Shown: positions 1 through 64,000 of the stretch, in pieces
Layout of the letters: each line of letters starts with the position of its first letter
Numbering within the stretch: the stretch's first letter is position 1
NCBI RefSeq assembly: GCF_013267595.1
Contig: NZ_CP054010.1
Coordinates: forward strand, 434,001-498,000
Source: Prevotella melaninogenica
GTDB lineage: Bacteria; Bacteroidota; Bacteroidia; Bacteroidales; Bacteroidaceae
Direction: 5' to 3'
DNA length: 64,000 nt
The notes under the pieces: generated by a model
What the model was told of the DNA's origin: nothing
Database searches by the model: none
The model's input: only the letters and a program-made list of their open reading frames with translations
Program-made: the position numbers and the translations under genes

Positions 1-229
1 ACATTGTGCAATAAAAATATACTAAATAGACAAAAAGAGGAGAAATATTCCTTTTTTTTCTTCGAAAAAAAGAATTCAAAGTTGAATTTAGTTTTTCATC
101 ATTCTGTACTTATTTTCTTATTTAAAAAGCGTACTAAACAATTGAAATATATTTACATAATAGACTGCAAATCACCTATAAAAGTCATATATTAGCGCTA
201 TTTCTCGTGCCTTTGCAACTTACACGATA
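1..229. other. AT-rich intergenic DNA, no gene recognised
   Basis: This stretch is very AT-rich. The only open frame, 4-195 on the plus strand, would encode 63 residues rich in F, K and I with no recognisable domain, so I do not call it a gene. Its right part, from about 170, resembles the degenerate tail of the family A repeat that follows, read on the minus strand. Confidence 0.6.
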
Positions 230-350
230 TCAATAGGTTACAAAGCCACTTTGTAAAAGATGCTTAGTTAGACTTCAAAAGGGCGTTGGTTGGACCTCAA
301 AAGGGCATCTTTTGCAAGTCAATTAGGCGTCTTTTAGAAGCCCAAAAAGC
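230..350 (-). repeat. Family A 22-bp-periodic intergenic repeat, copy A1
   Basis: Read on the minus strand this matches five other copies in the window. AAAA blocks begin at 255, 277 and 299, exactly 22 bp apart, and GGC blocks continue the phase near 325. Each 22-bp unit contains AAAAGGGC or a variant. It lies beyond the 3' end of yebC. The unit length is not a multiple of three and no long frame crosses it, so it is not coding. Confidence 0.85.
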
Positions 351-452
351 ATGTTTTAAAAACAAGGTTATGAAAAATTACAACAAAACCGACTTTTATT
401 ATCTTTCTATAGGATAACAATAGGAGTAGAAACACCAACAAACAAGAAACAA

Positions 453-575
453 AAAGAGACTATATCAAAAATGTAGAAACACATGATTTGTGTATCTGCC
501 AGTAGCACTTTATTGGGAAATATAACTTTTATTTCCCAATAAAAACTCTGACTACATTTTTGATATAATCTCTTT
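453..575. repeat. Nested inverted-repeat (MITE-like) element
   Basis: Outer arms 453-476 and 552-575 are complementary at 23 of 24 positions. An inner hairpin has perfect 14-bp arms at 509-522 and 530-543 with a 7-base loop. The 123-bp unit lies 3' of yebC and could fold as a cruciform. The inner hairpin might also help end yebC transcripts. No target duplication is obvious. Confidence 0.75.
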
Positions 576-631
576 CTATACTCTTAAAACCAGTTACACC
601 TTATCATATATAGGTGTATTAGAGACGATGA

Positions 632-1363
632 TTAGTCTTCAGCTGGCTTCATGTTAGTATAAACATTCTGCACGTCGTCGAAGTCTTCCAAACGCTCAAC
701 CATCTTATCGATAGTCTCACGCTCTTCAGGTGTTACGTCCTTCAAGTCGTTAGGAATACGAGTGAACTCAGCAGAAGTAATCTCAAAGCCATTGTCCTCC
801 AAGTGTTTCTGAATCTCACCGAAGCTTGTTGGTTCACCATAGATTGTGATTTCGTTCTCTTCCTCATCCTCATCGAATTCGTCCTCAACGCCATAGTCAA
901 TCAAGTCGAGAATCAACTCTTCCATATCCAAGCCGTCCTTCTTCTTAAAGGTGAAGACTGCCTTATGATCAAAAAGGAAGCTAAGAGAACCCTGTGTACC
1001 AAGATTACCATTGAACTTGTTGAAGATTGAACGAACATCACCTACAGTACGTGTAGTATTGTCGGTCAATGTCTCAACGAACACAGCAATTCCGTGAGGA
1101 CCATAACCCTCGTATGTTACCTCCTTGTAGTCGCTGGTGTCTTTACCCATTGCGTTCTTAATAGCGCGCTGGATATTGTCCTTCGGCATGTTCTCACGCT
1201 TACATGTTGCTATAATCGCACGAAGGCGTGGGTTGTTCTCAGGCTCAGGACCACCTGCCTTAACAGCAATAGCGATTTCTTTACCTAACTTTGTGAACGT
1301 ACGGGCCATGTGACCCCATCTCTTGAGCTTACTTGCTTTGCGATATTCAAATGCTCTACCCAT
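632..1363 (-). CDS. yebC: YebC/PmpR (TACO1) family protein
   Basis: This 243-residue protein belongs to the YebC/TACO1 family. Members have been described as transcriptional regulators and, more recently, as helpers of ribosomes stalled at proline-rich stretches. The N-terminus shows the family signature MGRAFEYRK, then the lysine-rich first domain and GPEPENNPRLR. The segment TYEGYGPHGIAVFVE marks the middle domain. An acidic run (DEFDEDEEENE, about residues 157-167) is common in Bacteroidota members. Length is normal. It starts 12 bases after the pheT stop codon on the same strand, so the two genes probably share a transcript. Confidence 0.95.
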   Translation of the reverse strand: MGRAFEYRKASKLKRWGHMARTFTKLGKEIAIAVKAGGPEPENNPRLRAIIATCKRENMPKDNIQRAIKNAMGKDTSDYKEVTYEGYGPHGIAVFVETLTDNTTRTVGDVRSIFNKFNGNLGTQGSLSFLFDHKAVFTFKKKDGLDMEELILDLIDYGVEDEFDEDEEENEITIYGEPTSFGEIQKHLEDNGFEITSAEFTRIPNDLKDVTPEERETIDKMVERLEDFDDVQNVYTNMKPAED

Positions 1364-1375
1364 TGGATTTGTTTG

Positions 1376-3844
1376 TTAACGGAGTTCTGCTCCGAGTTTA
1401 TTTGTTAAATTCTTAATTAATTTCTGCATGATGGCATCAATTGCCTTGTCGTTGAGTGTCTTGCTTTCGTCCTGAAGAATGAAGTTTACTGCATAGCTCT
1501 TCTTACCCTCAGGAAGATTCTTACCCTGATAAACATCGAAGAGTTCAACACGCTTCAAAAGTTTCTTGTCTGCCTGACGAGCGATCTCCTCAATCTGTGC
1601 AAACTCAACATTATTGTCGACCAACAAGGCAAGATCACGGCTTACAGCAGGATACTTAGATATCTCCTGGAACTGAAGTTTATTCTTGCGGATGGCCTTC
1701 ATCAATCCAGCCCAATCCAACTCTGCATAATAAACCTTCTGATCAATATTGAAACTCTTCAAAAGCTTGTGGCTAAGAATACCCATCTCTACGAGTACCT
1801 TACCGGCACGTGTCTTCAGTACTATCGCCTTATCAAAGACGTTGTTATCAGACTTTTCGCTAACGAGTAAGCCCTGTGCAATACCGATACGACGAAGAAT
1901 ATTCTCTACGTATGCCTTTAGTTCATAGAATGTACTTTCCTCATCAGGATGTGCCCATGAACCTTGTACACGCTTACCTGTCACCCACAATGCCATGTGA
2001 TAATCCTGACTATAAGCCTTAACAGGACTTTCTTCTGACCACTTTTCCTTATTGAACTTGTAGACATTACCTACTTCAAAGAAGCGGAGATTCTGTGCCT
2101 TGCGGTTTACATTACGTACAATACTCTCCAAACCACCAAAGAAAAGGGTCTGACGCATCACACCCAAGTCTGCTGAAAGTGGATTCATTACCTTTACAGT
2201 CTCCTCCCAAGGATAAGCATTAAGGCCTGTCTCCTCATAGTAAGAACTCTTTGTGAGTGAATTGTTCATAATCTCTGAGAAGCCAGCACCTACTAACTGC
2301 TCACCGATGATGTTCTCACGGTGATAGTTCTTGTCAGCCTCTTCTGCAATTGTCAATGAAGACTTCAACTCTGTAGGAATCTCTACATTATTATATCCAT
2401 AGATTCGAAGGATGTCTTCAACAACATCACAAGGACGCTGTACATCAACACGATAAGGAGGAACGAGGAGATTGAGTCCCTCTGCATCTTCCTTCTCTAC
2501 CTTCATTTCAAGGCTTTCAGCAATACGCTTAATCGTTTCATTACCGAGTTTCTTGCCAATAAGACGGTCGCAATACTCGTAGTTCAGACGAACTGGGAAG
2601 CCCTCCATCTTAGTTGGATACTCGTCACGAATCTCCATACTTACCTTTCCACCTGCAAGTTCCTTACAAAGGATTGCAGCCTGTTTTAGCGCATAGATGA
2701 CACCATTTGGATCAATACCACGCTCAAAACGGAAGCTGGCATCAGTTGAAAGACCATGACGACGAGCACTCTTACGAATCCATGTTGGATGGAAGTAAGC
2801 ACTCTCCAATACTACATTTTTTGTCGTTTCGTAAGTTCCACTACCCTTTCCACCGAAGACACCAGCAATACACATAGGGTCTTCCTCATTGCAGATTGCA
2901 AGGTCGTGCTCACCAAGTATATGCTCTTCACCATCCAAAGTAACGAACTTCTTTCCCTCGTTTTTATCCTTAACGATGATATGATGACCCTTAACCATGT
3001 CTGCATCAAAACAGTGCATAGGCTGGCCATAAGCCATCATGATATAGTTAGTGATATCAACGATATTATTGATTGGACGCAAACCGATAATATTCAGTTT
3101 GTCTTTCAACCATTGTGGACTTTCCTCTACCTCACAATCAGTAATGCTCAAACAAGCATAACGACGGCAAGCATCTGTATTCTCGATGGTCACATCAATA
3201 GGAAGGTCATGATTGTCAACCGTGAAAGCATCACAAGATGGGCGATGCAACGAAGTCTCATAACCATTCTGTGTCAACCATGCATAGAGGTCGCGAGCTA
3301 CACCATAATGACTTAACGCATCTGCACGGTTAGCAGTGATGTCTATGTCAATCAGCCAATCACTGTCTAATTGGTAATACTCTGATGCTGGCTGACCTAC
3401 TGGTGCATCCTCTGGCAACACAATGATACCATCATGAGCAGTACCAACACCAATCTCATCCTCGGCACAAATCATACCAAGACTTTCTACACCACGCAGC
3501 TTACTCCTCTTGATAGTAAACTCATTGTCGCCATCATAGAGTACACAACCTAAGTCAGCAACGATTACCTTCTGTCCTGCTGCAACATTCGGTGCGCCAC
3601 ATACAATCTGCTGTGGTTCTCCCTTGCCAAGGTCAACGGTTGTTACGTGAAGGTGATCAGAGTTTGGATGTGCCTCGCAAGTAAGCACCTTACCAACATA
3701 TAAACCCTTTAATCCACCACGTATCGTTTCAACCTCGTCAAGTGAGCCTACCTCCAAACCTATGGAAGTGAGCGCAACGGCAATCTCTTCTGGACTAAGA
3801 TTGAAATCAACGTATTCCTTTAGCCATTTGTATGAAATCTTCAT
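1376..3844 (-). CDS. pheT: Phenylalanine--tRNA ligase beta subunit
   Basis: An 822-residue beta subunit of the (alpha-beta)2 phenylalanyl-tRNA synthetase, which charges tRNA-Phe. The N-terminus MKISYKWLKEYV is typical and fixes the start at 3844. The frame is open for 11 more codons upstream, but they look unlike the family. Visible domains are the EMAP-II-like tRNA-binding domain (about 40-155, AHPNSDHLHV), the B3/B4 editing domain, the B5 domain, the catalytic-like core, and the C-terminal FDX-ACB anticodon-binding domain (from about 730, KYPAVSRDLALLVD). The partner gene pheS is not in the window. yebC follows 12 bases downstream. Confidence 0.97.
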   Translation of the reverse strand: MKISYKWLKEYVDFNLSPEEIAVALTSIGLEVGSLDEVETIRGGLKGLYVGKVLTCEAHPNSDHLHVTTVDLGKGEPQQIVCGAPNVAAGQKVIVADLGCVLYDGDNEFTIKRSKLRGVESLGMICAEDEIGVGTAHDGIIVLPEDAPVGQPASEYYQLDSDWLIDIDITANRADALSHYGVARDLYAWLTQNGYETSLHRPSCDAFTVDNHDLPIDVTIENTDACRRYACLSITDCEVEESPQWLKDKLNIIGLRPINNIVDITNYIMMAYGQPMHCFDADMVKGHHIIVKDKNEGKKFVTLDGEEHILGEHDLAICNEEDPMCIAGVFGGKGSGTYETTKNVVLESAYFHPTWIRKSARRHGLSTDASFRFERGIDPNGVIYALKQAAILCKELAGGKVSMEIRDEYPTKMEGFPVRLNYEYCDRLIGKKLGNETIKRIAESLEMKVEKEDAEGLNLLVPPYRVDVQRPCDVVEDILRIYGYNNVEIPTELKSSLTIAEEADKNYHRENIIGEQLVGAGFSEIMNNSLTKSSYYEETGLNAYPWEETVKVMNPLSADLGVMRQTLFFGGLESIVRNVNRKAQNLRFFEVGNVYKFNKEKWSEESPVKAYSQDYHMALWVTGKRVQGSWAHPDEESTFYELKAYVENILRRIGIAQGLLVSEKSDNNVFDKAIVLKTRAGKVLVEMGILSHKLLKSFNIDQKVYYAELDWAGLMKAIRKNKLQFQEISKYPAVSRDLALLVDNNVEFAQIEEIARQADKKLLKRVELFDVYQGKNLPEGKKSYAVNFILQDESKTLNDKAIDAIMQKLIKNLTNKLGAELR

Positions 3845-4102
3845 TATATAGTTATATTGTTTGTTCTGAAAATACATGCAAATTTACGAAAAAACTCAGA
3901 TATAGCAAAAGGATAAAAGAAAAAAGCCGTTGCATATAGAGAAAGTCTCTCTTTCTATAATCGTAACAAAGAAAAAGTAGACTATTTTTTACGCACATAA
4001 AGCTATCTTTCAAAGTCGTTATCACATAGCTTTAATCCATGAAAACACCAGTTTTATAGTATATAAGACATACATTTAGGTTATAGGAACAGGGTTGTAA
4101 TA
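3845..4102. other. Intergenic region between divergent genes
   Basis: No gene, repeat family member or RNA gene is visible. A short hairpin (AGAGAAAG / CTCTCTTTCT) occurs near 3940-3958. The region must hold the pheT promoter on the minus strand, but I could not assign it confidently. Confidence 0.5.
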
Positions 4103-4134
4103 CTTGCAGATTTCAAGATAATGCCTTACCTTTG
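4103..4134 (+). promoter_or_regulatory. Bacteroidota-type promoter of the metallopeptidase gene
   Basis: A -7 box TACCTTTG lies at 4127-4134, with a CTTG element at 4103-4106 about 20 bases upstream. The predicted transcript starts near 4141, 35 bases before the ATG at 4176. Confidence 0.6.
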
Positions 4135-4175
4135 CCAACATAGAACAATTAAGCTTAAAAAACAAAGGACATAAA

Positions 4176-5060
4176 ATGAGACTTACAGGACGCAGAGAAA
4201 GTAATAATGTAGAAGATCGTCGCGGCATGGGTACTGGCGCAAAAGCTGGTATTGGTGGTATCGGAGGTATCATTGTCATTGCACTTATCACCTTTTTAAG
4301 CGGTGGAAACATGGGAGATGTAGTCAACAACATCGTTCAACAGCAGATGCAAGGACAAACTGAGATACAAACTGGTGGAGAACAACATCAATTTACAGAG
4401 GAAGAAGAAAAACTTGCTGACTTCTCAAAACAGATTCTTGCAGGTACAGAAGATGTATGGACGGAACAGTTTCAGTTGCACGGCATGAGATATCAATACC
4501 CTACGCTTGTTCTTTTCACAGGTGCTGTACAAACTGCTTGTGGCAATGGCTCTGCTGCTATGGGTCCATTCTACTGCTCTGATGACCAACGTCTTTACCT
4601 CGACTTAAGTTTCTTTAGCGGTATGCGTAAGGACTTAGGAATACAAGCAAAGGGCGACCTTGACTTTGCGTATGCCTACGTGATTGCGCATGAAGTGGGT
4701 CATCATGTGGAATATCTCCGCGGAATCCTTGGCAAATGTCATGCAAAGATGGCACGTGTTAGTAAGGAAGAAGCGAACAAACTGAGCGTAAAATTAGAAC
4801 TTCTTGCCGATTATTATGCTGGTTGTTGGGCACATTATGACAATGAAAAATATCAAAGTCTTACTGATGGTGATATCGAAGAGGCTATTGATTGTGCTGA
4901 GAAAATCGGAGATAACTATCTCCAGAAGAAAGCTCGTGGCTATGCACTTCCTGAGACTTTCACCCATGGAACTTCCGAACAGCGTATGTACTGGTTAAAG
5001 AAAGGTATCGAAACTGGTGATTGGAATACAACAACCTTTGCACCAGGGGATTTAGACTAA
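4176..5060 (+). CDS. Neutral zinc metallopeptidase, YpfJ family
   Basis: A 294-residue protein of the putative neutral zinc metallopeptidase family (PF04228, YpfJ-like). The N-terminus MRLTGRRES is the usual start of the family. A glycine-rich stretch with one membrane segment follows (about residues 25-45). The zinc-binding HExxH motif is HEVGHH at 172-177, and the downstream LELLADYYAGCWAH supplies the expected third ligand region. The catalytic domain should face the periplasm. No physiological substrate is established for the family. The gene stands alone with its own promoter. Family assignment is firm, function is not. Confidence 0.9.
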   Translation: MRLTGRRESNNVEDRRGMGTGAKAGIGGIGGIIVIALITFLSGGNMGDVVNNIVQQQMQGQTEIQTGGEQHQFTEEEEKLADFSKQILAGTEDVWTEQFQLHGMRYQYPTLVLFTGAVQTACGNGSAAMGPFYCSDDQRLYLDLSFFSGMRKDLGIQAKGDLDFAYAYVIAHEVGHHVEYLRGILGKCHAKMARVSKEEANKLSVKLELLADYYAGCWAHYDNEKYQSLTDGDIEEAIDCAEKIGDNYLQKKARGYALPETFTHGTSEQRMYWLKKGIETGDWNTTTFAPGDLD

Positions 5061-5318
5061 GGATATTAAACAACCTTATCTTCATCTAAAAGTATACTTA
5101 TGGTTCTTCCATTAAATGCGTAGATTGTTAATAGAATGAGATTAAGCCACATAAATGAGATGATTACCCCTAATTAGATGGTTTGACAAAGGGGGATAAA
5201 CTACATAATAAATGTAATTAGGTGCGGTGTTTATCTGCCTTCTACAAACAACTTACCCCCCTTATTAGCTGAGATTTGTAAATCATTTTCATACACTTCG
5301 CGTCTAACACGTCGTCTT
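5061..5318. other. Intergenic DNA upstream of a repeat
   Basis: No gene is seen. Two G/C runs (GGGGG near 5192, CCCCCC near 5257) may pair weakly and help end the metallopeptidase transcript. Confidence 0.4.
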
Positions 5319-5500
5319 TTGGCTTCTAAAAGACGCCAAATTGACTTGCAATAGGTGCCCTTTTGAGGTCAAACTAACGCCCTTTTGAAGTCCAATTAAG
5401 CACCTTTTACTTTACTGCTTTATAACTAATTGATTTCCTGTTGATTACAAAACTGGTTTTTGTATGTGGTTTTGCCGTTATTTATTGATGTCTTATTTGA
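5319..5500 (+). repeat. Family A 22-bp-periodic intergenic repeat, copy A2
   Basis: TTTT blocks begin at 5361, 5383 and 5405, exactly 22 bp apart, and a further one at 5317 keeps the phase. The tail (about 5415-5500) shares the TTTATAACTAATTGAT and GATTACAAA features of the other copies. It lies between two same-strand genes. Confidence 0.85.
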
Positions 5501-5796
5501 AATTATGTAATGATTTTTCAAATCCTTATCTACAGATTTTTGAAGTCTTAAGATGAAAATGTTTTCAATATCAGAGGATGATGATAGGACAAATAGTTGA
5601 CATTCTTAGCTATGCTTTTGTTTAATGAGCAACCTCAGTTCTTCCCGTTAAAGCAATACGGAAAACATCTACACATTTAACAGAAGAACCCTTTTTAAAG
5701 TATAGTGGGGCTGTGATGAATAGAAAGGAATTATAGATGTAAACTCTATTTTTAAAGAGACTAATCCACATTTTGTATATTCTTTGTTTAAATTTG

Positions 5797-5826
5797 TTTG
5801 TTTTTTGTTGATTTTTTTTATCTTTG
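5797..5826 (+). promoter_or_regulatory. Promoter of the secreted-protein operon
   Basis: TTTG at 5797-5800 and TATCTTTG at 5819-5826 are separated by 18 bases, close to the Bacteroidota sigma-ABfr consensus. This gives a leader of roughly 115 bases before the ATG at 5949. Confidence 0.65.
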
Positions 5827-5948
5827 CACTGTAAAGAACTAAACAACTTATTGATAAAGAGTAGTCTACAGAAACCTATTTCCTACTTAATGGAACATGA
5901 ATAACGTTGGCTACAAACTTGATTGATAAAACATATAACTTAATAACT

Positions 5949-6992
5949 ATGACCAAAAAGTTTATTGTATTATTCCTATTGTTGTTGTTGCCTGTAATGA
6001 TATGGGCGCAGAATTCCGTTATATTCGATTTCTCAAGTTCTTCTCAAGCAGTGCAAAACACTATCGAGAAGGATGGTATAACTTTAAAGTTTAGTGATCT
6101 GTTGGGAAAGCCTATTACACCTACATTTATCACAATCAAGAAAAATGAATTCATTATACTTAACTTTGGTAGGCTGCTGACGGTTGAAAGCAAGGACTGT
6201 TTAATAACGTCAGTTGTTTTTGTTATTTCTGATGTTAACCACCTACTAAAGTTATATAATAAAGAAAAAGACCAACTTTCTTATTCCAGAATCCGTGTTG
6301 GTAGTAACGAGTTTTATAAACAGCCATGGAATGAAGAAACTGAGAAAGTGGCTTTTACCCCTTCTTCCTCACGAGCTGCATATATTAAATCAATAGTAGT
6401 GACATTTAATAAGGACGTCTCTCTTGCAGTTTCTTCTGCTGAGAGAGCAACACTTTATTATAGTGACAGGTCGTTTATTATTCCTGAGGGGGTTGTTGCT
6501 CGTACCTATAAGATTGAAGGTAATGTCCTCTCTCGAAGTCGGGAATATAAAAAAGGAGATGTTCTTCCCAAGGGTACAGCTGTTGTTTTAGAAGCAAAAG
6601 AAGGTAAGTATATCTTTGAAGAAACAAGTAAGATAGGTGAAACAGACCCTTATAATGCGTTGCGTGGTGAGGATATTAAGACTACAACGTCAGGTGGAGA
6701 GGTATACTATGTGTTTGGAAAAGGTCGTAACGGAGTAGGCTTTTATTGGAAAGAAGCAAATGGAAAAGCCTTTACTACCGAAGCACATAAAGCTTATCTC
6801 GTTTATACACCATCAAAGACTACAAACACAAAGAGTTTCCTTGGCTTTGATGTAGCATTAGAAATACAAGGTCCTATGGTGAGAGAGAAGATAACTTTCG
6901 ATGGTCCTATTTATAACCTTTCAGGGCAAAGAGTAGATAAAGATTATAAGGGGATTATAATCGTGAATGGTAAGAAGTATCTTAATAGATAA
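5949..6992 (+). CDS. Secreted protein of unknown function
   Basis: A 347-residue protein with no family I recognise. The start at 5949 is chosen because a clean signal peptide follows it (MTKKFIVLFLLLLLPVMIWA, then Q). The frame is open 14 codons further upstream without such a sequence. The body looks beta-rich, and the segment around 'YSDRSFIIPEGVVARTYKIEGN' resembles repeats found in Prevotella surface proteins. The C-terminus (IYNLSGQRVDKDYKG then IIIVNGKKYLNR) is a common tail in Bacteroidales secreted proteins and resembles a reduced type IX sorting domain. It is the first gene of an operon with the next two genes. Confidence 0.7.
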   Translation: MTKKFIVLFLLLLLPVMIWAQNSVIFDFSSSSQAVQNTIEKDGITLKFSDLLGKPITPTFITIKKNEFIILNFGRLLTVESKDCLITSVVFVISDVNHLLKLYNKEKDQLSYSRIRVGSNEFYKQPWNEETEKVAFTPSSSRAAYIKSIVVTFNKDVSLAVSSAERATLYYSDRSFIIPEGVVARTYKIEGNVLSRSREYKKGDVLPKGTAVVLEAKEGKYIFEETSKIGETDPYNALRGEDIKTTTSGGEVYYVFGKGRNGVGFYWKEANGKAFTTEAHKAYLVYTPSKTTNTKSFLGFDVALEIQGPMVREKITFDGPIYNLSGQRVDKDYKGIIIVNGKKYLNR

Positions 6993-7049
6993 GCCTTCTT
7001 GTACTTATACACAAAACCATGATAAATAATTGATTTTTAATAAGTAAAC

Positions 7050-7262
7050 ATGAAAACATATATCAAACCTTTAATAAGTGAATATCACGTTTTAACCTCT
7101 TTCCATTTGTTGGAAGGTTCACCAGGGAAATATCCAAATACATTGACGAGTACACAAGAAGTGATTGGAAATCAGACTGAGCCCAGTATTCAACAATTAT
7201 CAAAAGAAGACTTTTTCTCCGCTTTTAATCTTTCTGACACGCAGACGGATTGGGATGAATGA
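7050..7262 (+). CDS. Short peptide of the 'MKxYIKP' type, unknown function
   Basis: Seventy residues, no signal peptide, acidic C-terminus (DTQTDWDE). The start MKTYIKPLISEY followed by LLEGSPG matches a type of short peptide that I recall beside lipoprotein and surface-protein genes in Prevotella, although I know of no assigned function. The LLEGSPG stretch loosely resembles a leader-cleavage site, so a modified or secreted peptide is possible but unproven. It sits 57 bases after the secreted-protein gene and 23 bases before the lipoprotein gene, so it is almost certainly co-transcribed with them. The position makes a chance frame unlikely. Confidence 0.6.
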   Translation: MKTYIKPLISEYHVLTSFHLLEGSPGKYPNTLTSTQEVIGNQTEPSIQQLSKEDFFSAFNLSDTQTDWDE

Positions 7263-7285
7263 ATATAACTTAAACAATTACCGAT

Positions 7286-8281
7286 ATGAAAAGACAAGTA
7301 ACATGGATTGGACTTTTGTTGTGCTTACTATTGTTTGCAGCCTGCGAAAAGCCAGTATTAGACAATGGTGAAGATGGTAAAAAACCGAATAATGCTAAGC
7401 AAAAGTTGACAAGAGTCGTGCGTATTCACCCCAAAGAATTACGTATAGAAACAATAGAAGAAGCTATAGGGGCGAAATATCAACCTTTGAGTAGGGCTGT
7501 TAGCGAAAGCCGGAAACGGAAGTATTATGCTGTTAATGTCTACGAGAAGAAACCTAATGATGAAAACTACTCAATGTATGCTTATGGTTTGTTTACCAGC
7601 CTTTCAAAGATTGCACTAAAGATGAATGTGAACAATCTTTATAAAGTAGAGTGTTTGATTGTGGAGGAAGGTGATGATGAACTTTTCGCAAATGAAGATG
7701 AGTTTTCAGCTCCTTTCTTGCATGGGGCAAATAAGGCTACAAAAGTTACTAATAGCTTTGTATTCTCAAAAGAAGAAAACTTGAATAGTCTAACAAAAGG
7801 CGAAACGACTGTAGCTAAGGGGCGTACTTTTCAATATCCACGCCTTGTGAAACTCTATGGTACTATCAATGATTTCAGTCCAAAAACATCAAAGGAACTG
7901 ACCGTTGATATGAAAAGGTCGGTGTTCGGGTTGCACTTCAAGGTGACACCACCAGAAGAAGGTAGTCTGGTAATTAACTATATCGGGTGGCGTATCTCTT
8001 TAACAAAGGGTAGTGATACATATGATCATAGTTCCGTCTACTCCTTTTCTAACATTCCAAAAGCGTGTGAAGATGGATATCAATTGACGATGGAGGTGAA
8101 GGTAACATGGACGAAAGACGATGGGACTGTCGAACAAGAAAGTAAGCAGTTAGTGTTAAAACGTAATGTCATGACCGTCGTTGAAATAAGGGTAGAAGGA
8201 CAAAAGCCACAGGGTTTTACGTTGAATGAAGAGCCGGATGACATGAAAACAGAAAAAGTTGAATGGAATCTGTTATTATAG
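7286..8281 (+). CDS. Lipoprotein, possibly fimbrillin-like
   Basis: A 331-residue lipoprotein. The N-terminus MKRQVTWIGLLLCLLLFAAC ends in a lipobox (FAAC) with Cys20 as the acylated residue, followed by EKPVLDNGEDGKK. There is no clear catalytic motif. Alternating hydrophobic stretches suggest beta-sandwich domains, as in the fimbrillin/Mfa families of Bacteroidales, but I cannot confirm membership. The LTRVVRIHPKELRIETIEEA segment is the most distinctive part. It is the last gene of the three-gene operon, and the product presumably sits in the outer membrane together with the secreted protein. Confidence 0.65.
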   Translation: MKRQVTWIGLLLCLLLFAACEKPVLDNGEDGKKPNNAKQKLTRVVRIHPKELRIETIEEAIGAKYQPLSRAVSESRKRKYYAVNVYEKKPNDENYSMYAYGLFTSLSKIALKMNVNNLYKVECLIVEEGDDELFANEDEFSAPFLHGANKATKVTNSFVFSKEENLNSLTKGETTVAKGRTFQYPRLVKLYGTINDFSPKTSKELTVDMKRSVFGLHFKVTPPEEGSLVINYIGWRISLTKGSDTYDHSSVYSFSNIPKACEDGYQLTMEVKVTWTKDDGTVEQESKQLVLKRNVMTVVEIRVEGQKPQGFTLNEEPDDMKTEKVEWNLLL

Positions 8282-8439
8282 CTTTTAGTTGTACTTATAA
8301 AAAAGGCTCTTCAGAAATATGGAATGATAAGCTAATGCTATTATATAATAAGGCACACAAAACAACGCTGAGTTTGCTGTAAGAAACTTAGCGTTGCTCT
8401 GTGTGTTATTTCCTAAATACTAAACGCAAAAGAAAAAAC

Positions 8440-8846
8440 TTCTCACTCCAAACCTCCAAAGATGCTATTTTGTCCGTATTTTTCACATGTTGATTTTGTA
8501 AAGACCACCAAATGGCTTGCAAATAACGCCCTTTTGGCTTGCAAAAGATGCCCTTTTGAGGTCCAAGTAACGCCCTTTTAAAGTCCAATTAAGCACCTTT
8601 TAAAGCCTTGGTTTGTAACATTTTGATAACTAACAACTTACAAATGTATTAAAAGAACTCACATTTTATCCATTTCTCTACCTTTTCCTTGAATGTTTTG
8701 TAAATATATTTCTTGCCGAGAATATCCGCATTTACTAATTGAATGTGCGTAAATCTGACACAGAGCCACAGTGTAAACGGAAGTCTTATTTATGAACATG
8801 TAGTTCATTGAGTCATCGACAGTGTAGGGAGCAAAGGGACATATTA
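8440..8846 (+). repeat. Family A repeat, long form, copy A3, left of the IS982 element
   Basis: The periodic core is 8511-8601, with TTTT blocks at 8532, 8554, 8576 and 8598, all 22 bp apart. Similarity to the copy near 59.9 kb extends well beyond the core, from about 8440 through the TTTTGTAAATATA stretch near 8700 to the GTCATCGAC / TGTAGGGAGCAAAGG part near 8815-8840. The IS element interrupts this long repeat. A 60-codon minus-strand frame inside it is not a gene. Confidence 0.85.
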
Positions 8847-9973
8847 ACCTGAACTCGGGATAAGAAAAGTCTGCAAAAAGTTGGTAATCTCATTATATTT
8901 TTGTAACTTTATAGTTGAAAATCAATTATTTACAATAAACATAACGATGATTACCAAGGACAAAATTACTGAAATTTTCTGTATTGCAGATGACTTTTGC
9001 AAAGAATTTGAGTTAGAAACTGATAAAATAGGTCTCTCAGAAAAGAGTAAAGGGTGTCATCGCCATCGCAAGTGGCGTATGAGTAAGTCTGAAATCATAA
9101 CGATATTAATTTGCTTCCACTTTAATTCCTATCGTAATTTTCGTCACTATTATACCTTTTTCGTAAAAGAGCATTTAGCAGATTTATTTCCAAATCAATT
9201 GTCTTATAATCGTTTTCTTGAATTAGAGGCAAGAGTCTCTGTAGAGATGATGATGTTCCTGCAAATATGTTGTTTTGGGAGGTGTACTGGTATTAGTTTT
9301 ATTGACTCAACTTGTATTCCAGTTTGCCATAATAAACGTATTTGTCGCAATAAGGTTTTTAGAAATTATGCAACAAGGGGTAAGAGTACAATGGGATGGT
9401 ATTTTGGATTCAAACTACATCTTATCTGTAATGAAAGAGGTGAGATTCTAAACTTTATGCTCACTAAAGCAAATGTTGATGACCGAGACGAAAATGTATT
9501 TAACAGGTTGACAGACAATGTGTTTGGTAAATTGTTTGCAGACAAAGGGTACATTTCTCAAGGATTATTTGAGCGATTGTTCAATGATGGAATAAATTTA
9601 GTTACGGGCATTAGGAGTAACATGAAAAACAAACTAATGCCACTTTATGATAGACTTCTTCTAAGGAAAAGATCTGTAATAGAGACTATCAATGATGAGC
9701 TAAAGAATGTAGCTCAATTAGTGCATTCAAGGCATAGAAGCATATTTAATTTCGCAATGAATGTTCTCTCTGCTATTGCAGCCTACAGCTTCTTTGAGAA
9801 GAAGCCAGCAGTGAACATAGACTTTGCTATAGAGCAACATTCGGGACAGCTTACATTATTCTAAAGTAATCTGTTTTATTATTATCTTTAGGCCCAATCA
9901 AAAGATTGAGTCTAAAGAGCCGTTGTACTAAACCAAACAGAAGAGTGGGATGATACTTATCCCGAGTTCAGGT
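8847..9973 (+). mobile_element. Complete IS982-family insertion sequence
   Basis: The element is 1127 bp long. It is bounded by perfect 18-bp inverted repeats, 8847-8864 (ACCTGAACTCGGGATAAG) and its complement at 9956-9973. Terminal ACC is usual for the IS982 family. A 5-bp direct repeat TATTA flanks it (8842-8846 and 9974-9978). One intact transposase gene fills it. Intact ends, duplication and open frame suggest a recent and possibly still active insertion. Confidence 0.93.
8947..9864 (+). CDS. IS982-family transposase
   Basis: A 305-residue DDE transposase. The start at 8947 (MITKDKITEIF) is preferred. The frame extends 22 codons further upstream, but those codons run back toward the IS end and look non-coding. 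Probable catalytic residues are D120 (SFIDSTCIPV), D199 (LFADKGYI) and E246 (SVIETINDELK), with spacing normal for the family. The C-terminus HSRHRSIFNFAMNVLSAI is typical. Full length with no frameshift. Confidence 0.95.
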   Translation: MITKDKITEIFCIADDFCKEFELETDKIGLSEKSKGCHRHRKWRMSKSEIITILICFHFNSYRNFRHYYTFFVKEHLADLFPNQLSYNRFLELEARVSVEMMMFLQICCFGRCTGISFIDSTCIPVCHNKRICRNKVFRNYATRGKSTMGWYFGFKLHLICNERGEILNFMLTKANVDDRDENVFNRLTDNVFGKLFADKGYISQGLFERLFNDGINLVTGIRSNMKNKLMPLYDRLLLRKRSVIETINDELKNVAQLVHSRHRSIFNFAMNVLSAIAAYSFFEKKPAVNIDFAIEQHSGQLTLF

Positions 9974-10001
9974 TATTAACTCCATATTTCGAGAGAAACA
10001 C

Positions 10002-10030
10002 AAAAAAAGAGCATACATTGTGTATGCCCT
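10002..10030 (-). terminator. Intrinsic terminator of thrA
   Basis: On the minus strand GGGCATACA, loop CAA, TGTATGC is followed by CTTTTTTT. The stem is at 10011-10017 and 10021-10027. It lies 24 bases after the thrA stop codon. Confidence 0.85.
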
Positions 10031-10053
10031 TTAGGTTTGGATTTATAGTATCA

Positions 10054-12489
10054 TTATATATTTGCAATACTCATAATGTTTGCAAACACACCTGCTGCGG
10101 TAACAGATGCACCAGCACCATAGCCTTGAATCTGCATAGGGTATTCTTTATAACGATCAGTTGTCAGTAGAACTATGTTATTAGAACCTTCAAGATTATA
10201 GAAAGGATGGTTAGAATCCACTTCTTTTAATGCAACATTAGTCTTACCATGTTCCATAGTGGCAACGAAACGCCAACGCTTACCCTCCTCTGCTAATAGC
10301 TGACGACGTTGTTCAAAGTTAGCATCAAGTTCTGGAAGACGCCTCCAGAAGTCTTCTACTGAACCTTGGAAATAATCATCAGGAACAAATAGATGCTTTT
10401 CAACATCCTCTTGTTCCACCTTGTATCCAGCCTCACGTGTAAGGATAACTAACTTACGAATGACATCTGTTCCACTAAGGTCTATGCGTGGATCTGGCTC
10501 ACTATAGCCTTGTTCTTTAGCGCGTTTTACAGTCTCAGAGAAAGGAACATCTGCTCCAATTTCGTTAAAGATGAAGTTTAGTGTACCAGACAATACAGCT
10601 TCTATCTTAAGTATTTTGTCACCTGAATTGCGTAAGTCATTGATTGTACCAATGATAGGTAGACCTGCACCCACGTTTGTTTCAAAGCGGAATTTGACAC
10701 CACGTTGAATGGCTGTCTGCTTTAAATGGTAATAATCATCATATGTTCCAGATGCTGCAATCTTGTTGGCAGCAATCACAGAGATATTATTTTCCAACAA
10801 AGACTGGTAGAGTGCAGCCACCTCTTTAGAAGCAGTACAATCCACAAACACCGAGTTAAAGATATTCATCTTTAGGATAATATCACGCAAATGTTCTGGA
10901 TTAGAAGGCTCACTCTCCTTTAGTTCTTTACGATAATTATCAAGACTTAAGCCGTCGTGATTGAAAATAGCATTCTTAGATGAAGCAATTCCCACCACCT
11001 TCAACTTTAAGTTAGAATTTTGCTTCAACTCTTCATACTGGCTCTTAATCTGTTCAATGAGCTTTCCTCCTACTGTACCAATACCGCAAATAAAGAGATT
11101 CAGCACTTTATATTCCGATAAGAACAGTGAATCATGAAGTACATTCAGTGCTTTCCTTAAGTCAGAGCCTTTCACAACAAATGAGATATTCATCTCAGAT
11201 GCACCCTGCGCAATAGCAATAACACTAATACCAGAACGACCAAGAACCTCAAAGAGCTTACCGCTTATACCCGGTGTCTGTCTCATGTTCTCACCAACGA
11301 CCGCCACTGTTGCAAGTCCACTTTCAGCGTGCATAGGGAACATACGTCCATCTTCTATCTCAAGTCGGAACTCTTCATTAAGTACCTTCACAGCATTGTC
11401 GGCATCTTCATCCTTCACACCGATAGAGGTATTATTCTCTGAGGCTGCCTGTGATACGAGGAAGACACTGATACCATTGTTGGCAAGAGAACTAAAGATA
11501 CGACGGTTGACACCAACAACACCCACCATTGAAAGACCTGTCACAGTAATGACCGTAGTACCTTTGATAGATGATAAACCCTTAATAGGTTTTTGATTGT
11601 TCTCTATGTGTGCTTTAATAATCGTACCCTGTCCATCTGGATTGAATGTGTTTTTTACCTTGATTGGGATGTTTTTTACACAAACAGGGTATATCGTTGG
11701 AGGATAAACGACCTTTGCACCAAAGTTACAAAGCTCCATGGCCTCCGTATAGGAAAGTTCATTAATGGTATATGCACTCTTGATGACACGAGGGTCAGCT
11801 GTCATAAAGCCGTCAACATCCGTCCATATCTCCAAGACTTCAGCATTGAGTGATGCGGCAAGGATGGATGCCGTGTAATCACTTCCACCACGCCCAAGAT
11901 TGGTAATATCGCCAGAGTCACTGTCTTGTGCTATAAAACCAGGTACAAGGGAGATACGAGGAAGGTCAGAGAAAGTATTTACTACAAGTTTGTTAGTTAG
12001 TTCTGAATCGAGACTTCTTTTGCCCAACTTCTCTTCAGTCTTGATAAACTCACGTGCATCAAACCACTTTGCTCCACGAATAAGCGTTGCTACTATTCTT
12101 GAACTTAGACGTTCACCATAGCTTACAATAGTGTCTTCTGTCTTATGACTGAAGTCGTGAATTAAGAATACACCGTAATAAATAGAATGAAGTTGCTCAA
12201 AAAGACTATCCACTTTGTTGAATAGCATCTCACGGTCATGTGGGTCGGTAATAATCGCATCAATCATCTTATGATGTCGTGCAACAATAGACTCGAACTC
12301 TGTTTTCCAACTTTCATCACCCTTCAAGGCAAGTTGAGAAGTAGCTATGAGCTGATCTGTTATACCACCTAAGGCACTAACAACCACAATAATTGGTTGA
12401 TGTTTAGCCTCCTTTTCTACAATCTTTTGTAGACTTAAAATACTCGAGACAGAACCTACGGATGTTCCGCCAAACTTTAATACTTTCAT
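10054..12489 (-). CDS. thrA: Bifunctional aspartate kinase / homoserine dehydrogenase
   Basis: An 811-residue fusion that catalyses the first and third steps from aspartate to homoserine, feeding threonine and methionine synthesis. The aspartokinase domain begins at residue 1 (MKVLKFGGTSVGS) with the substrate motif LGRGGSDYTAS near 200. Two ACT regulatory domains follow (about 315-465), with SMVGVVGVNRRIF and then TPGISGKLFEVLG. The homoserine dehydrogenase part starts near 470 (FICGIGTVGGKL) and carries SGTLNFIF and GYSEPDPRIDLSGTD. Length equals that of E. coli ThrA. It appears monocistronic: thrB and thrC are absent. A small G/C hairpin at about 12521-12544 lies in the leader and might be regulatory. 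Confidence 0.97.
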   Translation of the reverse strand: MKVLKFGGTSVGSVSSILSLQKIVEKEAKHQPIIVVVSALGGITDQLIATSQLALKGDESWKTEFESIVARHHKMIDAIITDPHDREMLFNKVDSLFEQLHSIYYGVFLIHDFSHKTEDTIVSYGERLSSRIVATLIRGAKWFDAREFIKTEEKLGKRSLDSELTNKLVVNTFSDLPRISLVPGFIAQDSDSGDITNLGRGGSDYTASILAASLNAEVLEIWTDVDGFMTADPRVIKSAYTINELSYTEAMELCNFGAKVVYPPTIYPVCVKNIPIKVKNTFNPDGQGTIIKAHIENNQKPIKGLSSIKGTTVITVTGLSMVGVVGVNRRIFSSLANNGISVFLVSQAASENNTSIGVKDEDADNAVKVLNEEFRLEIEDGRMFPMHAESGLATVAVVGENMRQTPGISGKLFEVLGRSGISVIAIAQGASEMNISFVVKGSDLRKALNVLHDSLFLSEYKVLNLFICGIGTVGGKLIEQIKSQYEELKQNSNLKLKVVGIASSKNAIFNHDGLSLDNYRKELKESEPSNPEHLRDIILKMNIFNSVFVDCTASKEVAALYQSLLENNISVIAANKIAASGTYDDYYHLKQTAIQRGVKFRFETNVGAGLPIIGTINDLRNSGDKILKIEAVLSGTLNFIFNEIGADVPFSETVKRAKEQGYSEPDPRIDLSGTDVIRKLVILTREAGYKVEQEDVEKHLFVPDDYFQGSVEDFWRRLPELDANFEQRRQLLAEEGKRWRFVATMEHGKTNVALKEVDSNHPFYNLEGSNNIVLLTTDRYKEYPMQIQGYGAGASVTAAGVFANIMSIANI

Positions 12490-12643
12490 TCCTGATGTTT
12501 ATTTTGTTATTATTTGGCATCCCCTTTACAATGGGGGAGGTGCAAAACTTAGCCACAAAAATAATAAGAAATATTGCAATAGCCAACGAATTTCTCGATA
12601 TATTTGAGTAAATTTGTGGCAAAAAGAAGAAGTTATACTATAT

Positions 12644-14218
12644 ATGACAGAGGAATATCAATTACGCGTTTTGCCCCAAGTTGCCTATAATGAAAACAAC
12701 ATGAAGGCATATCTTGCAAAAGAAAAGGGGCTGGATGAGCGTACCATTTATCGTGTTCGAGTATTGAAGCGTTCTATTGATGCACGCCATCGTGACATAT
12801 ATGTTAATCTGAAAATTCGTGTTTATATTAACGAATTTCCACAAGACGACCCTTATGTGAAGACTGAATACCAAGACGTAAGCAGTCGTCCTTCGGTCGT
12901 TGTGGTAGGCGCTGGTCCTGCTGGTTTGTTCTCTTCTCTGAAGCTAATCGAATTAGGATTGCGCCCAATAGTTCTCGAACGAGGAAAGAATGTACGTGAT
13001 CGTAAGTTAGATATGGCTTTAATCTCGAAGACACAAGAGGTTAATCCTGAATCAAATTACTGCTTTGGTGAAGGTGGAGCTGGAGCGTATTCTGATGGAA
13101 AACTTTATACACGAAGTAAGAAGCGTGGCCCTGTTGATAAGATTCTAAATGTCTTTTGTCAACATGGTGCATCACCTTCTATCCTCGCTGATGCCCATCC
13201 ACACATAGGTACAGACAAGCTTCCTCGTGTCATAGAGAATATGCGTAACACAATACTTGACTGTGGTGGTGAGGTTCATTTCCAAACAAAGATGACTTCT
13301 TTGATACTCGATGGTGATAAAGTTGTTGGTGTTGAGGCTGTTGATAACAGTGGAACTGTGAGTGTGAAGCGTGAGTTTCATGGTCCAGTCATTCTTGCTA
13401 CGGGGCACTCTGCACGCGATGTCTATCGCTATCTTGCAGAGGCAGGAATTGAGATGGAAGCAAAAGGAATCGCTGTTGGAGTACGATTGGAGCATCCTTC
13501 TCACTTAATCGATCAAATACAGTACCATAATAAGAACGGTAAGGGGAAGTATCTTCCAACAGCAGAGTACTCTTTTGTGACACAAGCACAGGGACGTGGT
13601 GTATATTCTTTCTGTATGTGTCCTGGTGGTTTTGTGATTCCTTCAGCAACTGGGCCAGAACAAACAGTTACCAATGGTATGAGTCCTGCCAATCGTGGAA
13701 CGCAATGGTCTAACTCGGGTATGGTTGTTCAATTAAATCCAGAGGATGTTGAAGGTGATGATGTTTTGCGTATCTTGCGTTATCAGGAACAGTTAGAGCG
13801 AGACACATGGCAGCAGGGAAACCGCAAACAGACTGCTCCTGCACAGCGTATGGCAGACTTCGTGAACAATCGTCTGTCGTATGATCTTCCTAAATCGAGC
13901 TATGCACCAGGACTTATTTCCAGTCCACTTCATTTCTGGATGCCATCATTTATCACAAAACGACTCCAAGAAGCATTCAGAACCTTTGGTAAACAAGCGC
14001 ATGGTTTCCTTACGAATGAAGCTGTCATGATTGCTTCCGAGACTCGTACAAGTTCTCCTGTTCGTATCCTCCGTGATAGAGAACGCCTCATGCATGTCCG
14101 CCTTGAGGGGCTTTTCCCTTGTGCAGAAGGTGCTGGTTATGCTGGTGGAATCGTTAGTGCGGGCATTGATGGAGAGCGCTGTGCTGAAATGGTTTCGGCT
14201 TATCTCCAGCAATTATAA
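12644..14218 (+). CDS. FAD-dependent oxidoreductase (COG2509-like)
   Basis: A 524-residue flavoprotein. The start at 12644 (MTEEYQLRVLPQVAY) is chosen over an in-frame codon ten residues upstream because family members begin this way. After an N-terminal domain of about 90 residues comes the FAD-binding dinucleotide fold (GAGPAGLF near 98) with FGEGGAGAYSDGKLYTR just downstream. The C-terminus GAGYAGGIVSAGIDGERCA is the second flavin-contact motif. Substrate is unknown. It is divergent from thrA, with a possible -7 box TAAATTTG at 12609-12616, and convergent with nadC. Confidence 0.88.
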   Translation: MTEEYQLRVLPQVAYNENNMKAYLAKEKGLDERTIYRVRVLKRSIDARHRDIYVNLKIRVYINEFPQDDPYVKTEYQDVSSRPSVVVVGAGPAGLFSSLKLIELGLRPIVLERGKNVRDRKLDMALISKTQEVNPESNYCFGEGGAGAYSDGKLYTRSKKRGPVDKILNVFCQHGASPSILADAHPHIGTDKLPRVIENMRNTILDCGGEVHFQTKMTSLILDGDKVVGVEAVDNSGTVSVKREFHGPVILATGHSARDVYRYLAEAGIEMEAKGIAVGVRLEHPSHLIDQIQYHNKNGKGKYLPTAEYSFVTQAQGRGVYSFCMCPGGFVIPSATGPEQTVTNGMSPANRGTQWSNSGMVVQLNPEDVEGDDVLRILRYQEQLERDTWQQGNRKQTAPAQRMADFVNNRLSYDLPKSSYAPGLISSPLHFWMPSFITKRLQEAFRTFGKQAHGFLTNEAVMIASETRTSSPVRILRDRERLMHVRLEGLFPCAEGAGYAGGIVSAGIDGERCAEMVSAYLQQL

Positions 14219-14337
14219 AGTTGTTTGCTTCTGTTAGTAAGCAGGTCAATAGGCTTTGTTTATAGCTTGATAGAGAAAGTATTAGATTCCTTGGAGTACC
14301 TTTTTCTACTTCTATAGACTCTATCTTATCAAATTAC

Positions 14338-14420
14338 TTTCATGAAAAGAAATATTTATTTACGTGAACAAAAAGATTTCTTTTCATGAAGAAAAATATT
14401 TTTCTTCATGAAAAGAAATC
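14338..14420. repeat. Family C palindromic array, copy C1
   Basis: CATG or ACGT centres occur at 14341, 14362, 14385 and 14407, about every 22 bp. Each sits in a TTTCATGAAA-like palindrome, with AAATATTT-like palindromes between them. It lies between convergent genes. The same plan recurs near 26.6 kb, and a simpler form at 61.7 kb. It could act as a bidirectional terminator. Confidence 0.8.
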
Positions 14421-14445
14421 AGAGGTATTGGTATTTAACTAAGAA

Positions 14446-15312
14446 TTAGTCTTTTGAAACCACAGCCTTGAAGCTCATATCAAGTCCTTTAACACTATGT
14501 GTTAGTGCACCAAAGGAAATAAAATCAACACCAGCTTGCGCATAAGGAATCATCGTGTCAAAGGTAATTCCACCACTTGACTCCGTCTCACAGCGTCCAG
14601 CAACCATCTCAACTGCTTTTCGAGTATCCTCTGGTGTGAAATTATCAAACATGATACGGTCGCAGCCTTCACTCAATGCTTCTTCCAACTCGGTAAAGTT
14701 TCTTACCTCACATTCTATCTTGAGATCATCCTTACCATGGTCCTTACAATACTGCTTTGCCATAGAGATCGCATTATGTACACCACCACAGAAATCAACA
14801 TGATTATCTTTCAGAAGAATCATATCAAAGAGACCAATGCGATGGTTCATACCACCACCAATCTTCACAGCCTCTTTTTCCAGCATTCTCATACCTGGAG
14901 TCGTCTTACGTGTGTCTAAAACGCGTGTCTTCGTACCTGCATCAATGAGTGCTTGCTGATACTTATGGGTCATCGTTGCAATACCACTCATACGCTGTAA
15001 GATGTTAAGCATAAGACGTTCTGTCTGCAAAAGGCTCTGCGTTCTACCCTTCACACTCATAACAATATCGCCAGGCTTCACATGAGAACCGTCTTCTACA
15101 TAGACTTCTACCTGTAGTTCAGGGTCAAAAAGATGGAACACCCTTTTAGCAACATTAACTCCTGCCAAGACTCCTTCTTCCTTAATCAGTAATCTACTTT
15201 CACCCTTAGCATCAGCAGGGATGCAGCAAAGCGTTGTATGGTCACCATCACCTATATCCTCACTGAAAGCGAGTTCGATAAGTTTATCGTTTAGTTCTTC
15301 TACTGACAACAT
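14446..15312 (-). CDS. nadC: Nicotinate-nucleotide pyrophosphorylase (carboxylating)
   Basis: A 288-residue quinolinate phosphoribosyltransferase. It converts quinolinate and PRPP to nicotinate mononucleotide, CO2 and pyrophosphate in de novo NAD synthesis. Typical segments are GDGDHTTLCCIP near the N-terminus, ERLMLNILQRMSGIAT, the DTRKTTPGMR phosphate-binding motif, GGGMNHRIGLFDMILLKDNH, and SSGGITFDTMIPYAQAGVDF. Length is normal. It is the last gene of nadB-nadA-nadC, starting 15 bases after nadA. Confidence 0.97.
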   Translation of the reverse strand: MLSVEELNDKLIELAFSEDIGDGDHTTLCCIPADAKGESRLLIKEEGVLAGVNVAKRVFHLFDPELQVEVYVEDGSHVKPGDIVMSVKGRTQSLLQTERLMLNILQRMSGIATMTHKYQQALIDAGTKTRVLDTRKTTPGMRMLEKEAVKIGGGMNHRIGLFDMILLKDNHVDFCGGVHNAISMAKQYCKDHGKDDLKIECEVRNFTELEEALSEGCDRIMFDNFTPEDTRKAVEMVAGRCETESSGGITFDTMIPYAQAGVDFISFGALTHSVKGLDMSFKAVVSKD

Positions 15313-15327
15313 AATAATATCTTTAAA

Positions 15328-16320
15328 TTATAAACCTAATCTGTTTGAGATATCCAACATTCTATGAATTGATTTGACAGCCCTCTTTGCCATTTCTGGC
15401 TCAACCTCAATAGCAGGCCACTCATACTTCAAGCAATTATACAGCTTCCTCAAAGTAATATATTTCATATACTCACACTCATTACAAGGGCTATCGCTAT
15501 CATTAGGAGGAGCAGGAATAAAGGTCTTTTGTGGAGCCAATCGCTGCATTTCAACAAGAATACCACTCTCCGTCACCACAATAAACTCCTGAGCATCATT
15601 CTCAACACTATACTTCAATAAGGCAGATGTACTTCCAACCTTATCAGCTAAGCAGAGTACAGTAGGTGGACACTCAGGATGAGCCAGTACTTTTGCTGCA
15701 GGATGTTCGCGTTTTAACTGCTGAATCTTCTCTACAGAGAACCTATCATGAACTTCACATGCACCATCCCAAAGCAACATCTCACGTCCTGTTTGCTCGC
15801 TGATATAATGTCCTAAGTTCCTATCTGGTCCAAAAATGATAGGAGTATCCTTTGGTAAAGACTCAACAATCTGCTTTGCATTACTGCTCGTCACTACAAC
15901 ATCTGTCACAGCTTTGGTTGCTGCAGTTGTATTGACATAGCTTACCACGGTATGATTAGGGTGTGCTTTTACAAACTTTTCAAACTCATCGGCTGGACAA
16001 CTCTCTGCCAACGAACAAGAGGCGTTAAGGTCAGGGACGAGTATAGTCTTCTCAGGACATAAGATTTTATTTGTCTCACCCATGAAATGTACGCCGCACA
16101 TAACGATGATATCGGCATCTGTAGTAGCTGCCTTTTGTGCCAAAGCCAAACTATCACCTACAAAATCTGCCAACTCCTGAATTACGCCTTCTGTGTAATA
16201 ATGCGCCATGATAAGTGCATTCTTTTCCTTACACATTCGACGAATTTCAGTTTTCACATCTGTCCCTTCAGGAATAGGTTCATCTATAAAGCCCTGTTCC
16301 AGCCATTTTTTTTCAATCAT
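15328..16320 (-). CDS. nadA: Quinolinate synthase
   Basis: A 330-residue [4Fe-4S] enzyme that condenses iminoaspartate with dihydroxyacetone phosphate to give quinolinate. The start at 16320 (MIEKKWLEQGF) is preferred over a codon ten residues upstream, which would add an unlikely sequence. The three expected cluster cysteines are seen in MCGVHFMGET, PECPPTVLC and NECEYMKYITL. NALIMAHYYTEGVIQELADF is the usual substrate-binding N-terminal region. It sits between nadB and nadC in one operon. Confidence 0.96.
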   Translation of the reverse strand: MIEKKWLEQGFIDEPIPEGTDVKTEIRRMCKEKNALIMAHYYTEGVIQELADFVGDSLALAQKAATTDADIIVMCGVHFMGETNKILCPEKTILVPDLNASCSLAESCPADEFEKFVKAHPNHTVVSYVNTTAATKAVTDVVVTSSNAKQIVESLPKDTPIIFGPDRNLGHYISEQTGREMLLWDGACEVHDRFSVEKIQQLKREHPAAKVLAHPECPPTVLCLADKVGSTSALLKYSVENDAQEFIVVTESGILVEMQRLAPQKTFIPAPPNDSDSPCNECEYMKYITLRKLYNCLKYEWPAIEVEPEMAKRAVKSIHRMLDISNRLGL

Positions 16321-16391
16321 TCTATTTTGTATTATAAGCTGAGAGTACAATGGTTATTGTGCTTCTCTCATCATCTATCTATACTCTTTTA

Positions 16392-17981
16392 CTACTTCTC
16401 GTCATATGCATGCTTCGGATAATCTACTGTGTAGTGCAATCCTCGACTTTCCTTTCGCTCTATGGCTTGTCGTGTTATCAGATAACCGACATTTATCATA
16501 TTACGGAGTTCGCATATATCCTTCGTTGCCGTCACACGCTTAAATAGGCTTTCTGTCTCCTCATACAATAAGTCGAGTCTTGCCCAAGCACGCTTCAAAC
16601 GTAAATCACTTCGAACAATACCAACATAATTGCTCATGATTTCGCCAACTTCCTTAATACTCTGTGTGATTAAAACATGCTCTTCATTGGTCATTGTGCC
16701 TTCATCGTTCCACTCAGGAATATTTGTATTAAAGTCATAGTTGTCAATCATTTGAAGCGTATGTTCTGCTGCAGACTTAGCATAGACGACTGCTTCTATC
16801 AGCGAGTTACTGGCAAGTCGGTTTCCACCATGCAACCCCGTACATGAACATTCACCAACAGCATAGAGTCTATGAATAGAACTTTCTGCATTCAAATCGA
16901 CCTTTATACCTCCGCACATATAGTGAGCACTGGGGCAAACAGGGATATATTCTTTTGTTATATCAATCCCAACGCTCAAACACTTCTCATAGATATGTGG
17001 GAAATGACGCTTCGTTTCTTCAGCATCCTTATGTGTCAGGTCAAGACAAACATGATTTAGTCCGTGAATCTTCATCTCATGGTCGATAGCTCGAGCAACG
17101 ATATCACGTGGAGCAAGAGAAAGACGTTTATCATACTTTTGCATGAACTCTTGACCATTAGGAAGTCGCAACACCCCACCATAGCCACGCATAGCCTCAG
17201 TAATCAGAAATGCTGGATGCGTCTCAGAAGGATTGTAAAGAACCGTCGGGTGAAACTGTACGAACTCCATATCCTTTACCGTTCCCTTTGCTCGATAAAC
17301 CATTGCAATACCATCTCCAGTAGCTATCACTGGATTAGATGTCATTGCGTAGACTGCCCCCACTCCACCTGTAGCCATGAGTGTTACTTTACTTAAGAAG
17401 GTTTCTACCTTTTTCGTTTCAGGATTGAGGATATACGCACCATAACATTCTATATCTGGGGTTCTGCGTGTCACCTTTATACCCAAGTGGTGTTGCGTGA
17501 TAATCTCAACAGCATAGTGATTTTCGAAGACTGTAATATTTGGGTTAGCTCTCACCGCATTCATCAATCCACGCTGTATCTCAAAGCCTGTATCATCAGC
17601 ATGATGAAGAATACGAAAGTCGCTGTGCCCTCCTTCACGATGTAGGTCGTATGTACCGTCTTTATGCTTATCAAAATTTACACCCCAGTTAACAAGCGCT
17701 TTGATAGCTTCTGGCGCATTACACACAACTTGTCTTACAGCTAAAGGGTCAGAAATATAATCACCAGCGACCATAGTATCGTTGATGTGCTTCTCAAAAT
17801 TGTCTATGGCAAGGTTCGTTACAGCTGCTATTCCTCCTTGTGCTTTAGCCGTATTGGCTTCGTCCAAAGAAGTTTTGCAAACAAGGGCAACCTTTCCCTT
17901 ACCACTATTTGCCACACTCAGTGCATAACTCATTCCTGCTATACCGCTACCGATAACCAGAAAATCGAATTTGTGTATCAT
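16392..17981 (-). CDS. nadB: L-aspartate oxidase
   Basis: A 529-residue flavoprotein that oxidises L-aspartate to iminoaspartate, the NadA substrate. The start at 17981 (MIHKFDFLVIGSGIAGM) puts the FAD-binding motif at once after the initiator. Thirteen upstream codons are open but not family-like. Further motifs are TAKAQGGIAAV, the REGGHS region, QFHPTVL, and the C-terminal GECSCTGLHGGNRLASNSL. Length is normal. It is the first gene of the NAD operon. Confidence 0.96.
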   Translation of the reverse strand: MIHKFDFLVIGSGIAGMSYALSVANSGKGKVALVCKTSLDEANTAKAQGGIAAVTNLAIDNFEKHINDTMVAGDYISDPLAVRQVVCNAPEAIKALVNWGVNFDKHKDGTYDLHREGGHSDFRILHHADDTGFEIQRGLMNAVRANPNITVFENHYAVEIITQHHLGIKVTRRTPDIECYGAYILNPETKKVETFLSKVTLMATGGVGAVYAMTSNPVIATGDGIAMVYRAKGTVKDMEFVQFHPTVLYNPSETHPAFLITEAMRGYGGVLRLPNGQEFMQKYDKRLSLAPRDIVARAIDHEMKIHGLNHVCLDLTHKDAEETKRHFPHIYEKCLSVGIDITKEYIPVCPSAHYMCGGIKVDLNAESSIHRLYAVGECSCTGLHGGNRLASNSLIEAVVYAKSAAEHTLQMIDNYDFNTNIPEWNDEGTMTNEEHVLITQSIKEVGEIMSNYVGIVRSDLRLKRAWARLDLLYEETESLFKRVTATKDICELRNMINVGYLITRQAIERKESRGLHYTVDYPKHAYDEK

Positions 17982-18017
17982 AATATGATTCCTTCTGATA
18001 TCAAAAATTAATCGGTA

Positions 18018-18025
18018 CAAAAGTA
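18018..18025 (-). promoter_or_regulatory. Probable -7 box of the nadBAC operon
   Basis: On the minus strand this reads TACTTTTG, matching TAnnTTTG. It predicts a leader of about 30 bases before nadB. Confidence 0.55.
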
Positions 18026-18205
18026 ATAAAAATTACCATAACAATGGTAAGAAAAGAGCATATATATTTATGCGTGCATGAGAAAACTTTTTCTTCTCCT
18101 ATCAAACACGAGAACCTTTTTCTCTGAATTAAGTATAAGCAATCCTCTTTTAGCACGTTTCCAATCCCAGTATTGATGCTTTTTATATGCTGTCCGAATA
18201 CTGCG

Positions 18206-18276
18206 CACATCATGTGCGGAGGCTTAACACATATAGTGCGAAGGCTTAACACCATTGGTGCGGAGTACTAACACAT
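18206..18276. repeat. Family B alternating-palindrome array, copy B1
   Basis: Three 11-bp palindrome-like blocks (CACATCATGTG, CACATATAGTG, CACCATTGGTG) start at 18206, 18228 and 18250. Each is separated by an 11-bp spacer (CGGAGGCTTAA, CGAAGGCTTAA, CGGAGTACTAA), giving a strict 22-bp period. A partial fourth block follows. It lies between the nadB promoter and the rprXY terminator. Confidence 0.92.
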
Positions 18277-18369
18277 AATAAGGATTACTATAATTTATGA
18301 TATACTAACGAGGTTTTCATCTTTACTTTATACAAAATCCTTATCCTTCCACTTCCATATTGAACAAGA

Positions 18370-18412
18370 AAAAACGCTATTCAATCCCCTTAAAAGAGGA
18401 AAGAATAGCGTT
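18370..18412 (-). terminator. Terminator of rprX-rprY
   Basis: Ten-bp arms AACGCTATTC (18373-18382) and GAATAGCGTT (18403-18412) pair. On the minus strand the stem is followed by TTTTTTC. It lies 45 bases after the rprY stop codon. Confidence 0.85.
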
Positions 18413-18456
18413 AATATTTAGTGGTTCTGTAAAGAGAAACTTACAGAATAAAGTTT

Positions 18457-19164
18457 TTACTGCTCGTCTGGAACGATGAGTTTATAACCCTTACCGTGAA
18501 TATTGATAATCTCAACCTGTGGGTCTGGTTTCAAATGCTTACGCAACTTAGTGATATAAACATCCATTGAACGTGCATTGAAATAGTTATCGTCAATCCA
18601 AATAGTCTTCAAAGCATAATCACGCTGAAGAATCTCGTTAGAGTGTGCGCAAAGCAAAGCGAGCAACTCATTCTCCTTTGTCGTAAGCTTAGTAGCCTTC
18701 TCAGGATTGTTATCCAGTGTAAGCAACTGCTTCTGTGTATCGAAAGTAAAGCGACCAATGGTGTACATTGTTGACTCCTTGGTCTTCTTTCCTCTTACAC
18801 GACGGAGGATAGCCTCAATACGGAATACGAGTTCCTCCATAGAGAATGGCTTAGTGATATAATCATCAGCACCAATCTTGAAACCTTCCAAGATATCCTC
18901 TTTCAACTGCTTTGCAGTAAGGAAGATGATAGGAACTTCTGCATTTGCCTGACGAATCTCCTGTGCAAGGGTAAAACCATCCTTCTTTGGCATCATAACA
19001 TCAAGCACACAGATATCATACTTGCTCTTCAAGAAGGCTCTGTAACCAACCTCACCATCAGGGCAGAGGTCAGCCTGAAAGCCTTTTGCCTGCAGATATT
19101 CACTCAACAGTGTTCCGAGATTCTCATCGTCTTCACACAACAGAATTTTCAATTTATCATCCAT
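18457..19164 (-). CDS. rprY: Response regulator RprY
   Basis: A 235-residue OmpR/PhoB-type regulator. The receiver domain (about 6-120) has the acidic pair CEDDE, the phosphorylation site in CVLDVMMPKKDG and the conserved lysine in DDYITKPFS. The winged-helix DNA-binding domain occupies the rest and ends in NIHGKGYKLIVPDEQ. The sequence closely resembles Bacteroides RprY as I remember it, which responds to oxidative stress and influences Na+-NQR and other genes. It follows the kinase gene by 40 bases and is in the same operon. Confidence 0.93.
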   Translation of the reverse strand: MDDKLKILLCEDDENLGTLLSEYLQAKGFQADLCPDGEVGYRAFLKSKYDICVLDVMMPKKDGFTLAQEIRQANAEVPIIFLTAKQLKEDILEGFKIGADDYITKPFSMEELVFRIEAILRRVRGKKTKESTMYTIGRFTFDTQKQLLTLDNNPEKATKLTTKENELLALLCAHSNEILQRDYALKTIWIDDNYFNARSMDVYITKLRKHLKPDPQVEIINIHGKGYKLIVPDEQ

Positions 19165-19204
19165 AACTTATACGTATTAAATTGTTTATACTCTTAATTA
19201 TCTT

Positions 19205-20761
19205 TTATTCTTCATCCTCCTCATCGCGAATAACGGGGAGTTTAATGACGAATTTTGTTCCTTTACCATATTCGCTCAGCACCTTAATCTCACCTTCATG
19301 TAAGTCAACCATTTTCTTTACATATGCCAAGCCTAATCCAAAGCCTTTGACATCGTGAAGATTACCAGTGTGAACACGGTAGAACTTATCAAAGATCTTC
19401 TTTAAGTTCTCCTTCTTTATTCCTTGACCAGTATCACGAACTGAGAGATAGAGATTCTCATTCGTATTCCAAGTCTTCAAATAGACATCTAATGGTTGGT
19501 CGGGTTTCGCATATTTAACTGCATTATCCAAGAGGTTAAAAATAACATTCTGGAAATGCATTTCATCAACATACATGAGCGAATCAACCGCTTCGATCTC
19601 TGTATACACCTTACCGCCAGTATGCTCAACACGTAAACTAAAGGAGTGAGCAATCGTCTCAACCATCTCGTTAAGGTCGGTGTATTTCTTCTTTAGAACA
19701 GCCTTCTTACGGTCGTACATACTCATCTGTAGTACCTTCTCAACAAGGAAACGCAAACGTTTTGACTCATCATTGATAACACCTCCTAAGTGTTCTATCA
19801 TCTTCGGACTCTTTGTCAACGTCTTATCGTTCATCATCTGAGCTGCCAAAGAGATACTTGCGATAGGCGTCTTAAGCTCATGCGTCATGTTATTGATAAA
19901 GTCATTCTTTATCTCACTGTACCGCTTCTGTCGGAAGATAGTTACAATCGTGAAGATAAAGGTAACCAACAGTACGAAAGTAAAGATGATTGACGGAATC
20001 ATAAACCGTACACTGGAGAAGATGTAGTTGTTCATCTGTGGGAAATGAACCTTTACAACACCCATTCTGTTTACAGGGTCGTTACGGAACAACACCTGAG
20101 AATAAGTATTCTCCTCACCATCACTTACATAATCAGGACATTTATAAACCTCTCGACCGTCTTGTGTCGTCACCGTGAAATGATAAGGAATATTGATTCC
20201 ATTGTTCATCATCTCCGCCTTTAAGTCTTGATCCAACAGCTTGAAGTTGATTCTATTGCGCAATGGTTTGTCTGAAGCGGAATAAAGGATATTGTAAATC
20301 ACCTCTTCCAACATCGCCTTCTGATAGACATAACGATTGCGAACAATCTCCTGCATATTACGCTTTGTAGCAGACAATGTACTACTATCATTGCGCAGAA
20401 TCATAGCCTTTGGTGTCAAAGAAGGCTTTGCTTGAAGCAACTTTGCCTCGAATGAGGTATAGGGTTCGCCTTGATCATCTGTGACAGGAGCCTGATGTGC
20501 GGCAGTAGATGTATCTTTATCTGTGCTCTGCTCGTCGTCTTGTGAGCGTTCCTTCTTGTTTACATCATCCTCCAAATAACGAAGAGTCTCATTCAACTCC
20601 ATATTGCGTGATGCCTGATAGAGGGCACGGTTGACAGATTCGTCAAACTGTTCCTTCTTCATCTCAGCCATCTCTTCAATATAGTTGAGCTGGAGCAGAA
20701 GCAAACCAAGGAACGAAAGTCCCATGATTATGGCTATTGTCCAAATTGTTTTCTTCTTCAT
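19205..20761 (-). CDS. rprX: Sensor histidine kinase RprX
   Basis: A 518-residue inner-membrane kinase, partner of RprY. The start at 20761 (MKKKTIWTIAIIMGLSF) begins directly with the first membrane helix, and 14 upstream in-frame codons are unlikely. A periplasmic sensor region of about 220 residues follows, with a charged linker rich in D, E and S. A second membrane helix lies near residue 255. The H-box FINNMTHELKTPIASIS carries the phosphorylated histidine. N-box (NVIFNLLDNAVKYA) and G-boxes (VRDTGQGIKKE, GFGLGLAYVK) are complete. Confidence 0.94.
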   Translation of the reverse strand: MKKKTIWTIAIIMGLSFLGLLLLQLNYIEEMAEMKKEQFDESVNRALYQASRNMELNETLRYLEDDVNKKERSQDDEQSTDKDTSTAAHQAPVTDDQGEPYTSFEAKLLQAKPSLTPKAMILRNDSSTLSATKRNMQEIVRNRYVYQKAMLEEVIYNILYSASDKPLRNRINFKLLDQDLKAEMMNNGINIPYHFTVTTQDGREVYKCPDYVSDGEENTYSQVLFRNDPVNRMGVVKVHFPQMNNYIFSSVRFMIPSIIFTFVLLVTFIFTIVTIFRQKRYSEIKNDFINNMTHELKTPIASISLAAQMMNDKTLTKSPKMIEHLGGVINDESKRLRFLVEKVLQMSMYDRKKAVLKKKYTDLNEMVETIAHSFSLRVEHTGGKVYTEIEAVDSLMYVDEMHFQNVIFNLLDNAVKYAKPDQPLDVYLKTWNTNENLYLSVRDTGQGIKKENLKKIFDKFYRVHTGNLHDVKGFGLGLAYVKKMVDLHEGEIKVLSEYGKGTKFVIKLPVIRDEEDEE

Positions 20762-20833
20762 TACTCTCTGTTTATATTCATACTGGTCATGGAAAGACTC
20801 CACTCACAGCACCATATATTTATTTTTCGAATG

Positions 20834-20841
20834 CAAAGATA
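20834..20841 (-). promoter_or_regulatory. -7 box of rprX-rprY
   Basis: Minus-strand TATCTTTG followed by C matches the Bacteroidota -7 element. The leader would be about 65 bases. Confidence 0.6.
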
Positions 20842-21127
20842 GGATTTCCTTAAACAATTAACATCTAAAAGTTAAGAAATAACTCATAATTGATTTTCGT
20901 TAACTAAATATTACTTTTTAATTTAATAATTATCAAGTATAATCTTTAAACATACAGTTTTGATTACTCCAAAAGATATACAAGAAAGTAAAAGAGCTAA
21001 TAAAACATTTGTTTAGATTCACAAAACAAAAGTAAGTAAGTCTTTCTATAAATCAATAAAAAGCATTAGCTGAAAACAAAACGTTTATTTTTTATACAAA
21101 AAACACCTAAGAAAAATATTATTTTAT
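20842..21127. other. AT-rich divergent intergenic region
   Basis: About 80% A+T. No gene, repeat family or RNA gene is recognised. Confidence 0.5.
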
Positions 21128-21135
21128 TATCTTTG
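21128..21135 (+). promoter_or_regulatory. -7 box upstream of the outer-membrane receptor gene
   Basis: TATCTTTG matches the consensus. If used, the mRNA would have a leader of over 200 bases that contains the family B array at 21266-21331. Confidence 0.5.
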
Positions 21136-21265
21136 TAGAATCATTAAACCTATTGCCTATAAACAAAAATAAATTAATATGCTATCCAGTAAACATCTCT
21201 CACATAAGTTAATCTTTCATCTATTACAATATTATAATGATAATAATAACCTAACTTCTCATATT

Positions 21266-21331
21266 TTACCGATGTGTTGATGCCCAGCACGAGTGGTGAT
21301 GATGGTAAACACCAAGCGTGTTGAGTGCTTA
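21266..21331. repeat. Family B alternating-palindrome array, copy B2, in a leader
   Basis: Blocks TTACCGATGTG (21266), CACGAGTGGTG (21288) and CACCAAGCGTG (21310) start exactly 22 bp apart, with 11-bp spacers TTGATGCCCAG, ATGATGGTAAA and TTGAGTGCTTA. It is more degenerate than the others but keeps the register. It ends 25 bases before the receptor start codon, the only copy so close upstream of a gene. Confidence 0.8.
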
Positions 21332-21356
21332 GTATACTATAAAAATAACAAACCTC

Positions 21357-23771
21357 ATGACAATTCAAAGATTACAAACAAGACCTTTCGCAACACACAT
21401 CATCTTAGTTATAACTCTATTGTTGCTGAATACATCTGATCTTATGGCTCAACAGACCGTAACCTTTAGTATCCAACAACAAACAAAGGAACCTATTGAT
21501 GCAGCAACAATTATCATTTCTGATCAGAAGACAGGAAAAGTAATTGCCAATGGACTAACTGAGACGGACGGAAAGTTTAATTACACCCTTATTGATGGTA
21601 GTTATCAACTATACTGCGGAGCTATCGGATGCCGTGATACTACTATTCTTTTCTCCATTCCAAATAACCATTCCATTTATAACATCTATTTATATCCTGA
21701 CGGTACAGAGCTGAAAGACGTTATTGTCACAGCTCGCAAACAACGCTCACTCATTAAAATGGAAAGTGGGAAGATAAGCATTTCTGTTGCAGAATCCTAT
21801 CTTGCTAACCTTGGCAACTCTTTAGATGTTCTGCGCCACACCCCAAGTGTAAGGCTTGATAATAAAGGAAATCTATCGCTTTCTGCCCTTGGCAATGCCG
21901 CCGTTTACGTGAACGGAAAACGCATACGACTTCAAGGTGAAACGCTTACAGCCTATCTGCGTACTATTCCATCTTCTAACATTGCAAGCATAACTACTTC
22001 AACCAACCCTGATGCAAGTTATGATTCAGAAGGGGCAAGTGGTATTATTGACATAAAACTAAAAGACAACAACGAACGAGGACTTTACATTTCGACCTCT
22101 CATGGTATGTCTTTTTGGAATCACATACGCCAAAGTTCTGATTTTAGTATGACTTATAACAAACAGACATGGCAGCTGGGCATTAACTATAGTCATAACA
22201 TTGGACACTATGACATGGAGTATGGTACTGATAGAATGCAAGAAGGAGACCGAAACTTCTCAGAGACCAATGATACAGACAAGCGTAACACTTACGCAGG
22301 GGGACTGGCTTTTGTATTCCAACCTAACAAGAAACACAAACTTATGCTAAATGCATCAGTTGATGCCTTAACAGGTCCCGGAGTGACAGCAACAACTACT
22401 TGGATATATAAAGGTAGAGACACGCTTCATGAAATACTTAAAGCAAGGAATGATTATACCAAACAAGAGAATACAAAATATACGACAGGCATAGGCTATC
22501 AGTTCAATATTACAGAACAGCAGACCATCACTGCAAATGCAGATTGGATTCACGTTGATGTTGTAAGTAATAACAATCAGCCTAATACGTTTTACTCTCC
22601 AAATGGAACATTACTAAGGGAAGACAACTATCCAGCTAAATCCAAGAAGAATATAAACATCATATCATCTGCTATTGACTATAAACTGAAGAATAGCCAT
22701 GACGGAGAGCTCCTTACAGGTATTAAAGCTGCCAAGGTAGAAAGTAACAATCGCTTTGGCTTCTATGCAAAAGGTGTGCTTGACAACACAAGGTCTAACA
22801 GGTTTACCTACCAAGAGTCAAACCTTGAAGGCTATATACAATATGCCCAGAAGTGGAAACATATACAGGCAACTGCAGGTATGCGGATTGAATATATGCA
22901 GACTATCGGGACTTTAGAATCCTATTTGGACGGAAAACTGATGGAGGAGAATAAGAACAATCACACAAGACTCTTTCCTAATCTTTCTATCAGTTATGAT
23001 CTTAACAACAAAGCAAAGCTCACACTTGCCTACAGTAAACGGCAAGACAAAGCAAGATACGAAGACCTTAACCCCATTGAATATCTATTAGATGAACTAA
23101 CCTATTGGAAAGGGAATCCATTTATTCAGCCACAAATAAATCATAGAATATCTTTAGATTACACAAAGAATAATCTTAGTGTAACGCTCTCTTACAATCA
23201 GCTAAACAACTATTTTACGCAGCTTCCCGATGCATACAAGAAAGACTGCATAGTCATGACAACCAAGAATATTGGTAAACAGAAACAGCTGGCACTTGAC
23301 CTTATCTATAACAAACGTCTCACCTCGTGGTGGGATGTAAGTGCAAACATCGGTGCTTACTACTTTATCAACCATCTTGATTATGAATCTTATAAAGAAG
23401 ACTACCGGCGCCCCTCATGCAATCTTTCACTTTCAAACGACATACAACTACCTGCAAAAGTTCGTATGGAACTGTCAGCAAGATACGCAAGTAAACGACA
23501 AGGCAGAAGTTATGAGGTTTTCAAACCAAGTGGAAGTATAGATATCGGACTGAGTAAACGATTACTCCGAGACAAGCTCTCCCTATCTTTGATGATTACC
23601 GACCTACTTCACACTGAGCGTTGGGATAGCTATGGACGTAAGGGAGCATTGAATTTAGACATTTGGGGGAACAGTGAAAGCCGCCAAGTTATCTTCCGTG
23701 TACATTACAATTTCGGAAGTAGAAAGTTTGAAACAAATAAGAACAAAGTAAAGGAGGCAGAACGTCTGTAG
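21357..23771 (+). CDS. TonB-dependent-receptor-like outer-membrane beta-barrel protein
   Basis: An 804-residue outer-membrane protein. A signal peptide is present (hydrophobic run IILVITLLLLN, then LMAQ near residue 32). A carboxypeptidase-regulatory-like domain follows (about 33-120), ending at DVIVTARKQ, which resembles a TonB-box region. The plug-like domain runs to about 240 (SLDVLRHTPSVRLDNKGNL, GSSGIIDI-like GASGIIDIKL). The remainder is a beta-barrel of the OMP_b-brl_3 type, ending in VIFRVHYNFGSRKFE. No SusD partner or transporter gene is adjacent, so the ligand cannot be inferred. It is preceded by a family B array. Confidence 0.85.
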   Translation: MTIQRLQTRPFATHIILVITLLLLNTSDLMAQQTVTFSIQQQTKEPIDAATIIISDQKTGKVIANGLTETDGKFNYTLIDGSYQLYCGAIGCRDTTILFSIPNNHSIYNIYLYPDGTELKDVIVTARKQRSLIKMESGKISISVAESYLANLGNSLDVLRHTPSVRLDNKGNLSLSALGNAAVYVNGKRIRLQGETLTAYLRTIPSSNIASITTSTNPDASYDSEGASGIIDIKLKDNNERGLYISTSHGMSFWNHIRQSSDFSMTYNKQTWQLGINYSHNIGHYDMEYGTDRMQEGDRNFSETNDTDKRNTYAGGLAFVFQPNKKHKLMLNASVDALTGPGVTATTTWIYKGRDTLHEILKARNDYTKQENTKYTTGIGYQFNITEQQTITANADWIHVDVVSNNNQPNTFYSPNGTLLREDNYPAKSKKNINIISSAIDYKLKNSHDGELLTGIKAAKVESNNRFGFYAKGVLDNTRSNRFTYQESNLEGYIQYAQKWKHIQATAGMRIEYMQTIGTLESYLDGKLMEENKNNHTRLFPNLSISYDLNNKAKLTLAYSKRQDKARYEDLNPIEYLLDELTYWKGNPFIQPQINHRISLDYTKNNLSVTLSYNQLNNYFTQLPDAYKKDCIVMTTKNIGKQKQLALDLIYNKRLTSWWDVSANIGAYYFINHLDYESYKEDYRRPSCNLSLSNDIQLPAKVRMELSARYASKRQGRSYEVFKPSGSIDIGLSKRLLRDKLSLSLMITDLLHTERWDSYGRKGALNLDIWGNSESRQVIFRVHYNFGSRKFETNKNKVKEAERL

Positions 23772-23797
23772 CTATCTGCTACCTTTTTGATTAAAAC

Positions 23798-23855
23798 GGT
23801 CAACCTTTTTTGCAAAAAACGTCAACCCTTTCTGTAAAAACAGAAATGGTCGACC
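23798..23855. repeat. Family D palindromic array
   Basis: GGTCAACC (23798) and CGTCAACC (23820) start 22 bp apart, separated by the perfect 14-bp palindrome TTTTTTGCAAAAAA. A third block GGTCGACC (23848) follows after a 20-base hairpin-forming spacer. It lies between convergent genes and resembles families B and C in plan but not in sequence. The U-rich parts could also end transcripts from either side. Confidence 0.6.
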
Positions 23856-23936
23856 ATTTTGTTTATGATTATTTTAAGCCCATTCCTTCACTACACAAGT
23901 AGATAAAGATTAGAATAAACAGAAAGTTCTTCTACA

Positions 23937-25307
23937 TTACAAGATCTCTATCTGTAGGCAAGAAGTGCTCTGTGGGGTCAACTTAAAACGGTCATTGATA
24001 CGAAGACCGAGGACCCAAAGGATAGTACCTGTAGCATCAAGAAGGACCAACTGGTTACGTTTCTCAAAGCGGTTACGTTTGAGATTGGTGAGAAAATCAC
24101 TCATTAGTTGAGTACCACGCATGCCAAGAGGAGTAAATCGATCGCCCTCTGCAACACGTCTTAAGGTCAAAGGAAATCGGATAGAGGATGCATCAAGGTC
24201 AACAACAGTAGGAACCTTTGAGAATGAAACGTTTGAAGAAGGTGTCAATGCTCGTTCAGTCAGTCGAAGAGACAATTGCTCATCATAGACATAACGCCCT
24301 GTTTCAGGGATAACAAGGTGACGTGGTTCAGTTTCCTCACGAGGTAAAACCATGAAAACACCACGATCATGTGTTACCTCATGCGATGGAGAATACCACA
24401 GCTGCCCCGTCTGTCCATCAAGATGTGAAACCATCTCTGCAATCTGAGATGATGAAAAACCGAGTGGTTTTAGTATATAAAAGAGGAGATAAGAAGGAGA
24501 AGGAAACGCACGAATAACAGACAAGTTGAGCTGGAAAGGTTCATTACTTAAACTGTTTGAACTAACTTGAGTTACAGAATTGATAAAGCAAACAGCCTTC
24601 CCAAAAGCCTCTTTGAGCGACTCCTGCACAATAGCATCTACCTCAGAGAGATGATTGGCAGTAGTAAGAATAGCATCCTTAACCGATGGGTTAATCTCAG
24701 ATAACTGTGGAAGGACATTCAACCGAATCTTATTCCGCACTACATCATCTATTAGGTTAGTGCTATCAGTAACAAAGGAAACAGCTTGTTGACGAAGATA
24801 ATCTTCAATTTCTTGGCGTGTTACACAAAGTAATGGACGAATAACATCATGATTACGAGGACGAATACCCATCAAACCACTCAATCCTGTTCCACGAACA
24901 AGGTTAATGAGAATTGTCTCTACAGAGTCTTCTTTATGATGCCCTACACATACTCCGTTAGCACCTAACGCCTCTTTCAACTGAAAAAAATAACGATAAC
25001 GCAGTTCACGTGCAGCCATCTCAATGCTCACCTTATGCAAATCGGCATAAGCCTGTGTATCGAAATGGACTTTATGGAATGGGATATTCTCACGTTGACA
25101 AAGGTCCTCACAAAACTGTTCATCCCTCAGACTCTCCTCTCCACGCAAATTGAAATTGCAATGAACAGCCTCAACACGATAGCCCAACTCCTTGAGACAT
25201 AGCAAAAGGGCAACACTATCTGCACCACCAGACAGCGCTACTAAATAAAGAGCATCTACTTGTAGCAGATGCTCAGAAGCTATGAATCGTTTGATTTTAT
25301 TCAACAT
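23937..25307 (-). CDS. tilS: tRNA(Ile)-lysidine synthase
   Basis: A 456-residue enzyme that converts C34 of the CAU-anticodon tRNA-Ile to lysidine with ATP and lysine, allowing AUA decoding. The PP-loop is SGGADSVALL (about 26-35). GVCVGHHKEDSVETILINLVRGTGLSGL and VTDSTN are typical of the catalytic domain. The C-terminal TilS domain ends in LRRVAEGDRFTPLGMRGTQ and LGLRINDRFKLT. Length is normal. Its start overlaps the stop of the upstream methyltransferase gene by 11 bases, so the two are translationally coupled. Confidence 0.95.
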   Translation of the reverse strand: MLNKIKRFIASEHLLQVDALYLVALSGGADSVALLLCLKELGYRVEAVHCNFNLRGEESLRDEQFCEDLCQRENIPFHKVHFDTQAYADLHKVSIEMAARELRYRYFFQLKEALGANGVCVGHHKEDSVETILINLVRGTGLSGLMGIRPRNHDVIRPLLCVTRQEIEDYLRQQAVSFVTDSTNLIDDVVRNKIRLNVLPQLSEINPSVKDAILTTANHLSEVDAIVQESLKEAFGKAVCFINSVTQVSSNSLSNEPFQLNLSVIRAFPSPSYLLFYILKPLGFSSSQIAEMVSHLDGQTGQLWYSPSHEVTHDRGVFMVLPREETEPRHLVIPETGRYVYDEQLSLRLTERALTPSSNVSFSKVPTVVDLDASSIRFPLTLRRVAEGDRFTPLGMRGTQLMSDFLTNLKRNRFEKRNQLVLLDATGTILWVLGLRINDRFKLTPQSTSCLQIEIL

Positions 25308-26499
25308 AAAGGACCAGACCCTTCAAATATTCGCCTTCTGGATGATAAATATTAATTGGATGATCAGCAGGCTGATGAATCTGATGCAGGATGCGCACCT
25401 TACGTCCAGCTTGTGCAGCAGCAGTAAAGACAGCCTGTCGGAAGTTGTCCTTTGTGACTACCTGTGAGCAACTAAAGGTAAATAAGATTCCTCCCGGCTT
25501 AATCTTTTCAAATCCTTTGACGTTCAATCGGGTATAACCACGCAAACCATTCTTCAATGCGTTACGATGCTTTGCAAAGGCAGGTGGGTCAAGAATGATA
25601 AGATCATACTTGCCATCGTTATCGTCAAGATATTTGAAAGCATCCTCACAGATTGCCTCATGGCGTGAATCATTAGGGAAGTTGAGTTCTACATTCTTAT
25701 TAGTCAACTCAATAGCCTTAGCAGAACTGTCAACAGAATGCACCACTTCTGCACCGCCACGCATAGCATAAACAGAGAAGCCACCCGTGTAACAGAACAT
25801 ATTTAGTACACTTCTTCCCTTCGCATAATACTCCAAGAGAGAGCGGTTCTCACGCTGATCGATAAAGAAACCCGTCTTCTGACCTTTCAACCAGTCAATA
25901 TGGAACTTTAAGCCATTCTCAATCGCTATGTTATTGTCAGTATCTCCATAGATAAAACCATTCTCTTGACCAAGATCCGCCTTGTAAGGAAGCGTTGTCT
26001 CACTCTTATAATAGATGCTGTCCAACTTATCGCCCATTACTTTAACAAGGGCTTTTGCAATTACCTCACGGCATACGTGCATACCTACAGAATGGGCTTG
26101 CATAACGGCAGTCTTGCCATATATGTCAATAATCAATCCTGGAAGATTGTCGCCCTCACCATGAACAAGACGGTATGTTGTGTTTGGGAACAGTCCTGTT
26201 CCTGTTGATTCTTCTCGAATTACACCAATCGCCTGACGCACTTGAAGAGCCGCTTTCAAACGACTTTCCCAAAACATATCATCTATCTTTACGTCGTGGA
26301 ATGAGAGAACACGGATAGCAATAGAGCCTATCTGGAAATGACCAACAGCAATAAACTTCTTATCATGCGTCATCACACGCACAATATCGCCTTCCTCAAG
26401 TCCTTCTTCTATCTTGTTGATAGCACCTGAGAAGATCCATGGATGGAAGCGAAGAAGACTCTCTTCTTTGCCCCTTTTCAAATATACTTGCTTATACAT
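25297..26499 (-). CDS. Class I rRNA methyltransferase, RlmI-like
   Basis: A 400-residue SAM-dependent 23S rRNA (cytosine-C5) methyltransferase-like protein. An N-terminal PUA domain is visible (LKRGKEESLLRFHPWIFSGAI, about 6-80). The Rossmann methyltransferase domain has VLNMFCYTGGFSVYAM (SAM binding) and LIILDPPAF, followed by FTFSCSQVV. In E. coli RlmI acts on C1962. Site specificity here is inferred only. It is upstream of tilS in one operon. Confidence 0.88.
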   Translation of the reverse strand: MYKQVYLKRGKEESLLRFHPWIFSGAINKIEEGLEEGDIVRVMTHDKKFIAVGHFQIGSIAIRVLSFHDVKIDDMFWESRLKAALQVRQAIGVIREESTGTGLFPNTTYRLVHGEGDNLPGLIIDIYGKTAVMQAHSVGMHVCREVIAKALVKVMGDKLDSIYYKSETTLPYKADLGQENGFIYGDTDNNIAIENGLKFHIDWLKGQKTGFFIDQRENRSLLEYYAKGRSVLNMFCYTGGFSVYAMRGGAEVVHSVDSSAKAIELTNKNVELNFPNDSRHEAICEDAFKYLDDNDGKYDLIILDPPAFAKHRNALKNGLRGYTRLNVKGFEKIKPGGILFTFSCSQVVTKDNFRQAVFTAAAQAGRKVRILHQIHQPADHPINIYHPEGEYLKGLVLYVE

Positions 26500-26553
26500 A
26501 AAGTTCCTTTTTAGAGTTTATTGGTTTCCGCTTCTTGCCGATTCGCGAATTAT

Positions 26554-26636
26554 TTTCATGAAGATAAATATTTATTTACGTGAAAAGAAATCTTTTTCTC
26601 CATGAAAAAAAAAAAATTATCTTCATGAAAATAATT
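26554..26636. repeat. Family C palindromic array, copy C2
   Basis: CATG or ACGT centres lie at 26557, 26578, 26601 and 26624 (spacings 21, 23, 23). The TTTCATGAA palindromes and AAATATTTATT spacers match copy C1 closely. A run of 12 A at 26605-26616 interrupts it. It lies between two minus-strand genes. Confidence 0.8.
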
Positions 26637-26648
26637 TACATAGAGATG

Positions 26649-27335
26649 TTATTCTGATGTCACTTCTGGTGTATGCTCCATTTCTTCTGGTGTAGGTTTC
26701 ACCTTTGGAGGAACGACAACGAGTTCGTAATTACCACTATGTTTCAACTCATGCAGACGCTCATAGAGTTTGATACACGTCCAAGCATCTGTAGAAGCAT
26801 ATATTTTCTGCTTATCACTTAATATCTCGTTCTCCCAATTAGATAATTGTTCACGTTTTGTTATACGCTCTTGAAAGACATTTGCATAGAGTTTCTGAAG
26901 ACTCATATCTTCAATACCTAACGACTTAACATAGTCTTGAAGGTCTATAAAATAACCCGGCTTGAAGTCGAGTCGCTGATGCAACATCAACATATCATCG
27001 CCCAAAGAGAGTCCCACTTTAGGCACTGTTGTATCTTCAAGAAAACGTTTAATACAATCAGGTACACCTATGAGATTCAAACGAAAGAGGAAACACACTT
27101 CACGGTCGCAGGCTTGCAAGAGTGCAACCTTACGACGTTGCCCTTTCTTAAAGACAGGACGCGTTTCCGTATCAATACCGATAATGTCCTTAGAAAGCAA
27201 ATAATTAACCGCCTTCTCAGCTTCAGCTTCATTTAAGACAACGACAATCTTCCCTGGGAAAGTAACCCTTGGCAACTGTGATATTTTACTTTTATCGAAT
27301 CTACTGTATAATACTGTACTCATTTCGGATTGCAT
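26649..27335 (-). CDS. 3'-5' exonuclease, DEDD family (RNase D-like domain)
   Basis: A 228-residue protein with a single DnaQ-like exonuclease domain. ExoI is GIDTETRP (near 55), ExoII includes VGLSLGDDMLML, and ExoIII is YASTDAWTCIKLYERL, giving the four acidic residues of the DEDD site with a Tyr. There is no HRDC domain, unlike full RNase D. The C-terminal tail is proline- and glutamate-rich. ATG codons occur at 27335 and 27323. A -7 box (minus strand TAATTTTGC, 27344-27352) lies so close that the second ATG may be the true start. It is divergent from ftsK. Confidence 0.85.
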   Translation of the reverse strand: MQSEMSTVLYSRFDKSKISQLPRVTFPGKIVVVLNEAEAEKAVNYLLSKDIIGIDTETRPVFKKGQRRKVALLQACDREVCFLFRLNLIGVPDCIKRFLEDTTVPKVGLSLGDDMLMLHQRLDFKPGYFIDLQDYVKSLGIEDMSLQKLYANVFQERITKREQLSNWENEILSDKQKIYASTDAWTCIKLYERLHELKHSGNYELVVVPPKVKPTPEEMEHTPEVTSE

Positions 27336-27343
27336 ACTAACTT

Positions 27344-27352
27344 GCAAAATTA
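27344..27352 (-). promoter_or_regulatory. -7 box of the exonuclease gene
   Basis: The minus strand reads TAATTTTGC, a TAnnTTTG-like box. Transcription would begin within about 10 bases of the first ATG, hence a very short leader. Confidence 0.55.
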
Positions 27353-27395
27353 AAAAAAAAGTTTGAAAAACGGCACTTATGTGGCACTAATTTAT

Positions 27396-27403
27396 TACTT
27401 TTG
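27396..27403 (+). promoter_or_regulatory. -7 box of ftsK
   Basis: TACTTTTG followed by C matches the consensus. It predicts a leader of about 17 bases. No clear -33 element was found. Confidence 0.55.
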
Positions 27404-27426
27404 CAAGTATAAAAGAATAGCGATAA

Positions 27427-29889
27427 ATGGCAAAGAAGAAAACAGAACATAAAAGAAAGACTTTCACCGAGGCGATCGGACTAAATAACATTATTAACGA
27501 CAAGACTGGATTTATTGCCGGACTTATCCTTTTATGCGTTGCCATCTATATCTGTGTAGCTTTTTTTAGCTATTTCAGTACAGGTGCAGCAGACCAAAGT
27601 TTAGTAACAGACCTTCGTCCTGGAGAGGTGGAAAACACAAGTAGAGTTTTCCAAAATGTATGCGGTTCACTCGGTGCAATCATATCATACGGACTTATTT
27701 CCCGCTGTTTTGGTATTCCAGCCTTTATTATTCCAGCCTTCATTGCACTCTGTGGTCTCCGTATGATGGGAGCCTACAAAAAGCTAAACCTAACGAAATG
27801 GTTCATGGGTATGGCTTTGGTAATGATATGGTCGTCTATTACTTTTGCCAAAGCACTTACCCCACTGATGGGTGACCAAGTCTATAATCCAGGAGGAGAC
27901 CATGGTGCTTTCTGTGTACAATACATGGAAAACCTTGTTGGTACACCGGGGTTAATCGCTATATTGGTGATTATCATGTTGGCTTATCTCACTTATCTTA
28001 CTTCCGAAACGATTACTGTCGTACGCAAGATGATTAACCCATTTGGGTATATTCGTGACAAAGTGAAGTTTACGGTGGTACATGATAGTAAGGGAGACAA
28101 CACTGAAAACGTCTATGATGATGAGGTAGTTATTGAGGAAGAACCTGTAGAACCAGCAGAATATGTTGATCCAACCCTCGCAGAACCTATCGACTTACCA
28201 ACAGAGCCTGCAATCGTTCAACAAGAACCAGACTCACTCTATTCACCTAATGGTAGTGACAAGGCTAAGAATACAGCAGAGAAAGAAGGTCCAGGCTTTG
28301 AAGTTGAGGAGGAGAAAGTTGAGGAGAAAGCAAATAGCAAGACGCTTGCTAACAACAACCTTCCACTGACTCCTATCAATCCTCGTGAGCCATTTACAAA
28401 GTGGAAGTTCCCTTCACTTGACCTATTAAAGGAATATACTTCTGATTCTAAGACCAACTACGTTAGTCAAGAGGAATTAGAAGCAAACAAAGACCGTATT
28501 ATCAAGGTGTTAAACGACTTTGGTGTACAGATTCGTAGTATTCGTGCAACAGTCGGCCCAACGATTACTCTCTATGAGATTACACCTGCCCAGGGTGTTC
28601 GCATCTCTAAGATAAAGAACCTTGAAGATGATATTGCGCTGAGTTTGGCGGCTATCGGTATCCGTATCATTGCTCCAATGCCAGGCAAGGGTACGATTGG
28701 TATTGAGGTACCAAATGCTAAGCCAAACATTGTGTCAATGTTCTCTATTCTGAACTCACGCAAGTTCCAAGACTCTACAATGGAGTTACCAATCGCATTG
28801 GGTAAGACTATCACCAATGAGGTGTACATGGTCGACCTTGCTAAGATTCCTCACCTACTCGTTGCGGGTGCTACCGGACAGGGTAAGTCAGTCGGTCTGA
28901 ATGCTATTATCACCTCCCTTCTTTATAAAAAGCATCCTAATGAGCTAAAGATTGTACTGGTTGACCCAAAGAAGGTAGAGTTCAGCGTTTACTCTCCTAT
29001 AGCCAAACCTTTCATGGCAGCTGTTGAGGAGAATGAAGATGAACCAATCATCACAGACGTTCAGAAGGTTGTAAAGACATTGAAAGGTCTTTGTGTGTTG
29101 ATGGATGAGCGTTATGACTTACTGAAGGCGGCTCGTGTTAGAAATATAAAGGAATATAATCAGAAGTTCCTCAGACACGAACTGAACCCAGAAGAAGGTC
29201 ATGAGTTCATGCCATACATCGTTGTCATCATTGATGAGTTCGGTGACTTGATTCTTACTGCGGGCAAGGAAGTGGAGATGCCTATTACACGTATCGCACA
29301 GTTGGCACGTGCTATCGGTATTCACATGATTATTGCAACCCAGCGACCAACAACAACAATTATCACTGGTAACATCAAAGCAAACTTCCCTGGACGTATT
29401 GCTTTCCGTGTTGGAGCGATGATGGACTCACGTATCATCCTCGACCGACCAGGTGCACAACAGCTTGTTGGACGTGGTGATATGCTTTATCTCAATGGTG
29501 CTGACCCTGTTCGTGTACAGTGTGCCTTTGTTGATACTCCTGAAGTAGAGAACATTACCAAGTTCATTGCTAATCAACCAGGACCGGTTCGCCCATTAGA
29601 AATCCCAGAACCATTGTCTGAAGACGAAGCTGGAGGTGGTGGCTCACTGGACACTCACAACCTTGATCCATTGTTTGAAGAGGCTGCACGTGCTATTGTT
29701 GTCAGCCAACAAGGTTCTACAAGTATGATTCAACGTCGCCTGTCTATTGGTTACAACCGTGCTGGTCGACTGATGGATCAAATGGAGAAAGCAGGTATCG
29801 TTGGTGCAGCAAAGGGCTCCAAGCCACGTGAGGTACTGATAAGCGACGAGGTAAGTCTTGATAATATGCTTACCATCCTACGTGGATAA
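27427..29889 (+). CDS. ftsK: DNA translocase FtsK/SpoIIIE
   Basis: An 820-residue septal DNA pump that moves chromosome dimers and termini during division. About four membrane helices lie in residues 30-190. An acidic, proline-rich linker follows (about 215-320). The motor domain contains Walker A GATGQGKSVGL (about 480) and Walker B VVIIDEFGDLI. The C-terminal gamma winged helix (STSMIQRRLSIGYNRAGRLM) reads polar sequences. Complete and of normal Bacteroidota length. The following gene is a LolA-like protein, a pairing also known in proteobacteria. Confidence 0.96.
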   Translation: MAKKKTEHKRKTFTEAIGLNNIINDKTGFIAGLILLCVAIYICVAFFSYFSTGAADQSLVTDLRPGEVENTSRVFQNVCGSLGAIISYGLISRCFGIPAFIIPAFIALCGLRMMGAYKKLNLTKWFMGMALVMIWSSITFAKALTPLMGDQVYNPGGDHGAFCVQYMENLVGTPGLIAILVIIMLAYLTYLTSETITVVRKMINPFGYIRDKVKFTVVHDSKGDNTENVYDDEVVIEEEPVEPAEYVDPTLAEPIDLPTEPAIVQQEPDSLYSPNGSDKAKNTAEKEGPGFEVEEEKVEEKANSKTLANNNLPLTPINPREPFTKWKFPSLDLLKEYTSDSKTNYVSQEELEANKDRIIKVLNDFGVQIRSIRATVGPTITLYEITPAQGVRISKIKNLEDDIALSLAAIGIRIIAPMPGKGTIGIEVPNAKPNIVSMFSILNSRKFQDSTMELPIALGKTITNEVYMVDLAKIPHLLVAGATGQGKSVGLNAIITSLLYKKHPNELKIVLVDPKKVEFSVYSPIAKPFMAAVEENEDEPIITDVQKVVKTLKGLCVLMDERYDLLKAARVRNIKEYNQKFLRHELNPEEGHEFMPYIVVIIDEFGDLILTAGKEVEMPITRIAQLARAIGIHMIIATQRPTTTIITGNIKANFPGRIAFRVGAMMDSRIILDRPGAQQLVGRGDMLYLNGADPVRVQCAFVDTPEVENITKFIANQPGPVRPLEIPEPLSEDEAGGGGSLDTHNLDPLFEEAARAIVVSQQGSTSMIQRRLSIGYNRAGRLMDQMEKAGIVGAAKGSKPREVLISDEVSLDNMLTILRG

Positions 29890-29933
29890 CTAAGAATAAA
29901 AGTATAGGAAATCAGAATAAAAAAGATAAAACA

Positions 29934-30548
29934 ATGAAACAGATTAAATATTTGCTATTGTTCGTAGCCATCTTTATGGCAAATAGTATTTTCGCACAGA
30001 ATGCTAATCAGGCTAAGGCTTGTATGGATAAAGCTGCAGCTAACATTTCTAACTTGGGTGGTTTTACGGCTCGCTTTGCACTTTCCAGACCCGGTGCTGT
30101 AGGTAGAACTGCCGGTACTATTTCTGTGAAAGGTGTTAAGTTTGTTGCCACAACGCCACAGACAACTGTATGGTTTAATGGTATAACACAATGGTCATAT
30201 ATGAAATCTACTGACGAAGTGAATGTTTCTACACCTACTGAAGCACAGCGTCTTTCAATGAACCCTTACGCATTGATGACATTGTATCGTCAGGGTTACA
30301 ACCTTTCAATGACAAATGAAGGTGGTTCTTACGTGGTACACATGAAGGCAACCAATCCAAAACGTAATATTCCTGAGACTTATGTAACTATAAGCAAAGC
30401 CTATCAGCTACAAAAGATTAAGATTAAGCAGGCTAATAAGTGGACTACTATCACCGTTTCTGGTATTCAGCGCAAGAACCTTTCAGACAATATCTTTACT
30501 TTCAACAAGAAGAACTATCCGTCTGCTGAGGTGATAGACTTGAGATAA
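29934..30548 (+). CDS. LolA-like outer-membrane lipoprotein carrier
   Basis: A 204-residue periplasmic protein with a signal peptide (MKQIKYLLLFVAIFMANSIF, then AQ). The remainder fits the LolA/LolB half-barrel fold that shuttles lipoproteins across the periplasm: an N-terminal helix, then strands such as GTISVKGVKFVA and ITQWSYMKSTDEVNV. The ftsK-lolA order is conserved in many Gram-negative bacteria and supports the call. Members in Bacteroidota are divergent. The stop codon is immediately followed by the start codon of the next gene. Confidence 0.8.
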   Translation: MKQIKYLLLFVAIFMANSIFAQNANQAKACMDKAAANISNLGGFTARFALSRPGAVGRTAGTISVKGVKFVATTPQTTVWFNGITQWSYMKSTDEVNVSTPTEAQRLSMNPYALMTLYRQGYNLSMTNEGGSYVVHMKATNPKRNIPETYVTISKAYQLQKIKIKQANKWTTITVSGIQRKNLSDNIFTFNKKNYPSAEVIDLR

Positions 30549-32048
30549 ATGACTTACTGGGAAGCTATACAAACATTACATAAGCACTTCTGCCTATCGG
30601 GTAGAAGAAATAAAATATGGCAAGCCAACAACGTAGCAAAGTACTTTTACTACGTGTTGGCTATTTTTCTTTGTGCTTATTTTGTATGGATTGGATGTGA
30701 ATTGGCAGACCTCGTTATCGAGGATAATCTTGGCGGCTATCGTTTCATCTATGCCCTAATACCTGTGTTTCTGTTCATTGATTATATTTTCAGATATACG
30801 ACAGACCACCGATTACTGATGCATATCCGTCCTTATCTACTCTTACCGCTGCCCAAACATAGCTATACAGACTATCTGATTCTGCGACAACTGATAGTTT
30901 TCAAGAATGTAAACTTTCTCTTTATCTGTATTCCCTTTGGTATCAAAACGCTCATTCCAGAGTTGGGTGCATCGGCTATGATTGGTTATACAGCAGGACT
31001 TTACCTCCTTCTGCTTATCAACGGACAGTTTTTCCAGTTTACACAAGTGCTGACGGCACGTGGACTGTGGTATTGGCTCATACCTATTCTTACCTATTTA
31101 TTTATCGCCATAATAACAATCTTCTTCCCTTCCTCACAGGGTTACCTCCACCGTTGGGCAGAGATTGGTAATGCAATGATAAGAGGAGAAGTGTGGATAT
31201 ATGCTGTAATGATATTACTTCTAATAGGAATGATATTGCTAAATCGCAACGTCCTTGAGCATCGTATTCTCCAAGAGCAATACACAGCAGCACCAGTGAA
31301 ACATGACAAAAATAGCATAAACCTTACTTTCTTCGACCGATTCAACCAGATTGGTGAGTATCTTAAGATTGAAGTGTGGGGTATTCTACGCAACAAAAGA
31401 CTCCGTTTGCTCTTCTTTCTCAACACCTTTGGTATCTTTATCTTTAGTCTAATCACAGCCTTTGACCCTGAGAGTGATATGGTTAAGATTAACGGCTTTG
31501 TCTACTATAGCTTTATCATCTACGGACTAAGCTCACTCTCAAGAATCATGTGTTATGAAGGAAATTACTATGAATGCCTACTGATACAGCGTAATAGTAT
31601 CCAAAATCTTTTGCTTGCAAAGTATTATTTCTATACTGCCCTACTCTTGATACCGCTGCTCGCTTTCCTCCCTGTAGCTCTAATTGGGAAGATAAGCTTT
31701 TGGACAATATTATCTTATGCCCTCTTTGCAGCTGGCGTCGCCTATCGTATTCTATTTCAAATGGCAATATATAATAAGGTAACATTCTCTATGCAAGCTA
31801 CCCACACGGGCAAGAATGCGAATACTAACTATATACAACTCATCGTTACAATCATTACCATCATCAGTCCATTCCCAATTACCGCATTAGGTACATGGTG
31901 GCTAAACCAACCTATCCTCTCTAATACTATCCTCTCCCTCCTTGGTATCATCTTCATAACCACTCACCGTCGTTGGATTAGTAGTATCAGCCGAAAGATG
32001 AAAGACAACCAATACGAACAACTTGAAGGGTTTCAGAAGAGTAGATAA
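30549..32048 (+). CDS. DUF5687-family multi-pass membrane protein
   Basis: A 499-residue integral membrane protein with about 11-12 hydrophobic helices and short charged loops. It resembles the DUF5687 family of Bacteroidota, thought to be permease parts of ABC exporters. No ATPase gene is adjacent, so that role is unproven. The start codon abuts the lolA-like stop codon with no gap, implying translational coupling and a possible link with envelope transport. There is no signal peptide: the first 25 residues are cytoplasmic. Confidence 0.7.
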   Translation: MTYWEAIQTLHKHFCLSGRRNKIWQANNVAKYFYYVLAIFLCAYFVWIGCELADLVIEDNLGGYRFIYALIPVFLFIDYIFRYTTDHRLLMHIRPYLLLPLPKHSYTDYLILRQLIVFKNVNFLFICIPFGIKTLIPELGASAMIGYTAGLYLLLLINGQFFQFTQVLTARGLWYWLIPILTYLFIAIITIFFPSSQGYLHRWAEIGNAMIRGEVWIYAVMILLLIGMILLNRNVLEHRILQEQYTAAPVKHDKNSINLTFFDRFNQIGEYLKIEVWGILRNKRLRLLFFLNTFGIFIFSLITAFDPESDMVKINGFVYYSFIIYGLSSLSRIMCYEGNYYECLLIQRNSIQNLLLAKYYFYTALLLIPLLAFLPVALIGKISFWTILSYALFAAGVAYRILFQMAIYNKVTFSMQATHTGKNANTNYIQLIVTIITIISPFPITALGTWWLNQPILSNTILSLLGIIFITTHRRWISSISRKMKDNQYEQLEGFQKSR

Positions 32049-32145
32049 AGAAAACAACTTTCCGTTAAAACCAAAACCAAAAATGGGCAGTTAGACTGGG
32101 TAATCACTCACAACTCGCATCATCTTCACCACCTTTTACATAGTA

Positions 32146-32228
32146 CTAAGCATCAACACCACATGTGTTAAGCATGAGCACCACATGTGCTAAGCGTGAG
32201 CACAATATGTGCGCAGCCTCAACCCCAC
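32146..32228. repeat. Family B alternating-palindrome array, copy B3 (best preserved)
   Basis: CACCACATGTG blocks start at 32157 and 32179 and CACAATATGTG at 32201, exactly 22 bp apart. The 11-bp spacers are CTAAGCATCAA, TTAAGCATGAG, CTAAGCGTGAG and CGCAGCCTCAA. It lies about 100 bases past the DUF5687 gene and 210 bases before the serS promoter. Confidence 0.93.
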
Positions 32229-32437
32229 AATAAAAGTACTAAAAACAAAATGAACTTTAGGGTGAATAGAACCGCCAAATAACAATGAATAAGGTGACAA
32301 GAGGAATACTTATAAACCAAGCATAGCCAATATAATCAAAGAAACTCTTCTCTTAACAGGAAAATATCTACAATCATTAGAAAAACAACTATAGTTAATT
32401 CAACTCAACACAGAACAAAATAAGTAATATAAATGTT

Positions 32438-32468
32438 TTTGACTTATAGAAGTTTTTTCGTAACTTTG
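32438..32468 (+). promoter_or_regulatory. Promoter of serS
   Basis: TTTG at 32438-32441 and TAACTTTG at 32461-32468 with a 19-base spacer match the Bacteroidota consensus almost exactly. The leader is about 30 bases. Confidence 0.75.
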
Positions 32469-32504
32469 CTCTCAGAAACAAATTAAAATAAAGATTAGAA
32501 CGTT

Positions 32505-33794
32505 ATGCTTACATTAAAGCTCATCAGTGAAGAAACTGAACGCGTCATCAAAGGACTGGAGAAGAAACACTTCAAAGGTGCACGTGAGGCAATTGAGAAA
32601 GTATTGGAATATGACCGTTTGCGTCGTGAGACTCAGCAGAAGCTTGACACAAACAAGCAGCAGCAGAATCAGCTCTCGAAGCAGATTGGTGGACTGATGA
32701 AAGAAGGAAAGAAAGACGAAGCTGACAAGATAAAGGAAGAGGTAGCACTATTAAAATCTTCTGACAAGGCTCTTCAAGAGATAATGGATATGGCTCAGAA
32801 GGATATGACAGACGTGTTACTGACAATTCCTAACATCCCTAACGAGATTGTACCTGAAGGTAAGGATGCTGAGGATAATGTTGTTGTAAAGGAAGGGGGC
32901 GAGAAGCCAAACCTACCTGCTGACGCATTGTGCCACTGGGACTTGCTGAAGAAGTTTAACTTGGTAGATTTCGATCTTGGTGTGAAGATTACTGGTGCTG
33001 GTTTCCCACTCTATATCGGTAAGATGGCACGCTTCCAACGTGCCTTAGAGGCATTCTTCCTCGATGAAGCTCGTAAGAGTGGCTACTTGGAAGTACAGCC
33101 ACCATTGGTAGTAAATCAGGAGTCTGGTCAGGCTACTGGTCAGTTGCCAGATAAGGAGGGACAGATGTATCATGCTAATCTTGACGACCTCTATCTCATC
33201 CCAACAGCTGAGGTTCCTGTAACAAATATCTTCCGTGACGAGATTCTCAACGAACAAGACCTGCCTATTAAGCGTTGTGCTTACTCTGCTTGTTTCCGTC
33301 GTGAGGCTGGTAGCTATGGTAAGGACGTACGTGGTTTGAACCGCTTACACCAGTTTGATAAGGTTGAGATTGTACGTATCGATAAGCCAGAGCACTCTTA
33401 TCAGTCATTGGATGAAATGTTAGACCACGTTGAAGGTCTTTTAAAGAAGCTCGAATTGCCTTATCACATCCTCCGTCTTTGCGGTGGAGACATTAGCTTT
33501 ACAGCTGCTCTCTGCTATGACTTTGAGGTGTGGAGTGCTGCACAAGAGCGTTGGTTGGAGGTGTCAAGCGTGTCAAACTTCGAAAGCTATCAGGCAAATC
33601 GTCTGCATTGTCGTTTCCGTCATGCCGAGGATAAGAAGATTGAACTCTGTCACACACTGAATGGTTCAGCCCTTGCTCTGCCACGTATCGTTGCAGCTAT
33701 CATCGAGAACAACCAGACCCCAGAGGGTATTCGTGTACCAAAGGTACTCGTTCCTTACTGTGGTTTCGAGATGCTCGATGACAAGATGGACTAA
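32505..33794 (+). CDS. serS: Serine--tRNA ligase
   Basis: A 429-residue class II synthetase that charges tRNA-Ser and tRNA-Sec. The N-terminal coiled-coil arm spans about residues 25-105 (EKVLEYDRLRRETQQKLD). Motif 2 is FRREAGSYGKDVRGLNRLHQ, with the HQFDKVE hinge. Motif 3 is NGSALALPRIVAAIIE near the end. Length is normal. It has its own canonical promoter and a strong terminator after it, so it is probably monocistronic. Confidence 0.97.
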   Translation: MLTLKLISEETERVIKGLEKKHFKGAREAIEKVLEYDRLRRETQQKLDTNKQQQNQLSKQIGGLMKEGKKDEADKIKEEVALLKSSDKALQEIMDMAQKDMTDVLLTIPNIPNEIVPEGKDAEDNVVVKEGGEKPNLPADALCHWDLLKKFNLVDFDLGVKITGAGFPLYIGKMARFQRALEAFFLDEARKSGYLEVQPPLVVNQESGQATGQLPDKEGQMYHANLDDLYLIPTAEVPVTNIFRDEILNEQDLPIKRCAYSACFRREAGSYGKDVRGLNRLHQFDKVEIVRIDKPEHSYQSLDEMLDHVEGLLKKLELPYHILRLCGGDISFTAALCYDFEVWSAAQERWLEVSSVSNFESYQANRLHCRFRHAEDKKIELCHTLNGSALALPRIVAAIIENNQTPEGIRVPKVLVPYCGFEMLDDKMD

Positions 33795-33802
33795 AGAATA
33801 CA

Positions 33803-33830
33803 GCCCCTCCCTTAAAAAGGAGGGGCATTA
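33803..33830 (+). terminator. Terminator hairpin of serS
   Basis: GCCCCTCC (33803-33810) pairs with GGAGGGGC (33819-33826), loop CTTAAAAA. The following sequence ATTATTA has only a weak U tract. The stem matches the palindrome found inside the next gene at 34765-34781. Confidence 0.65.
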
Positions 33831-33964
33831 TTACCGCGAACAACTAATAAAACAACAAAAGCTACTTACCCTTATCAATCTTTTATACGACTCTTTACAA
33901 TAGAAGAACACCCAAAGTATAAAGAACACATAGGGTCAGTACTTTTCATATCTATTACCACTCC

Positions 33965-36352
33965 ATGAACAAGATTATCCGTAAACAACAGTTTTCAGAG
34001 AAGGTTTTCTGCTTAGAAGTAGAAGCACCGCTCATTGCACGAAGCTGCCGTCCAGGTAACTTTATCATCGTGCGTGTTGACAACCACAGCGAACGTGTAC
34101 CTTACACCATTGCGAAATCGGACCCAGTAAAGGGTACGCTCACCATGGTTATCCAAGAGGTAGGACGCTCATCAACAAAACTTTGCCAGTTGAATGAAGG
34201 CGATGAGATTGTTGATATTGTCGGACCACTCGGTACTCCATCCCATATTGAGAACTACGGTACGATTATCTGTGCGGGTGGTGGTATTGGTATCGCTGCC
34301 ATTCTCCCTATTCTTACAGCACTAAAGAAAGCTGGCAACAGAGTAATCTCTGTCCTCGCCGGTCGTACTAAGGAGTTAGTCATCATGGTAGATGACGTAA
34401 AGAAATACTCTGATGAGGTTATCATCATGACCGATGATGGTTCCTACGGAGAGAAAGGTGTCATAACCGTGGGCGTAGAAAAGGTGATACAGCGCGAACA
34501 CGTAGACAAGGTGTTAGCTATCGGACCTCCTATCATGATGAAGTTCACCTCTCTTTTAGCTAAGAAATACGGCATTCCTAACGATGTTTCACTCAATACT
34601 ATTATGGTGGACGGAACAGGTATGTGTGGTGCTTGCCGTCTGACGATTGGTGGTAAGACTCGCTTTGTCTGCATTGATGGTCCTGAATTCGATGGCGACC
34701 TCGTCGACTGGGACGAGATGTTCAAGCGAATGGGGACGTTTAAGGAGCTTGAGACCTCCCCCAACCCCTCCGAAGGAGGGGAGTGCCTGACGGAAAATAA
34801 GTTGGGAAAAGAGGCTCAAGGGAAGACAGGAGATAAGAACAACGCAGAAAATGGAGCAGCAAACTGTCAAGAAGAAAACACTTCATCACCTACAGCCCAC
34901 CTATCAGAAGAAATGGAGGGAGCCGATTGGCGCACCACATTACGTAAAGCCCTAAAGCCAAAGGAGCGCACAGCTATTGAGCGTGTGAAGATGCCAGAGC
35001 TGGATGCCGACTATCGTGCGAAGACTCGTTTAGAGGAAGTAAATATCGGATTAACCCCAGAGATGGCTATGCAAGAGGCTAAACGTTGCCTTGACTGTCC
35101 GAAACCTTCTTGCGTAGAGGGCTGTCCTGTAAACATTCACATACCAGACTTCATTAAGAATATAGAGCGTGGCGACTTCCTCGAAGCAGCCAAGATACTC
35201 AAGGAAACATCTGCCCTACCAGCCGTATGTGGCCGTGTTTGTCCACAAGAGAAGCAATGTGAGAGCCGTTGTATCCACTTGAAGATGAACTCACCAGCCG
35301 TAGCTATCGGTTATCTTGAGCGTTTCGCAGCCGACTACGAGCGTGAAAGTGGACACATGGCATTGCCAGACGTTGCGCCATCCAATGGTATCAAGGTAGC
35401 TGTTATCGGTTCTGGCCCTGCAGGATTAAGCTTTGCTGGCGATATGGCTAAGCGTGGCTTCGAGGTTTATGTATTTGAGGCACTACACGAGATTGGCGGT
35501 GTATTGAAATATGGTATCCCTGAGTTCCGTCTACCAAACAAGATTGTTGATGTCGAAATAGATAATCTTCGTCGCATAGGCGTACACTTCCAGACCGATA
35601 CTGTCGTCGGTAAGACCATCAGCATAGAAGACTTAAAAGAGAAAGGCTTCAAGGGTATCTTCGTTGGTTCAGGTGCCGGATTGCCTAACTTCATGGGTAT
35701 TCCAGGTGAGAACGCTATCAATATCCTTTCAAGTAACGAGTATCTGACACGTGTAAACCTCATGGACGCAGCCAATCCAGAGACCGACACACCTATTATT
35801 ATGGGTAAGAAAGTCTTGGTTATCGGTGGTGGTAACACTGCTATGGACTCTTGTCGTACTGCCAAACGATTAGGCGCAGACGTCACACTCGTCTATCGTC
35901 GTTCTGAAGCCGAGATGCCAGCACGTCTTGAAGAGGTGAAACATGCTAAAGAAGAGGGTATTAACTTCCTCACACTTCATAATCCACAGGAATATAAGGC
36001 AGATGAGAAGGGCCGTGTATGTGCTGCCGTCTTAGACGTGATGAAACTCGGAGAACCAGACGCAAGTGGTCGCTGTCGTCCTGAATTGACTGGTGAGACC
36101 GTCACAGTCGAGTGCGATCAGGTCATCGTTGCCGTAGGTGTATCACCTAACCCATTGGTACCTAAGTCTGTAAAAGGACTTGAGTTAGGTCGCAAAGACA
36201 CGATTGTTGTCAACGAACAGATGCAGAGTTCACAGCCAGAAATCTTTGCTGGTGGTGACATTGTACGTGGTGGTGCAACCGTCATCCTTGCCATGGGAGA
36301 CGGAAGAAGAGCCGCTGCAAACATGGCAGAACAATTATTAGCAGCCCACTAA
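33965..36352 (+). CDS. DHODB electron-transfer subunit fused to NADPH glutamate synthase-like subunit
   Basis: A 795-residue fusion. Residues 1-255 resemble the PyrK-like FAD/NAD-binding subunit of dihydroorotate dehydrogenase B or NfnA, with a [2Fe-2S] motif in GTGMCGACRLTIG. Residues about 325-795 match the glutamate synthase small subunit/NfnB type: RCLDCPKPSCVEGCPVNIH and VCGRVCPQEKQCESRC for Fe-S clusters, then GSGPAGLSFAGDMA and GGGNTAMDSCRTAKRLGA for two nucleotide sites. The pairing fits either an NfnAB-like transhydrogenase or glutamate synthase. The linker (about 264-320) is unusually long and begins with an in-frame palindrome insertion. It has no obvious operon partner. Confidence 0.9.
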   Translation: MNKIIRKQQFSEKVFCLEVEAPLIARSCRPGNFIIVRVDNHSERVPYTIAKSDPVKGTLTMVIQEVGRSSTKLCQLNEGDEIVDIVGPLGTPSHIENYGTIICAGGGIGIAAILPILTALKKAGNRVISVLAGRTKELVIMVDDVKKYSDEVIIMTDDGSYGEKGVITVGVEKVIQREHVDKVLAIGPPIMMKFTSLLAKKYGIPNDVSLNTIMVDGTGMCGACRLTIGGKTRFVCIDGPEFDGDLVDWDEMFKRMGTFKELETSPNPSEGGECLTENKLGKEAQGKTGDKNNAENGAANCQEENTSSPTAHLSEEMEGADWRTTLRKALKPKERTAIERVKMPELDADYRAKTRLEEVNIGLTPEMAMQEAKRCLDCPKPSCVEGCPVNIHIPDFIKNIERGDFLEAAKILKETSALPAVCGRVCPQEKQCESRCIHLKMNSPAVAIGYLERFAADYERESGHMALPDVAPSNGIKVAVIGSGPAGLSFAGDMAKRGFEVYVFEALHEIGGVLKYGIPEFRLPNKIVDVEIDNLRRIGVHFQTDTVVGKTISIEDLKEKGFKGIFVGSGAGLPNFMGIPGENAINILSSNEYLTRVNLMDAANPETDTPIIMGKKVLVIGGGNTAMDSCRTAKRLGADVTLVYRRSEAEMPARLEEVKHAKEEGINFLTLHNPQEYKADEKGRVCAAVLDVMKLGEPDASGRCRPELTGETVTVECDQVIVAVGVSPNPLVPKSVKGLELGRKDTIVVNEQMQSSQPEIFAGGDIVRGGATVILAMGDGRRAAANMAEQLLAAH
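34754..34790 (+). repeat. Palindromic element inserted in frame in the fusion gene
   Basis: CCCCTCC (34765-34771), GAA, GGAGGGG (34775-34781) form a perfect 7-bp stem inside the coding sequence. It encodes TSPNPSEGGECL (residues 264-275) at the junction of the two domains. The same stem occurs as the serS terminator about 950 bases upstream. Confidence 0.75.
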
Positions 36353-36425
36353 TCACCCTGCTTGTTGCTTGTATTGGTTAGTAGCACGTTTTTTTAATAA
36401 CAGTTACTCCCTTTCCAACAACAAT

Positions 36426-36499
36426 AAACATTGGTGCTAAGCCTTAGCACCAATGGTGTTGTACGTAAGCACCATTCGTGCGAAGCATCAACACATGTG
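36426..36499. repeat. Family B alternating-palindrome array, copy B4
   Basis: Blocks AAACATTGGTG (36426), CACCAATGGTG (36448), CACCATTCGTG (36470) and CACATGTG (36492) start every 22 bp. Spacers are CTAAGCCTTAG, TTGTACGTAAG and CGAAGCATCAA. The first spacer is itself a near-perfect palindrome. It lies between convergent genes. A 77-codon frame over it is not a gene. Confidence 0.92.
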
Positions 36500-36605
36500 C
36501 AAAGAGGCATAAATAGCTTACTTTCTGTACACATAATAAAGGGCAATATACTCACAAACAAAGTATATGAGAAGCGTGTGCAGGATAGTACGAAACCCTA
36601 TAATC

Positions 36606-36642
36606 AAAACAGTCGGATTGAGTTCTTCAATCCGACTGTTTT
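36606..36642. terminator. Bidirectional terminator between the fusion gene and queC
   Basis: Perfect 16-bp arms (36606-36621 and 36627-36642) enclose a 5-base loop. The stem begins AAAA and ends TTTT, so both strands get a U tract. It suits the convergent genes on either side. Confidence 0.9.
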
Positions 36643-36684
36643 AGTTTTTGAAATTAAGAGGTAAGCAATAATAGAACTACCCTA

Positions 36685-37341
36685 TCATTCCTTGCTATAA
36701 ATCGTTGGGTCCTTCACCCCTGCAGCTTCAAAGGCTTCCTTACGTTCAACGCATGTTCCACACTTACCACAGTGAATATCAGCACCTTTATAACAGCTCC
36801 AAGTCTTAGAATAGTCTATTCCCAACGCAGCACCACGCGCCACAATCTCAGCCTTAGTAATCTCCGTATAAGGAGCCTCCACACGCACCTTCACAAAGGT
36901 TCCAGCCTCCGTAGCACCATTCATCGCATGAATAAACTCTGGGCGACAGTCAGGATAAATCGTATGGTCGCCACCATGATTTGCAATATACACACGCTTC
37001 AACTCATGACTCTCGGCAATACCCGTTGCAATCGCAAGCATAATACCATTACGGAAAGGAACAACAGTCGACTTCATATTCTCCTCTTCATAATGCCCCT
37101 CTGGAATAGCATCAGCCCCATCAAGCAACGAACTCTTAAAATACTGGTGCATAAAAGACAGTGGAATCGTTATATGAGGAATCCCCAACTTCTCACAATG
37201 ATACTGAGCATAAGGCAGTTCCTTAGCCCCATGGTTCTGACCATAGTCGAAAGAGATTGCTAAAGCGATCGTCTCCGCCTTATCATAAAGCAACGTGATA
37301 GAATCAAGTCCACCACTGACAATAATAACCGAATCTTTCAT
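36685..37341 (-). CDS. queC: 7-cyano-7-deazaguanine synthase
   Basis: A 218-residue PP-loop enzyme that makes preQ0, a queuosine precursor, from 7-carboxy-7-deazaguanine, ammonia and ATP. The motif VSGGLDSITLLYD (near residue 6) is the PP-loop. The zinc cysteines are in SCYKGADIHCGKCGTCVERK. The start at 37341 (MKDSVIIVSGG) is certain enough: the frame is open for 96 more codons upstream, but they run through the pgk promoter region and are unlike the family. Other queuosine genes are not nearby. Confidence 0.95.
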   Translation of the reverse strand: MKDSVIIVSGGLDSITLLYDKAETIALAISFDYGQNHGAKELPYAQYHCEKLGIPHITIPLSFMHQYFKSSLLDGADAIPEGHYEEENMKSTVVPFRNGIMLAIATGIAESHELKRVYIANHGGDHTIYPDCRPEFIHAMNGATEAGTFVKVRVEAPYTEITKAEIVARGAALGIDYSKTWSCYKGADIHCGKCGTCVERKEAFEAAGVKDPTIYSKE

Positions 37342-37359
37342 TACAATCTTATTTTTCTG

Positions 37360-37367
37360 CAAATTTA
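37360..37367 (-). promoter_or_regulatory. -7 box of queC
   Basis: Minus-strand TAAATTTG followed by C. It predicts a short leader of about 14 bases and supports the queC start at 37341. Confidence 0.6.
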
Positions 37368-37386
37368 CAAAAAAGATAGTGTTTGA

Positions 37387-37418
37387 TTTCACCAATCCAT
37401 CAAAAATTAGTATTTTTG
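37387..37418 (+). promoter_or_regulatory. Promoter of pgk
   Basis: TATTTTTG at 37411-37418 is preceded 20 bases upstream by TTTC (37387-37390), an imperfect -33 element. The leader would be about 33 bases. Confidence 0.55.
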
Positions 37419-37458
37419 CGGATAGGAATATTATAACGTTACAAATAATAAAGAACAA

Positions 37459-38709
37459 ATGAAAATTAACGATTTTAACTTCGCTGGACATAAGGCTATC
37501 GTCCGCGTAGACTTCAATGTGCCTTTGGATGAGAATGGTCATGTAACTGACGAGACACGTATCCGTGGTGCTTTGCCAACACTTAAGAAGGTATTGGCTG
37601 ACGGTGGTGCTCTTATCATGATGAGCCACATGGGTAAGCCTAAGGGCAAAGTGAAGCCAGAGCTTTCATTGAGCCAGATTGTTAAGAACGTAAGCAATAC
37701 TCTCGGCGTTGAGGTTAAGTTCGCTAAGGACGCTGGTAACGCTGAAGCTGAGGCTGCTGCATTGAAACCAGGCGAGGCTCTCTTGCTTGAGAACCTTCGT
37801 TACTACCCAGAAGAGGAAGGCAAGCCAGTAGGTGTTGAGAAGGGAACTCCAGAGTTCGACGCTGCAAAGGCAGAGATGAAGGAACGTCAGAAGGACTTCG
37901 CTAAGAAGCTCGCTTCATACGCTGACGTATATGTAAACGATGCATTCGGTACAGCTCACCGCAAGCACGCATCTACAGCAGTTATCGCTGACTACTTCGA
38001 TGCTGACCACAAGATGTTGGGTTACCTCATGGAGAAAGAGGTTACAGCTATCGACAACGTATTGAAGAACGCTCAGCATCCTTTCACCGCTATCATCGGT
38101 GGTTCAAAGGTTAGCTCTAAGCTCGGTGTTATAAAGAACCTCCTCGACAAGGTTGACAACCTCATCATCGGTGGCGGTATGGGTTATACCTTCATCAAGG
38201 CACAGGGCGGTAAGATTGGTAAGTCACTCCATGAGGACGATTTGATGCCAGAGGCATTGAACGTTATTGCTGCAGCTAAGGAGAAGGGTGTAAACCTTTC
38301 ACTCTCTGTTGCTACTGTTTGTGGTAAGGATTTCTCTAACGACACGGAGCGTAAGGTATTCCCTATCGACCAGATTCCTGATGAGTGGGAAGGTATGGAC
38401 GCATCTGATGAGAGCATCGAGGCATGGAAGAAGATTATCCTCGCTTCTAAGACTATCCTTTGGAACGGTCCTGTAGGCGTATTCGAATTGGAGAACTTTG
38501 CTAAGGGTACTGGTGAGATTGCTAAGGCTGTTGCACAGGCAACTCAGGAGAATGGTGCTTACTCACTCGTTGGTGGTGGTGACTCTGTTGCTGCTGTTAA
38601 CAAGTTTGGTCTTGCTGACAAGGTTTCTTATGTATCTACTGGTGGTGGTGCTATGCTCGAGGCTATCGAGGGTAAGGTACTCCCAGGTGTAGCTGCTATC
38701 GAGAAGTAA
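37459..38709 (+). CDS. pgk: Phosphoglycerate kinase
   Basis: A 416-residue glycolytic enzyme that transfers phosphate between 1,3-bisphosphoglycerate and ADP. The N-terminal domain has [13 protein letters not shown] and RIRGALPT. The interdomain region has [12 protein letters not shown], and the C-terminal nucleotide domain has WNGPVGVFE and [13 protein letters not shown]. Codon use is strongly biased toward a few codons (for example GCT, AAG, GTT), as expected for a highly expressed gene. A strong terminator follows. Confidence 0.98.
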
Positions 38710-38735
38710 GAGATTTATCTATCTCTCAAATATAC

Positions 38736-38775
38736 AAAAGCCGTTGCTTCATCATGAAGTGACGGCTTTTTTTAT
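38736..38775 (+). terminator. Terminator of pgk
   Basis: AAAAGCCGT pairs with ACGGCTTTT and the stem continues through GCTTCA/TGAAGT, about 16 bp in all. It ends in seven T. It lies 27 bases after the stop codon. Confidence 0.92.
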
Positions 38776-38919
38776 ATAGCGAACTAAACGAGGAAACGAA
38801 CCATATACGAGAGTAGTATCTAATGGCTTACAGGAAACTAATTAACGATTTACAACTTAACAACAGGTTATAATCTTCATCAATCGACACTCTTTTGTAA
38901 TAAAAACTTCATACCTACA

Positions 38920-39140
38920 ATTTTAGTAGATGCTTAATCGGAGTTGAATTAACGCCTAATTGGCTTCTAAAAGATGCCCTTTTGAACCCTTACTAACGCC
39001 CTTTTGCACCCTTACTAAGCACCTTTTAAAACACACACTCACAACAACCTGATAACAAAACATTTACAAGAACGCTTAAAACGCATATTTTTTGAGGTTT
39101 TTCTTGCCTTATCTTCCATTGTTTTGTAAAGATAATTGAT
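38920..39140 (+). repeat. Family A 22-bp-periodic intergenic repeat, copy A4
   Basis: TTTT blocks at 38980, 39002 and 39024 are 22 bp apart. The tail shows CAACCTGATAACAAAACATTTACAA and TTTTGTAAAGATAATTG in the order seen in copies A3 and A6. Confidence 0.85.
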
Positions 39141-39303
39141 AACTAAACTTAAAACCTTAAACTTTGACGTTTAAACTGTCCCCCAAACGGTAACCATAAT
39201 TATGAATTTTGAATTATGAATTAACAACTCGCAGTTTCATACAGCTTGAGCACTATTTCATCAGCAGGGAGAAAAAAGATGAGAGTAAGTAGAAGATTAA
39301 AAC

Positions 39304-39311
39304 TAACTTTG
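39304..39311 (+). promoter_or_regulatory. -7 box upstream of the SanA-like gene
   Basis: TAACTTTG followed by C. Transcription from here would begin after the first in-frame start codon at 39314, so a downstream start is more likely for the gene. Confidence 0.6.
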
Positions 39312-39388
39312 CAATGAGGTTATTAAAACAGTATCAAAACATGACCATTAAAGTACATGACAACATGATATATTTAACTCAAACAAAG

Positions 39389-40024
39389 ATGAAGAAAAAC
39401 AAACAAAGGAAAAAGCAAATCATTCTTTCCACCACCGCTATCATTGCTATACTCGGAGCGATAATTGCATTGTGCAATATTATTGTTGATAAGAATGCAA
39501 AAGGAAGAACATTCAATGATATCAATGATGTTCCCACTATGCAGACAGCCTTACTGCTCGGTACTAACCCAAAGGCAAGGGGAGGGAAAAGACCGAGTTC
39601 CTTCTATATGGCACGTATCAAGGCGACTGTAGAACTTTACAAACATGGGAAGTTCAAACAACTTATTATCAGTGGAGACAAGCGCGAAGGATATGACGAA
39701 CCACAAACAATGCGCCACGACCTTATAGTAAGAGGTGTGCCTGATAGTATCATCACAATGGACGGACAAGGCTATCGCACCCTACTCTCTATGAGAAATA
39801 TTAAGCAACACTTTGGAGTAAATGATATGATTATCATCTCACAGAAGTGGCACAATGAACGTAGCATCTTTTTAGCAGACAAGATGAATATTAAAGCTGT
39901 GGGATATAATGCTGATGACGTACGACATCCAAGGGCGATATGGACACATATAAGGGAGTTGCTGGCAAGAGTTAAACTCTTTATTGACTTGTATATTACA
40001 CATCGAAAAGACTTCTGTGAGTAG
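39389..40024 (+). CDS. SanA/YdcF (DUF218) family envelope protein
   Basis: A 211-residue protein of the SanA/ElyC/YdcF group. The start at 39389 (MKKNKQRKKQ) is chosen because it directly precedes the membrane anchor (about 10-35) and lies downstream of the predicted transcription start. In-frame starts at 39314, 39341 and 39365 are alternatives. The domain shows ALLLGTNPKARGG, YKHGKFKQLIISGDKREGYDEP, MRHDLIVRGVPDSIITMDGQGYRTL and IISQKWHNERSIFLA, close to E. coli SanA, which affects vancomycin sensitivity at high temperature through the envelope barrier. Biochemical activity is unknown. Confidence 0.88.
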   Translation: MKKNKQRKKQIILSTTAIIAILGAIIALCNIIVDKNAKGRTFNDINDVPTMQTALLLGTNPKARGGKRPSSFYMARIKATVELYKHGKFKQLIISGDKREGYDEPQTMRHDLIVRGVPDSIITMDGQGYRTLLSMRNIKQHFGVNDMIIISQKWHNERSIFLADKMNIKAVGYNADDVRHPRAIWTHIRELLARVKLFIDLYITHRKDFCE

Positions 40025-40098
40025 CCATTCTAAACCATTGAATGACTGACAGAAATAGATTTTCTATACAAAGCAACAAGAGTATAGCTTTTTATTAC

Positions 40099-40106
40099 TA
40101 AATTTG
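40099..40106 (+). promoter_or_regulatory. -7 box of the LytTR gene pair
   Basis: TAAATTTG followed by C. The predicted leader is about 25 bases before the GTG start at 40138. Confidence 0.6.
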
Positions 40107-40137
40107 CAGTACTATAACAATTTGTTGACAATAAGTA

Positions 40138-40515
40138 GTGAAACAGCTGTTAATCATACAAAACGGAAGCACAGAAATGATGCGACTGGCGTTTGACGAG
40201 ATTCTTTATATCCGGTCAGACGGCAACTACTGTGTGATGACGCTTTCAAATGGTGAGGAGATACAGTTATGGATGAACCTCAAAGCCATTACAGAACTCA
40301 TTGATCAACAGATGAGACAGCAAGAAATTGTATTCGTAAGGGTGGGTAAACAATACGTTCTCAACCTTCACTATATCAGTAGAATTGACACGAAGAAGGA
40401 CCAGCTGAGCCTGTGGAGAAAAGAACTATCACAAAAGATAGTACTCGACTCTATCTCCCATAAAGCGCTGCAGCTCCTTGAAGAGGGTTTAAAACAAAAA
40501 CAGAATGAGCTATAG
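40138..40515 (+). CDS. Stand-alone LytTR-domain DNA-binding regulator
   Basis: A 125-residue protein consisting almost wholly of a LytTR DNA-binding domain (DEILYIRSDGNYCVMTLSNG, then VFVRVGKQYVLNLHYISRID). There is no receiver domain. The GTG start at 40138 gives the usual short N-terminus. ATG codons inside, around residues 13-14, are less likely. Its 3' end overlaps the next gene by 11 bases, so it probably works with that membrane protein. Regulator-plus-membrane-inhibitor pairs of LytTR type are known in other bacteria. Confidence 0.85.
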   Translation: MKQLLIIQNGSTEMMRLAFDEILYIRSDGNYCVMTLSNGEEIQLWMNLKAITELIDQQMRQQEIVFVRVGKQYVLNLHYISRIDTKKDQLSLWRKELSQKIVLDSISHKALQLLEEGLKQKQNEL

Positions 40516-41392
40516 TGACGACGATATTCAGTTCTTAGGAGGTACGGAGTTCAAGCCTTCTCAGCTAACAGACAAGCAGCAACTAACATCTCGAAGGTGG
40601 TGGGTAGGACTTATAGTGCTTGCTTTCATCGTCCTTTCTACAGCAACTTTCTACTTCTGGCAGAAAGCAAATAGCAGTACCCTCGCTTTTGATTACCCAC
40701 TAAGTCGCACTTCAAATGAAATTATTCGCGACTTGGAAAAAATGCCGACAGATTCTCTACAAGGTGTGACAATGAAAATAGACTCACTCTATGGAGTAAG
40801 TATGAGACTATACGAACTGCATGGACTCACACCTACCCTATCTCGCACTGCCCCTTCTGACAGCGACTCTACCGTCTGCCTCGTCACACATGGTTGGGAC
40901 TTCTATTGGGATGAAAACCATCAGTACAAATACATTGGCGACTTTATCTATCATGGTAAGGAGTATGCCAGCAACCATAACAAGGCTGGTTTTGTAGCTA
41001 TTGTTGGCGACAAGTGGCAAATAGGTATCGGTCAAGATGATTCCATAAAGGAGTATGTCAAAGCCCACAATGGAAGTCTATTCCGCCAATTTGCCCTCGT
41101 ATCGGCAGGACAAATATGCGAGGAGCAGTTTGCCTTAAAGGGAAAAGTGACACGCTGTGCATTAGCACGTAAGGCAGGCTCTACAATGATTTGGTATGTT
41201 GAGACAATCCATAAAGAATCCCTCTACGACTTTGCACAAGCCCTTGCCGACTATGGTTTTACCGATGCCATTTATCTGACAGGTGGAAACAACGGCAACA
41301 CCTTCTATCGCACACCAACAGATAGTATTTGTGGAGTGGCTGATTGGAAGGGATATTCAGATAACCTGTTGATATTTAAGAAAACAAAATAG
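40505..41392 (+). CDS. Single-span membrane protein with a phosphodiester-glycosidase-like domain
   Basis: A 295-residue protein with a cytoplasmic N-terminus of about 30 residues, one membrane helix (WWVGLIVLAFIVLSTATFYFW, about 32-52) and an external domain. The external part has KAGFVAIVGDKWQIGIG, and near the end YVETIHKESLYDFAQALAD followed by YGFTDAIYLTGGNNG. This order resembles the NAGPA/phosphodiester glycosidase fold (PF09992), where an L-GG(G) motif closes the active site, but the match is weak and I am not certain. It overlaps the LytTR gene and is very likely co-regulated with it. Function unknown. Confidence 0.6.
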   Translation: MSYSDDDIQFLGGTEFKPSQLTDKQQLTSRRWWVGLIVLAFIVLSTATFYFWQKANSSTLAFDYPLSRTSNEIIRDLEKMPTDSLQGVTMKIDSLYGVSMRLYELHGLTPTLSRTAPSDSDSTVCLVTHGWDFYWDENHQYKYIGDFIYHGKEYASNHNKAGFVAIVGDKWQIGIGQDDSIKEYVKAHNGSLFRQFALVSAGQICEEQFALKGKVTRCALARKAGSTMIWYVETIHKESLYDFAQALADYGFTDAIYLTGGNNGNTFYRTPTDSICGVADWKGYSDNLLIFKKTK

Positions 41393-41535
41393 AAACAAGT
41401 TAATAGGAATATCAAATAAAAGAATAAAAGACTCATTTGTACGTAAATATATTGAAGAGAGTATGACAAACTTTAGTTCTTAAGACAAAATATATATTTT
41501 AGTTTGAATAAGATGTTTATATCTTGTTATTTTTG
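41393..41535. other. Intergenic AT-rich DNA
   Basis: No gene or repeat family is recognised in this part. The promoter for the next gene follows at 41536. Confidence 0.5.
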
Positions 41536-41543
41536 TATATTTG
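41536..41543 (+). promoter_or_regulatory. -7 box with a long leader before the P-loop/DJ-1 gene
   Basis: TATATTTG followed by C. The leader would be about 230 bases. It contains a complementary pair TTCAGCGATAA (about 41593) and TTATCGCTGAA (about 41735) that could bring its two ends together. Confidence 0.45.
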
Positions 41544-41776
41544 CACTATTTTTTAAAAGCATTTAATCAATGAATAAGGTTATACGTAACTATTCAGCGA
41601 TAAGATGTATAAACTACTGTTGATTATCAACAAGTTACATTAATAGATACATACAAGTTCTGGTAAAGAATGTCATTTCGAGCCTTTTTGCCACAATGTT
41701 ACGTTTATAAGTTCTTGATATTCAACGTTCATTATCGCTGAAGAGTTATTTTGTTTGTAATTAAAATATAAATAAT

Positions 41777-42787
41777 ATGGAAATTATCTCATTAAGAGGT
41801 CCCCAAAATAGTGGGAAAACAACAACACTAACGATTGTGCATGATAAGCTATTGGAACAAAGCTCTCAAAATTCTAACAGTTATTTTAAAGAAATATCCA
41901 ATGGTGATTTTCTTGATGTCATAGAATACAACGGAAGAAAAGTTGGTATTGTTACACAGGGAGATTATTCAAGAGGAGAATGCTCTATAAAGAATCATCT
42001 CGAAGAATTAAAGGATTTGGGATGCGATGTGGCTATTTGTGCTTGTACAATTGGTTACGGCAAAGACAGTATTCAAGCTGCTATCAATGCTTATCCTATG
42101 CACGATTACATTGAAAAGAAATGGGTTGACGATGCCACACTATACAACACAGCCAATCATGAAGATGCGAATAAGATAATGGCACTACTTAACCTTCAAA
42201 AAGTTTTGTTTGTCTTATTGAATGAGTACACAGATTGGGAAGGTGCTTTTCTCTCTACAGCCCTTCATGTTGGCGTAATACCAGGTAGTGAAATCAAGTA
42301 CAGAGTGCATACAGTTGCTCCGACATTAGATGCAGTCTGTTCCATTGGTGGATTCAAAACATTGCCCAACTATTCTTTTGAGAATATGCCCAAAGACTAT
42401 GCAGCCTTAGTGCTTATCGGTGGCAATCAATGGGATTCTCCTGAAGCAGAACTTGTTGAGCCATTGGTACAAGAAGCATTGAATAATGGCAAACCCGTAG
42501 GAGCTATATGCAACGGAGCATCATTTCTGTGTGCTCATGGCTTCTTGAACAACGTAAAACATACGGGTAATGGTCTCGACCAACTTAAACAATGGAGTGG
42601 TGAAAGATACACGAACGAAACAGGATATGTGAACGCACAGGCTGTAAGTGATAAAAATATCGTTACAGCAAATATTACTGGTCACTTGGAGTTCACTCGT
42701 GAAATGCTCTTACTTCTGAAAGCCAATACTCCTAAAAAGATTGCAGATTGGTATGACTTTTATAAGAATGGATTTGTAAAACAGTAG
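41777..42787 (+). CDS. P-loop NTPase fused to a DJ-1/PfpI-type domain
   Basis: A 336-residue two-domain protein. Residues 1 to about 138 form a small P-loop NTPase with Walker A GPQNSGKTT (8-16) and the hydrophobic strand CDVAICACTIGYGKDS. Residues about 139-336 are a DJ-1/PfpI domain beginning KVLFVLLNEYTDWEGAF, with the nucleophile elbow GAICNGASFLC (Cys245) and an upstream VLIGGNQWDSPEAELVEP. Similar DJ-1/PfpI proteins usually exist alone. The join is in frame with no stop or repetitive linker. Catalytic role unknown: deglycase, amidase and sensor functions are all possible. It has its own promoter and a terminator after it. Confidence 0.8.
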   Translation: MEIISLRGPQNSGKTTTLTIVHDKLLEQSSQNSNSYFKEISNGDFLDVIEYNGRKVGIVTQGDYSRGECSIKNHLEELKDLGCDVAICACTIGYGKDSIQAAINAYPMHDYIEKKWVDDATLYNTANHEDANKIMALLNLQKVLFVLLNEYTDWEGAFLSTALHVGVIPGSEIKYRVHTVAPTLDAVCSIGGFKTLPNYSFENMPKDYAALVLIGGNQWDSPEAELVEPLVQEALNNGKPVGAICNGASFLCAHGFLNNVKHTGNGLDQLKQWSGERYTNETGYVNAQAVSDKNIVTANITGHLEFTREMLLLLKANTPKKIADWYDFYKNGFVKQ

Positions 42788-42814
42788 TAATACTAACAAA
42801 TAAAATTGATTAGG

Positions 42815-42994
42815 AGAGGGTGTATCAAAATGTATATACCAATTTGATAATCTTACAGTTTGAAACAATTCATTAAAAATGACCATTTCTGTACTCGATT
42901 TTGAGTAAAGAAATGGTCTTTTCTTTGTTTTAGGAAAAACTACTTATAGTTTGAAAGTTGTCAAGTTATTAATTTGCATTTTGACACACGCTCT
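42815..42994. repeat. MITE-like element with an internal hairpin
   Basis: Outer arms 42815-42832 (AGAGGGTGTATCAAAATG) and 42977-42994 are complementary at 16 of 18 positions. The TGTRTCAAAATG end resembles ends of Bacteroidota insertion sequences. An internal hairpin is at 42881-42918. No coding capacity, and no clear target duplication. Confidence 0.65.
42881..42925 (+). terminator. Terminator after the P-loop/DJ-1 gene
   Basis: Sixteen-bp arms (42881-42896 and 42903-42918) with one mismatch are followed by TTTTCTTT. It lies inside the MITE-like element. Confidence 0.8.
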
Positions 42995-43033
42995 TTCTAT
43001 ATAACTTGTTGTAATAAGTCTGAGAATGATATT

Positions 43034-44578
43034 CTAATCTCTTAAGCGATAAAGTCCAATTTCAGAGATAGTTGGCACTGCACGCACCTCACTGATAATA
43101 AGGCGTACCTCCTTAGCAGTTTCAACAGGGAACTTCAGCAAACGCTTATGACCAACGGTTGTACCCTCAGTTACTTTCTTCCAATTGCCCTTGGCATCCT
43201 TCACCTCAAGTGAGAACTTCTCTACACGCTGTCCCTTACGGATATCCTCTTGCACAGAAAGAACATTGAAGGTAGCTGGCTTCTTCAGCTTGAACAGGAA
43301 GACAGCCTTACCATCCTTCATCTTTGGACGTACAGATGTGTCATAATTATCGTCAATAACATTGCGACCCTTACCCTCTGAAAGCACACAAGTAACCTTA
43401 GCCTTCGCCAAAAGATTATCAGTAAAGGTTGTTGCATACAACTGGCGGAAACCACGAAGACTTCTTATATCAGCCTCAGAGAGTTTACCTTCCTTATTAG
43501 GAGGAAGATTCAAGAGGAGTACACCATTCATTCCAACAGATGTGAAATAGATATCCATCAGTTCCTTAGGCGACTTCACCTTGCTATCCTGATCCTCATG
43601 ATAGAACCATCCCGGACGGATAGATACGTCAATCTCAGCTGGATACCAAATAAGTGACTTTGCCTTTTCAATCTTCTTACGACTACCAAGGTCTTGCCCC
43701 ATCATATCACCAACAGGTGCAGTCAGTACTTCCTTCTGTGAGTTCTTTGCAATAGCATCCTGATCAAGATTGTCCTTTGGCACAACACTCCATTCCATCT
43801 CACGACCACGGCCAGTCTCTGTACCAACCCAACGAACATCAGGTCCCATGACAGCTATCACTGCCTCTGGCTGTAACTTACGAATAAGCTCATACCAACG
43901 TACGAAGTCATACACCTGCTTCTTACCATTTGGTCCTTCACCACAAGCACCATCAAACCACACTTCACTTACCTTACCATATTGTGTAAGCAATTCTGTC
44001 AACTGTTTAACAAAGAAGTCGTTATAAGCTTCAGTTCCATAAAGGTCTGAATTACGATCCCAAGGAGAGAGATAGACACCAAAGTCCATACCATACTTCT
44101 TGCAGGCATCGCTCACCTCACGTACAACATCACCTTTACCCTTCTTCCATGGAGAGTTCTTAACACTATGTTCTGTATAAGCCGATGGCCACAAACAGAA
44201 ACCATCATGGTGCTTACAAGTAAGGACAGCACACTTAAAGCCTGCTGCCTTCAACTCACGTATCCACTGATCAGCATCAAGGTCAGTAGGATTAAAGATA
44301 GCTGGTGACTCCTTACCATCGCCCCACTCTCTACCAGTATAGGTGTTTATACCATAATGCAAGAAAGCAGTAAGTTCCTGACGCTGCCAATTAAACTGAC
44401 GAGCAGAAGGAACGACATTTGCTGCCTTACGAACAATTTCCGCAGGAGAATCTGTCGGATTGATTATTACAACGTTCTGCTCCTGAGCATGAAGCGTTGG
44501 AAGAACTACCGGCGAGAATAATAAGCTTGTACAAGCTATCGTTGCCTTAAAAAAATGGGAATAAGAATTCAGCCACAT
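43034..44578 (-). CDS. Alpha-L-fucosidase, GH29 family
   Basis: A 514-residue exported glycosidase that should release L-fucose from mucin or milk glycans. A signal peptide ends near residue 31 (LPTLHAQ). The catalytic barrel has FNWQRQELTAFLHYGINTYTG, LTCKHHDGFCLWPS (substrate histidines) and the nucleophile region VSEVWFDGACGEG. A C-terminal beta domain of about 120 residues may bind carbohydrate. It is divergent from the amino-sugar operon and fits the same mucin-foraging role. The acid/base residue of GH29 cannot be placed with certainty by eye. Confidence 0.92.
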   Translation of the reverse strand: MWLNSYSHFFKATIACTSLLFSPVVLPTLHAQEQNVVIINPTDSPAEIVRKAANVVPSARQFNWQRQELTAFLHYGINTYTGREWGDGKESPAIFNPTDLDADQWIRELKAAGFKCAVLTCKHHDGFCLWPSAYTEHSVKNSPWKKGKGDVVREVSDACKKYGMDFGVYLSPWDRNSDLYGTEAYNDFFVKQLTELLTQYGKVSEVWFDGACGEGPNGKKQVYDFVRWYELIRKLQPEAVIAVMGPDVRWVGTETGRGREMEWSVVPKDNLDQDAIAKNSQKEVLTAPVGDMMGQDLGSRKKIEKAKSLIWYPAEIDVSIRPGWFYHEDQDSKVKSPKELMDIYFTSVGMNGVLLLNLPPNKEGKLSEADIRSLRGFRQLYATTFTDNLLAKAKVTCVLSEGKGRNVIDDNYDTSVRPKMKDGKAVFLFKLKKPATFNVLSVQEDIRKGQRVEKFSLEVKDAKGNWKKVTEGTTVGHKRLLKFPVETAKEVRLIISEVRAVPTISEIGLYRLRD

Positions 44579-44834
44579 AATTATTAGGTAATGATTTATA
44601 AATGTAATTTTAATATTCTACGGCAAATTTAAATATTTTCGTCGAGAAAACCAAATACGTTCACAATAAAACACATTTATAAGCGTTATATGTACAATAG
44701 TATGAATTCAGAGAAGTGCGGTTTTCAAAGTAAGAGATTCACTGCATTGGTAAATTAAAGTTAAATAAAACCTTTTTGATAAGTAAAAACCTCTCTTTAA
44801 CTGTTACTTTCTTTAGAAATCCTATATAAAGAAA
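44579..44834. promoter_or_regulatory. Divergent promoter region of fucosidase and amino-sugar operon
   Basis: On the minus strand a -7 box TAAATTTG lies at 44625-44632, giving the fucosidase a leader of about 40 bases. No good plus-strand box was found for the operon. No repeat or gene is seen. Confidence 0.5.
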
Positions 44835-46151
44835 ATGAGTCTAAACCCTAAGAACCTAAAAGAGGAAAACAAGATGCTGCATAGTCCAGCAACATGGGTT
44901 CCTACACTTTATTTTGCCATGGGTATGCCCTTCGTCGTACTCAATATGGTTTGTACACTAATGTATAAAGGAATGGGAGTATCTGACAAGCAGATAGCCT
45001 TTTGGACCTCTCTCATCATGCTTCCTTGGACTTTGAAGCCTTTATGGAGTCCGTTCTTAGAGATTTATAAGACAAAGAAATTCTTTGTTGTATTGACACA
45101 GCTGCTTACAGGTGTGCTTTTTGCCTTAGTAGCCTTTGCCCTTCATCTTCCTTTCTTCTTCCCCGTCACAATAGCGATACTTGCTGTTATTGCGCTGAGT
45201 GGTGCTACGCATGATATAGCAGCAGACGGAACCTATATGTCTGTGCTCTCAAACGAAGAGCAAGCACGATGGATTGGTTGGCAAGGAGCATTCTATAACA
45301 TTGCAAAGATTGCTGCGACTGGAGGATTAGTCTACCTTGCAGGTACGTTTATTGAACATTTCGGCGTAACAAAGGCATGGATGTTTATCATGCTTATTAT
45401 CGCTACAATCATGTTAGTGATAGGCTGTTACCACATCATTATACTCCCAAATCCAAAGAAGACTACAACTGATTCTCCTAAAACATTAAAAGAATCGTTA
45501 GGTGAACTTGTTGAGGTATTTATCGACTTTTTCAAGAAGAAACACATAGTATATTATATCTTCTTCATCATCCTCTATCGCTTTGCTGAAGGGTTTGTAA
45601 TGAAGATTGTTCCTCTCTTCCTCAAGGCATCACGTGCCGACCAAGGTTTAGGATTGAGTGAACAAGAGATTGGACTTTGCTATGGTACCTTTGGTGCTGC
45701 AGCCTTTGTCATCGGTTCAATCCTTGCAGGCTATTACATTGCATGGAGAGGACTACAAAAGAGTCTCTTCTCACTTGCATTGGTATTCAATATCCCATTC
45801 ATAGCTTATACATTCTTAGCTATCTATCAGCCAGAGAGCCTTTGGTTGATTGGTGGTGCTATCGTAATGGAATACTTCGGCTATGGCTTCGGCTTTGTTG
45901 GACTCTCCCTCTTTATGATGCAACAGATTGCACCAGGTAAACACCAGATGGCACACTACGCTTTCGCAAGTGGTATCATGAACCTGGGTGTAATGTTACC
46001 CGGTATGTTGAGTGGTGTTTTCAGCGATTTCTTGGGGTATCGCCAGTTCTTTATCTTCGTATTGGTATGTACTATTCCAGCACTGTTGGTTACATGGTTT
46101 GTCCCATTCACCTATACAGATGATACGAAGACAGAAAAACTTGAAGCATAA
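44835..46151 (+). CDS. MFS transporter (AmpG/SLC45-like) of the amino-sugar operon
   Basis: A 438-residue permease with about 12 membrane helices. It starts with a charged tail, then ATWVPTLYFAMGMPFVVLNM. The loop after helix 5 (GATHDIAADGTYMSVLSNEEQARW) is characteristic of AmpG-like members. In this position, 54 bases before nagB and ahead of a sialidase gene, it probably imports a sugar freed from mucin, such as N-acetylglucosamine, a related disaccharide, or sialic acid. The substrate is inference from context only. Met14 (44874) is an alternative start. Confidence 0.8.
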   Translation: MSLNPKNLKEENKMLHSPATWVPTLYFAMGMPFVVLNMVCTLMYKGMGVSDKQIAFWTSLIMLPWTLKPLWSPFLEIYKTKKFFVVLTQLLTGVLFALVAFALHLPFFFPVTIAILAVIALSGATHDIAADGTYMSVLSNEEQARWIGWQGAFYNIAKIAATGGLVYLAGTFIEHFGVTKAWMFIMLIIATIMLVIGCYHIIILPNPKKTTTDSPKTLKESLGELVEVFIDFFKKKHIVYYIFFIILYRFAEGFVMKIVPLFLKASRADQGLGLSEQEIGLCYGTFGAAAFVIGSILAGYYIAWRGLQKSLFSLALVFNIPFIAYTFLAIYQPESLWLIGGAIVMEYFGYGFGFVGLSLFMMQQIAPGKHQMAHYAFASGIMNLGVMLPGMLSGVFSDFLGYRQFFIFVLVCTIPALLVTWFVPFTYTDDTKTEKLEA

Positions 46152-46205
46152 GAAAAGAATTTTATAACATAATAAACCAAAACATAATAATTAAAACCAA
46201 AGATT

Positions 46206-46994
46206 ATGAGATTAATCATAGAACCTAACTACGAAAAGTTGTCTAAATGGGCAGCAAACTACGTTATTGAGCGTATTAATGCTGCTAAGAATCAAGACAA
46301 GCCTTTTGTACTCGGTTTGCCAACTGGTTCTTCACCAGAGGGCATGTATGCTGAGTTGGTAAAGGCATATAAAGAAGGTAAGGTAAGCTTTAAGAATGTT
46401 GTTACATTCAACATGGATGAGTATGTTGGTTTGCCAGAGAGTCACCCACAGAGCTATCACAGCTTTATGGCTGAGAATCTCTTTAACCACATCGACTGCC
46501 CAAAGGAGAACATTCATATCTTGAATGGTAATGCAGAGAACCTCGAAGCTGAGTGCCAGCATTATGAGGAGATGATTCGTGAGGCAGGTGGTATCGACCT
46601 CTTCTTGGGTGGTATCGGCCCTGATGGTCACATTGCTTTCAACGAGCCAGGCTCATCTCTCCGTTCACGCACTCGTATCAAGACATTGACTTCAGATACA
46701 CGTATTGCAAACTCACGTTTCTTTGACAATGATCCTAACAAGGTTCCAGTACATGCACTGACAGTAGGTGTTGGTACAGTAATGGATGCAAAGGAAGTGT
46801 TGATTCTTGTAAATGGTCACAACAAGGCAGAAGCTTTGCGTGCTGTTGTTGAAGGTCCGCTCACACAGAAGTGGACTATCAGTGCTTTACAGATGCACGA
46901 GCATGGTATCATCGTTTGTGATGAAAGTGCAACAGACAAGCTAACAGTAGAAACATACAAATACTTTAAAGACATAGAAAAGGAGAACTTGTAA
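46206..46994 (+). CDS. nagB: Glucosamine-6-phosphate deaminase
   Basis: A 262-residue enzyme converting glucosamine-6-phosphate to fructose-6-phosphate and ammonia. The catalytic residues known from E. coli NagB (D72, D141, H143, E148) are all present one position earlier: D71 in FNMDEYVGL, and D140, H142, E147 in [17 protein letters not shown]. Length is normal. It links amino sugars freed by the surrounding enzymes to glycolysis. Its stop codon overlaps the next start codon by one base (TAATG). Confidence 0.97.
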
Positions 46995-48982
46995 TGAAAC
47001 TGAATTTAAGTTCACAGATTGTACTCAATCAAATACCTGAGGAGTTTTATCGTCCTGCAACAGCTATTGAACGCTCTGAGATAACACGTTTTGAGAAGGT
47101 TCCTACCGATATCTTCCCAACAATTGAAGAAGGAGCTATCGACATTGCCAACCACCTTGAGGCAGACATCAAGAAGAGAGAACAAGAAGGAAGAAAGTAT
47201 GTTATGGGCGTAGGCTCTGGTTCTTCCCTCACTCCTATCTTCCAGGAACTTATCAAGCGTCATCAAGCTGGTAAGTTGAGTTTCAAGAATGTTGTTGTAT
47301 TCAACGCATACGAGTATTTCCCACTGAGCGAGGAAAACGTAAATCGTGGTATCAATCAGCTCAAAGAGCGTTTCTTGAATCATATTGATATTGATGTAGA
47401 GAACATCTTTACGCCAGATGGTACTATTGCTCAGAATGATGTACAGGAGCATTGCCGTCAGTACGAGCAGCATATTAAGGAATTAGGTGGTCTTGATGTT
47501 ATCCTTTTAGGTATTGGCCGTATGGGTAATATCGCTACCAACGAGCCAGGTTCAAGCATTACCTCTGCTTCACGTCTTATCTTGATTGACGAGACATCAC
47601 GTGAGGAGATGAAGATGAGCTTCGGTTCTCAGGAGTCTGTTCCTCCATGTTCTATCACTATGGGTGTTAGCACAATCCTTTCTGCACGTAAGATATTCCT
47701 TACTGCATGGGGTGAAGAGAAGGCTAACATTATCAAGAAGACCGTTGAGGGTAAAGTAAGTGATGCTATTCCAGCATCTTTCTTGCAAACACATAACGAT
47801 GCGCATGTTGTTATTGACCTCTCTGCAGCCGCTAAGTTGACACGTATTCAGCATCCTTGGCTCGTTGCTTCATGCAAATGGACAGATAAGTTAGTACGCT
47901 CTGCACTTGTTTGGCTTTGCCAGATTACAGGTAAGCCACTTCTCAAGTTGACCAACAAGGACTACAATGAGAATGGTCTTAGCGAACTCCTTGCACTCTA
48001 TGGTTCTGCATACAATGCAAATATCAAGATCTTCAATGATCTCCAGCATACAATTACAGGTTGGCCAGGTGGTAAACCAGATGCTGACGACACCTATCGT
48101 CCAGAACGTGCTAATCCATTCCCAAAGAGAGTGATTGTATTCTCTCCACACCCTGACGATGATGTTATCTCAATGGGTGGTACACTTCGTCGTTTGGTAC
48201 AGCAGGGACATGACGTTCACGTAGCTTACGAGACATCAGGTAACATCGCTGTAGGTGATGAGGAAGTTGTACGTTTCATGCACTTCATCAACGGCTTTAA
48301 TCAGCTCTTTGCTAATGAGCAAGATGAGGTTATCAAGTCTAAGTACAAAGAGATTAAGGAGTTCTTGAAGAACAAGAAGGAAGGAGACATCGACTCACAG
48401 GATATCCGTACCATCAAGGGACTTATCCGTCGTGGCGAGGCACGTACTGCTTCAACCTTTAATCAGATTCCTCTCGACCATGTTCACTTCCTCGATCTTC
48501 CTTTCTATGAGTCTGGTAAGATTGAGAAGCTCCCAATGGGCGAAGCTGATGTGAACATTGTAAGAGAACTCATTACAAAGGTTAAGCCACATCAGATTTA
48601 TGTAGCTGGCGACTTGGCTGACCCACATGGTACTCACCGTAAGTGTACAGATGCTGTTTTGGCTGCTATCGACCTCGAGAAGGAAGCTAAGTCTGAATGG
48701 TTGAAGGATTGTCGCGTATGGATGTATCGTGGTGCTTGGGCAGAATGGGAAATTGAGAACATCGAAATGTGTGTTCCTATCAGTCCTGAAGAGCTACGTG
48801 CAAAGCGTAACTCTATCCTCAAACACCAGAGTCAGATGGAAAGTGCTCCATTCCTTGGCAACGACGAACGTCTTTTCTGGCAGCGTTCAGAAGACCGCAA
48901 TCGTGGTACTGCTAAGCTTTATGATGACTTAGGTTTGGCTTGCTACGAGGCAATGGAAGCATTTGTTGAATACAAGTTTTAG
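46994..48982 (+). CDS. Degenerate NagB-like domain fused to a PIG-L/LmbE deacetylase
   Basis: A 662-residue fusion. Residues about 1-300 align with NagB, but the active site is lost: the position of D72 is Y106 (FNAYEYFPL), D141 is M177 and H143 is N179 (GIGRMGNIATNEPGSS). Only the glutamate, E184, remains. Residues from about 378 form a PIG-L/LmbE zinc deacetylase, with FSPHPDDDV (H386, D388, D389) and the later DPHGTHR supplying the third ligand. The deacetylase probably acts on an N-acetylated sugar, with the NagB-like part as a binding or regulatory domain. Similar fusions occur in Bacteroidales, often annotated simply as deaminase. Overlaps nagB by one base. Confidence 0.88.
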   Translation: MKLNLSSQIVLNQIPEEFYRPATAIERSEITRFEKVPTDIFPTIEEGAIDIANHLEADIKKREQEGRKYVMGVGSGSSLTPIFQELIKRHQAGKLSFKNVVVFNAYEYFPLSEENVNRGINQLKERFLNHIDIDVENIFTPDGTIAQNDVQEHCRQYEQHIKELGGLDVILLGIGRMGNIATNEPGSSITSASRLILIDETSREEMKMSFGSQESVPPCSITMGVSTILSARKIFLTAWGEEKANIIKKTVEGKVSDAIPASFLQTHNDAHVVIDLSAAAKLTRIQHPWLVASCKWTDKLVRSALVWLCQITGKPLLKLTNKDYNENGLSELLALYGSAYNANIKIFNDLQHTITGWPGGKPDADDTYRPERANPFPKRVIVFSPHPDDDVISMGGTLRRLVQQGHDVHVAYETSGNIAVGDEEVVRFMHFINGFNQLFANEQDEVIKSKYKEIKEFLKNKKEGDIDSQDIRTIKGLIRRGEARTASTFNQIPLDHVHFLDLPFYESGKIEKLPMGEADVNIVRELITKVKPHQIYVAGDLADPHGTHRKCTDAVLAAIDLEKEAKSEWLKDCRVWMYRGAWAEWEIENIEMCVPISPEELRAKRNSILKHQSQMESAPFLGNDERLFWQRSEDRNRGTAKLYDDLGLACYEAMEAFVEYKF

Positions 48983-49006
48983 TACTTATAAGACAAACAA
49001 GAATTA

Positions 49007-51883
49007 ATGTATAAGAAGATCTTATTAACTGTTTCCCTCTGCGCCTCACTCTTACAGGTAGGTGCAATGGGAACAGAGAAGAGCAATAATATCAAGAACG
49101 ATGATGGTTTTACCACCATCGTTTTTGATAGAGCAAACAGCCCTGTTCCTTATCGTATCCCAGCTATTACCGAGACACGTAAGGGAACACTGTTAGCAGC
49201 TTGCGACTTCCGCCTTAGTCATACCGACGTGGGATGGAACAACAGAAATGGTTTGTGGCAGATTAACATTGTTATGCGAACGAGTAAGGACTTTGGTAAG
49301 ACTTGGTCTGATACTGTTTGCGTAGCACGCGGTAACGAACATGCAGCTGACCCAATTCGTACTGCTTTCGGTGACCCAAGTATCATTGCTGACCGCACGT
49401 CAGATAATGTATTACTTCACTGTGTAGCAGGTAAGAGTGCTTATCAGACTGCAACCCGTCAGAACCCACAGCACGCTTACTTCTTCCACAGTACTGATGG
49501 TGGTAAGACATGGGACAATGGAACAGACCTTACCGAGATGATTCACGGTCTATACGATGGAAAGCTGCCTAATGGTGGCAACCCAGATGGTATTTTCCTC
49601 ACATCAGGTAAGATTATGCAGAGCCGTTACATCCGTAATGGCAAGTTCTATCGCCTTTACATCGCACATCCTATCCGTCAGAAAGGCGTTGACCGTTGCG
49701 GTACCTTTGTTATCTATTCTGACGACTTCGGTCGCACATGGCATGTCTTAGGTACTCCTTCAAAGGCTCCTTCTATTGCTCAGGACGAGTCAAAGGTTGA
49801 GGAGATGCCTGATGGTAGCGTATTACTGAGCTGCCGTGACGTTTACGGAGGCAGACGCTTTAATATCTTTACTTACAAAGATGCAGCGAAAGCTACAGGT
49901 AGCTGGGGCGAAGAGGTTATGCCACAGAATATGACTGGCAAGCAGGTAAATGCCTGCAACGGTGGTATTCTGATTGTTCCTGCAAAGCGAATTGCTGACG
50001 GCAAGAAGCTTTTTGTAGCCCTTCAGTCAGTACCACTCAGCGCACGTCGCGACAGTGTAGGTTTCTTCTATAAGGAGTTAGCAGCTTACGCTGACTATTC
50101 TACAGCAAAGGCATTGGGTAGCAACTGGAAGAAAGGTCTGCGTGTAACAGACGAGTCTTCATGCTATTCAACAATGGTACTTATGAAGAACCAGCGTATC
50201 GGCTTCCTCTATGAGGTTCGCGGACAGAATGACGGCTATGACATTGAGTTCAAGAGTCTGTCATTGAAGGCGATTACTAATGGAGAATATGACATTCTTC
50301 CTTACGTTGATCGTTCTAAGTACGTGGTTGATGCAGCTAAGGCACATCAGACCAAAGCACCACTTGCTGTAAAAAAAAAAGCAAGTGAAAAGAAAGAAAT
50401 AACAGCCTGGAAAGGCGAACGTATCGGACTTGAGTTCCCATTGCCAGAAGTGGTAAAGGGCAACTTGAAATTAACTATGAGCTGTAGCAATCGACTCCTG
50501 TCGACTGCTACAGCTCATTTTCTTTCTGCCGTTATCACCGATGACTTCCAAAACTGTGGTAATCATCCCGACTCCTTACAGACATGGCTCATGCCCGACA
50601 TCATTGGCGATGATAGCATAAAGGCTGATGATTCTATGTATGGCAAGTCTGCATGGTGCACAATTGAGATTCCTCAAAACATTAAGGCAGGTAGCTACAA
50701 ATTAAACTTACTGCTACAACAAGACGGTAAGATAGTCAGCACCATCCCATTCACAATAAAAGTGCTTAATCGCAAGCTCACCCTCTCTGACAACTTCCAT
50801 CTCAACTTCTGGCAACAACCCTACGCTGTTAGTAGATATTATGGTGTAGCTCCTTGGAGTCAAGCACACCTTGACATCCTCCGGCCATACATGCAGTTGC
50901 TTGCACGTGCAGGACAACACAATGCATCAGCCATTCTCTTCTACGAACCTTGGGGCGTACAGAGCAATGACAAGTTCGATGCGATGATTGAAACGACACG
51001 AAAGGCAGACGGAACATGGTCGTATGATTATACTGCCTTCGACCGTTGGATTTCATTCCTCGACTCTTGTGGAATCAATGGAGATATCAATTGTTTTTCA
51101 ATGGTGCCTTGGGACATGACTTTCACCTATTATGATGAAGCCTCGAAAAGCTATAAGGAACTTAAAACGACAACTAATAGCAAAGAGTACAGCGACTTAT
51201 GGATTCCATTCTTACGTTCCTTTGCTGCCCACCAGAAGGAGAAAGGTTGGTTTGACAGAACAGTCATAGCAATGGACGAACGCGCCCTCGATGCTATGCA
51301 AGACGCCTACCAAATTGCGCAGGAGGCAGCACCGGGTATCAAGATGTCATTAGCAGGAAACTACCACAAAGAACTTGTCGATAAAATCTATGACTATTGC
51401 ATTGCTTGGAAGCAACAATTCACACAAGAAGACCTTGCTTTGAGAAAATCAAAAGGTTGGATTAGCACCTCCTATACCGCCTGTCCCAATGCCATGCCAA
51501 ATGTTGGCAGCAACAACGAGCCGATAGAAGCAACCTACCTCCCACTCTATTGTATTGCTAATGGCTTCAATGGTTTCCTCCGCTGGGCATGGATGAACTG
51601 GACTGATAACCCAATGTATGACAGTCGCTTTAAGTTGTTCACACCGGGAGACACCTACATCGTATATCCAGGAATGCACTCAAGCCGCCGGTTTGAACAT
51701 ATAATAAGAGGTGTACAAAACGTTACAAAGATTGAGATATTACGCAAGGAGTACAAGCAAAAAAGAAATCAGAAAGCTTTACAGATGTTAGAAGACGCTC
51801 TCTCTCAGTTCAAAAATCCAACACCAAACGAGGCTGAATTGAAATCAAGCATAAATAAGATTGAGTTACTGCTCAACAAATAA
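49007..51883 (+). CDS. Exported exo-sialidase fused to a GH123-like domain
   Basis: A 958-residue exported protein. After the signal peptide (MYKKILLTVSLCASLLQVGA) residues about 35-445 are a GH33-type sialidase: YRIP at 49-52 with the substrate arginine R50, and Asp boxes SKDFGKTW, STDGGKTW and SDDFGRTW. Residues from about 465 resemble GH123/DUF4091 enzymes: a beta domain (AWKGERIGLEFPL), then a barrel with an Asp-Glu pair D757-E758 (IAMDERALDA), as expected for beta-N-acetylgalactosaminidases acting by substrate assistance. Together the halves could remove sialic acid and GalNAc from mucin. A ten-A run (50371-50380) sits exactly at the junction. It follows the deacetylase by 24 bases. The second half is assigned with less confidence. 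Confidence 0.87.
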   Translation: MYKKILLTVSLCASLLQVGAMGTEKSNNIKNDDGFTTIVFDRANSPVPYRIPAITETRKGTLLAACDFRLSHTDVGWNNRNGLWQINIVMRTSKDFGKTWSDTVCVARGNEHAADPIRTAFGDPSIIADRTSDNVLLHCVAGKSAYQTATRQNPQHAYFFHSTDGGKTWDNGTDLTEMIHGLYDGKLPNGGNPDGIFLTSGKIMQSRYIRNGKFYRLYIAHPIRQKGVDRCGTFVIYSDDFGRTWHVLGTPSKAPSIAQDESKVEEMPDGSVLLSCRDVYGGRRFNIFTYKDAAKATGSWGEEVMPQNMTGKQVNACNGGILIVPAKRIADGKKLFVALQSVPLSARRDSVGFFYKELAAYADYSTAKALGSNWKKGLRVTDESSCYSTMVLMKNQRIGFLYEVRGQNDGYDIEFKSLSLKAITNGEYDILPYVDRSKYVVDAAKAHQTKAPLAVKKKASEKKEITAWKGERIGLEFPLPEVVKGNLKLTMSCSNRLLSTATAHFLSAVITDDFQNCGNHPDSLQTWLMPDIIGDDSIKADDSMYGKSAWCTIEIPQNIKAGSYKLNLLLQQDGKIVSTIPFTIKVLNRKLTLSDNFHLNFWQQPYAVSRYYGVAPWSQAHLDILRPYMQLLARAGQHNASAILFYEPWGVQSNDKFDAMIETTRKADGTWSYDYTAFDRWISFLDSCGINGDINCFSMVPWDMTFTYYDEASKSYKELKTTTNSKEYSDLWIPFLRSFAAHQKEKGWFDRTVIAMDERALDAMQDAYQIAQEAAPGIKMSLAGNYHKELVDKIYDYCIAWKQQFTQEDLALRKSKGWISTSYTACPNAMPNVGSNNEPIEATYLPLYCIANGFNGFLRWAWMNWTDNPMYDSRFKLFTPGDTYIVYPGMHSSRRFEHIIRGVQNVTKIEILRKEYKQKRNQKALQMLEDALSQFKNPTPNEAELKSSINKIELLLNK
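50371..50380 (+). repeat. Ten-adenine run at the sialidase/GH123 junction
   Basis: Codons GTA AAA AAA AAA GCA encode V455-K-K-K-A. Losing one A leads to TAA within ten codons. Gaining one leads to TGA within seven. Either change would leave a sialidase-only product. Confidence 0.9.
50477..50518 (+). repeat. Strong intragenic inverted repeat
   Basis: Arms 50477-50494 and 50501-50518 pair at 17 of 18 positions around the loop CTCCTG. It lies inside the second domain, about 100 bases after the ten-A run, and is followed by TTTCTTT. The translated segment is SCSNRLLSTATAHF. Confidence 0.9.
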
Positions 51884-52261
51884 ACATTATAGGGAAAGGT
51901 CTTTCAAAACCCGAAGTGATTAAGCCAAAACAAATTAAGGAGGTATTACACAATACTACTATTATATTACGATGAAATTCTTTTCCTGTCATTTATAACA
52001 ACTCAAGTAAGCCGATTATAAATTTACAAATTTACAGCATACATGAGATGATAAAAAAGACAGGAAACGCATTTTTAATGGAATTACCCTATCATCGTCA
52101 TATTGAGAAACTGAATTAGAATTATTCACAAATGGTTATATCCTACACAATAAAAGAAAAAATATTCCTTTCAATCTAATAAATAACATCAAATGGACAA
52201 AAAGAGAGAGCATCTTACAACAAAAAAAACTATTTAAATTGCTCATATGTAGGAACTTTTA
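51884..52261. other. Intergenic region after the amino-sugar operon
   Basis: AT-rich with no recognised gene. TTTCCTGTC (near 51980) and GACAGGAAA (near 52058) are complementary but 80 bases apart. I see no clear terminator directly after the sialidase gene. Confidence 0.4.
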
Positions 52262-52269
52262 TATCTTTG
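52262..52269 (+). promoter_or_regulatory. -7 box of the two-gene membrane operon
   Basis: TATCTTTG matches the consensus. It predicts a leader of about 22 bases before 52298. Confidence 0.6.
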
Positions 52270-52297
52270 TAGCAAATAAACAACTTATAAAAATCAA

Positions 52298-52822
52298 ATG
52301 GAAGACAAATTAGTTTCTAAACACATATTGGATGCAAGCCAATATGAAGGGAAAGGAAAATGGAAAGGAGTTATACAAGGATGGGTTGTATTCCTAATTA
52401 TTTATGGCATTACACGCATACCAAACGTACAGCAAGCTATGTTAGACTTTGCTAATTCGATGAAAGGCGTAGCTTGGCTCTCATCTGGAGTAAACTTTAT
52501 TATTCATGGTCTCTGGATAATTGCAATTCTTTTAGTAATAGGAACGCTGATAAAATGGAAAGAGAAACAGCCCTTCATGGAGTTACAAATCTATGAGGAT
52601 GGAATCGGCTTTGTAACAATGTTTGGTAAATTGGAACGTGTAGAGCACAATAAAGTTTATTTCCACTACGGGAAATATCAAAAAAGCATTTTCATAGATT
52701 GTGCCGTATTGGGTATATCAGCCCATAACATTCCATGGGAGTACTTCTCACAGGCTGACGTTCTACACAAGAATCTTGAACGCTATGCGAACTGGGATAT
52801 GCATAAGTATCAAAAGAATTAA
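52298..52822 (+). CDS. Membrane protein of unknown function
   Basis: A 174-residue protein with two hydrophobic helices (about 27-44, VIQGWVVFLIIYGI, and 66-86, FIIHGLWIIAILLVIGTLI) and a C-terminal cytoplasmic-looking domain of about 85 residues (ELQIYEDGIGFVTMFGKLERVEHNKVYF). I recognise no family. The C-terminal part reads like a small beta domain of the PH-like type, as in many membrane proteins of unknown role, but this is only an impression. It is followed 21 bases later by another small membrane protein gene, so the two are probably co-transcribed. Confidence 0.65.
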   Translation: MEDKLVSKHILDASQYEGKGKWKGVIQGWVVFLIIYGITRIPNVQQAMLDFANSMKGVAWLSSGVNFIIHGLWIIAILLVIGTLIKWKEKQPFMELQIYEDGIGFVTMFGKLERVEHNKVYFHYGKYQKSIFIDCAVLGISAHNIPWEYFSQADVLHKNLERYANWDMHKYQKN

Positions 52823-52843
52823 CCTACATTTCAACATTCACAA

Positions 52844-53176
52844 ATGGAGATAAACACATATTACATAATGGCTGCACTTGTTATCTTGTGCGGAATCATA
52901 GCAATAGTCATAGGGGTATGGTACAATATCAACTACGGAAAGTTTACACCAAAGATTGAGATCTTTTCAGATGGAACTGGTCGTATGCTTTTCCTTGGTG
53001 TCTCTGAACGCTGCAAGAAGCAGATGGTTCGTTTCAACGCAGAGTATCAAGTTGGACAAATCATCAATTATCAAGGACAGAAATATGTCATAGAAGAAAT
53101 CAAGCCTATTACTACAATAGACGTCAAATATCTTGGTCCACGCCATGGTCTTGCTGCGTACTTGAAAAGAGCATAA
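52844..53176 (+). CDS. Small membrane-anchored protein of unknown function
   Basis: A 110-residue protein with one N-terminal membrane helix (about 8-28, MAALVILCGIIAIVIGVWY) and a short beta-rich domain ending GPRHGLAAYLKRA. The segment YQVGQIINYQGQKYVIEEIKPI suggests a small barrel. No catalytic motif and no family recognised. It is second in an operon with the preceding gene and is followed by a strong terminator, which supports both as real genes. Confidence 0.65.
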   Translation: MEINTYYIMAALVILCGIIAIVIGVWYNINYGKFTPKIEIFSDGTGRMLFLGVSERCKKQMVRFNAEYQVGQIINYQGQKYVIEEIKPITTIDVKYLGPRHGLAAYLKRA

Positions 53177-53190
53177 CCCTTAACAAGTAA

Positions 53191-53240
53191 AAATCGAGTA
53201 GAAAGAAAACTAAACCTTTCCTTTCTACTCGATTATTATT
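53191..53240 (+). terminator. Terminator of the two-gene membrane operon
   Basis: AATCGAGTAGAAAG (53192-53205) pairs perfectly with CTTTCTACTCGATT (53221-53234), followed by ATTATTTTT. It lies 15 bases after the stop codon. Confidence 0.9.
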
Positions 53241-53364
53241 TTTAATCTACACGTTTATAGTTCTTTTATTGGGTCTTCAGGATTTTGGAGTGATAAGGTT
53301 TGTCACTTAAGGTTAGGTTTCTTACAAAATGTCACACAGAGAAAAGGAGAAGACGGAGAATTAT

Positions 53365-53565
53365 TTAACCCCAATCGGTCATTAGACCACAATATGTATA
53401 ATTCTTATTACTATGGTATTGTTTCCTAACATCTTTTTTTTCTTATCGGTATCTTGTATGTCTTTGTAACTTGACGTAGCCCACTACGTCTGCATTACAA
53501 AGTCAAACAATCTGCTCGATAATAAAACAAAATATGTTTAGCCTCTAATGACCGATTTGGGTTAA
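53365..53565. repeat. Long inverted-repeat (MITE-like) element
   Basis: Outer arms 53365-53386 and 53544-53565 pair at 21 of 22 positions. In the centre GACGTAG (53473-53479) pairs with CTACGTC (53484-53490), and the pairing continues imperfectly through CTTTGTAA / TTACAAAG. The 201-bp unit has no coding capacity. Confidence 0.75.
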
Positions 53566-53570
53566 AAAAA

Positions 53571-53770
53571 GCAATGGAAGTCACGGAGGTACCGTCGGTG
53601 CATAGAGCAACGGAGCCTATTTATCAATGCTATTAGCAATTTATATACAAAGCGTTTACCTCAAAATAGTTATCAAGAATCTGTACGCTACACCTCCGTA
53701 GCTCTTTGTGCCGTCGGCACCTCCGTAACATTGCGTTTACCTCCGTCCCCTCCGTGACTCCGTGTGCCTA
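53571..53770. repeat. Imperfect inverted repeat rich in CTCCGT motifs
   Basis: Arms 53581-53615 and 53694-53728 are complementary at 28 of 35 positions. Further CTCCGT copies extend the right side. It directly follows the previous element. This local GC-rich stretch contrasts with the AT-rich surroundings. Confidence 0.65.
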
Positions 53771-53869
53771 TGATATAAGACTTTTAGTTTATCACTCCAT
53801 ATTTCGAAAGAGCTCTTTTATTTGTAAACAAAAAATCATCATAATAAAATAAAGAGATGATTAATTGGA

Positions 53870-54070
53870 TTCGAAAAGACGCCCAATTGGCTTGCAAAAG
53901 ATGCCCTTTTAAGGTCTTACTAACGCCCTTTTGAAGTCCAATTAAGCACCTTTACAAATACACTCTTATAACTATCTGACTATATGATGATTACAAGAGT
54001 GACTAAAACTGTCATTTTGAGTATAAGAACAGCATCTCAAAGCGCAGATTTTTGTAAACAAATTTCCGCC
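53870..54070 (+). repeat. Family A 22-bp-periodic intergenic repeat, copy A5
   Basis: TTT(T) blocks begin at 53907, 53929 and 53951, 22 bp apart. The tail has TTATAACTATCTGA, GATTACAA and TTTTTGTAAACAAATTT in the order of the other copies. It lies beyond the 3' end of susD. Confidence 0.85.
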
Positions 54071-54103
54071 AAACTATTGCTAAAATGAACACAAAAAGAC
54101 AAT

Positions 54104-55636
54104 CTATCTCTGCCACCACATTTGTGTTGCGTAATCATCAGGACCACCTAAAAGTTCGACAGCCTTGTCGTAATTACTGCGATTATTAATCTGTTGATTC
54201 TTATCAAAAGGTATTCTATTAGGCGTCAACAACGTATAACCATTTGTTGCCTGTGGTACAGAGAAGATACGAGGATAACCCGTACGACGAATTTCGTTCC
54301 ATGCTTCCTGTCCATTTGGGAACAAAGCAATCCACTTCTGCGTAATCAAACGCTCCATTTTCTCATCCATAGGCGCATTGTCGTCCCATTTTATGGTGAT
54401 CGTAGAAGCCTTTGCAGCCGCTCCACCAAAGCCACCTAAGGCATCTGCATAGTTAGCTTCTGTCGAGGTGTCATCCAACAAATAGTTTACAACACCATCT
54501 GCTCCCCATTGATTGAAAGACAATGTTACGCCTCGTTCATAATACTCCTTGGCAGTACCACCACCCATATTCCAACCACGCAAGACGCCTTCCGCCTTAC
54601 AAAATGCCATTTCCGATGCAGTGAGCCATAAACTTGGTGTCGTTTCTTGCACATTGACTGTTGAATAAAGACGCTTAGCAACAATGTTACTCCCTATCGC
54701 TGCTCCAGCCCGACAGCCAATATATTTACGCTGCCCTGCCGTCATAGGCTGTAGGAAATACATACTCATTCGTGGATCTTTATAGCCAGTCATATAGCTT
54801 TCAATGTCAGCACAGATACGACTGTCGCCCCATGAAACAGCAGTTGTCCACAAACCCGACTTATTATAACGAATAGCACAATTGTCCTCATTCCCTTCTA
54901 TGACACCATCTCTCACCGCTTGTTCAGCTAAAGAACGTGCCAACGTTGGTTCTACATTACTGATACGCACAGCAATGCGCAATTTAAGCGAATTAGCAAA
55001 CTTACGCCACTTATTGAAGTCACCCTTATATACGAGGTCGTATGGTGCAAAGACTATCATTTCCTTAGCCAGTTGCGTGTCAGATGAGATATAAGTAGTA
55101 GCCTCATTTAAGTCCTTTATCAGCTGTAAATAGATATCTCTCTGAGATGTATAAACCTCCGTATTATCTGCATTCATACTGAGTGGGAAAGATCCATAGA
55201 TATCTGTAAAGCGAAGGAAAGCCTGTGCACGCAGAATCAATGCCCACGCATAAGAAATATTCTTCTTACCATTCAGTTTGACAACCTCATCAAATGCAGA
55301 TACCATAGGAGGAGCATAAGAAGCAGGCCAAGCACACCAAGCATTGCTTGCATTAAAGAGTGTATGATTCTTTGGTAATTCCTTGGTGTAGGTGGTATAA
55401 CGCCCAAGATAATTACCAACGAAGTCTATCATTGTTTGATAAGCATTCTCCTGCTCTGGAAAAGCTACCCCCTGCATCTGAATCAAAAATGAACCGACAG
55501 CGTAGTTATCGCGCTTCAACTCCTCTGGCGATAGCTTACTGCCTGGTCGGTTAATATCAACGAATTCACCCGTACAGGAAGAAAAGACTGTCAGCAGACA
55601 GAAGAAGAAAAACAGTTTCTTTCTACTCAACTTCAT
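54104..55636 (-). CDS. SusD/RagB-like surface lipoprotein
   Basis: A 510-residue nutrient-binding lipoprotein that works as the lid of the SusC-like channel encoded upstream. The lipobox is VFSSC near residue 20. TPR-like helices include YAWALILRAQAFLRFTDIYGSFP, and the C-terminus has ITQKWIALFPNGQEAWNEIRRTGYPRI, typical of SusD-like proteins that include the SusD-like-2 type. The gene begins 4 bases after the susC stop codon. No glycosidase accompanies the pair, so the ligand may be a peptide or a glycan processed elsewhere. Confidence 0.9.
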   Translation of the reverse strand: MKLSRKKLFFFFCLLTVFSSCTGEFVDINRPGSKLSPEELKRDNYAVGSFLIQMQGVAFPEQENAYQTMIDFVGNYLGRYTTYTKELPKNHTLFNASNAWCAWPASYAPPMVSAFDEVVKLNGKKNISYAWALILRAQAFLRFTDIYGSFPLSMNADNTEVYTSQRDIYLQLIKDLNEATTYISSDTQLAKEMIVFAPYDLVYKGDFNKWRKFANSLKLRIAVRISNVEPTLARSLAEQAVRDGVIEGNEDNCAIRYNKSGLWTTAVSWGDSRICADIESYMTGYKDPRMSMYFLQPMTAGQRKYIGCRAGAAIGSNIVAKRLYSTVNVQETTPSLWLTASEMAFCKAEGVLRGWNMGGGTAKEYYERGVTLSFNQWGADGVVNYLLDDTSTEANYADALGGFGGAAAKASTITIKWDDNAPMDEKMERLITQKWIALFPNGQEAWNEIRRTGYPRIFSVPQATNGYTLLTPNRIPFDKNQQINNRSNYDKAVELLGGPDDYATQMWWQR

Positions 55637-55640
55637 AATC

Positions 55641-58600
55641 TTAGAGTTTTACGTTGATACTAAAGCCCAATGAGCGTTGACTGGGCTGCATGAAATAATC
55701 AAATCCTTGATAATAAATATCGGTTGAGGAAGTTGCCTCGGGGTCGAAAGGTGCCTTACAATATAGCATCAAGAGATTTCTTGCTGTCAAAGCCACAGAC
55801 ACCTTTGCACCACGAATCAGTTTATCGAAGGTATAACCCAAATAAAGCTCTTTGATTCGGGCGTTAGTAGCACTGTAGACATACTCATCCCAAATCGGAG
55901 TTTCTCCTCCGACAACTGTATAATACTTCTCCGTAGAAACCAACTGATTGCCAACTGAGACACCACCGTTATTTCTCAGTTCTGCAGTCTTCTTAGAAAC
56001 GCCATACGAATCCATAAAAGCTTGCGTCTGTGACACGCAGACACCACCTAAACGGGCTGTTATCAACATTCCAAGTTCTATTCCCTTCCATGAGAAATTA
56101 TTGCTCAAACCAAGTTGCGCCTTAGGTAAAACAGAACCAACTAACTTAGGTGAAGCTAACTCCATCTGCATCACCTGCCCATCGGTATTGAGCAAAACAT
56201 TCCCTTGTGCATCACGCTTAAAATCGGTGAATGTATAGAGATCCCCCATCGTACCACCTTGCATCAATATCACCTCACAACCATTCAGACCTCCTTGACG
56301 CAATGTCTCGTTAGGATTATCAAGTAATCTAACAACCCGGTTACGGTTTGTACTATAAGTCATATTGGTTGACCAACGAAGATTACTCCACTTCTTGTTA
56401 TAGCCAATGCTCAATTCTAAACCTCGATTCTGCACATCTCCTGCTTGAATATACTCACGATTAAACGCCCCACCAAGTGTAATAGAACGAAGGAAGGTTT
56501 GATTCTTCGTGTCAGATTGGTACAACGTGAACTTTACAGACATAGCTTCTTTAAACAGATGTGCCGTCATTCCTGCTTCCCAAGAGTTCGTGCGCTCTGG
56601 ATAGAAGTTGTCTGGAAACTTATAAGTAACCGTATGGTAAGTACCAGTAGAAGGAATATACTCATAACGCCAAGCAGAGGAAATATTAGGAGAAATGGCA
56701 GAACCCACTGATGCCCATGAGGTACGGAACTTCAAGAAGTCAATGAACTTCGGCAATTTGAGCATCTTTGAGAGAATAGCCGACATACCCACAGAAGGAT
56801 AGAAGAAGGACTGTTGGGCTGTATTACTAAGTGAAGAGTCCCAGTCGTTACGCCCTGTCACTGTCAGATAAACACGTTCTTGCCAGCCTAACTCCACACT
56901 CCCAAGTACGGAATGAATTGCATGACGCGTGATATCAAAGATTGGACGGTTATCTCCCGACACTCTATTATAATCTATTCCATTAGGAGTAAAGATATTT
57001 GAAGGCGCTTTTAAACCTCCTTGAAAGCCTGACACGTCATAGGATGTATGTGAGAAAGCAGTACCAACGTTTGCTACCAGCGAGAGAGTACCACACCGTT
57101 TAGTAACGTCAGCCATAACATCTGCATAGAAAGAACGGTCATTTATCTTGCAATAACTATAATATCCATAAGGCGAATGAGCGAAAATATCAAGCGTTGA
57201 AGCGTATCGTTTGTCTTCCAATCTATTAACAGCTTCATCCCAACGAAGTCTTCCTTCAAGGGCAAACCAATTCGTAAGATGATACTTCACACCAAGGTCT
57301 GTAAGGTATCTGTTACGCTTTGTTGTCTTCAACATACGGTTCGTAACCCAATAAGGGTTTTGCATCTTCAAGTCGTCTCCATAGCTCCAATTCTGCAAAT
57401 TGATATTGCGTGCTACGTCATAAGACTCAAACTCCTTAATAGCATCAAAACTTTCTCCACGTGGAAAGAGATAGACAGAAGTCAGTGGATTAAAGTATTG
57501 TCCCTGTGCCAACATATTCTTATCATTTTCTCTGACAAACTTAAAAGAAAAAGTAAGCCTTAGCTTGTCCTGTAATGCCGAGAATACATTCTTAAATGTG
57601 AGATTATAACGTTCAAAATCATTGTTCGGAATGATACCACGCACAGTAGACGAACCCAAAGAAAGATAGACTTGATTGCGCTCTGTACCTGACATCACTG
57701 TCGCATTATTCGTAAAGTTGACTCCTGTACGGAAGAAATCCTTTGGAGTGTAACCACCAGTACCCGACGTATTCTTCGTTCCCCATGACTTCATCTCATT
57801 GGTACGATTGCCGTATTCATTCTGGAAATCAGGTAAGACGAAGGGAGAAAGGAACTGTGTACTTGTAGAAAACTCCACCAATGTCTTCCCCACTCGACCC
57901 GATTTTGTCTTAATCATCACAGCCCCCTGCGCTGCGGCTGATCCATAGAGGGCTGCTGCAGCAGCACCACTAAGCACCGACACACTCTCAATATCATCAG
58001 GATTAATATCTGAAATACCCTCTGCACCAGGCTGTATCGAATAGATGCCCCCCTTCACATCATCATTACTACGATTGTTAATAGGAATACCATCGACCAC
58101 ATAAAGCGGTTGATTGCTCTGCGCTAAAGACTTCGGACCACGCATTACCACACGTGCTGCACCCCCCATTCCTGCTGCAGACTCATTAACAGAGATACCA
58201 GCCATCCTACCCGCCAAGGCATTAGCAATGTTAGTTGTCTTCACCTTGTTCAACTCGTCACCATCCATCTGCTTGACATTATAGTTCAAAGCCGTACCCG
58301 AACGGCTGATACCCAAAGCTGTTACAAAGACTGCCTCTAACTCATAGGGACTCTCCTTCAACACAAACAACTGATTATTTCTATTCTCTATACGCTTTTC
58401 TATCGCATCAAAACCGATACAAGAAATAATCAAAATAGGGTTAGGTGTTTCTGATTTTAGGACAAATTTACCCTCTAAATCAGACATCGCACGTACCTTA
58501 GAACTACCCTTTACCATGATGGTTGCACCAATAAGCGGATTACCCTCTACATCTTGCACCTGCCCATTAAAGGTATAGAGCGTTGGCGCAACAGGCTCCT

Positions 58601-58979
58601 CTCTCTTACGTTGTTGGTAAGCAGCTTCCGTACTATTCGTATATCTATTTTTTATAGCTGGTTTCTCCTTCTTCAGATAGATAATATTATCGATGATTTT
58701 ATAAGTTATCCCCGTATTTTCAAAGAGTCTATTCAAGACAAAATCAATCGGTAAATTACTTATAGAAACAGCATTAACCTTCTGTTTCCCAAGCGCATCA
58801 TCATAGAAAAAACGATACTTAGTTTTCGACTTAATTCGTTGTATAACAGTCTTTAAATCAGTTTGGTTTGTTGTTAGTGATACCTGTGCAGAAACACTAT
58901 GTACACCTATCATCAAAAGAAAGGCACACATAAACGTTCTGAGGGAAAGTAATACTTTCAGACGACCATCTATCACCAT
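55641..58979 (-). CDS. SusC/RagA-type TonB-dependent receptor with an STN signalling domain
   Basis: An 1112-residue outer-membrane importer. A signal peptide ends near residue 31 (HSVSAQ). An STN (secretin/TonB N-terminal) domain covers about 33-103 (DLKTVIQRIKSKTKYRFFYDD). A carboxypeptidase-like domain follows (about 133-215, VQDVEGNPLIGATIMVKG), then the plug with RMAGISVNESAAGMGGA and the SusC signature PLYVVDGIPINNRS, then the barrel. An STN domain is the part that contacts a FecR-type anti-sigma factor, and such a gene pair lies just across the divergent promoter region. Full length. Confidence 0.94.
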   Translation of the reverse strand: MVIDGRLKVLLSLRTFMCAFLLMIGVHSVSAQVSLTTNQTDLKTVIQRIKSKTKYRFFYDDALGKQKVNAVSISNLPIDFVLNRLFENTGITYKIIDNIIYLKKEKPAIKNRYTNSTEAAYQQRKREEPVAPTLYTFNGQVQDVEGNPLIGATIMVKGSSKVRAMSDLEGKFVLKSETPNPILIISCIGFDAIEKRIENRNNQLFVLKESPYELEAVFVTALGISRSGTALNYNVKQMDGDELNKVKTTNIANALAGRMAGISVNESAAGMGGAARVVMRGPKSLAQSNQPLYVVDGIPINNRSNDDVKGGIYSIQPGAEGISDINPDDIESVSVLSGAAAAALYGSAAAQGAVMIKTKSGRVGKTLVEFSTSTQFLSPFVLPDFQNEYGNRTNEMKSWGTKNTSGTGGYTPKDFFRTGVNFTNNATVMSGTERNQVYLSLGSSTVRGIIPNNDFERYNLTFKNVFSALQDKLRLTFSFKFVRENDKNMLAQGQYFNPLTSVYLFPRGESFDAIKEFESYDVARNINLQNWSYGDDLKMQNPYWVTNRMLKTTKRNRYLTDLGVKYHLTNWFALEGRLRWDEAVNRLEDKRYASTLDIFAHSPYGYYSYCKINDRSFYADVMADVTKRCGTLSLVANVGTAFSHTSYDVSGFQGGLKAPSNIFTPNGIDYNRVSGDNRPIFDITRHAIHSVLGSVELGWQERVYLTVTGRNDWDSSLSNTAQQSFFYPSVGMSAILSKMLKLPKFIDFLKFRTSWASVGSAISPNISSAWRYEYIPSTGTYHTVTYKFPDNFYPERTNSWEAGMTAHLFKEAMSVKFTLYQSDTKNQTFLRSITLGGAFNREYIQAGDVQNRGLELSIGYNKKWSNLRWSTNMTYSTNRNRVVRLLDNPNETLRQGGLNGCEVILMQGGTMGDLYTFTDFKRDAQGNVLLNTDGQVMQMELASPKLVGSVLPKAQLGLSNNFSWKGIELGMLITARLGGVCVSQTQAFMDSYGVSKKTAELRNNGGVSVGNQLVSTEKYYTVVGGETPIWDEYVYSATNARIKELYLGYTFDKLIRGAKVSVALTARNLLMLYCKAPFDPEATSSTDIYYQGFDYFMQPSQRSLGFSINVKL

Positions 58980-59040
58980 GGAATCAGTTTAAATAGTATT
59001 ATTCTTACAATACACTAACAAAACATTGAGTTTACATACA

Positions 59041-59048
59041 CAAAGATA
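59041..59048 (-). promoter_or_regulatory. -7 box of susC-susD
   Basis: Minus-strand TATCTTTG followed by T. The leader would be about 55 bases. The housekeeping-type box suggests that some expression does not depend on the ECF factor. Confidence 0.5.
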
Positions 59049-59134
59049 GTCAATTATCTTTATTTAATAAAGATGCCTCATACCCATTTCACATAAATTA
59101 ACCCCTTCATTCCTCTTTACAAGTATAAAAAGTG

Positions 59135-59142
59135 TATCTTTG
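59135..59142 (+). promoter_or_regulatory. -7 box of the ECF sigma factor gene
   Basis: TATCTTTG followed by T. The leader would be about 90 bases. Confidence 0.55.
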
Positions 59143-59236
59143 TTCATAAATATTGAAATTCTCCTGCTAACAACATTGCAAAAAATAAAGTTGTAGATAG
59201 GATAGAACCATAGTAAGCAGGATTAAAGAATAAACA

Positions 59237-59761
59237 ATGACATTACCAGAACAAAGGTTCCGACAGATATTTAGGGCATTATATCCCTCCCTCTCCTTCT
59301 ATGCTACTCGTCTTGTACAAGACGATGAGGCAGAGGATATCGTACAGGAAGCTTTCATGGAGTTATGGAAACGAAAAGAAGACATTGAAGACGAGAGCCA
59401 TATCAAGGCTTTCCTCTATCGTATTGTCTATACTCGTGCGCTCAATATCATTAAGCACCGCACCGTTGTCAATAACCATGCTGACAGCGTGAAGAAAGTA
59501 ACTCAGTTCAAGTTAGACTATTATGACCCAGAGGCTAACGACGTAATGGGCTACATAGAAGGACTGGAAACAAGAAAGCAAATCAACGATGCCATCAGCG
59601 AACTTCCTGCTAAATGTCGTGAAGTTTTCATACTGAGTTATCAGCACGATAAGAAAAACAAGGAGATTGCAGAGCAGTTAGGAATCTCGATTCGCACTGT
59701 TGAGGTACATTTATACAAGGCTTTGAAGACTTTAAGAACAAGGTTAAAGCGACATACTTAA
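59237..59761 (+). CDS. ECF-type RNA polymerase sigma-70 factor
   Basis: A 174-residue ECF sigma factor of the type expanded in Bacteroidota. Region 2 is FYATRLVQDDEAEDIVQEAFMELWKRK, and region 4 is AISELPAKCREVFILSYQHDKKNKEIAEQLGISIRTVEVHLYKAL. There is no extra C-terminal domain. It is divergent from susC and followed, after a long gap holding a family A repeat, by the anti-sigma gene. It probably drives the susC-susD pair when the receptor signals through FecR. Confidence 0.93.
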   Translation: MTLPEQRFRQIFRALYPSLSFYATRLVQDDEAEDIVQEAFMELWKRKEDIEDESHIKAFLYRIVYTRALNIIKHRTVVNNHADSVKKVTQFKLDYYDPEANDVMGYIEGLETRKQINDAISELPAKCREVFILSYQHDKKNKEIAEQLGISIRTVEVHLYKALKTLRTRLKRHT

Positions 59762-59849
59762 GGACTTTTCAAAGAAAAAGTATGTGGCAAGAAATTTATA
59801 GTGGTTATAAGTGGCATCTCTTAAAAGTTTAAACACAAAAAATAGACCT

Positions 59850-60245
59850 TATACTCCAAACCTCAAAACACCAAGCTTTGTCCTAATTTTTCACATATTG
59901 CTTTTATAAAGACCACAAAATGGCTTGCAATTAACGCCCTTTAGGCTTGCAAAAGGTGCCCTTTTGAGCTCTTACTAACGCCCTTTTGAAGTCCAATTAA
60001 CCACCTTTTAAAATCCTTATTTACAACTATCTGATAGTAAACAACTTACAAATGCACTAAAATAAATCACTTTTATGCCATTTTTCTACCTTTTCTTCGA
60101 ATATTTTGTCAATATATTTCCTTGCTTTTTTGAGATAAATCCCCCACGGAGATATGAGGCTAATAGTGCTTTTATTTAAAGACACGTAGCCCACAGAGGC
60201 ATCGATGGTGTAAGAAGTAAAGGAATATAACAACAATATTTATTG
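59850..60245 (+). repeat. Family A repeat, long form, copy A6, between sigma and anti-sigma genes
   Basis: TTTT blocks begin at 59940, 59962, 59984 and 60006, all 22 bp apart. Similarity to copy A3 runs from about 59855 (CAAACCTCAAA) to about 60235 (GGCATCGATGGTGTAAGAAG), nearly 390 bases, with the same order of short motifs. It separates two genes that usually adjoin. Confidence 0.85.
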
Positions 60246-60440
60246 AGAAGAATACACCATCAACCCTTAGTTAGCAATGTAAACACATTATATAATCTGA
60301 TGATATATCAATCTTTATAACATTTTTTATTAATTCCTATTACGTAAAAAGACGAATTAGGTTGTTATAAGAAATGAGTAGCAGGAAAACTGCTGACTAA
60401 AATATTAAAATACAATACGCCTCAGTTGAAACAAAACAGA

Positions 60441-61418
60441 ATGAGTGAAATAAATAACAAGACCATTAAAGACTATCTTATTGGCAAAGCAACAGCCAAG
60501 GAGATGGAGCAGCTGGCTGAATGGCTGGCAGTCTCGGAGGAAAACCAAAAGGAATTCTTCGAGATGGAGTTGGCTTTCCATTTAGGAAAGAACAACTCGT
60601 TTGCTACATCTAAGAAAATTGAAGAAGCAGAGACTAAACTATTTGACCAAATCACTGAATACGAAGAACAGAACAGAAATAAGAATAAACTTTATTTTCT
60701 CCGCTATGCTGCAGCAATTATTGTTGCCGTATTACTGATTGGAGGAGGACTCTTTGCCTATCTTCACCAGTCTGCAGAAACGATTACTATTGCAGCGATG
60801 AACGAGGTAAAGAAAGTCGTTTTACCTGATAATTCTACCGTATGGCTCAACAAGGGAGCTACAATTAGTTATGCAGATAACTTTGAGGGCGACGAGCGTA
60901 AGGTAAACTTAAAGGGCGAAGCATTGTTCCACGTAACAAAGAACGCTGCAAAACCATTCATTGTAAACAGTGATGGAGCATCAGCAAAGGTATTGGGAAC
61001 AACCTTCAACTTTAAAGATCAAGCTACTGATGGAAAAGAAGTTATCAGTTTGATAGAAGGTAGATTGGAAGTAACAGGACTGAACGGAGAAGGAAAGGTT
61101 GTCCTTCATCCTAACCAAAAGGCTACTGTCAGCAAGGATTCCAAGACCATTAAGACAGAAAACAGTTATGCACTTGCCGACGCTGTATGGCGTGACGACA
61201 TAATCCCATTTAACAATATGCGAATCAATGAGATTGCCAAAATCCTTGAGCAGCTCTACGATTACAAGATTATTGTTGACGCTAAGTTAGACCACACAAA
61301 AACTTACACAGGTGTAATCAAGAGAAACAAGGATATAAGAAATGTCTTAGACGGACTTTCTTATACCATCTCTTTCCACTACACCATCCACGACAAAGAG
61401 ATAACCCTCTCAGAATAA
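60441..61418 (+). CDS. FecR-family anti-sigma factor
   Basis: A 325-residue inner-membrane protein. The start at 60441 (MSEINNKTIKDYL) is an ATG. A TTG five codons earlier is less likely. The cytoplasmic anti-sigma domain fills about 1-85, a membrane helix about 88-110 (YAAAIIVAVLLIGGGLFAYL), the periplasmic FecR domain about 120-240 (VVLPDNSTVWLNKGATISY, GEALFHVTK), and a DUF4974-like C-terminal domain the rest (IPFNNMRINEIAKILEQLYDYKI). It should hold the sigma factor until the STN domain of the SusC-like receptor engages it. Confidence 0.92.
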   Translation: MSEINNKTIKDYLIGKATAKEMEQLAEWLAVSEENQKEFFEMELAFHLGKNNSFATSKKIEEAETKLFDQITEYEEQNRNKNKLYFLRYAAAIIVAVLLIGGGLFAYLHQSAETITIAAMNEVKKVVLPDNSTVWLNKGATISYADNFEGDERKVNLKGEALFHVTKNAAKPFIVNSDGASAKVLGTTFNFKDQATDGKEVISLIEGRLEVTGLNGEGKVVLHPNQKATVSKDSKTIKTENSYALADAVWRDDIIPFNNMRINEIAKILEQLYDYKIIVDAKLDHTKTYTGVIKRNKDIRNVLDGLSYTISFHYTIHDKEITLSE

Positions 61419-61569
61419 GTTTCTGAGAGAGCTATCTTTTTGCCACGAAACGGCTAAATCAGTTTCTTAAATTTTGGAAAAGCTATAAAATGAGAAGAGA
61501 CTATATAACTCGTTTCTAACGACAACTCAACTCTACTTCAATAACAAATTAAAATGTTATTAGCGGTCA

Positions 61570-61624
61570 GCACCATTGGTGCTTACCATCCGCACGACAT
61601 GTGTTAGGCATCAACACATCGGTT
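61570..61624. repeat. Family B alternating-palindrome array, copy B5
   Basis: Blocks CACCATTGGTG (61570), CACGACATGTG (61592) and the partial CACATCGGTTG (61614) start every 22 bp. Spacers are CTTACCATCCG and TTAGGCATCAA. It lies between convergent genes. Confidence 0.88.
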
Positions 61625-61728
61625 GAAGATAAAGAGAAAGGGGCATTATGGTCGTTATAATGAAGATAGTAAGACGCTAATAGCTTTCCAAGATGAGAAA
61701 GATTTAATCAAACGACACTATAAAAAGA

Positions 61729-61771
61729 ATTATTTACGTGAGAAAGTAATATCTATTCTCACGTAAATAAT
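61729..61771. terminator. Perfect 16-bp palindrome, probable bidirectional terminator (family C-like)
   Basis: ATTATTTACGTGAGAA (61729-61744) pairs perfectly with 61756-61771 around an 11-base loop. The TTTACGTGA core links it to family C. It lies between fecR and the convergent small gene. Confidence 0.75.
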
Positions 61772-61786
61772 TCAATAATAGGATTT

Positions 61787-61942
61787 CTAAAGGACGTGTG
61801 AACCAGTCAAAGCCCAATAAGCAAAAGCAAGAATTGCAAGCGTAATGATGATGCGGAAGATACAACCTGTTATCTTCTTAATCAGAATAAGACCGATAAC
61901 TAATACGGCAAGGAGGGCTATAAAATATTGTAAGTTCTCCAT
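61787..61942 (-). CDS. Small hydrophobic membrane protein (51 residues)
   Basis: An open frame of 51 codons, ATG at 61942 and TAG at 61787. It reads MENLQYFIALLAVLVIGLIL, then IKKITGC, IFRIIITLAILAFAYWAL, TGSHVL. Two membrane helices (about 6-20 and 28-45) are joined by a short basic loop. It begins 11 bases after the stop codon of the RluA-type gene on the same strand, so it is likely co-transcribed. Such small proteins are often missed by gene callers. No function can be assigned. Confidence 0.7.
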   Translation of the reverse strand: MENLQYFIALLAVLVIGLILIKKITGCIFRIIITLAILAFAYWALTGSHVL

Positions 61943-61953
61943 TCAAGAATGCT

Positions 61954-62844
61954 TTATTTGAATAAATGTCTGAATACAGCAGGTATTGGTGTCTCAAACT
62001 CCATACGCTGGTGTGTAACAGGATGATGAAAACAGAGTACGTATGCATGTAGACAAAGACGATGAAGTGGGTCATCACCATTACCATACTTTATGTCACC
62101 GCAGACAGGATGCCCCATATCGGCTGAATGTACACGAATCTGATTCTTACGACCTGTCTCTAACTGATACTCAACAAGGCTGTGAGCTACCGTACGATCA
62201 AGCACATGAAAATGTGTAACGGCATATTTTCCACCATTATCCACTGGCGAGCTATAGGTTACGTATGACTTATTATCCTTTAGCCAATTGGCAATCGTAC
62301 CTTCATCATGCTCCATCTCACCACTTACTACAGCTACATAACGACGATCATAAACGATATTATGCCAGTCATGCTCAAGTAACTGCTCCGTCTGTATGTC
62401 CTTAGCATAAATCATCAGTCCTGATGTATCACGGTCAAGTCGATGGACAACATGTGCCGTACACTTCTGCTTTGTCTTACGGAAATAATCGTCAAGAACA
62501 GTCTTCACATTCAATGAAGAATGGCCAGCAGCCATTGAAAGAATACCAATATTCTTTTCAATCACTACCAAAAATCTGTCTTCATAGACGATCTTCACAT
62601 AGCGACTACGGAAGAGATCGTTCTTCTTGCTCTTGCTAACAGATATCTTGTCGCCAGCCTTCAGTGGATGGTCAAACTGTGTAACGCACTTACCATTCAC
62701 CTTGATACCACGATTCTGTAGCGTTGCCTTAACCTTACTCTTACTCTCATTCAGGTTAGCCAACAACCATTCAAGCAATGGAGCGGGGGCCGTCACCTTA
62801 TAATGCTTATATTTTTCTTCTGTATATGGGTTCTTTCTTATCAT
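61954..62844 (-). CDS. RluA-family RNA pseudouridine synthase
   Basis: A 296-residue enzyme that isomerises uridines in rRNA or tRNA. The start at 62844 (MIRKNPYTEEKYK) is preferred to one five codons upstream, because a -7 box lies in between. An S4-like RNA-binding domain covers about 20-80 (LLEWLLANLNESKSKVKATL). The catalytic motif is VHRLDRDTSGLMIYAK with the essential aspartate. YQLETGRKNQIRVHSADMGHPV is the usual downstream motif. The target site cannot be read from sequence. Confidence 0.92.
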   Translation of the reverse strand: MIRKNPYTEEKYKHYKVTAPAPLLEWLLANLNESKSKVKATLQNRGIKVNGKCVTQFDHPLKAGDKISVSKSKKNDLFRSRYVKIVYEDRFLVVIEKNIGILSMAAGHSSLNVKTVLDDYFRKTKQKCTAHVVHRLDRDTSGLMIYAKDIQTEQLLEHDWHNIVYDRRYVAVVSGEMEHDEGTIANWLKDNKSYVTYSSPVDNGGKYAVTHFHVLDRTVAHSLVEYQLETGRKNQIRVHSADMGHPVCGDIKYGNGDDPLHRLCLHAYVLCFHHPVTHQRMEFETPIPAVFRHLFK

Positions 62845-62848
62845 ACTA

Positions 62849-62856
62849 CAAAAGTA
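62849..62856 (-). promoter_or_regulatory. -7 box of the pseudouridine synthase gene
   Basis: Minus-strand TACTTTTG followed by T. It lies so near the ATG at 62844 that the mRNA may have almost no leader. Confidence 0.45.
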
Positions 62857-62978
62857 CAAAGAAATAATGATTAAAACTATTACACACCTAATAAATCATC
62901 CGAATGGCCTACGACTGAGATAAAACAGCTAATATATTGCTTTCCTATAATAAGATTGTCAATACGCTCAATGCCGTT

Positions 62979-63512
62979 TTAGAACATCTTGACCCACTCA
63001 CGAAAGCGTACAACACCTTCTTCGCCAAACTTGGAAAGACTTGCTATTGCTTGCTCTATCGTCTTCTCTTCATCAAGATGAGACTTAGAAAAGAACTTAT
63101 CAGCATAACAAATTACCTTCTCTTCCATGGTTTCAGGGAGGAAGTCTTGCTGAGGAAGTGGCAGCTTTTGTGCAATGATTTGGCTACGAGTGATACCCGC
63201 TCCAGTATGACGTTCACAAACGCGAGCATGTCGAGGGAAGCCTTCTGCACGCAACATCTCTGCACCAATACGACCATGACAGATATAAGGCTCAGTGCCG
63301 AAACATTGTATGCCTGAGGCATTGCAACGTACGATACCTATATCATGTAGCATTGCAGCTTCCTCAATGAACTGTCTGTCAAGCGATAACTCTGGATGAC
63401 AATCAGCAATAGCAAGTGCTTTATCCGCTACAGCACGACTATGAACAAGAAGGATATGACGTAGTTCGTTATCCTCGGGATAGTATTTATTGATAATTAC
63501 TTGGTAATCCAT
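62979..63512 (-). CDS. HD-domain phosphohydrolase
   Basis: A 177-residue metal-dependent hydrolase of the HD superfamily. The first histidine is in HILLVHSRAVADKALAIA, the HD pair in EEAAMLHDIGIVRCNA, and later metal ligands in CHGRIGAEMLR and CERHTGAGIT. ADKFFSKSH supplies the last aspartate. Small HD proteins of this kind hydrolyse nucleotides or phosphates, and the substrate is unknown here. It starts just after a terminator that ends the upstream carboxylase gene. Confidence 0.85.
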   Translation of the reverse strand: MDYQVIINKYYPEDNELRHILLVHSRAVADKALAIADCHPELSLDRQFIEEAAMLHDIGIVRCNASGIQCFGTEPYICHGRIGAEMLRAEGFPRHARVCERHTGAGITRSQIIAQKLPLPQQDFLPETMEEKVICYADKFFSKSHLDEEKTIEQAIASLSKFGEEGVVRFREWVKMF

Positions 63513-63517
63513 ATCAC

Positions 63518-63577
63518 GAAAAAAGCCACACCTCCTCTCCCAGTCGGCTTACACCGCCATGAATGAGGAGCCGTGGC
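63518..63577 (-). terminator. Terminator of the carboxylase-subunit gene
   Basis: On the minus strand the GCC..CTCCTC arm (63565-63577) pairs with GAGGAGGTGTGGC (63525-63537), then TTTTTT follows. The loop is long (27 bases). It directly precedes the HD gene. Confidence 0.75.
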
Positions 63578-63601
63578 CCTATCATTTATAATAATGATTC
63601 T

Positions 63602-64000
63602 TTATTCTTCGTGTGCTCTCTCGATGTAAGCGATAACGTCGCCCTTGTCTACCTTGGCACCCTGCTTAGCGTTGATTTCCACTAACTTACCACCGAGGGC
63701 AGCAGGAACAGTCACGAACTCGCCCCAAGGAGCTTGAACGTAGCAGAATACATCACCTTCTTTATACTCCTTACCGATGAATGGTTCGATAGTTGGAGCA
63801 GCCTCACCATCACCTTGGAATTCCCAGAAGAGCTGACCCTTAACAGGAGAAACGATAGCATCAGCCTTAGCATGCTTGAATGCTGCTGCCTCCTCTGGGC
63901 TTACCTTTGCACCGAGTTTAGCATCCTTTGCAGCCTGAAGGTCAGCAAGGAAGTTCTTCTTAGCCTGTCCGCTCTTGTAGTTACGGTACTGCTCTGGGTG
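63602..64000 (-). CDS. Oxaloacetate decarboxylase/pyruvate carboxylase-type subunit, C-terminal part
   Basis: The last 132 codons of a gene that runs off the window. The reading begins HPEQYRNYKSGQAKKNF and ends GDVIAYIERAHEE before TAA. It resembles the C-terminus of the carboxyltransferase subunit (pyruvate carboxylase B / oxaloacetate decarboxylase alpha) of Bacteroidota. The final domain has a biotinyl-lipoyl fold by sequence (GKLVEINAKQGAKVDKGDVI), but where EAMKM would carry the biotin lysine it has QAPWGEFVT. This end therefore probably cannot be biotinylated, and a separate carrier protein would be needed. Confidence 0.8.
   Translation of the reverse strand, partial: HPEQYRNYKSGQAKKNFLADLQAAKDAKLGAKVSPEEAAAFKHAKADAIVSPVKGQLFWEFQGDGEAAPTIEPFIGKEYKEGDVFCYVQAPWGEFVTVPAALGGKLVEINAKQGAKVDKGDVIAYIERAHEE

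Follow-up and report, generated by a model that had tools for sequence, protein, structure and literature searches.

Mutually exclusive families of 22-bp tandem arrays in the intergenic DNA of Prevotella melaninogenica

Several kinds of short palindrome are known to be scattered through bacterial chromosomes. REP and BIME elements are short intergenic palindromes present in hundreds of copies, with a preference for convergent gaps and positions 3' of genes; the tandem operator arrays of cooperative repressors, such as the met boxes of MetJ and lambda OR, are dyad-symmetric sites in a fixed register where neighbouring dimers can touch, and they serve single promoters; matS, SBS and Noc sites are dispersed short palindromes that are not tied to gene function and are single sites of one sequence. 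The nearest described system to the arrays reported here is the BrickBuilt MITE of Porphyromonas gingivalis (Bacteroidales), which constitutes one family of 19 copies with a long leader, a tail and terminal inverted repeats (TIRs) (PMC4596501). As far as can be judged from its description, BrickBuilt resembles the Prevotella arrays in belonging to Bacteroidales, in being intergenic, in consisting of spacerless tandem repeats of about two helical turns that expand and contract by whole repeats, and in having conserved flanks outside the repeat block (PMC4596501). The two differ in that BrickBuilt has a 23-nt repeat, a single family and 19 copies, whereas here the repeat is 22 nt, there are several families and arrays number in the hundreds (PMC4596501). 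No description of arrays of this kind in Prevotella was found in a literature search of open-access sources.

The stretch of DNA analysed, referred to as the window, is 64,000 nucleotides of P. melaninogenica (contig NZ_CP054010.1, positions 434,001 to 498,000) and holds five arrays of what is termed family B. In all five, A blocks of the form CACnnnnnGTG alternate with B blocks of the form YKRAnnnTnnR, which confirms the single alternating design proposed in a preliminary description of this DNA; the design is also present at the locus that description began at 61570, although that locus starts one base later, with the true A block at 61571. Besides these the window contains six arrays of family A or A-like type, two of family C and one with a different unit, and these nine are listed without a strand:

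18195..18282, minus strand: family-B array of 8 blocks, three of them core A blocks, flanked by a fumarate-reductase-like FAD gene and a response-regulator gene
21266..21331, minus strand: family-B array with 2 core A blocks, in the divergent gap between a histidine kinase gene and an outer-membrane beta-barrel gene
32146..32228, plus strand: family-B array, B-A-B-A-B-A-B with 3 core A blocks; a DUF5687 gene lies on one side and the seryl-tRNA synthetase gene on the other
36426..36499, plus strand: family-B array that follows a 795-aa FAD/Fe-S oxidoreductase gene and precedes a hairpin terminator (36606-36642)
61560..61625, plus strand: family-B array, in the gap where a FecR gene and an RNA pseudouridylate synthase gene converge
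264..306: 22-bp array of family A (half-sites CTTTTG / CAAAAG)
5357..5408: 22-bp array of family A
8513..8605: 22-bp array of family A
14334..14419: 22-bp array of family C (TTTTCATGAAAA-type, AT-rich)
23793..23840: 22-bp array with unit AAAACGTCAACCCTTTCTGCAA, placed in no family
26550..26631: 22-bp array of family C
38976..39027: 22-bp array of family A
53863..53906: 22-bp array, family A-like (AATTGGATTCCAAAAGACGCCC)
59958..60016: 22-bp array of family A

The analysis covered approximately 2.05 Mb of the 3.35-Mb two-contig genome (the first 850 kb of contig 1 and the first 1.2 Mb of contig 2, 40 kb of the latter being masked) together with parts of four relatives; gene counts are approximate because they come from a simple ORF caller based on codon usage. 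Intergenic arrays of family B occur genome-wide, and their 22-bp register is held almost absolutely. In 850 kb of the window's contig, pairs of CAC.....GTG blocks are separated by 11 bp 59 times and by 33 bp 20 times, and no other gap between 2 and 79 bp occurs more than once; a block-profile scan returned 42 arrays scoring at least 38, a range that does not overlap that of shuffled sequence (maximum 17); and the pattern CAC.....GTG-N11-CAC.....GTG has 243 matches genome-wide compared with 0 for a control pattern. Neither freely varying spacing nor a frequency at the level of shuffled sequence, the outcomes that would have told against the constant spacing noted at the outset, was seen. Spacing is locked to 22-bp steps whilst the number of units differs among arrays, with three core A blocks in 80 of 120 oriented elements and two in 36. 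Both of the alternating palindromes that had been reported are there, but they are not separate facts, as tandem repetition of one dyad-symmetric 22-mer produces two dyads 11 bp apart and the 11+11 alternation is therefore not independent of the 22-bp period.

Family-B arrays have a polarity, the B blocks within any one array pointing the same way; 120 elements could be oriented, with margins that are mostly tens of bits and are optimistic because the orientation was fitted. Their flanks are weakly conserved from about -78 to +57, T-rich on the left and A-rich on the right. Bacteroidetes promoters are built from a -33/-7 pair of elements, and an apparent promoter in the left flank (TTG...TATATTG) was rejected, its spacing of ~15 bp being too short for such a pair. 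Dyad-symmetric half-sites in a fixed helical register, as in a tandem operator array, liken family B to the MetJ and lambda OR sites; the difference is that here there are about 100 family-B arrays in 2 Mb beside unrelated genes.

None of the 101 family-B arrays in ~2.05 Mb lies within a gene, so that family B is strictly intergenic, as is a BrickBuilt-type MITE, and intergenic in many copies, as are REP/BIME elements. The arrays are divided between tandem, convergent and divergent gaps as 52, 33 and 16, whereas the gaps of these types that measure 150 bp or more number 371, 152 and 133 (chi-square p 0.04). Polarity is unrelated to gene direction (22 the same, 30 opposite), and in 34 of the 52 tandem gaps the array is closer to the upstream 3' end. 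The neighbouring genes form no common family and include those for oxidoreductases, a response regulator, seryl-tRNA synthetase, phosphoglycerate kinase and FecR, amongst others. As to distribution along the chromosome, family B looks about twofold denser where GC skew switches sign, which is probably the terminus (C1 around 0-500 kb and C2 around 400-800 kb), and there are almost no family-B arrays at 500-625 kb and 700-780 kb of contig C1, regions that are possibly acquired islands.

It would seem improbable that the arrays are the operators of an ordinary transcription factor with a defined regulon. They are operator-like tandem palindromes under selection and some are found in divergent promoters, such as that at 21266; however, around 100 of them occur in 2.05 Mb beside unrelated housekeeping genes, which argues against a regulon, divergent gaps are depleted, and the exclusion between families described below would not be anticipated. 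The preference for 3' ends raises another reading, that of an RNA-level element in 3' untranslated regions whose hairpins terminate, stabilise or process transcripts, and it accords with the excess in convergent gaps, the shortage in divergent ones and the array at 36426, which sits between a stop codon and a terminator hairpin. That hairpin is a strong one, AAAACAGTCGGATTGAGTTCTTCAATCCGACTGTTTT, well conserved in relatives. Set against an RNA element are the random polarity with respect to gene direction, the presence of arrays in divergent gaps too and the lack of any Rfam match in the window. The halves of the A blocks show no covariation (z = -0.03) and those of the B blocks anti-covary (z = -4.3), the closest approach to pairing being that of the right half of an A block with the left half of the next (z 1.5-1.9), so that no pairing of any kind is supported by covariation; the folding energy of the RNA is likewise no better than that of position-wise resampled blocks (p 0.16 and 0.29). 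Family B thus displays neither the covariation nor the excess stability of a structured RNA or terminator, and a cruciform or hairpin reading was rejected on the same grounds. Half-sites that do not covary, in RNA that folds no better than resampled sequence, suggest a function that is probably at the level of DNA, and the missing pairing signal together with random polarity makes an RNA role improbable.

The same observations bear on REP/BIME-type palindromes spread by a RAYT (Y1 transposase), which have in common with family B their short intergenic palindromic repeats, many copies and a liking for convergent gaps and the 3' side. No Y1_Tnp match was found in the array-bearing genomes G000, G156, G170, G372, G334, G287, G404, G238, G148 and G403, whilst a Y1 transposase is present in two genomes with few arrays (G341 and G011). 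With no RAYT gene and no hairpin covariation, but with a fixed 22-bp tandem register and several unrelated families that exclude one another, family B is very improbable as a REP/BIME system.

Comparison with relatives shows that the arrays stay where they are and that their sequence is maintained. In G372, which is 95-96% identical, all 23 arrays that could be mapped by both flanks are present in place, and when the mapping is reversed one of 24 is missing, at a point where 3.5 kb differs. Of the arrays in the window, that at 18195..18282 recurs at this position in G372, G156 and G170 as well as in G403, one of the more distant species that keep some arrays; that at 21266..21331 is conserved in G372, G156 and G170; and that at 36426..36499 is conserved in G170, G372 and G156, its place in G148 holding a degenerate array in the same register (judged by eye) and the segment being missing from G334. 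In G334, which is 95% identical in one neighbour protein, the three places that were checked are without arrays and therefore single arrays can be lost. There is no gain or loss of family B at the 23 orthologous places, and recent transposition was rejected for this reason; place conservation argues against current mobility, and the suggestion that these are currently mobile elements is left unsupported.

Family-B arrays have diverged by 4.3%, compared with 10.1% for their flanks of 150 bp and 6.4% for gaps that contain no array, and 68 substitutions are seen in the arrays, roughly one third of the 198 that flank rates would predict. The CAC/GTG positions are substituted in 9 of 408 cases compared with 26 of 340 at positions 3-7 of the A block, and the substitutions that have occurred change the block profile by a mean of -0.25 bits as against -3.28 +/- 0.33 when simulated (0 of 2000 simulations); the test of motif preservation is conservative, since the profile was trained on G000. 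Selection thus falls on half-site bases, as in a tandem operator array. There are only two indels within family-B arrays and each is exactly 22 bp, such that repeat number changes by whole units in the manner of a BrickBuilt-type MITE. These observations support purifying selection on both the register and the motif of family B, upholding the earlier surmise that the register is selected. Among the 22-bp families, purifying selection is shown for family B only: divergence in family A is 4.5% compared with 7.6% in its flanks, and family C and the others offer too few sites.

Family B is one of several unrelated families that have a 22-bp period in common. Period 22 stands alone in this genome in the output of Tandem Repeats Finder (TRF; 140 rows, of which 138 are intergenic), and the autocorrelation of intergenic 6-mers peaks at lag 22 (894 against a median of 109, and 917 against 122), with harmonics; the intergenic peak persists when family B is removed and is not seen in the genic DNA of contig 1. 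Family A (264-306, 5357-5408, 8513-8605, 38976-39027 and 59958-60016) consists of long repeats of ~150-200 bp with a conserved GTAAC...TTGAT...TTACAAA motif in the right flank, its copies look far more similar to each other than do those of family B, and its half-sites CTTTTG and CAAAAG are separated by 5, 16 and 27 bp, spacings that keep to the same 11/22-bp register. Family C (14334-14419 and 26550-26631) has AT-rich TTTTCATGAAAA-type units, usually about four, between palindromic, TIR-like ends, CCGAATT...AATTCGG, that are clearest in G334, and it looks like a miniature element. The dyad symmetry of the TRF consensus units is strong in family C, moderate in B and not significant in A, hence it cannot be claimed for all families by that measure, whilst in family A it is visible through half-site spacing instead. 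At 382740-382796 of contig C1 there is also a perfect 22-bp tandem repeat, TAAGGCTTAATTGCATTCGAAT, of 2.6 copies with units that are 100% identical, which is probably a recent expansion.

The strongest new result is that the 22-bp families are mutually exclusive. Of the gaps between 250 and 3000 bp long, 467 in all, a family-B array is present in 93 and another 22-bp array in 118, yet only 3 contain both when 23.7 would be expected; with all families taken together there are 214 arrays in the 467 gaps, and 5 gaps have two or more as against 38 expected. If families are placed independently in gaps of matching type and length, the pairs lying less than 3 kb apart should number 10.9 for B-B, 8.2 for A-A and 38.0 for B-A, whereas 2, 2 and 7 respectively are seen (0 of 2000 simulations). 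The depletion extends to neighbouring gaps (29 compared with 54 expected), and there is a mild excess of pairs at 5-6 kb; all of these tests were designed once the data had been seen, and they concern one genome, G372 not being independent of it. Exclusion that is equal within and between families suggests that all arrays have a common job, for which one suffices across ~3 kb, although it could instead reflect insertion exclusion rather than equal function. The arrays also differ from matS, SBS and Noc sites: they are multi-unit, come in several sequences, occur only between genes and mostly lie at least 3 kb apart.

The main rival, which we regard as rather unlikely, is that the arrays are old and now immobile miniature elements, BrickBuilt-like MITEs with a body of 22-bp minisatellite, that owe their spread to a transposition system showing insertion exclusion and have been partly domesticated. 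Weak conserved flanks, homologous in some copies, a defined number of units and the ends of family C all favour such an origin, and the P. gingivalis element is likewise intergenic, with 23-nt direct repeats and whole-repeat changes (PMC4596501). Insertion immunity would yield self-exclusion. It would not be expected, however, to yield exclusion between families if these were unrelated mobile elements, and the stasis at the 23 mapped places and the strong motif-preserving selection fit it poorly. Of the leader and tail with TIRs and target duplications that mark the BrickBuilt type, family B has weak conserved flanks and no sharp ends, the TIR-like ends being those of family C; nor does the 22-bp period match a 23-nt direct repeat. 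The motif-preserving selection and the cross-family exclusion shown for the Prevotella arrays can be set against BrickBuilt by description.

Within the genus, double-unit matches number 243-274 in four genomes including this one, 9-144 in some others (not all of these being family B, as G161 for instance holds a simple repeat) and 0-1 in most. Outside the genus none of 246 other genomes of the order has a family-B array, as searched with a two-and-a-half-block pattern. A strict match in a genome collection that may omit near relatives retrieved one named Prevotella record, P. denticola NCTC13067. Other species of the genus have 22-bp arrays of their own: in G032, another Prevotella species, the unit is GTGRCGTTCAC-TTACTAGGAGA (contigs C3, C16, C36, C38, C39, C42, C60 and C79), and G238 has arrays with other units, CACAAAGTGTG-CAAGGCATCTG. 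A plasmid or phage origin was rejected as collections of plasmids and phages contain nothing similar, the sole match to a viral contig (L187) being GC-rich DNA that is rich in GTGCGCAC and was taken as chance.

The reading we favour, at somewhat short of even confidence, is that the 22-bp arrays are interchangeable, spaced, DNA-level boundary or architectural sites that are bound by a putative dimeric protein as tandem operators. Family B and the other 22-bp families would be functionally interchangeable intergenic sites, with roughly one every few kilobases. An array would consist of 2-4 quasi-palindromic 22-bp operators in tandem with the core GTG-YKRAnnnTYMR-CAC, neighbours being separated by the loose 5-bp centre of an A block. 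A unit of two helical turns would bring all sites to roughly one face of the DNA, which would suit cooperative binding by a dimeric sequence-specific protein, and each family may have its own reader among related proteins that differ in recognition sequence. The job of such a site is probably not the control of particular genes; it may hold, insulate or relax the DNA between transcription units. Both an operator for a cooperative protein and a nucleoid-organising site, the roles suggested previously, fit an element that is DNA-level, gene-independent and spaced; the preliminary interpretation is in this sense partly supported. Against the boundary or architectural reading, the flanks of family B are conserved, albeit weakly, and pairs of elements are 73-79% alike over 130-170 bp, some of them sharing duplicated gene ends, both of which point to dispersal as repeats, as do the TIR-like ends of family C.

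A more specific proposal, put forward tentatively and as something that may well prove wrong, is that these are Prevotella spacer elements in which it is the geometry that is selected, 22-bp tandem dyads kilobases apart, whilst the sequence is not fixed, so that unrelated families would be interchangeable, mutually exclusive within ~3 kb and would mark intergenic boundaries genome-wide. Even if the arrays were fossils of mobile elements, it would still need explaining why they exclude one another and why selection maintains them. If unrelated arrays are interchangeable, then what the chromosome needs every few kilobases would be the geometry of a bound array and not a sequence and, if true, this would be a new principle in how bacterial chromosomes or transcription units are organised, in a dominant genus of the mouth and gut.
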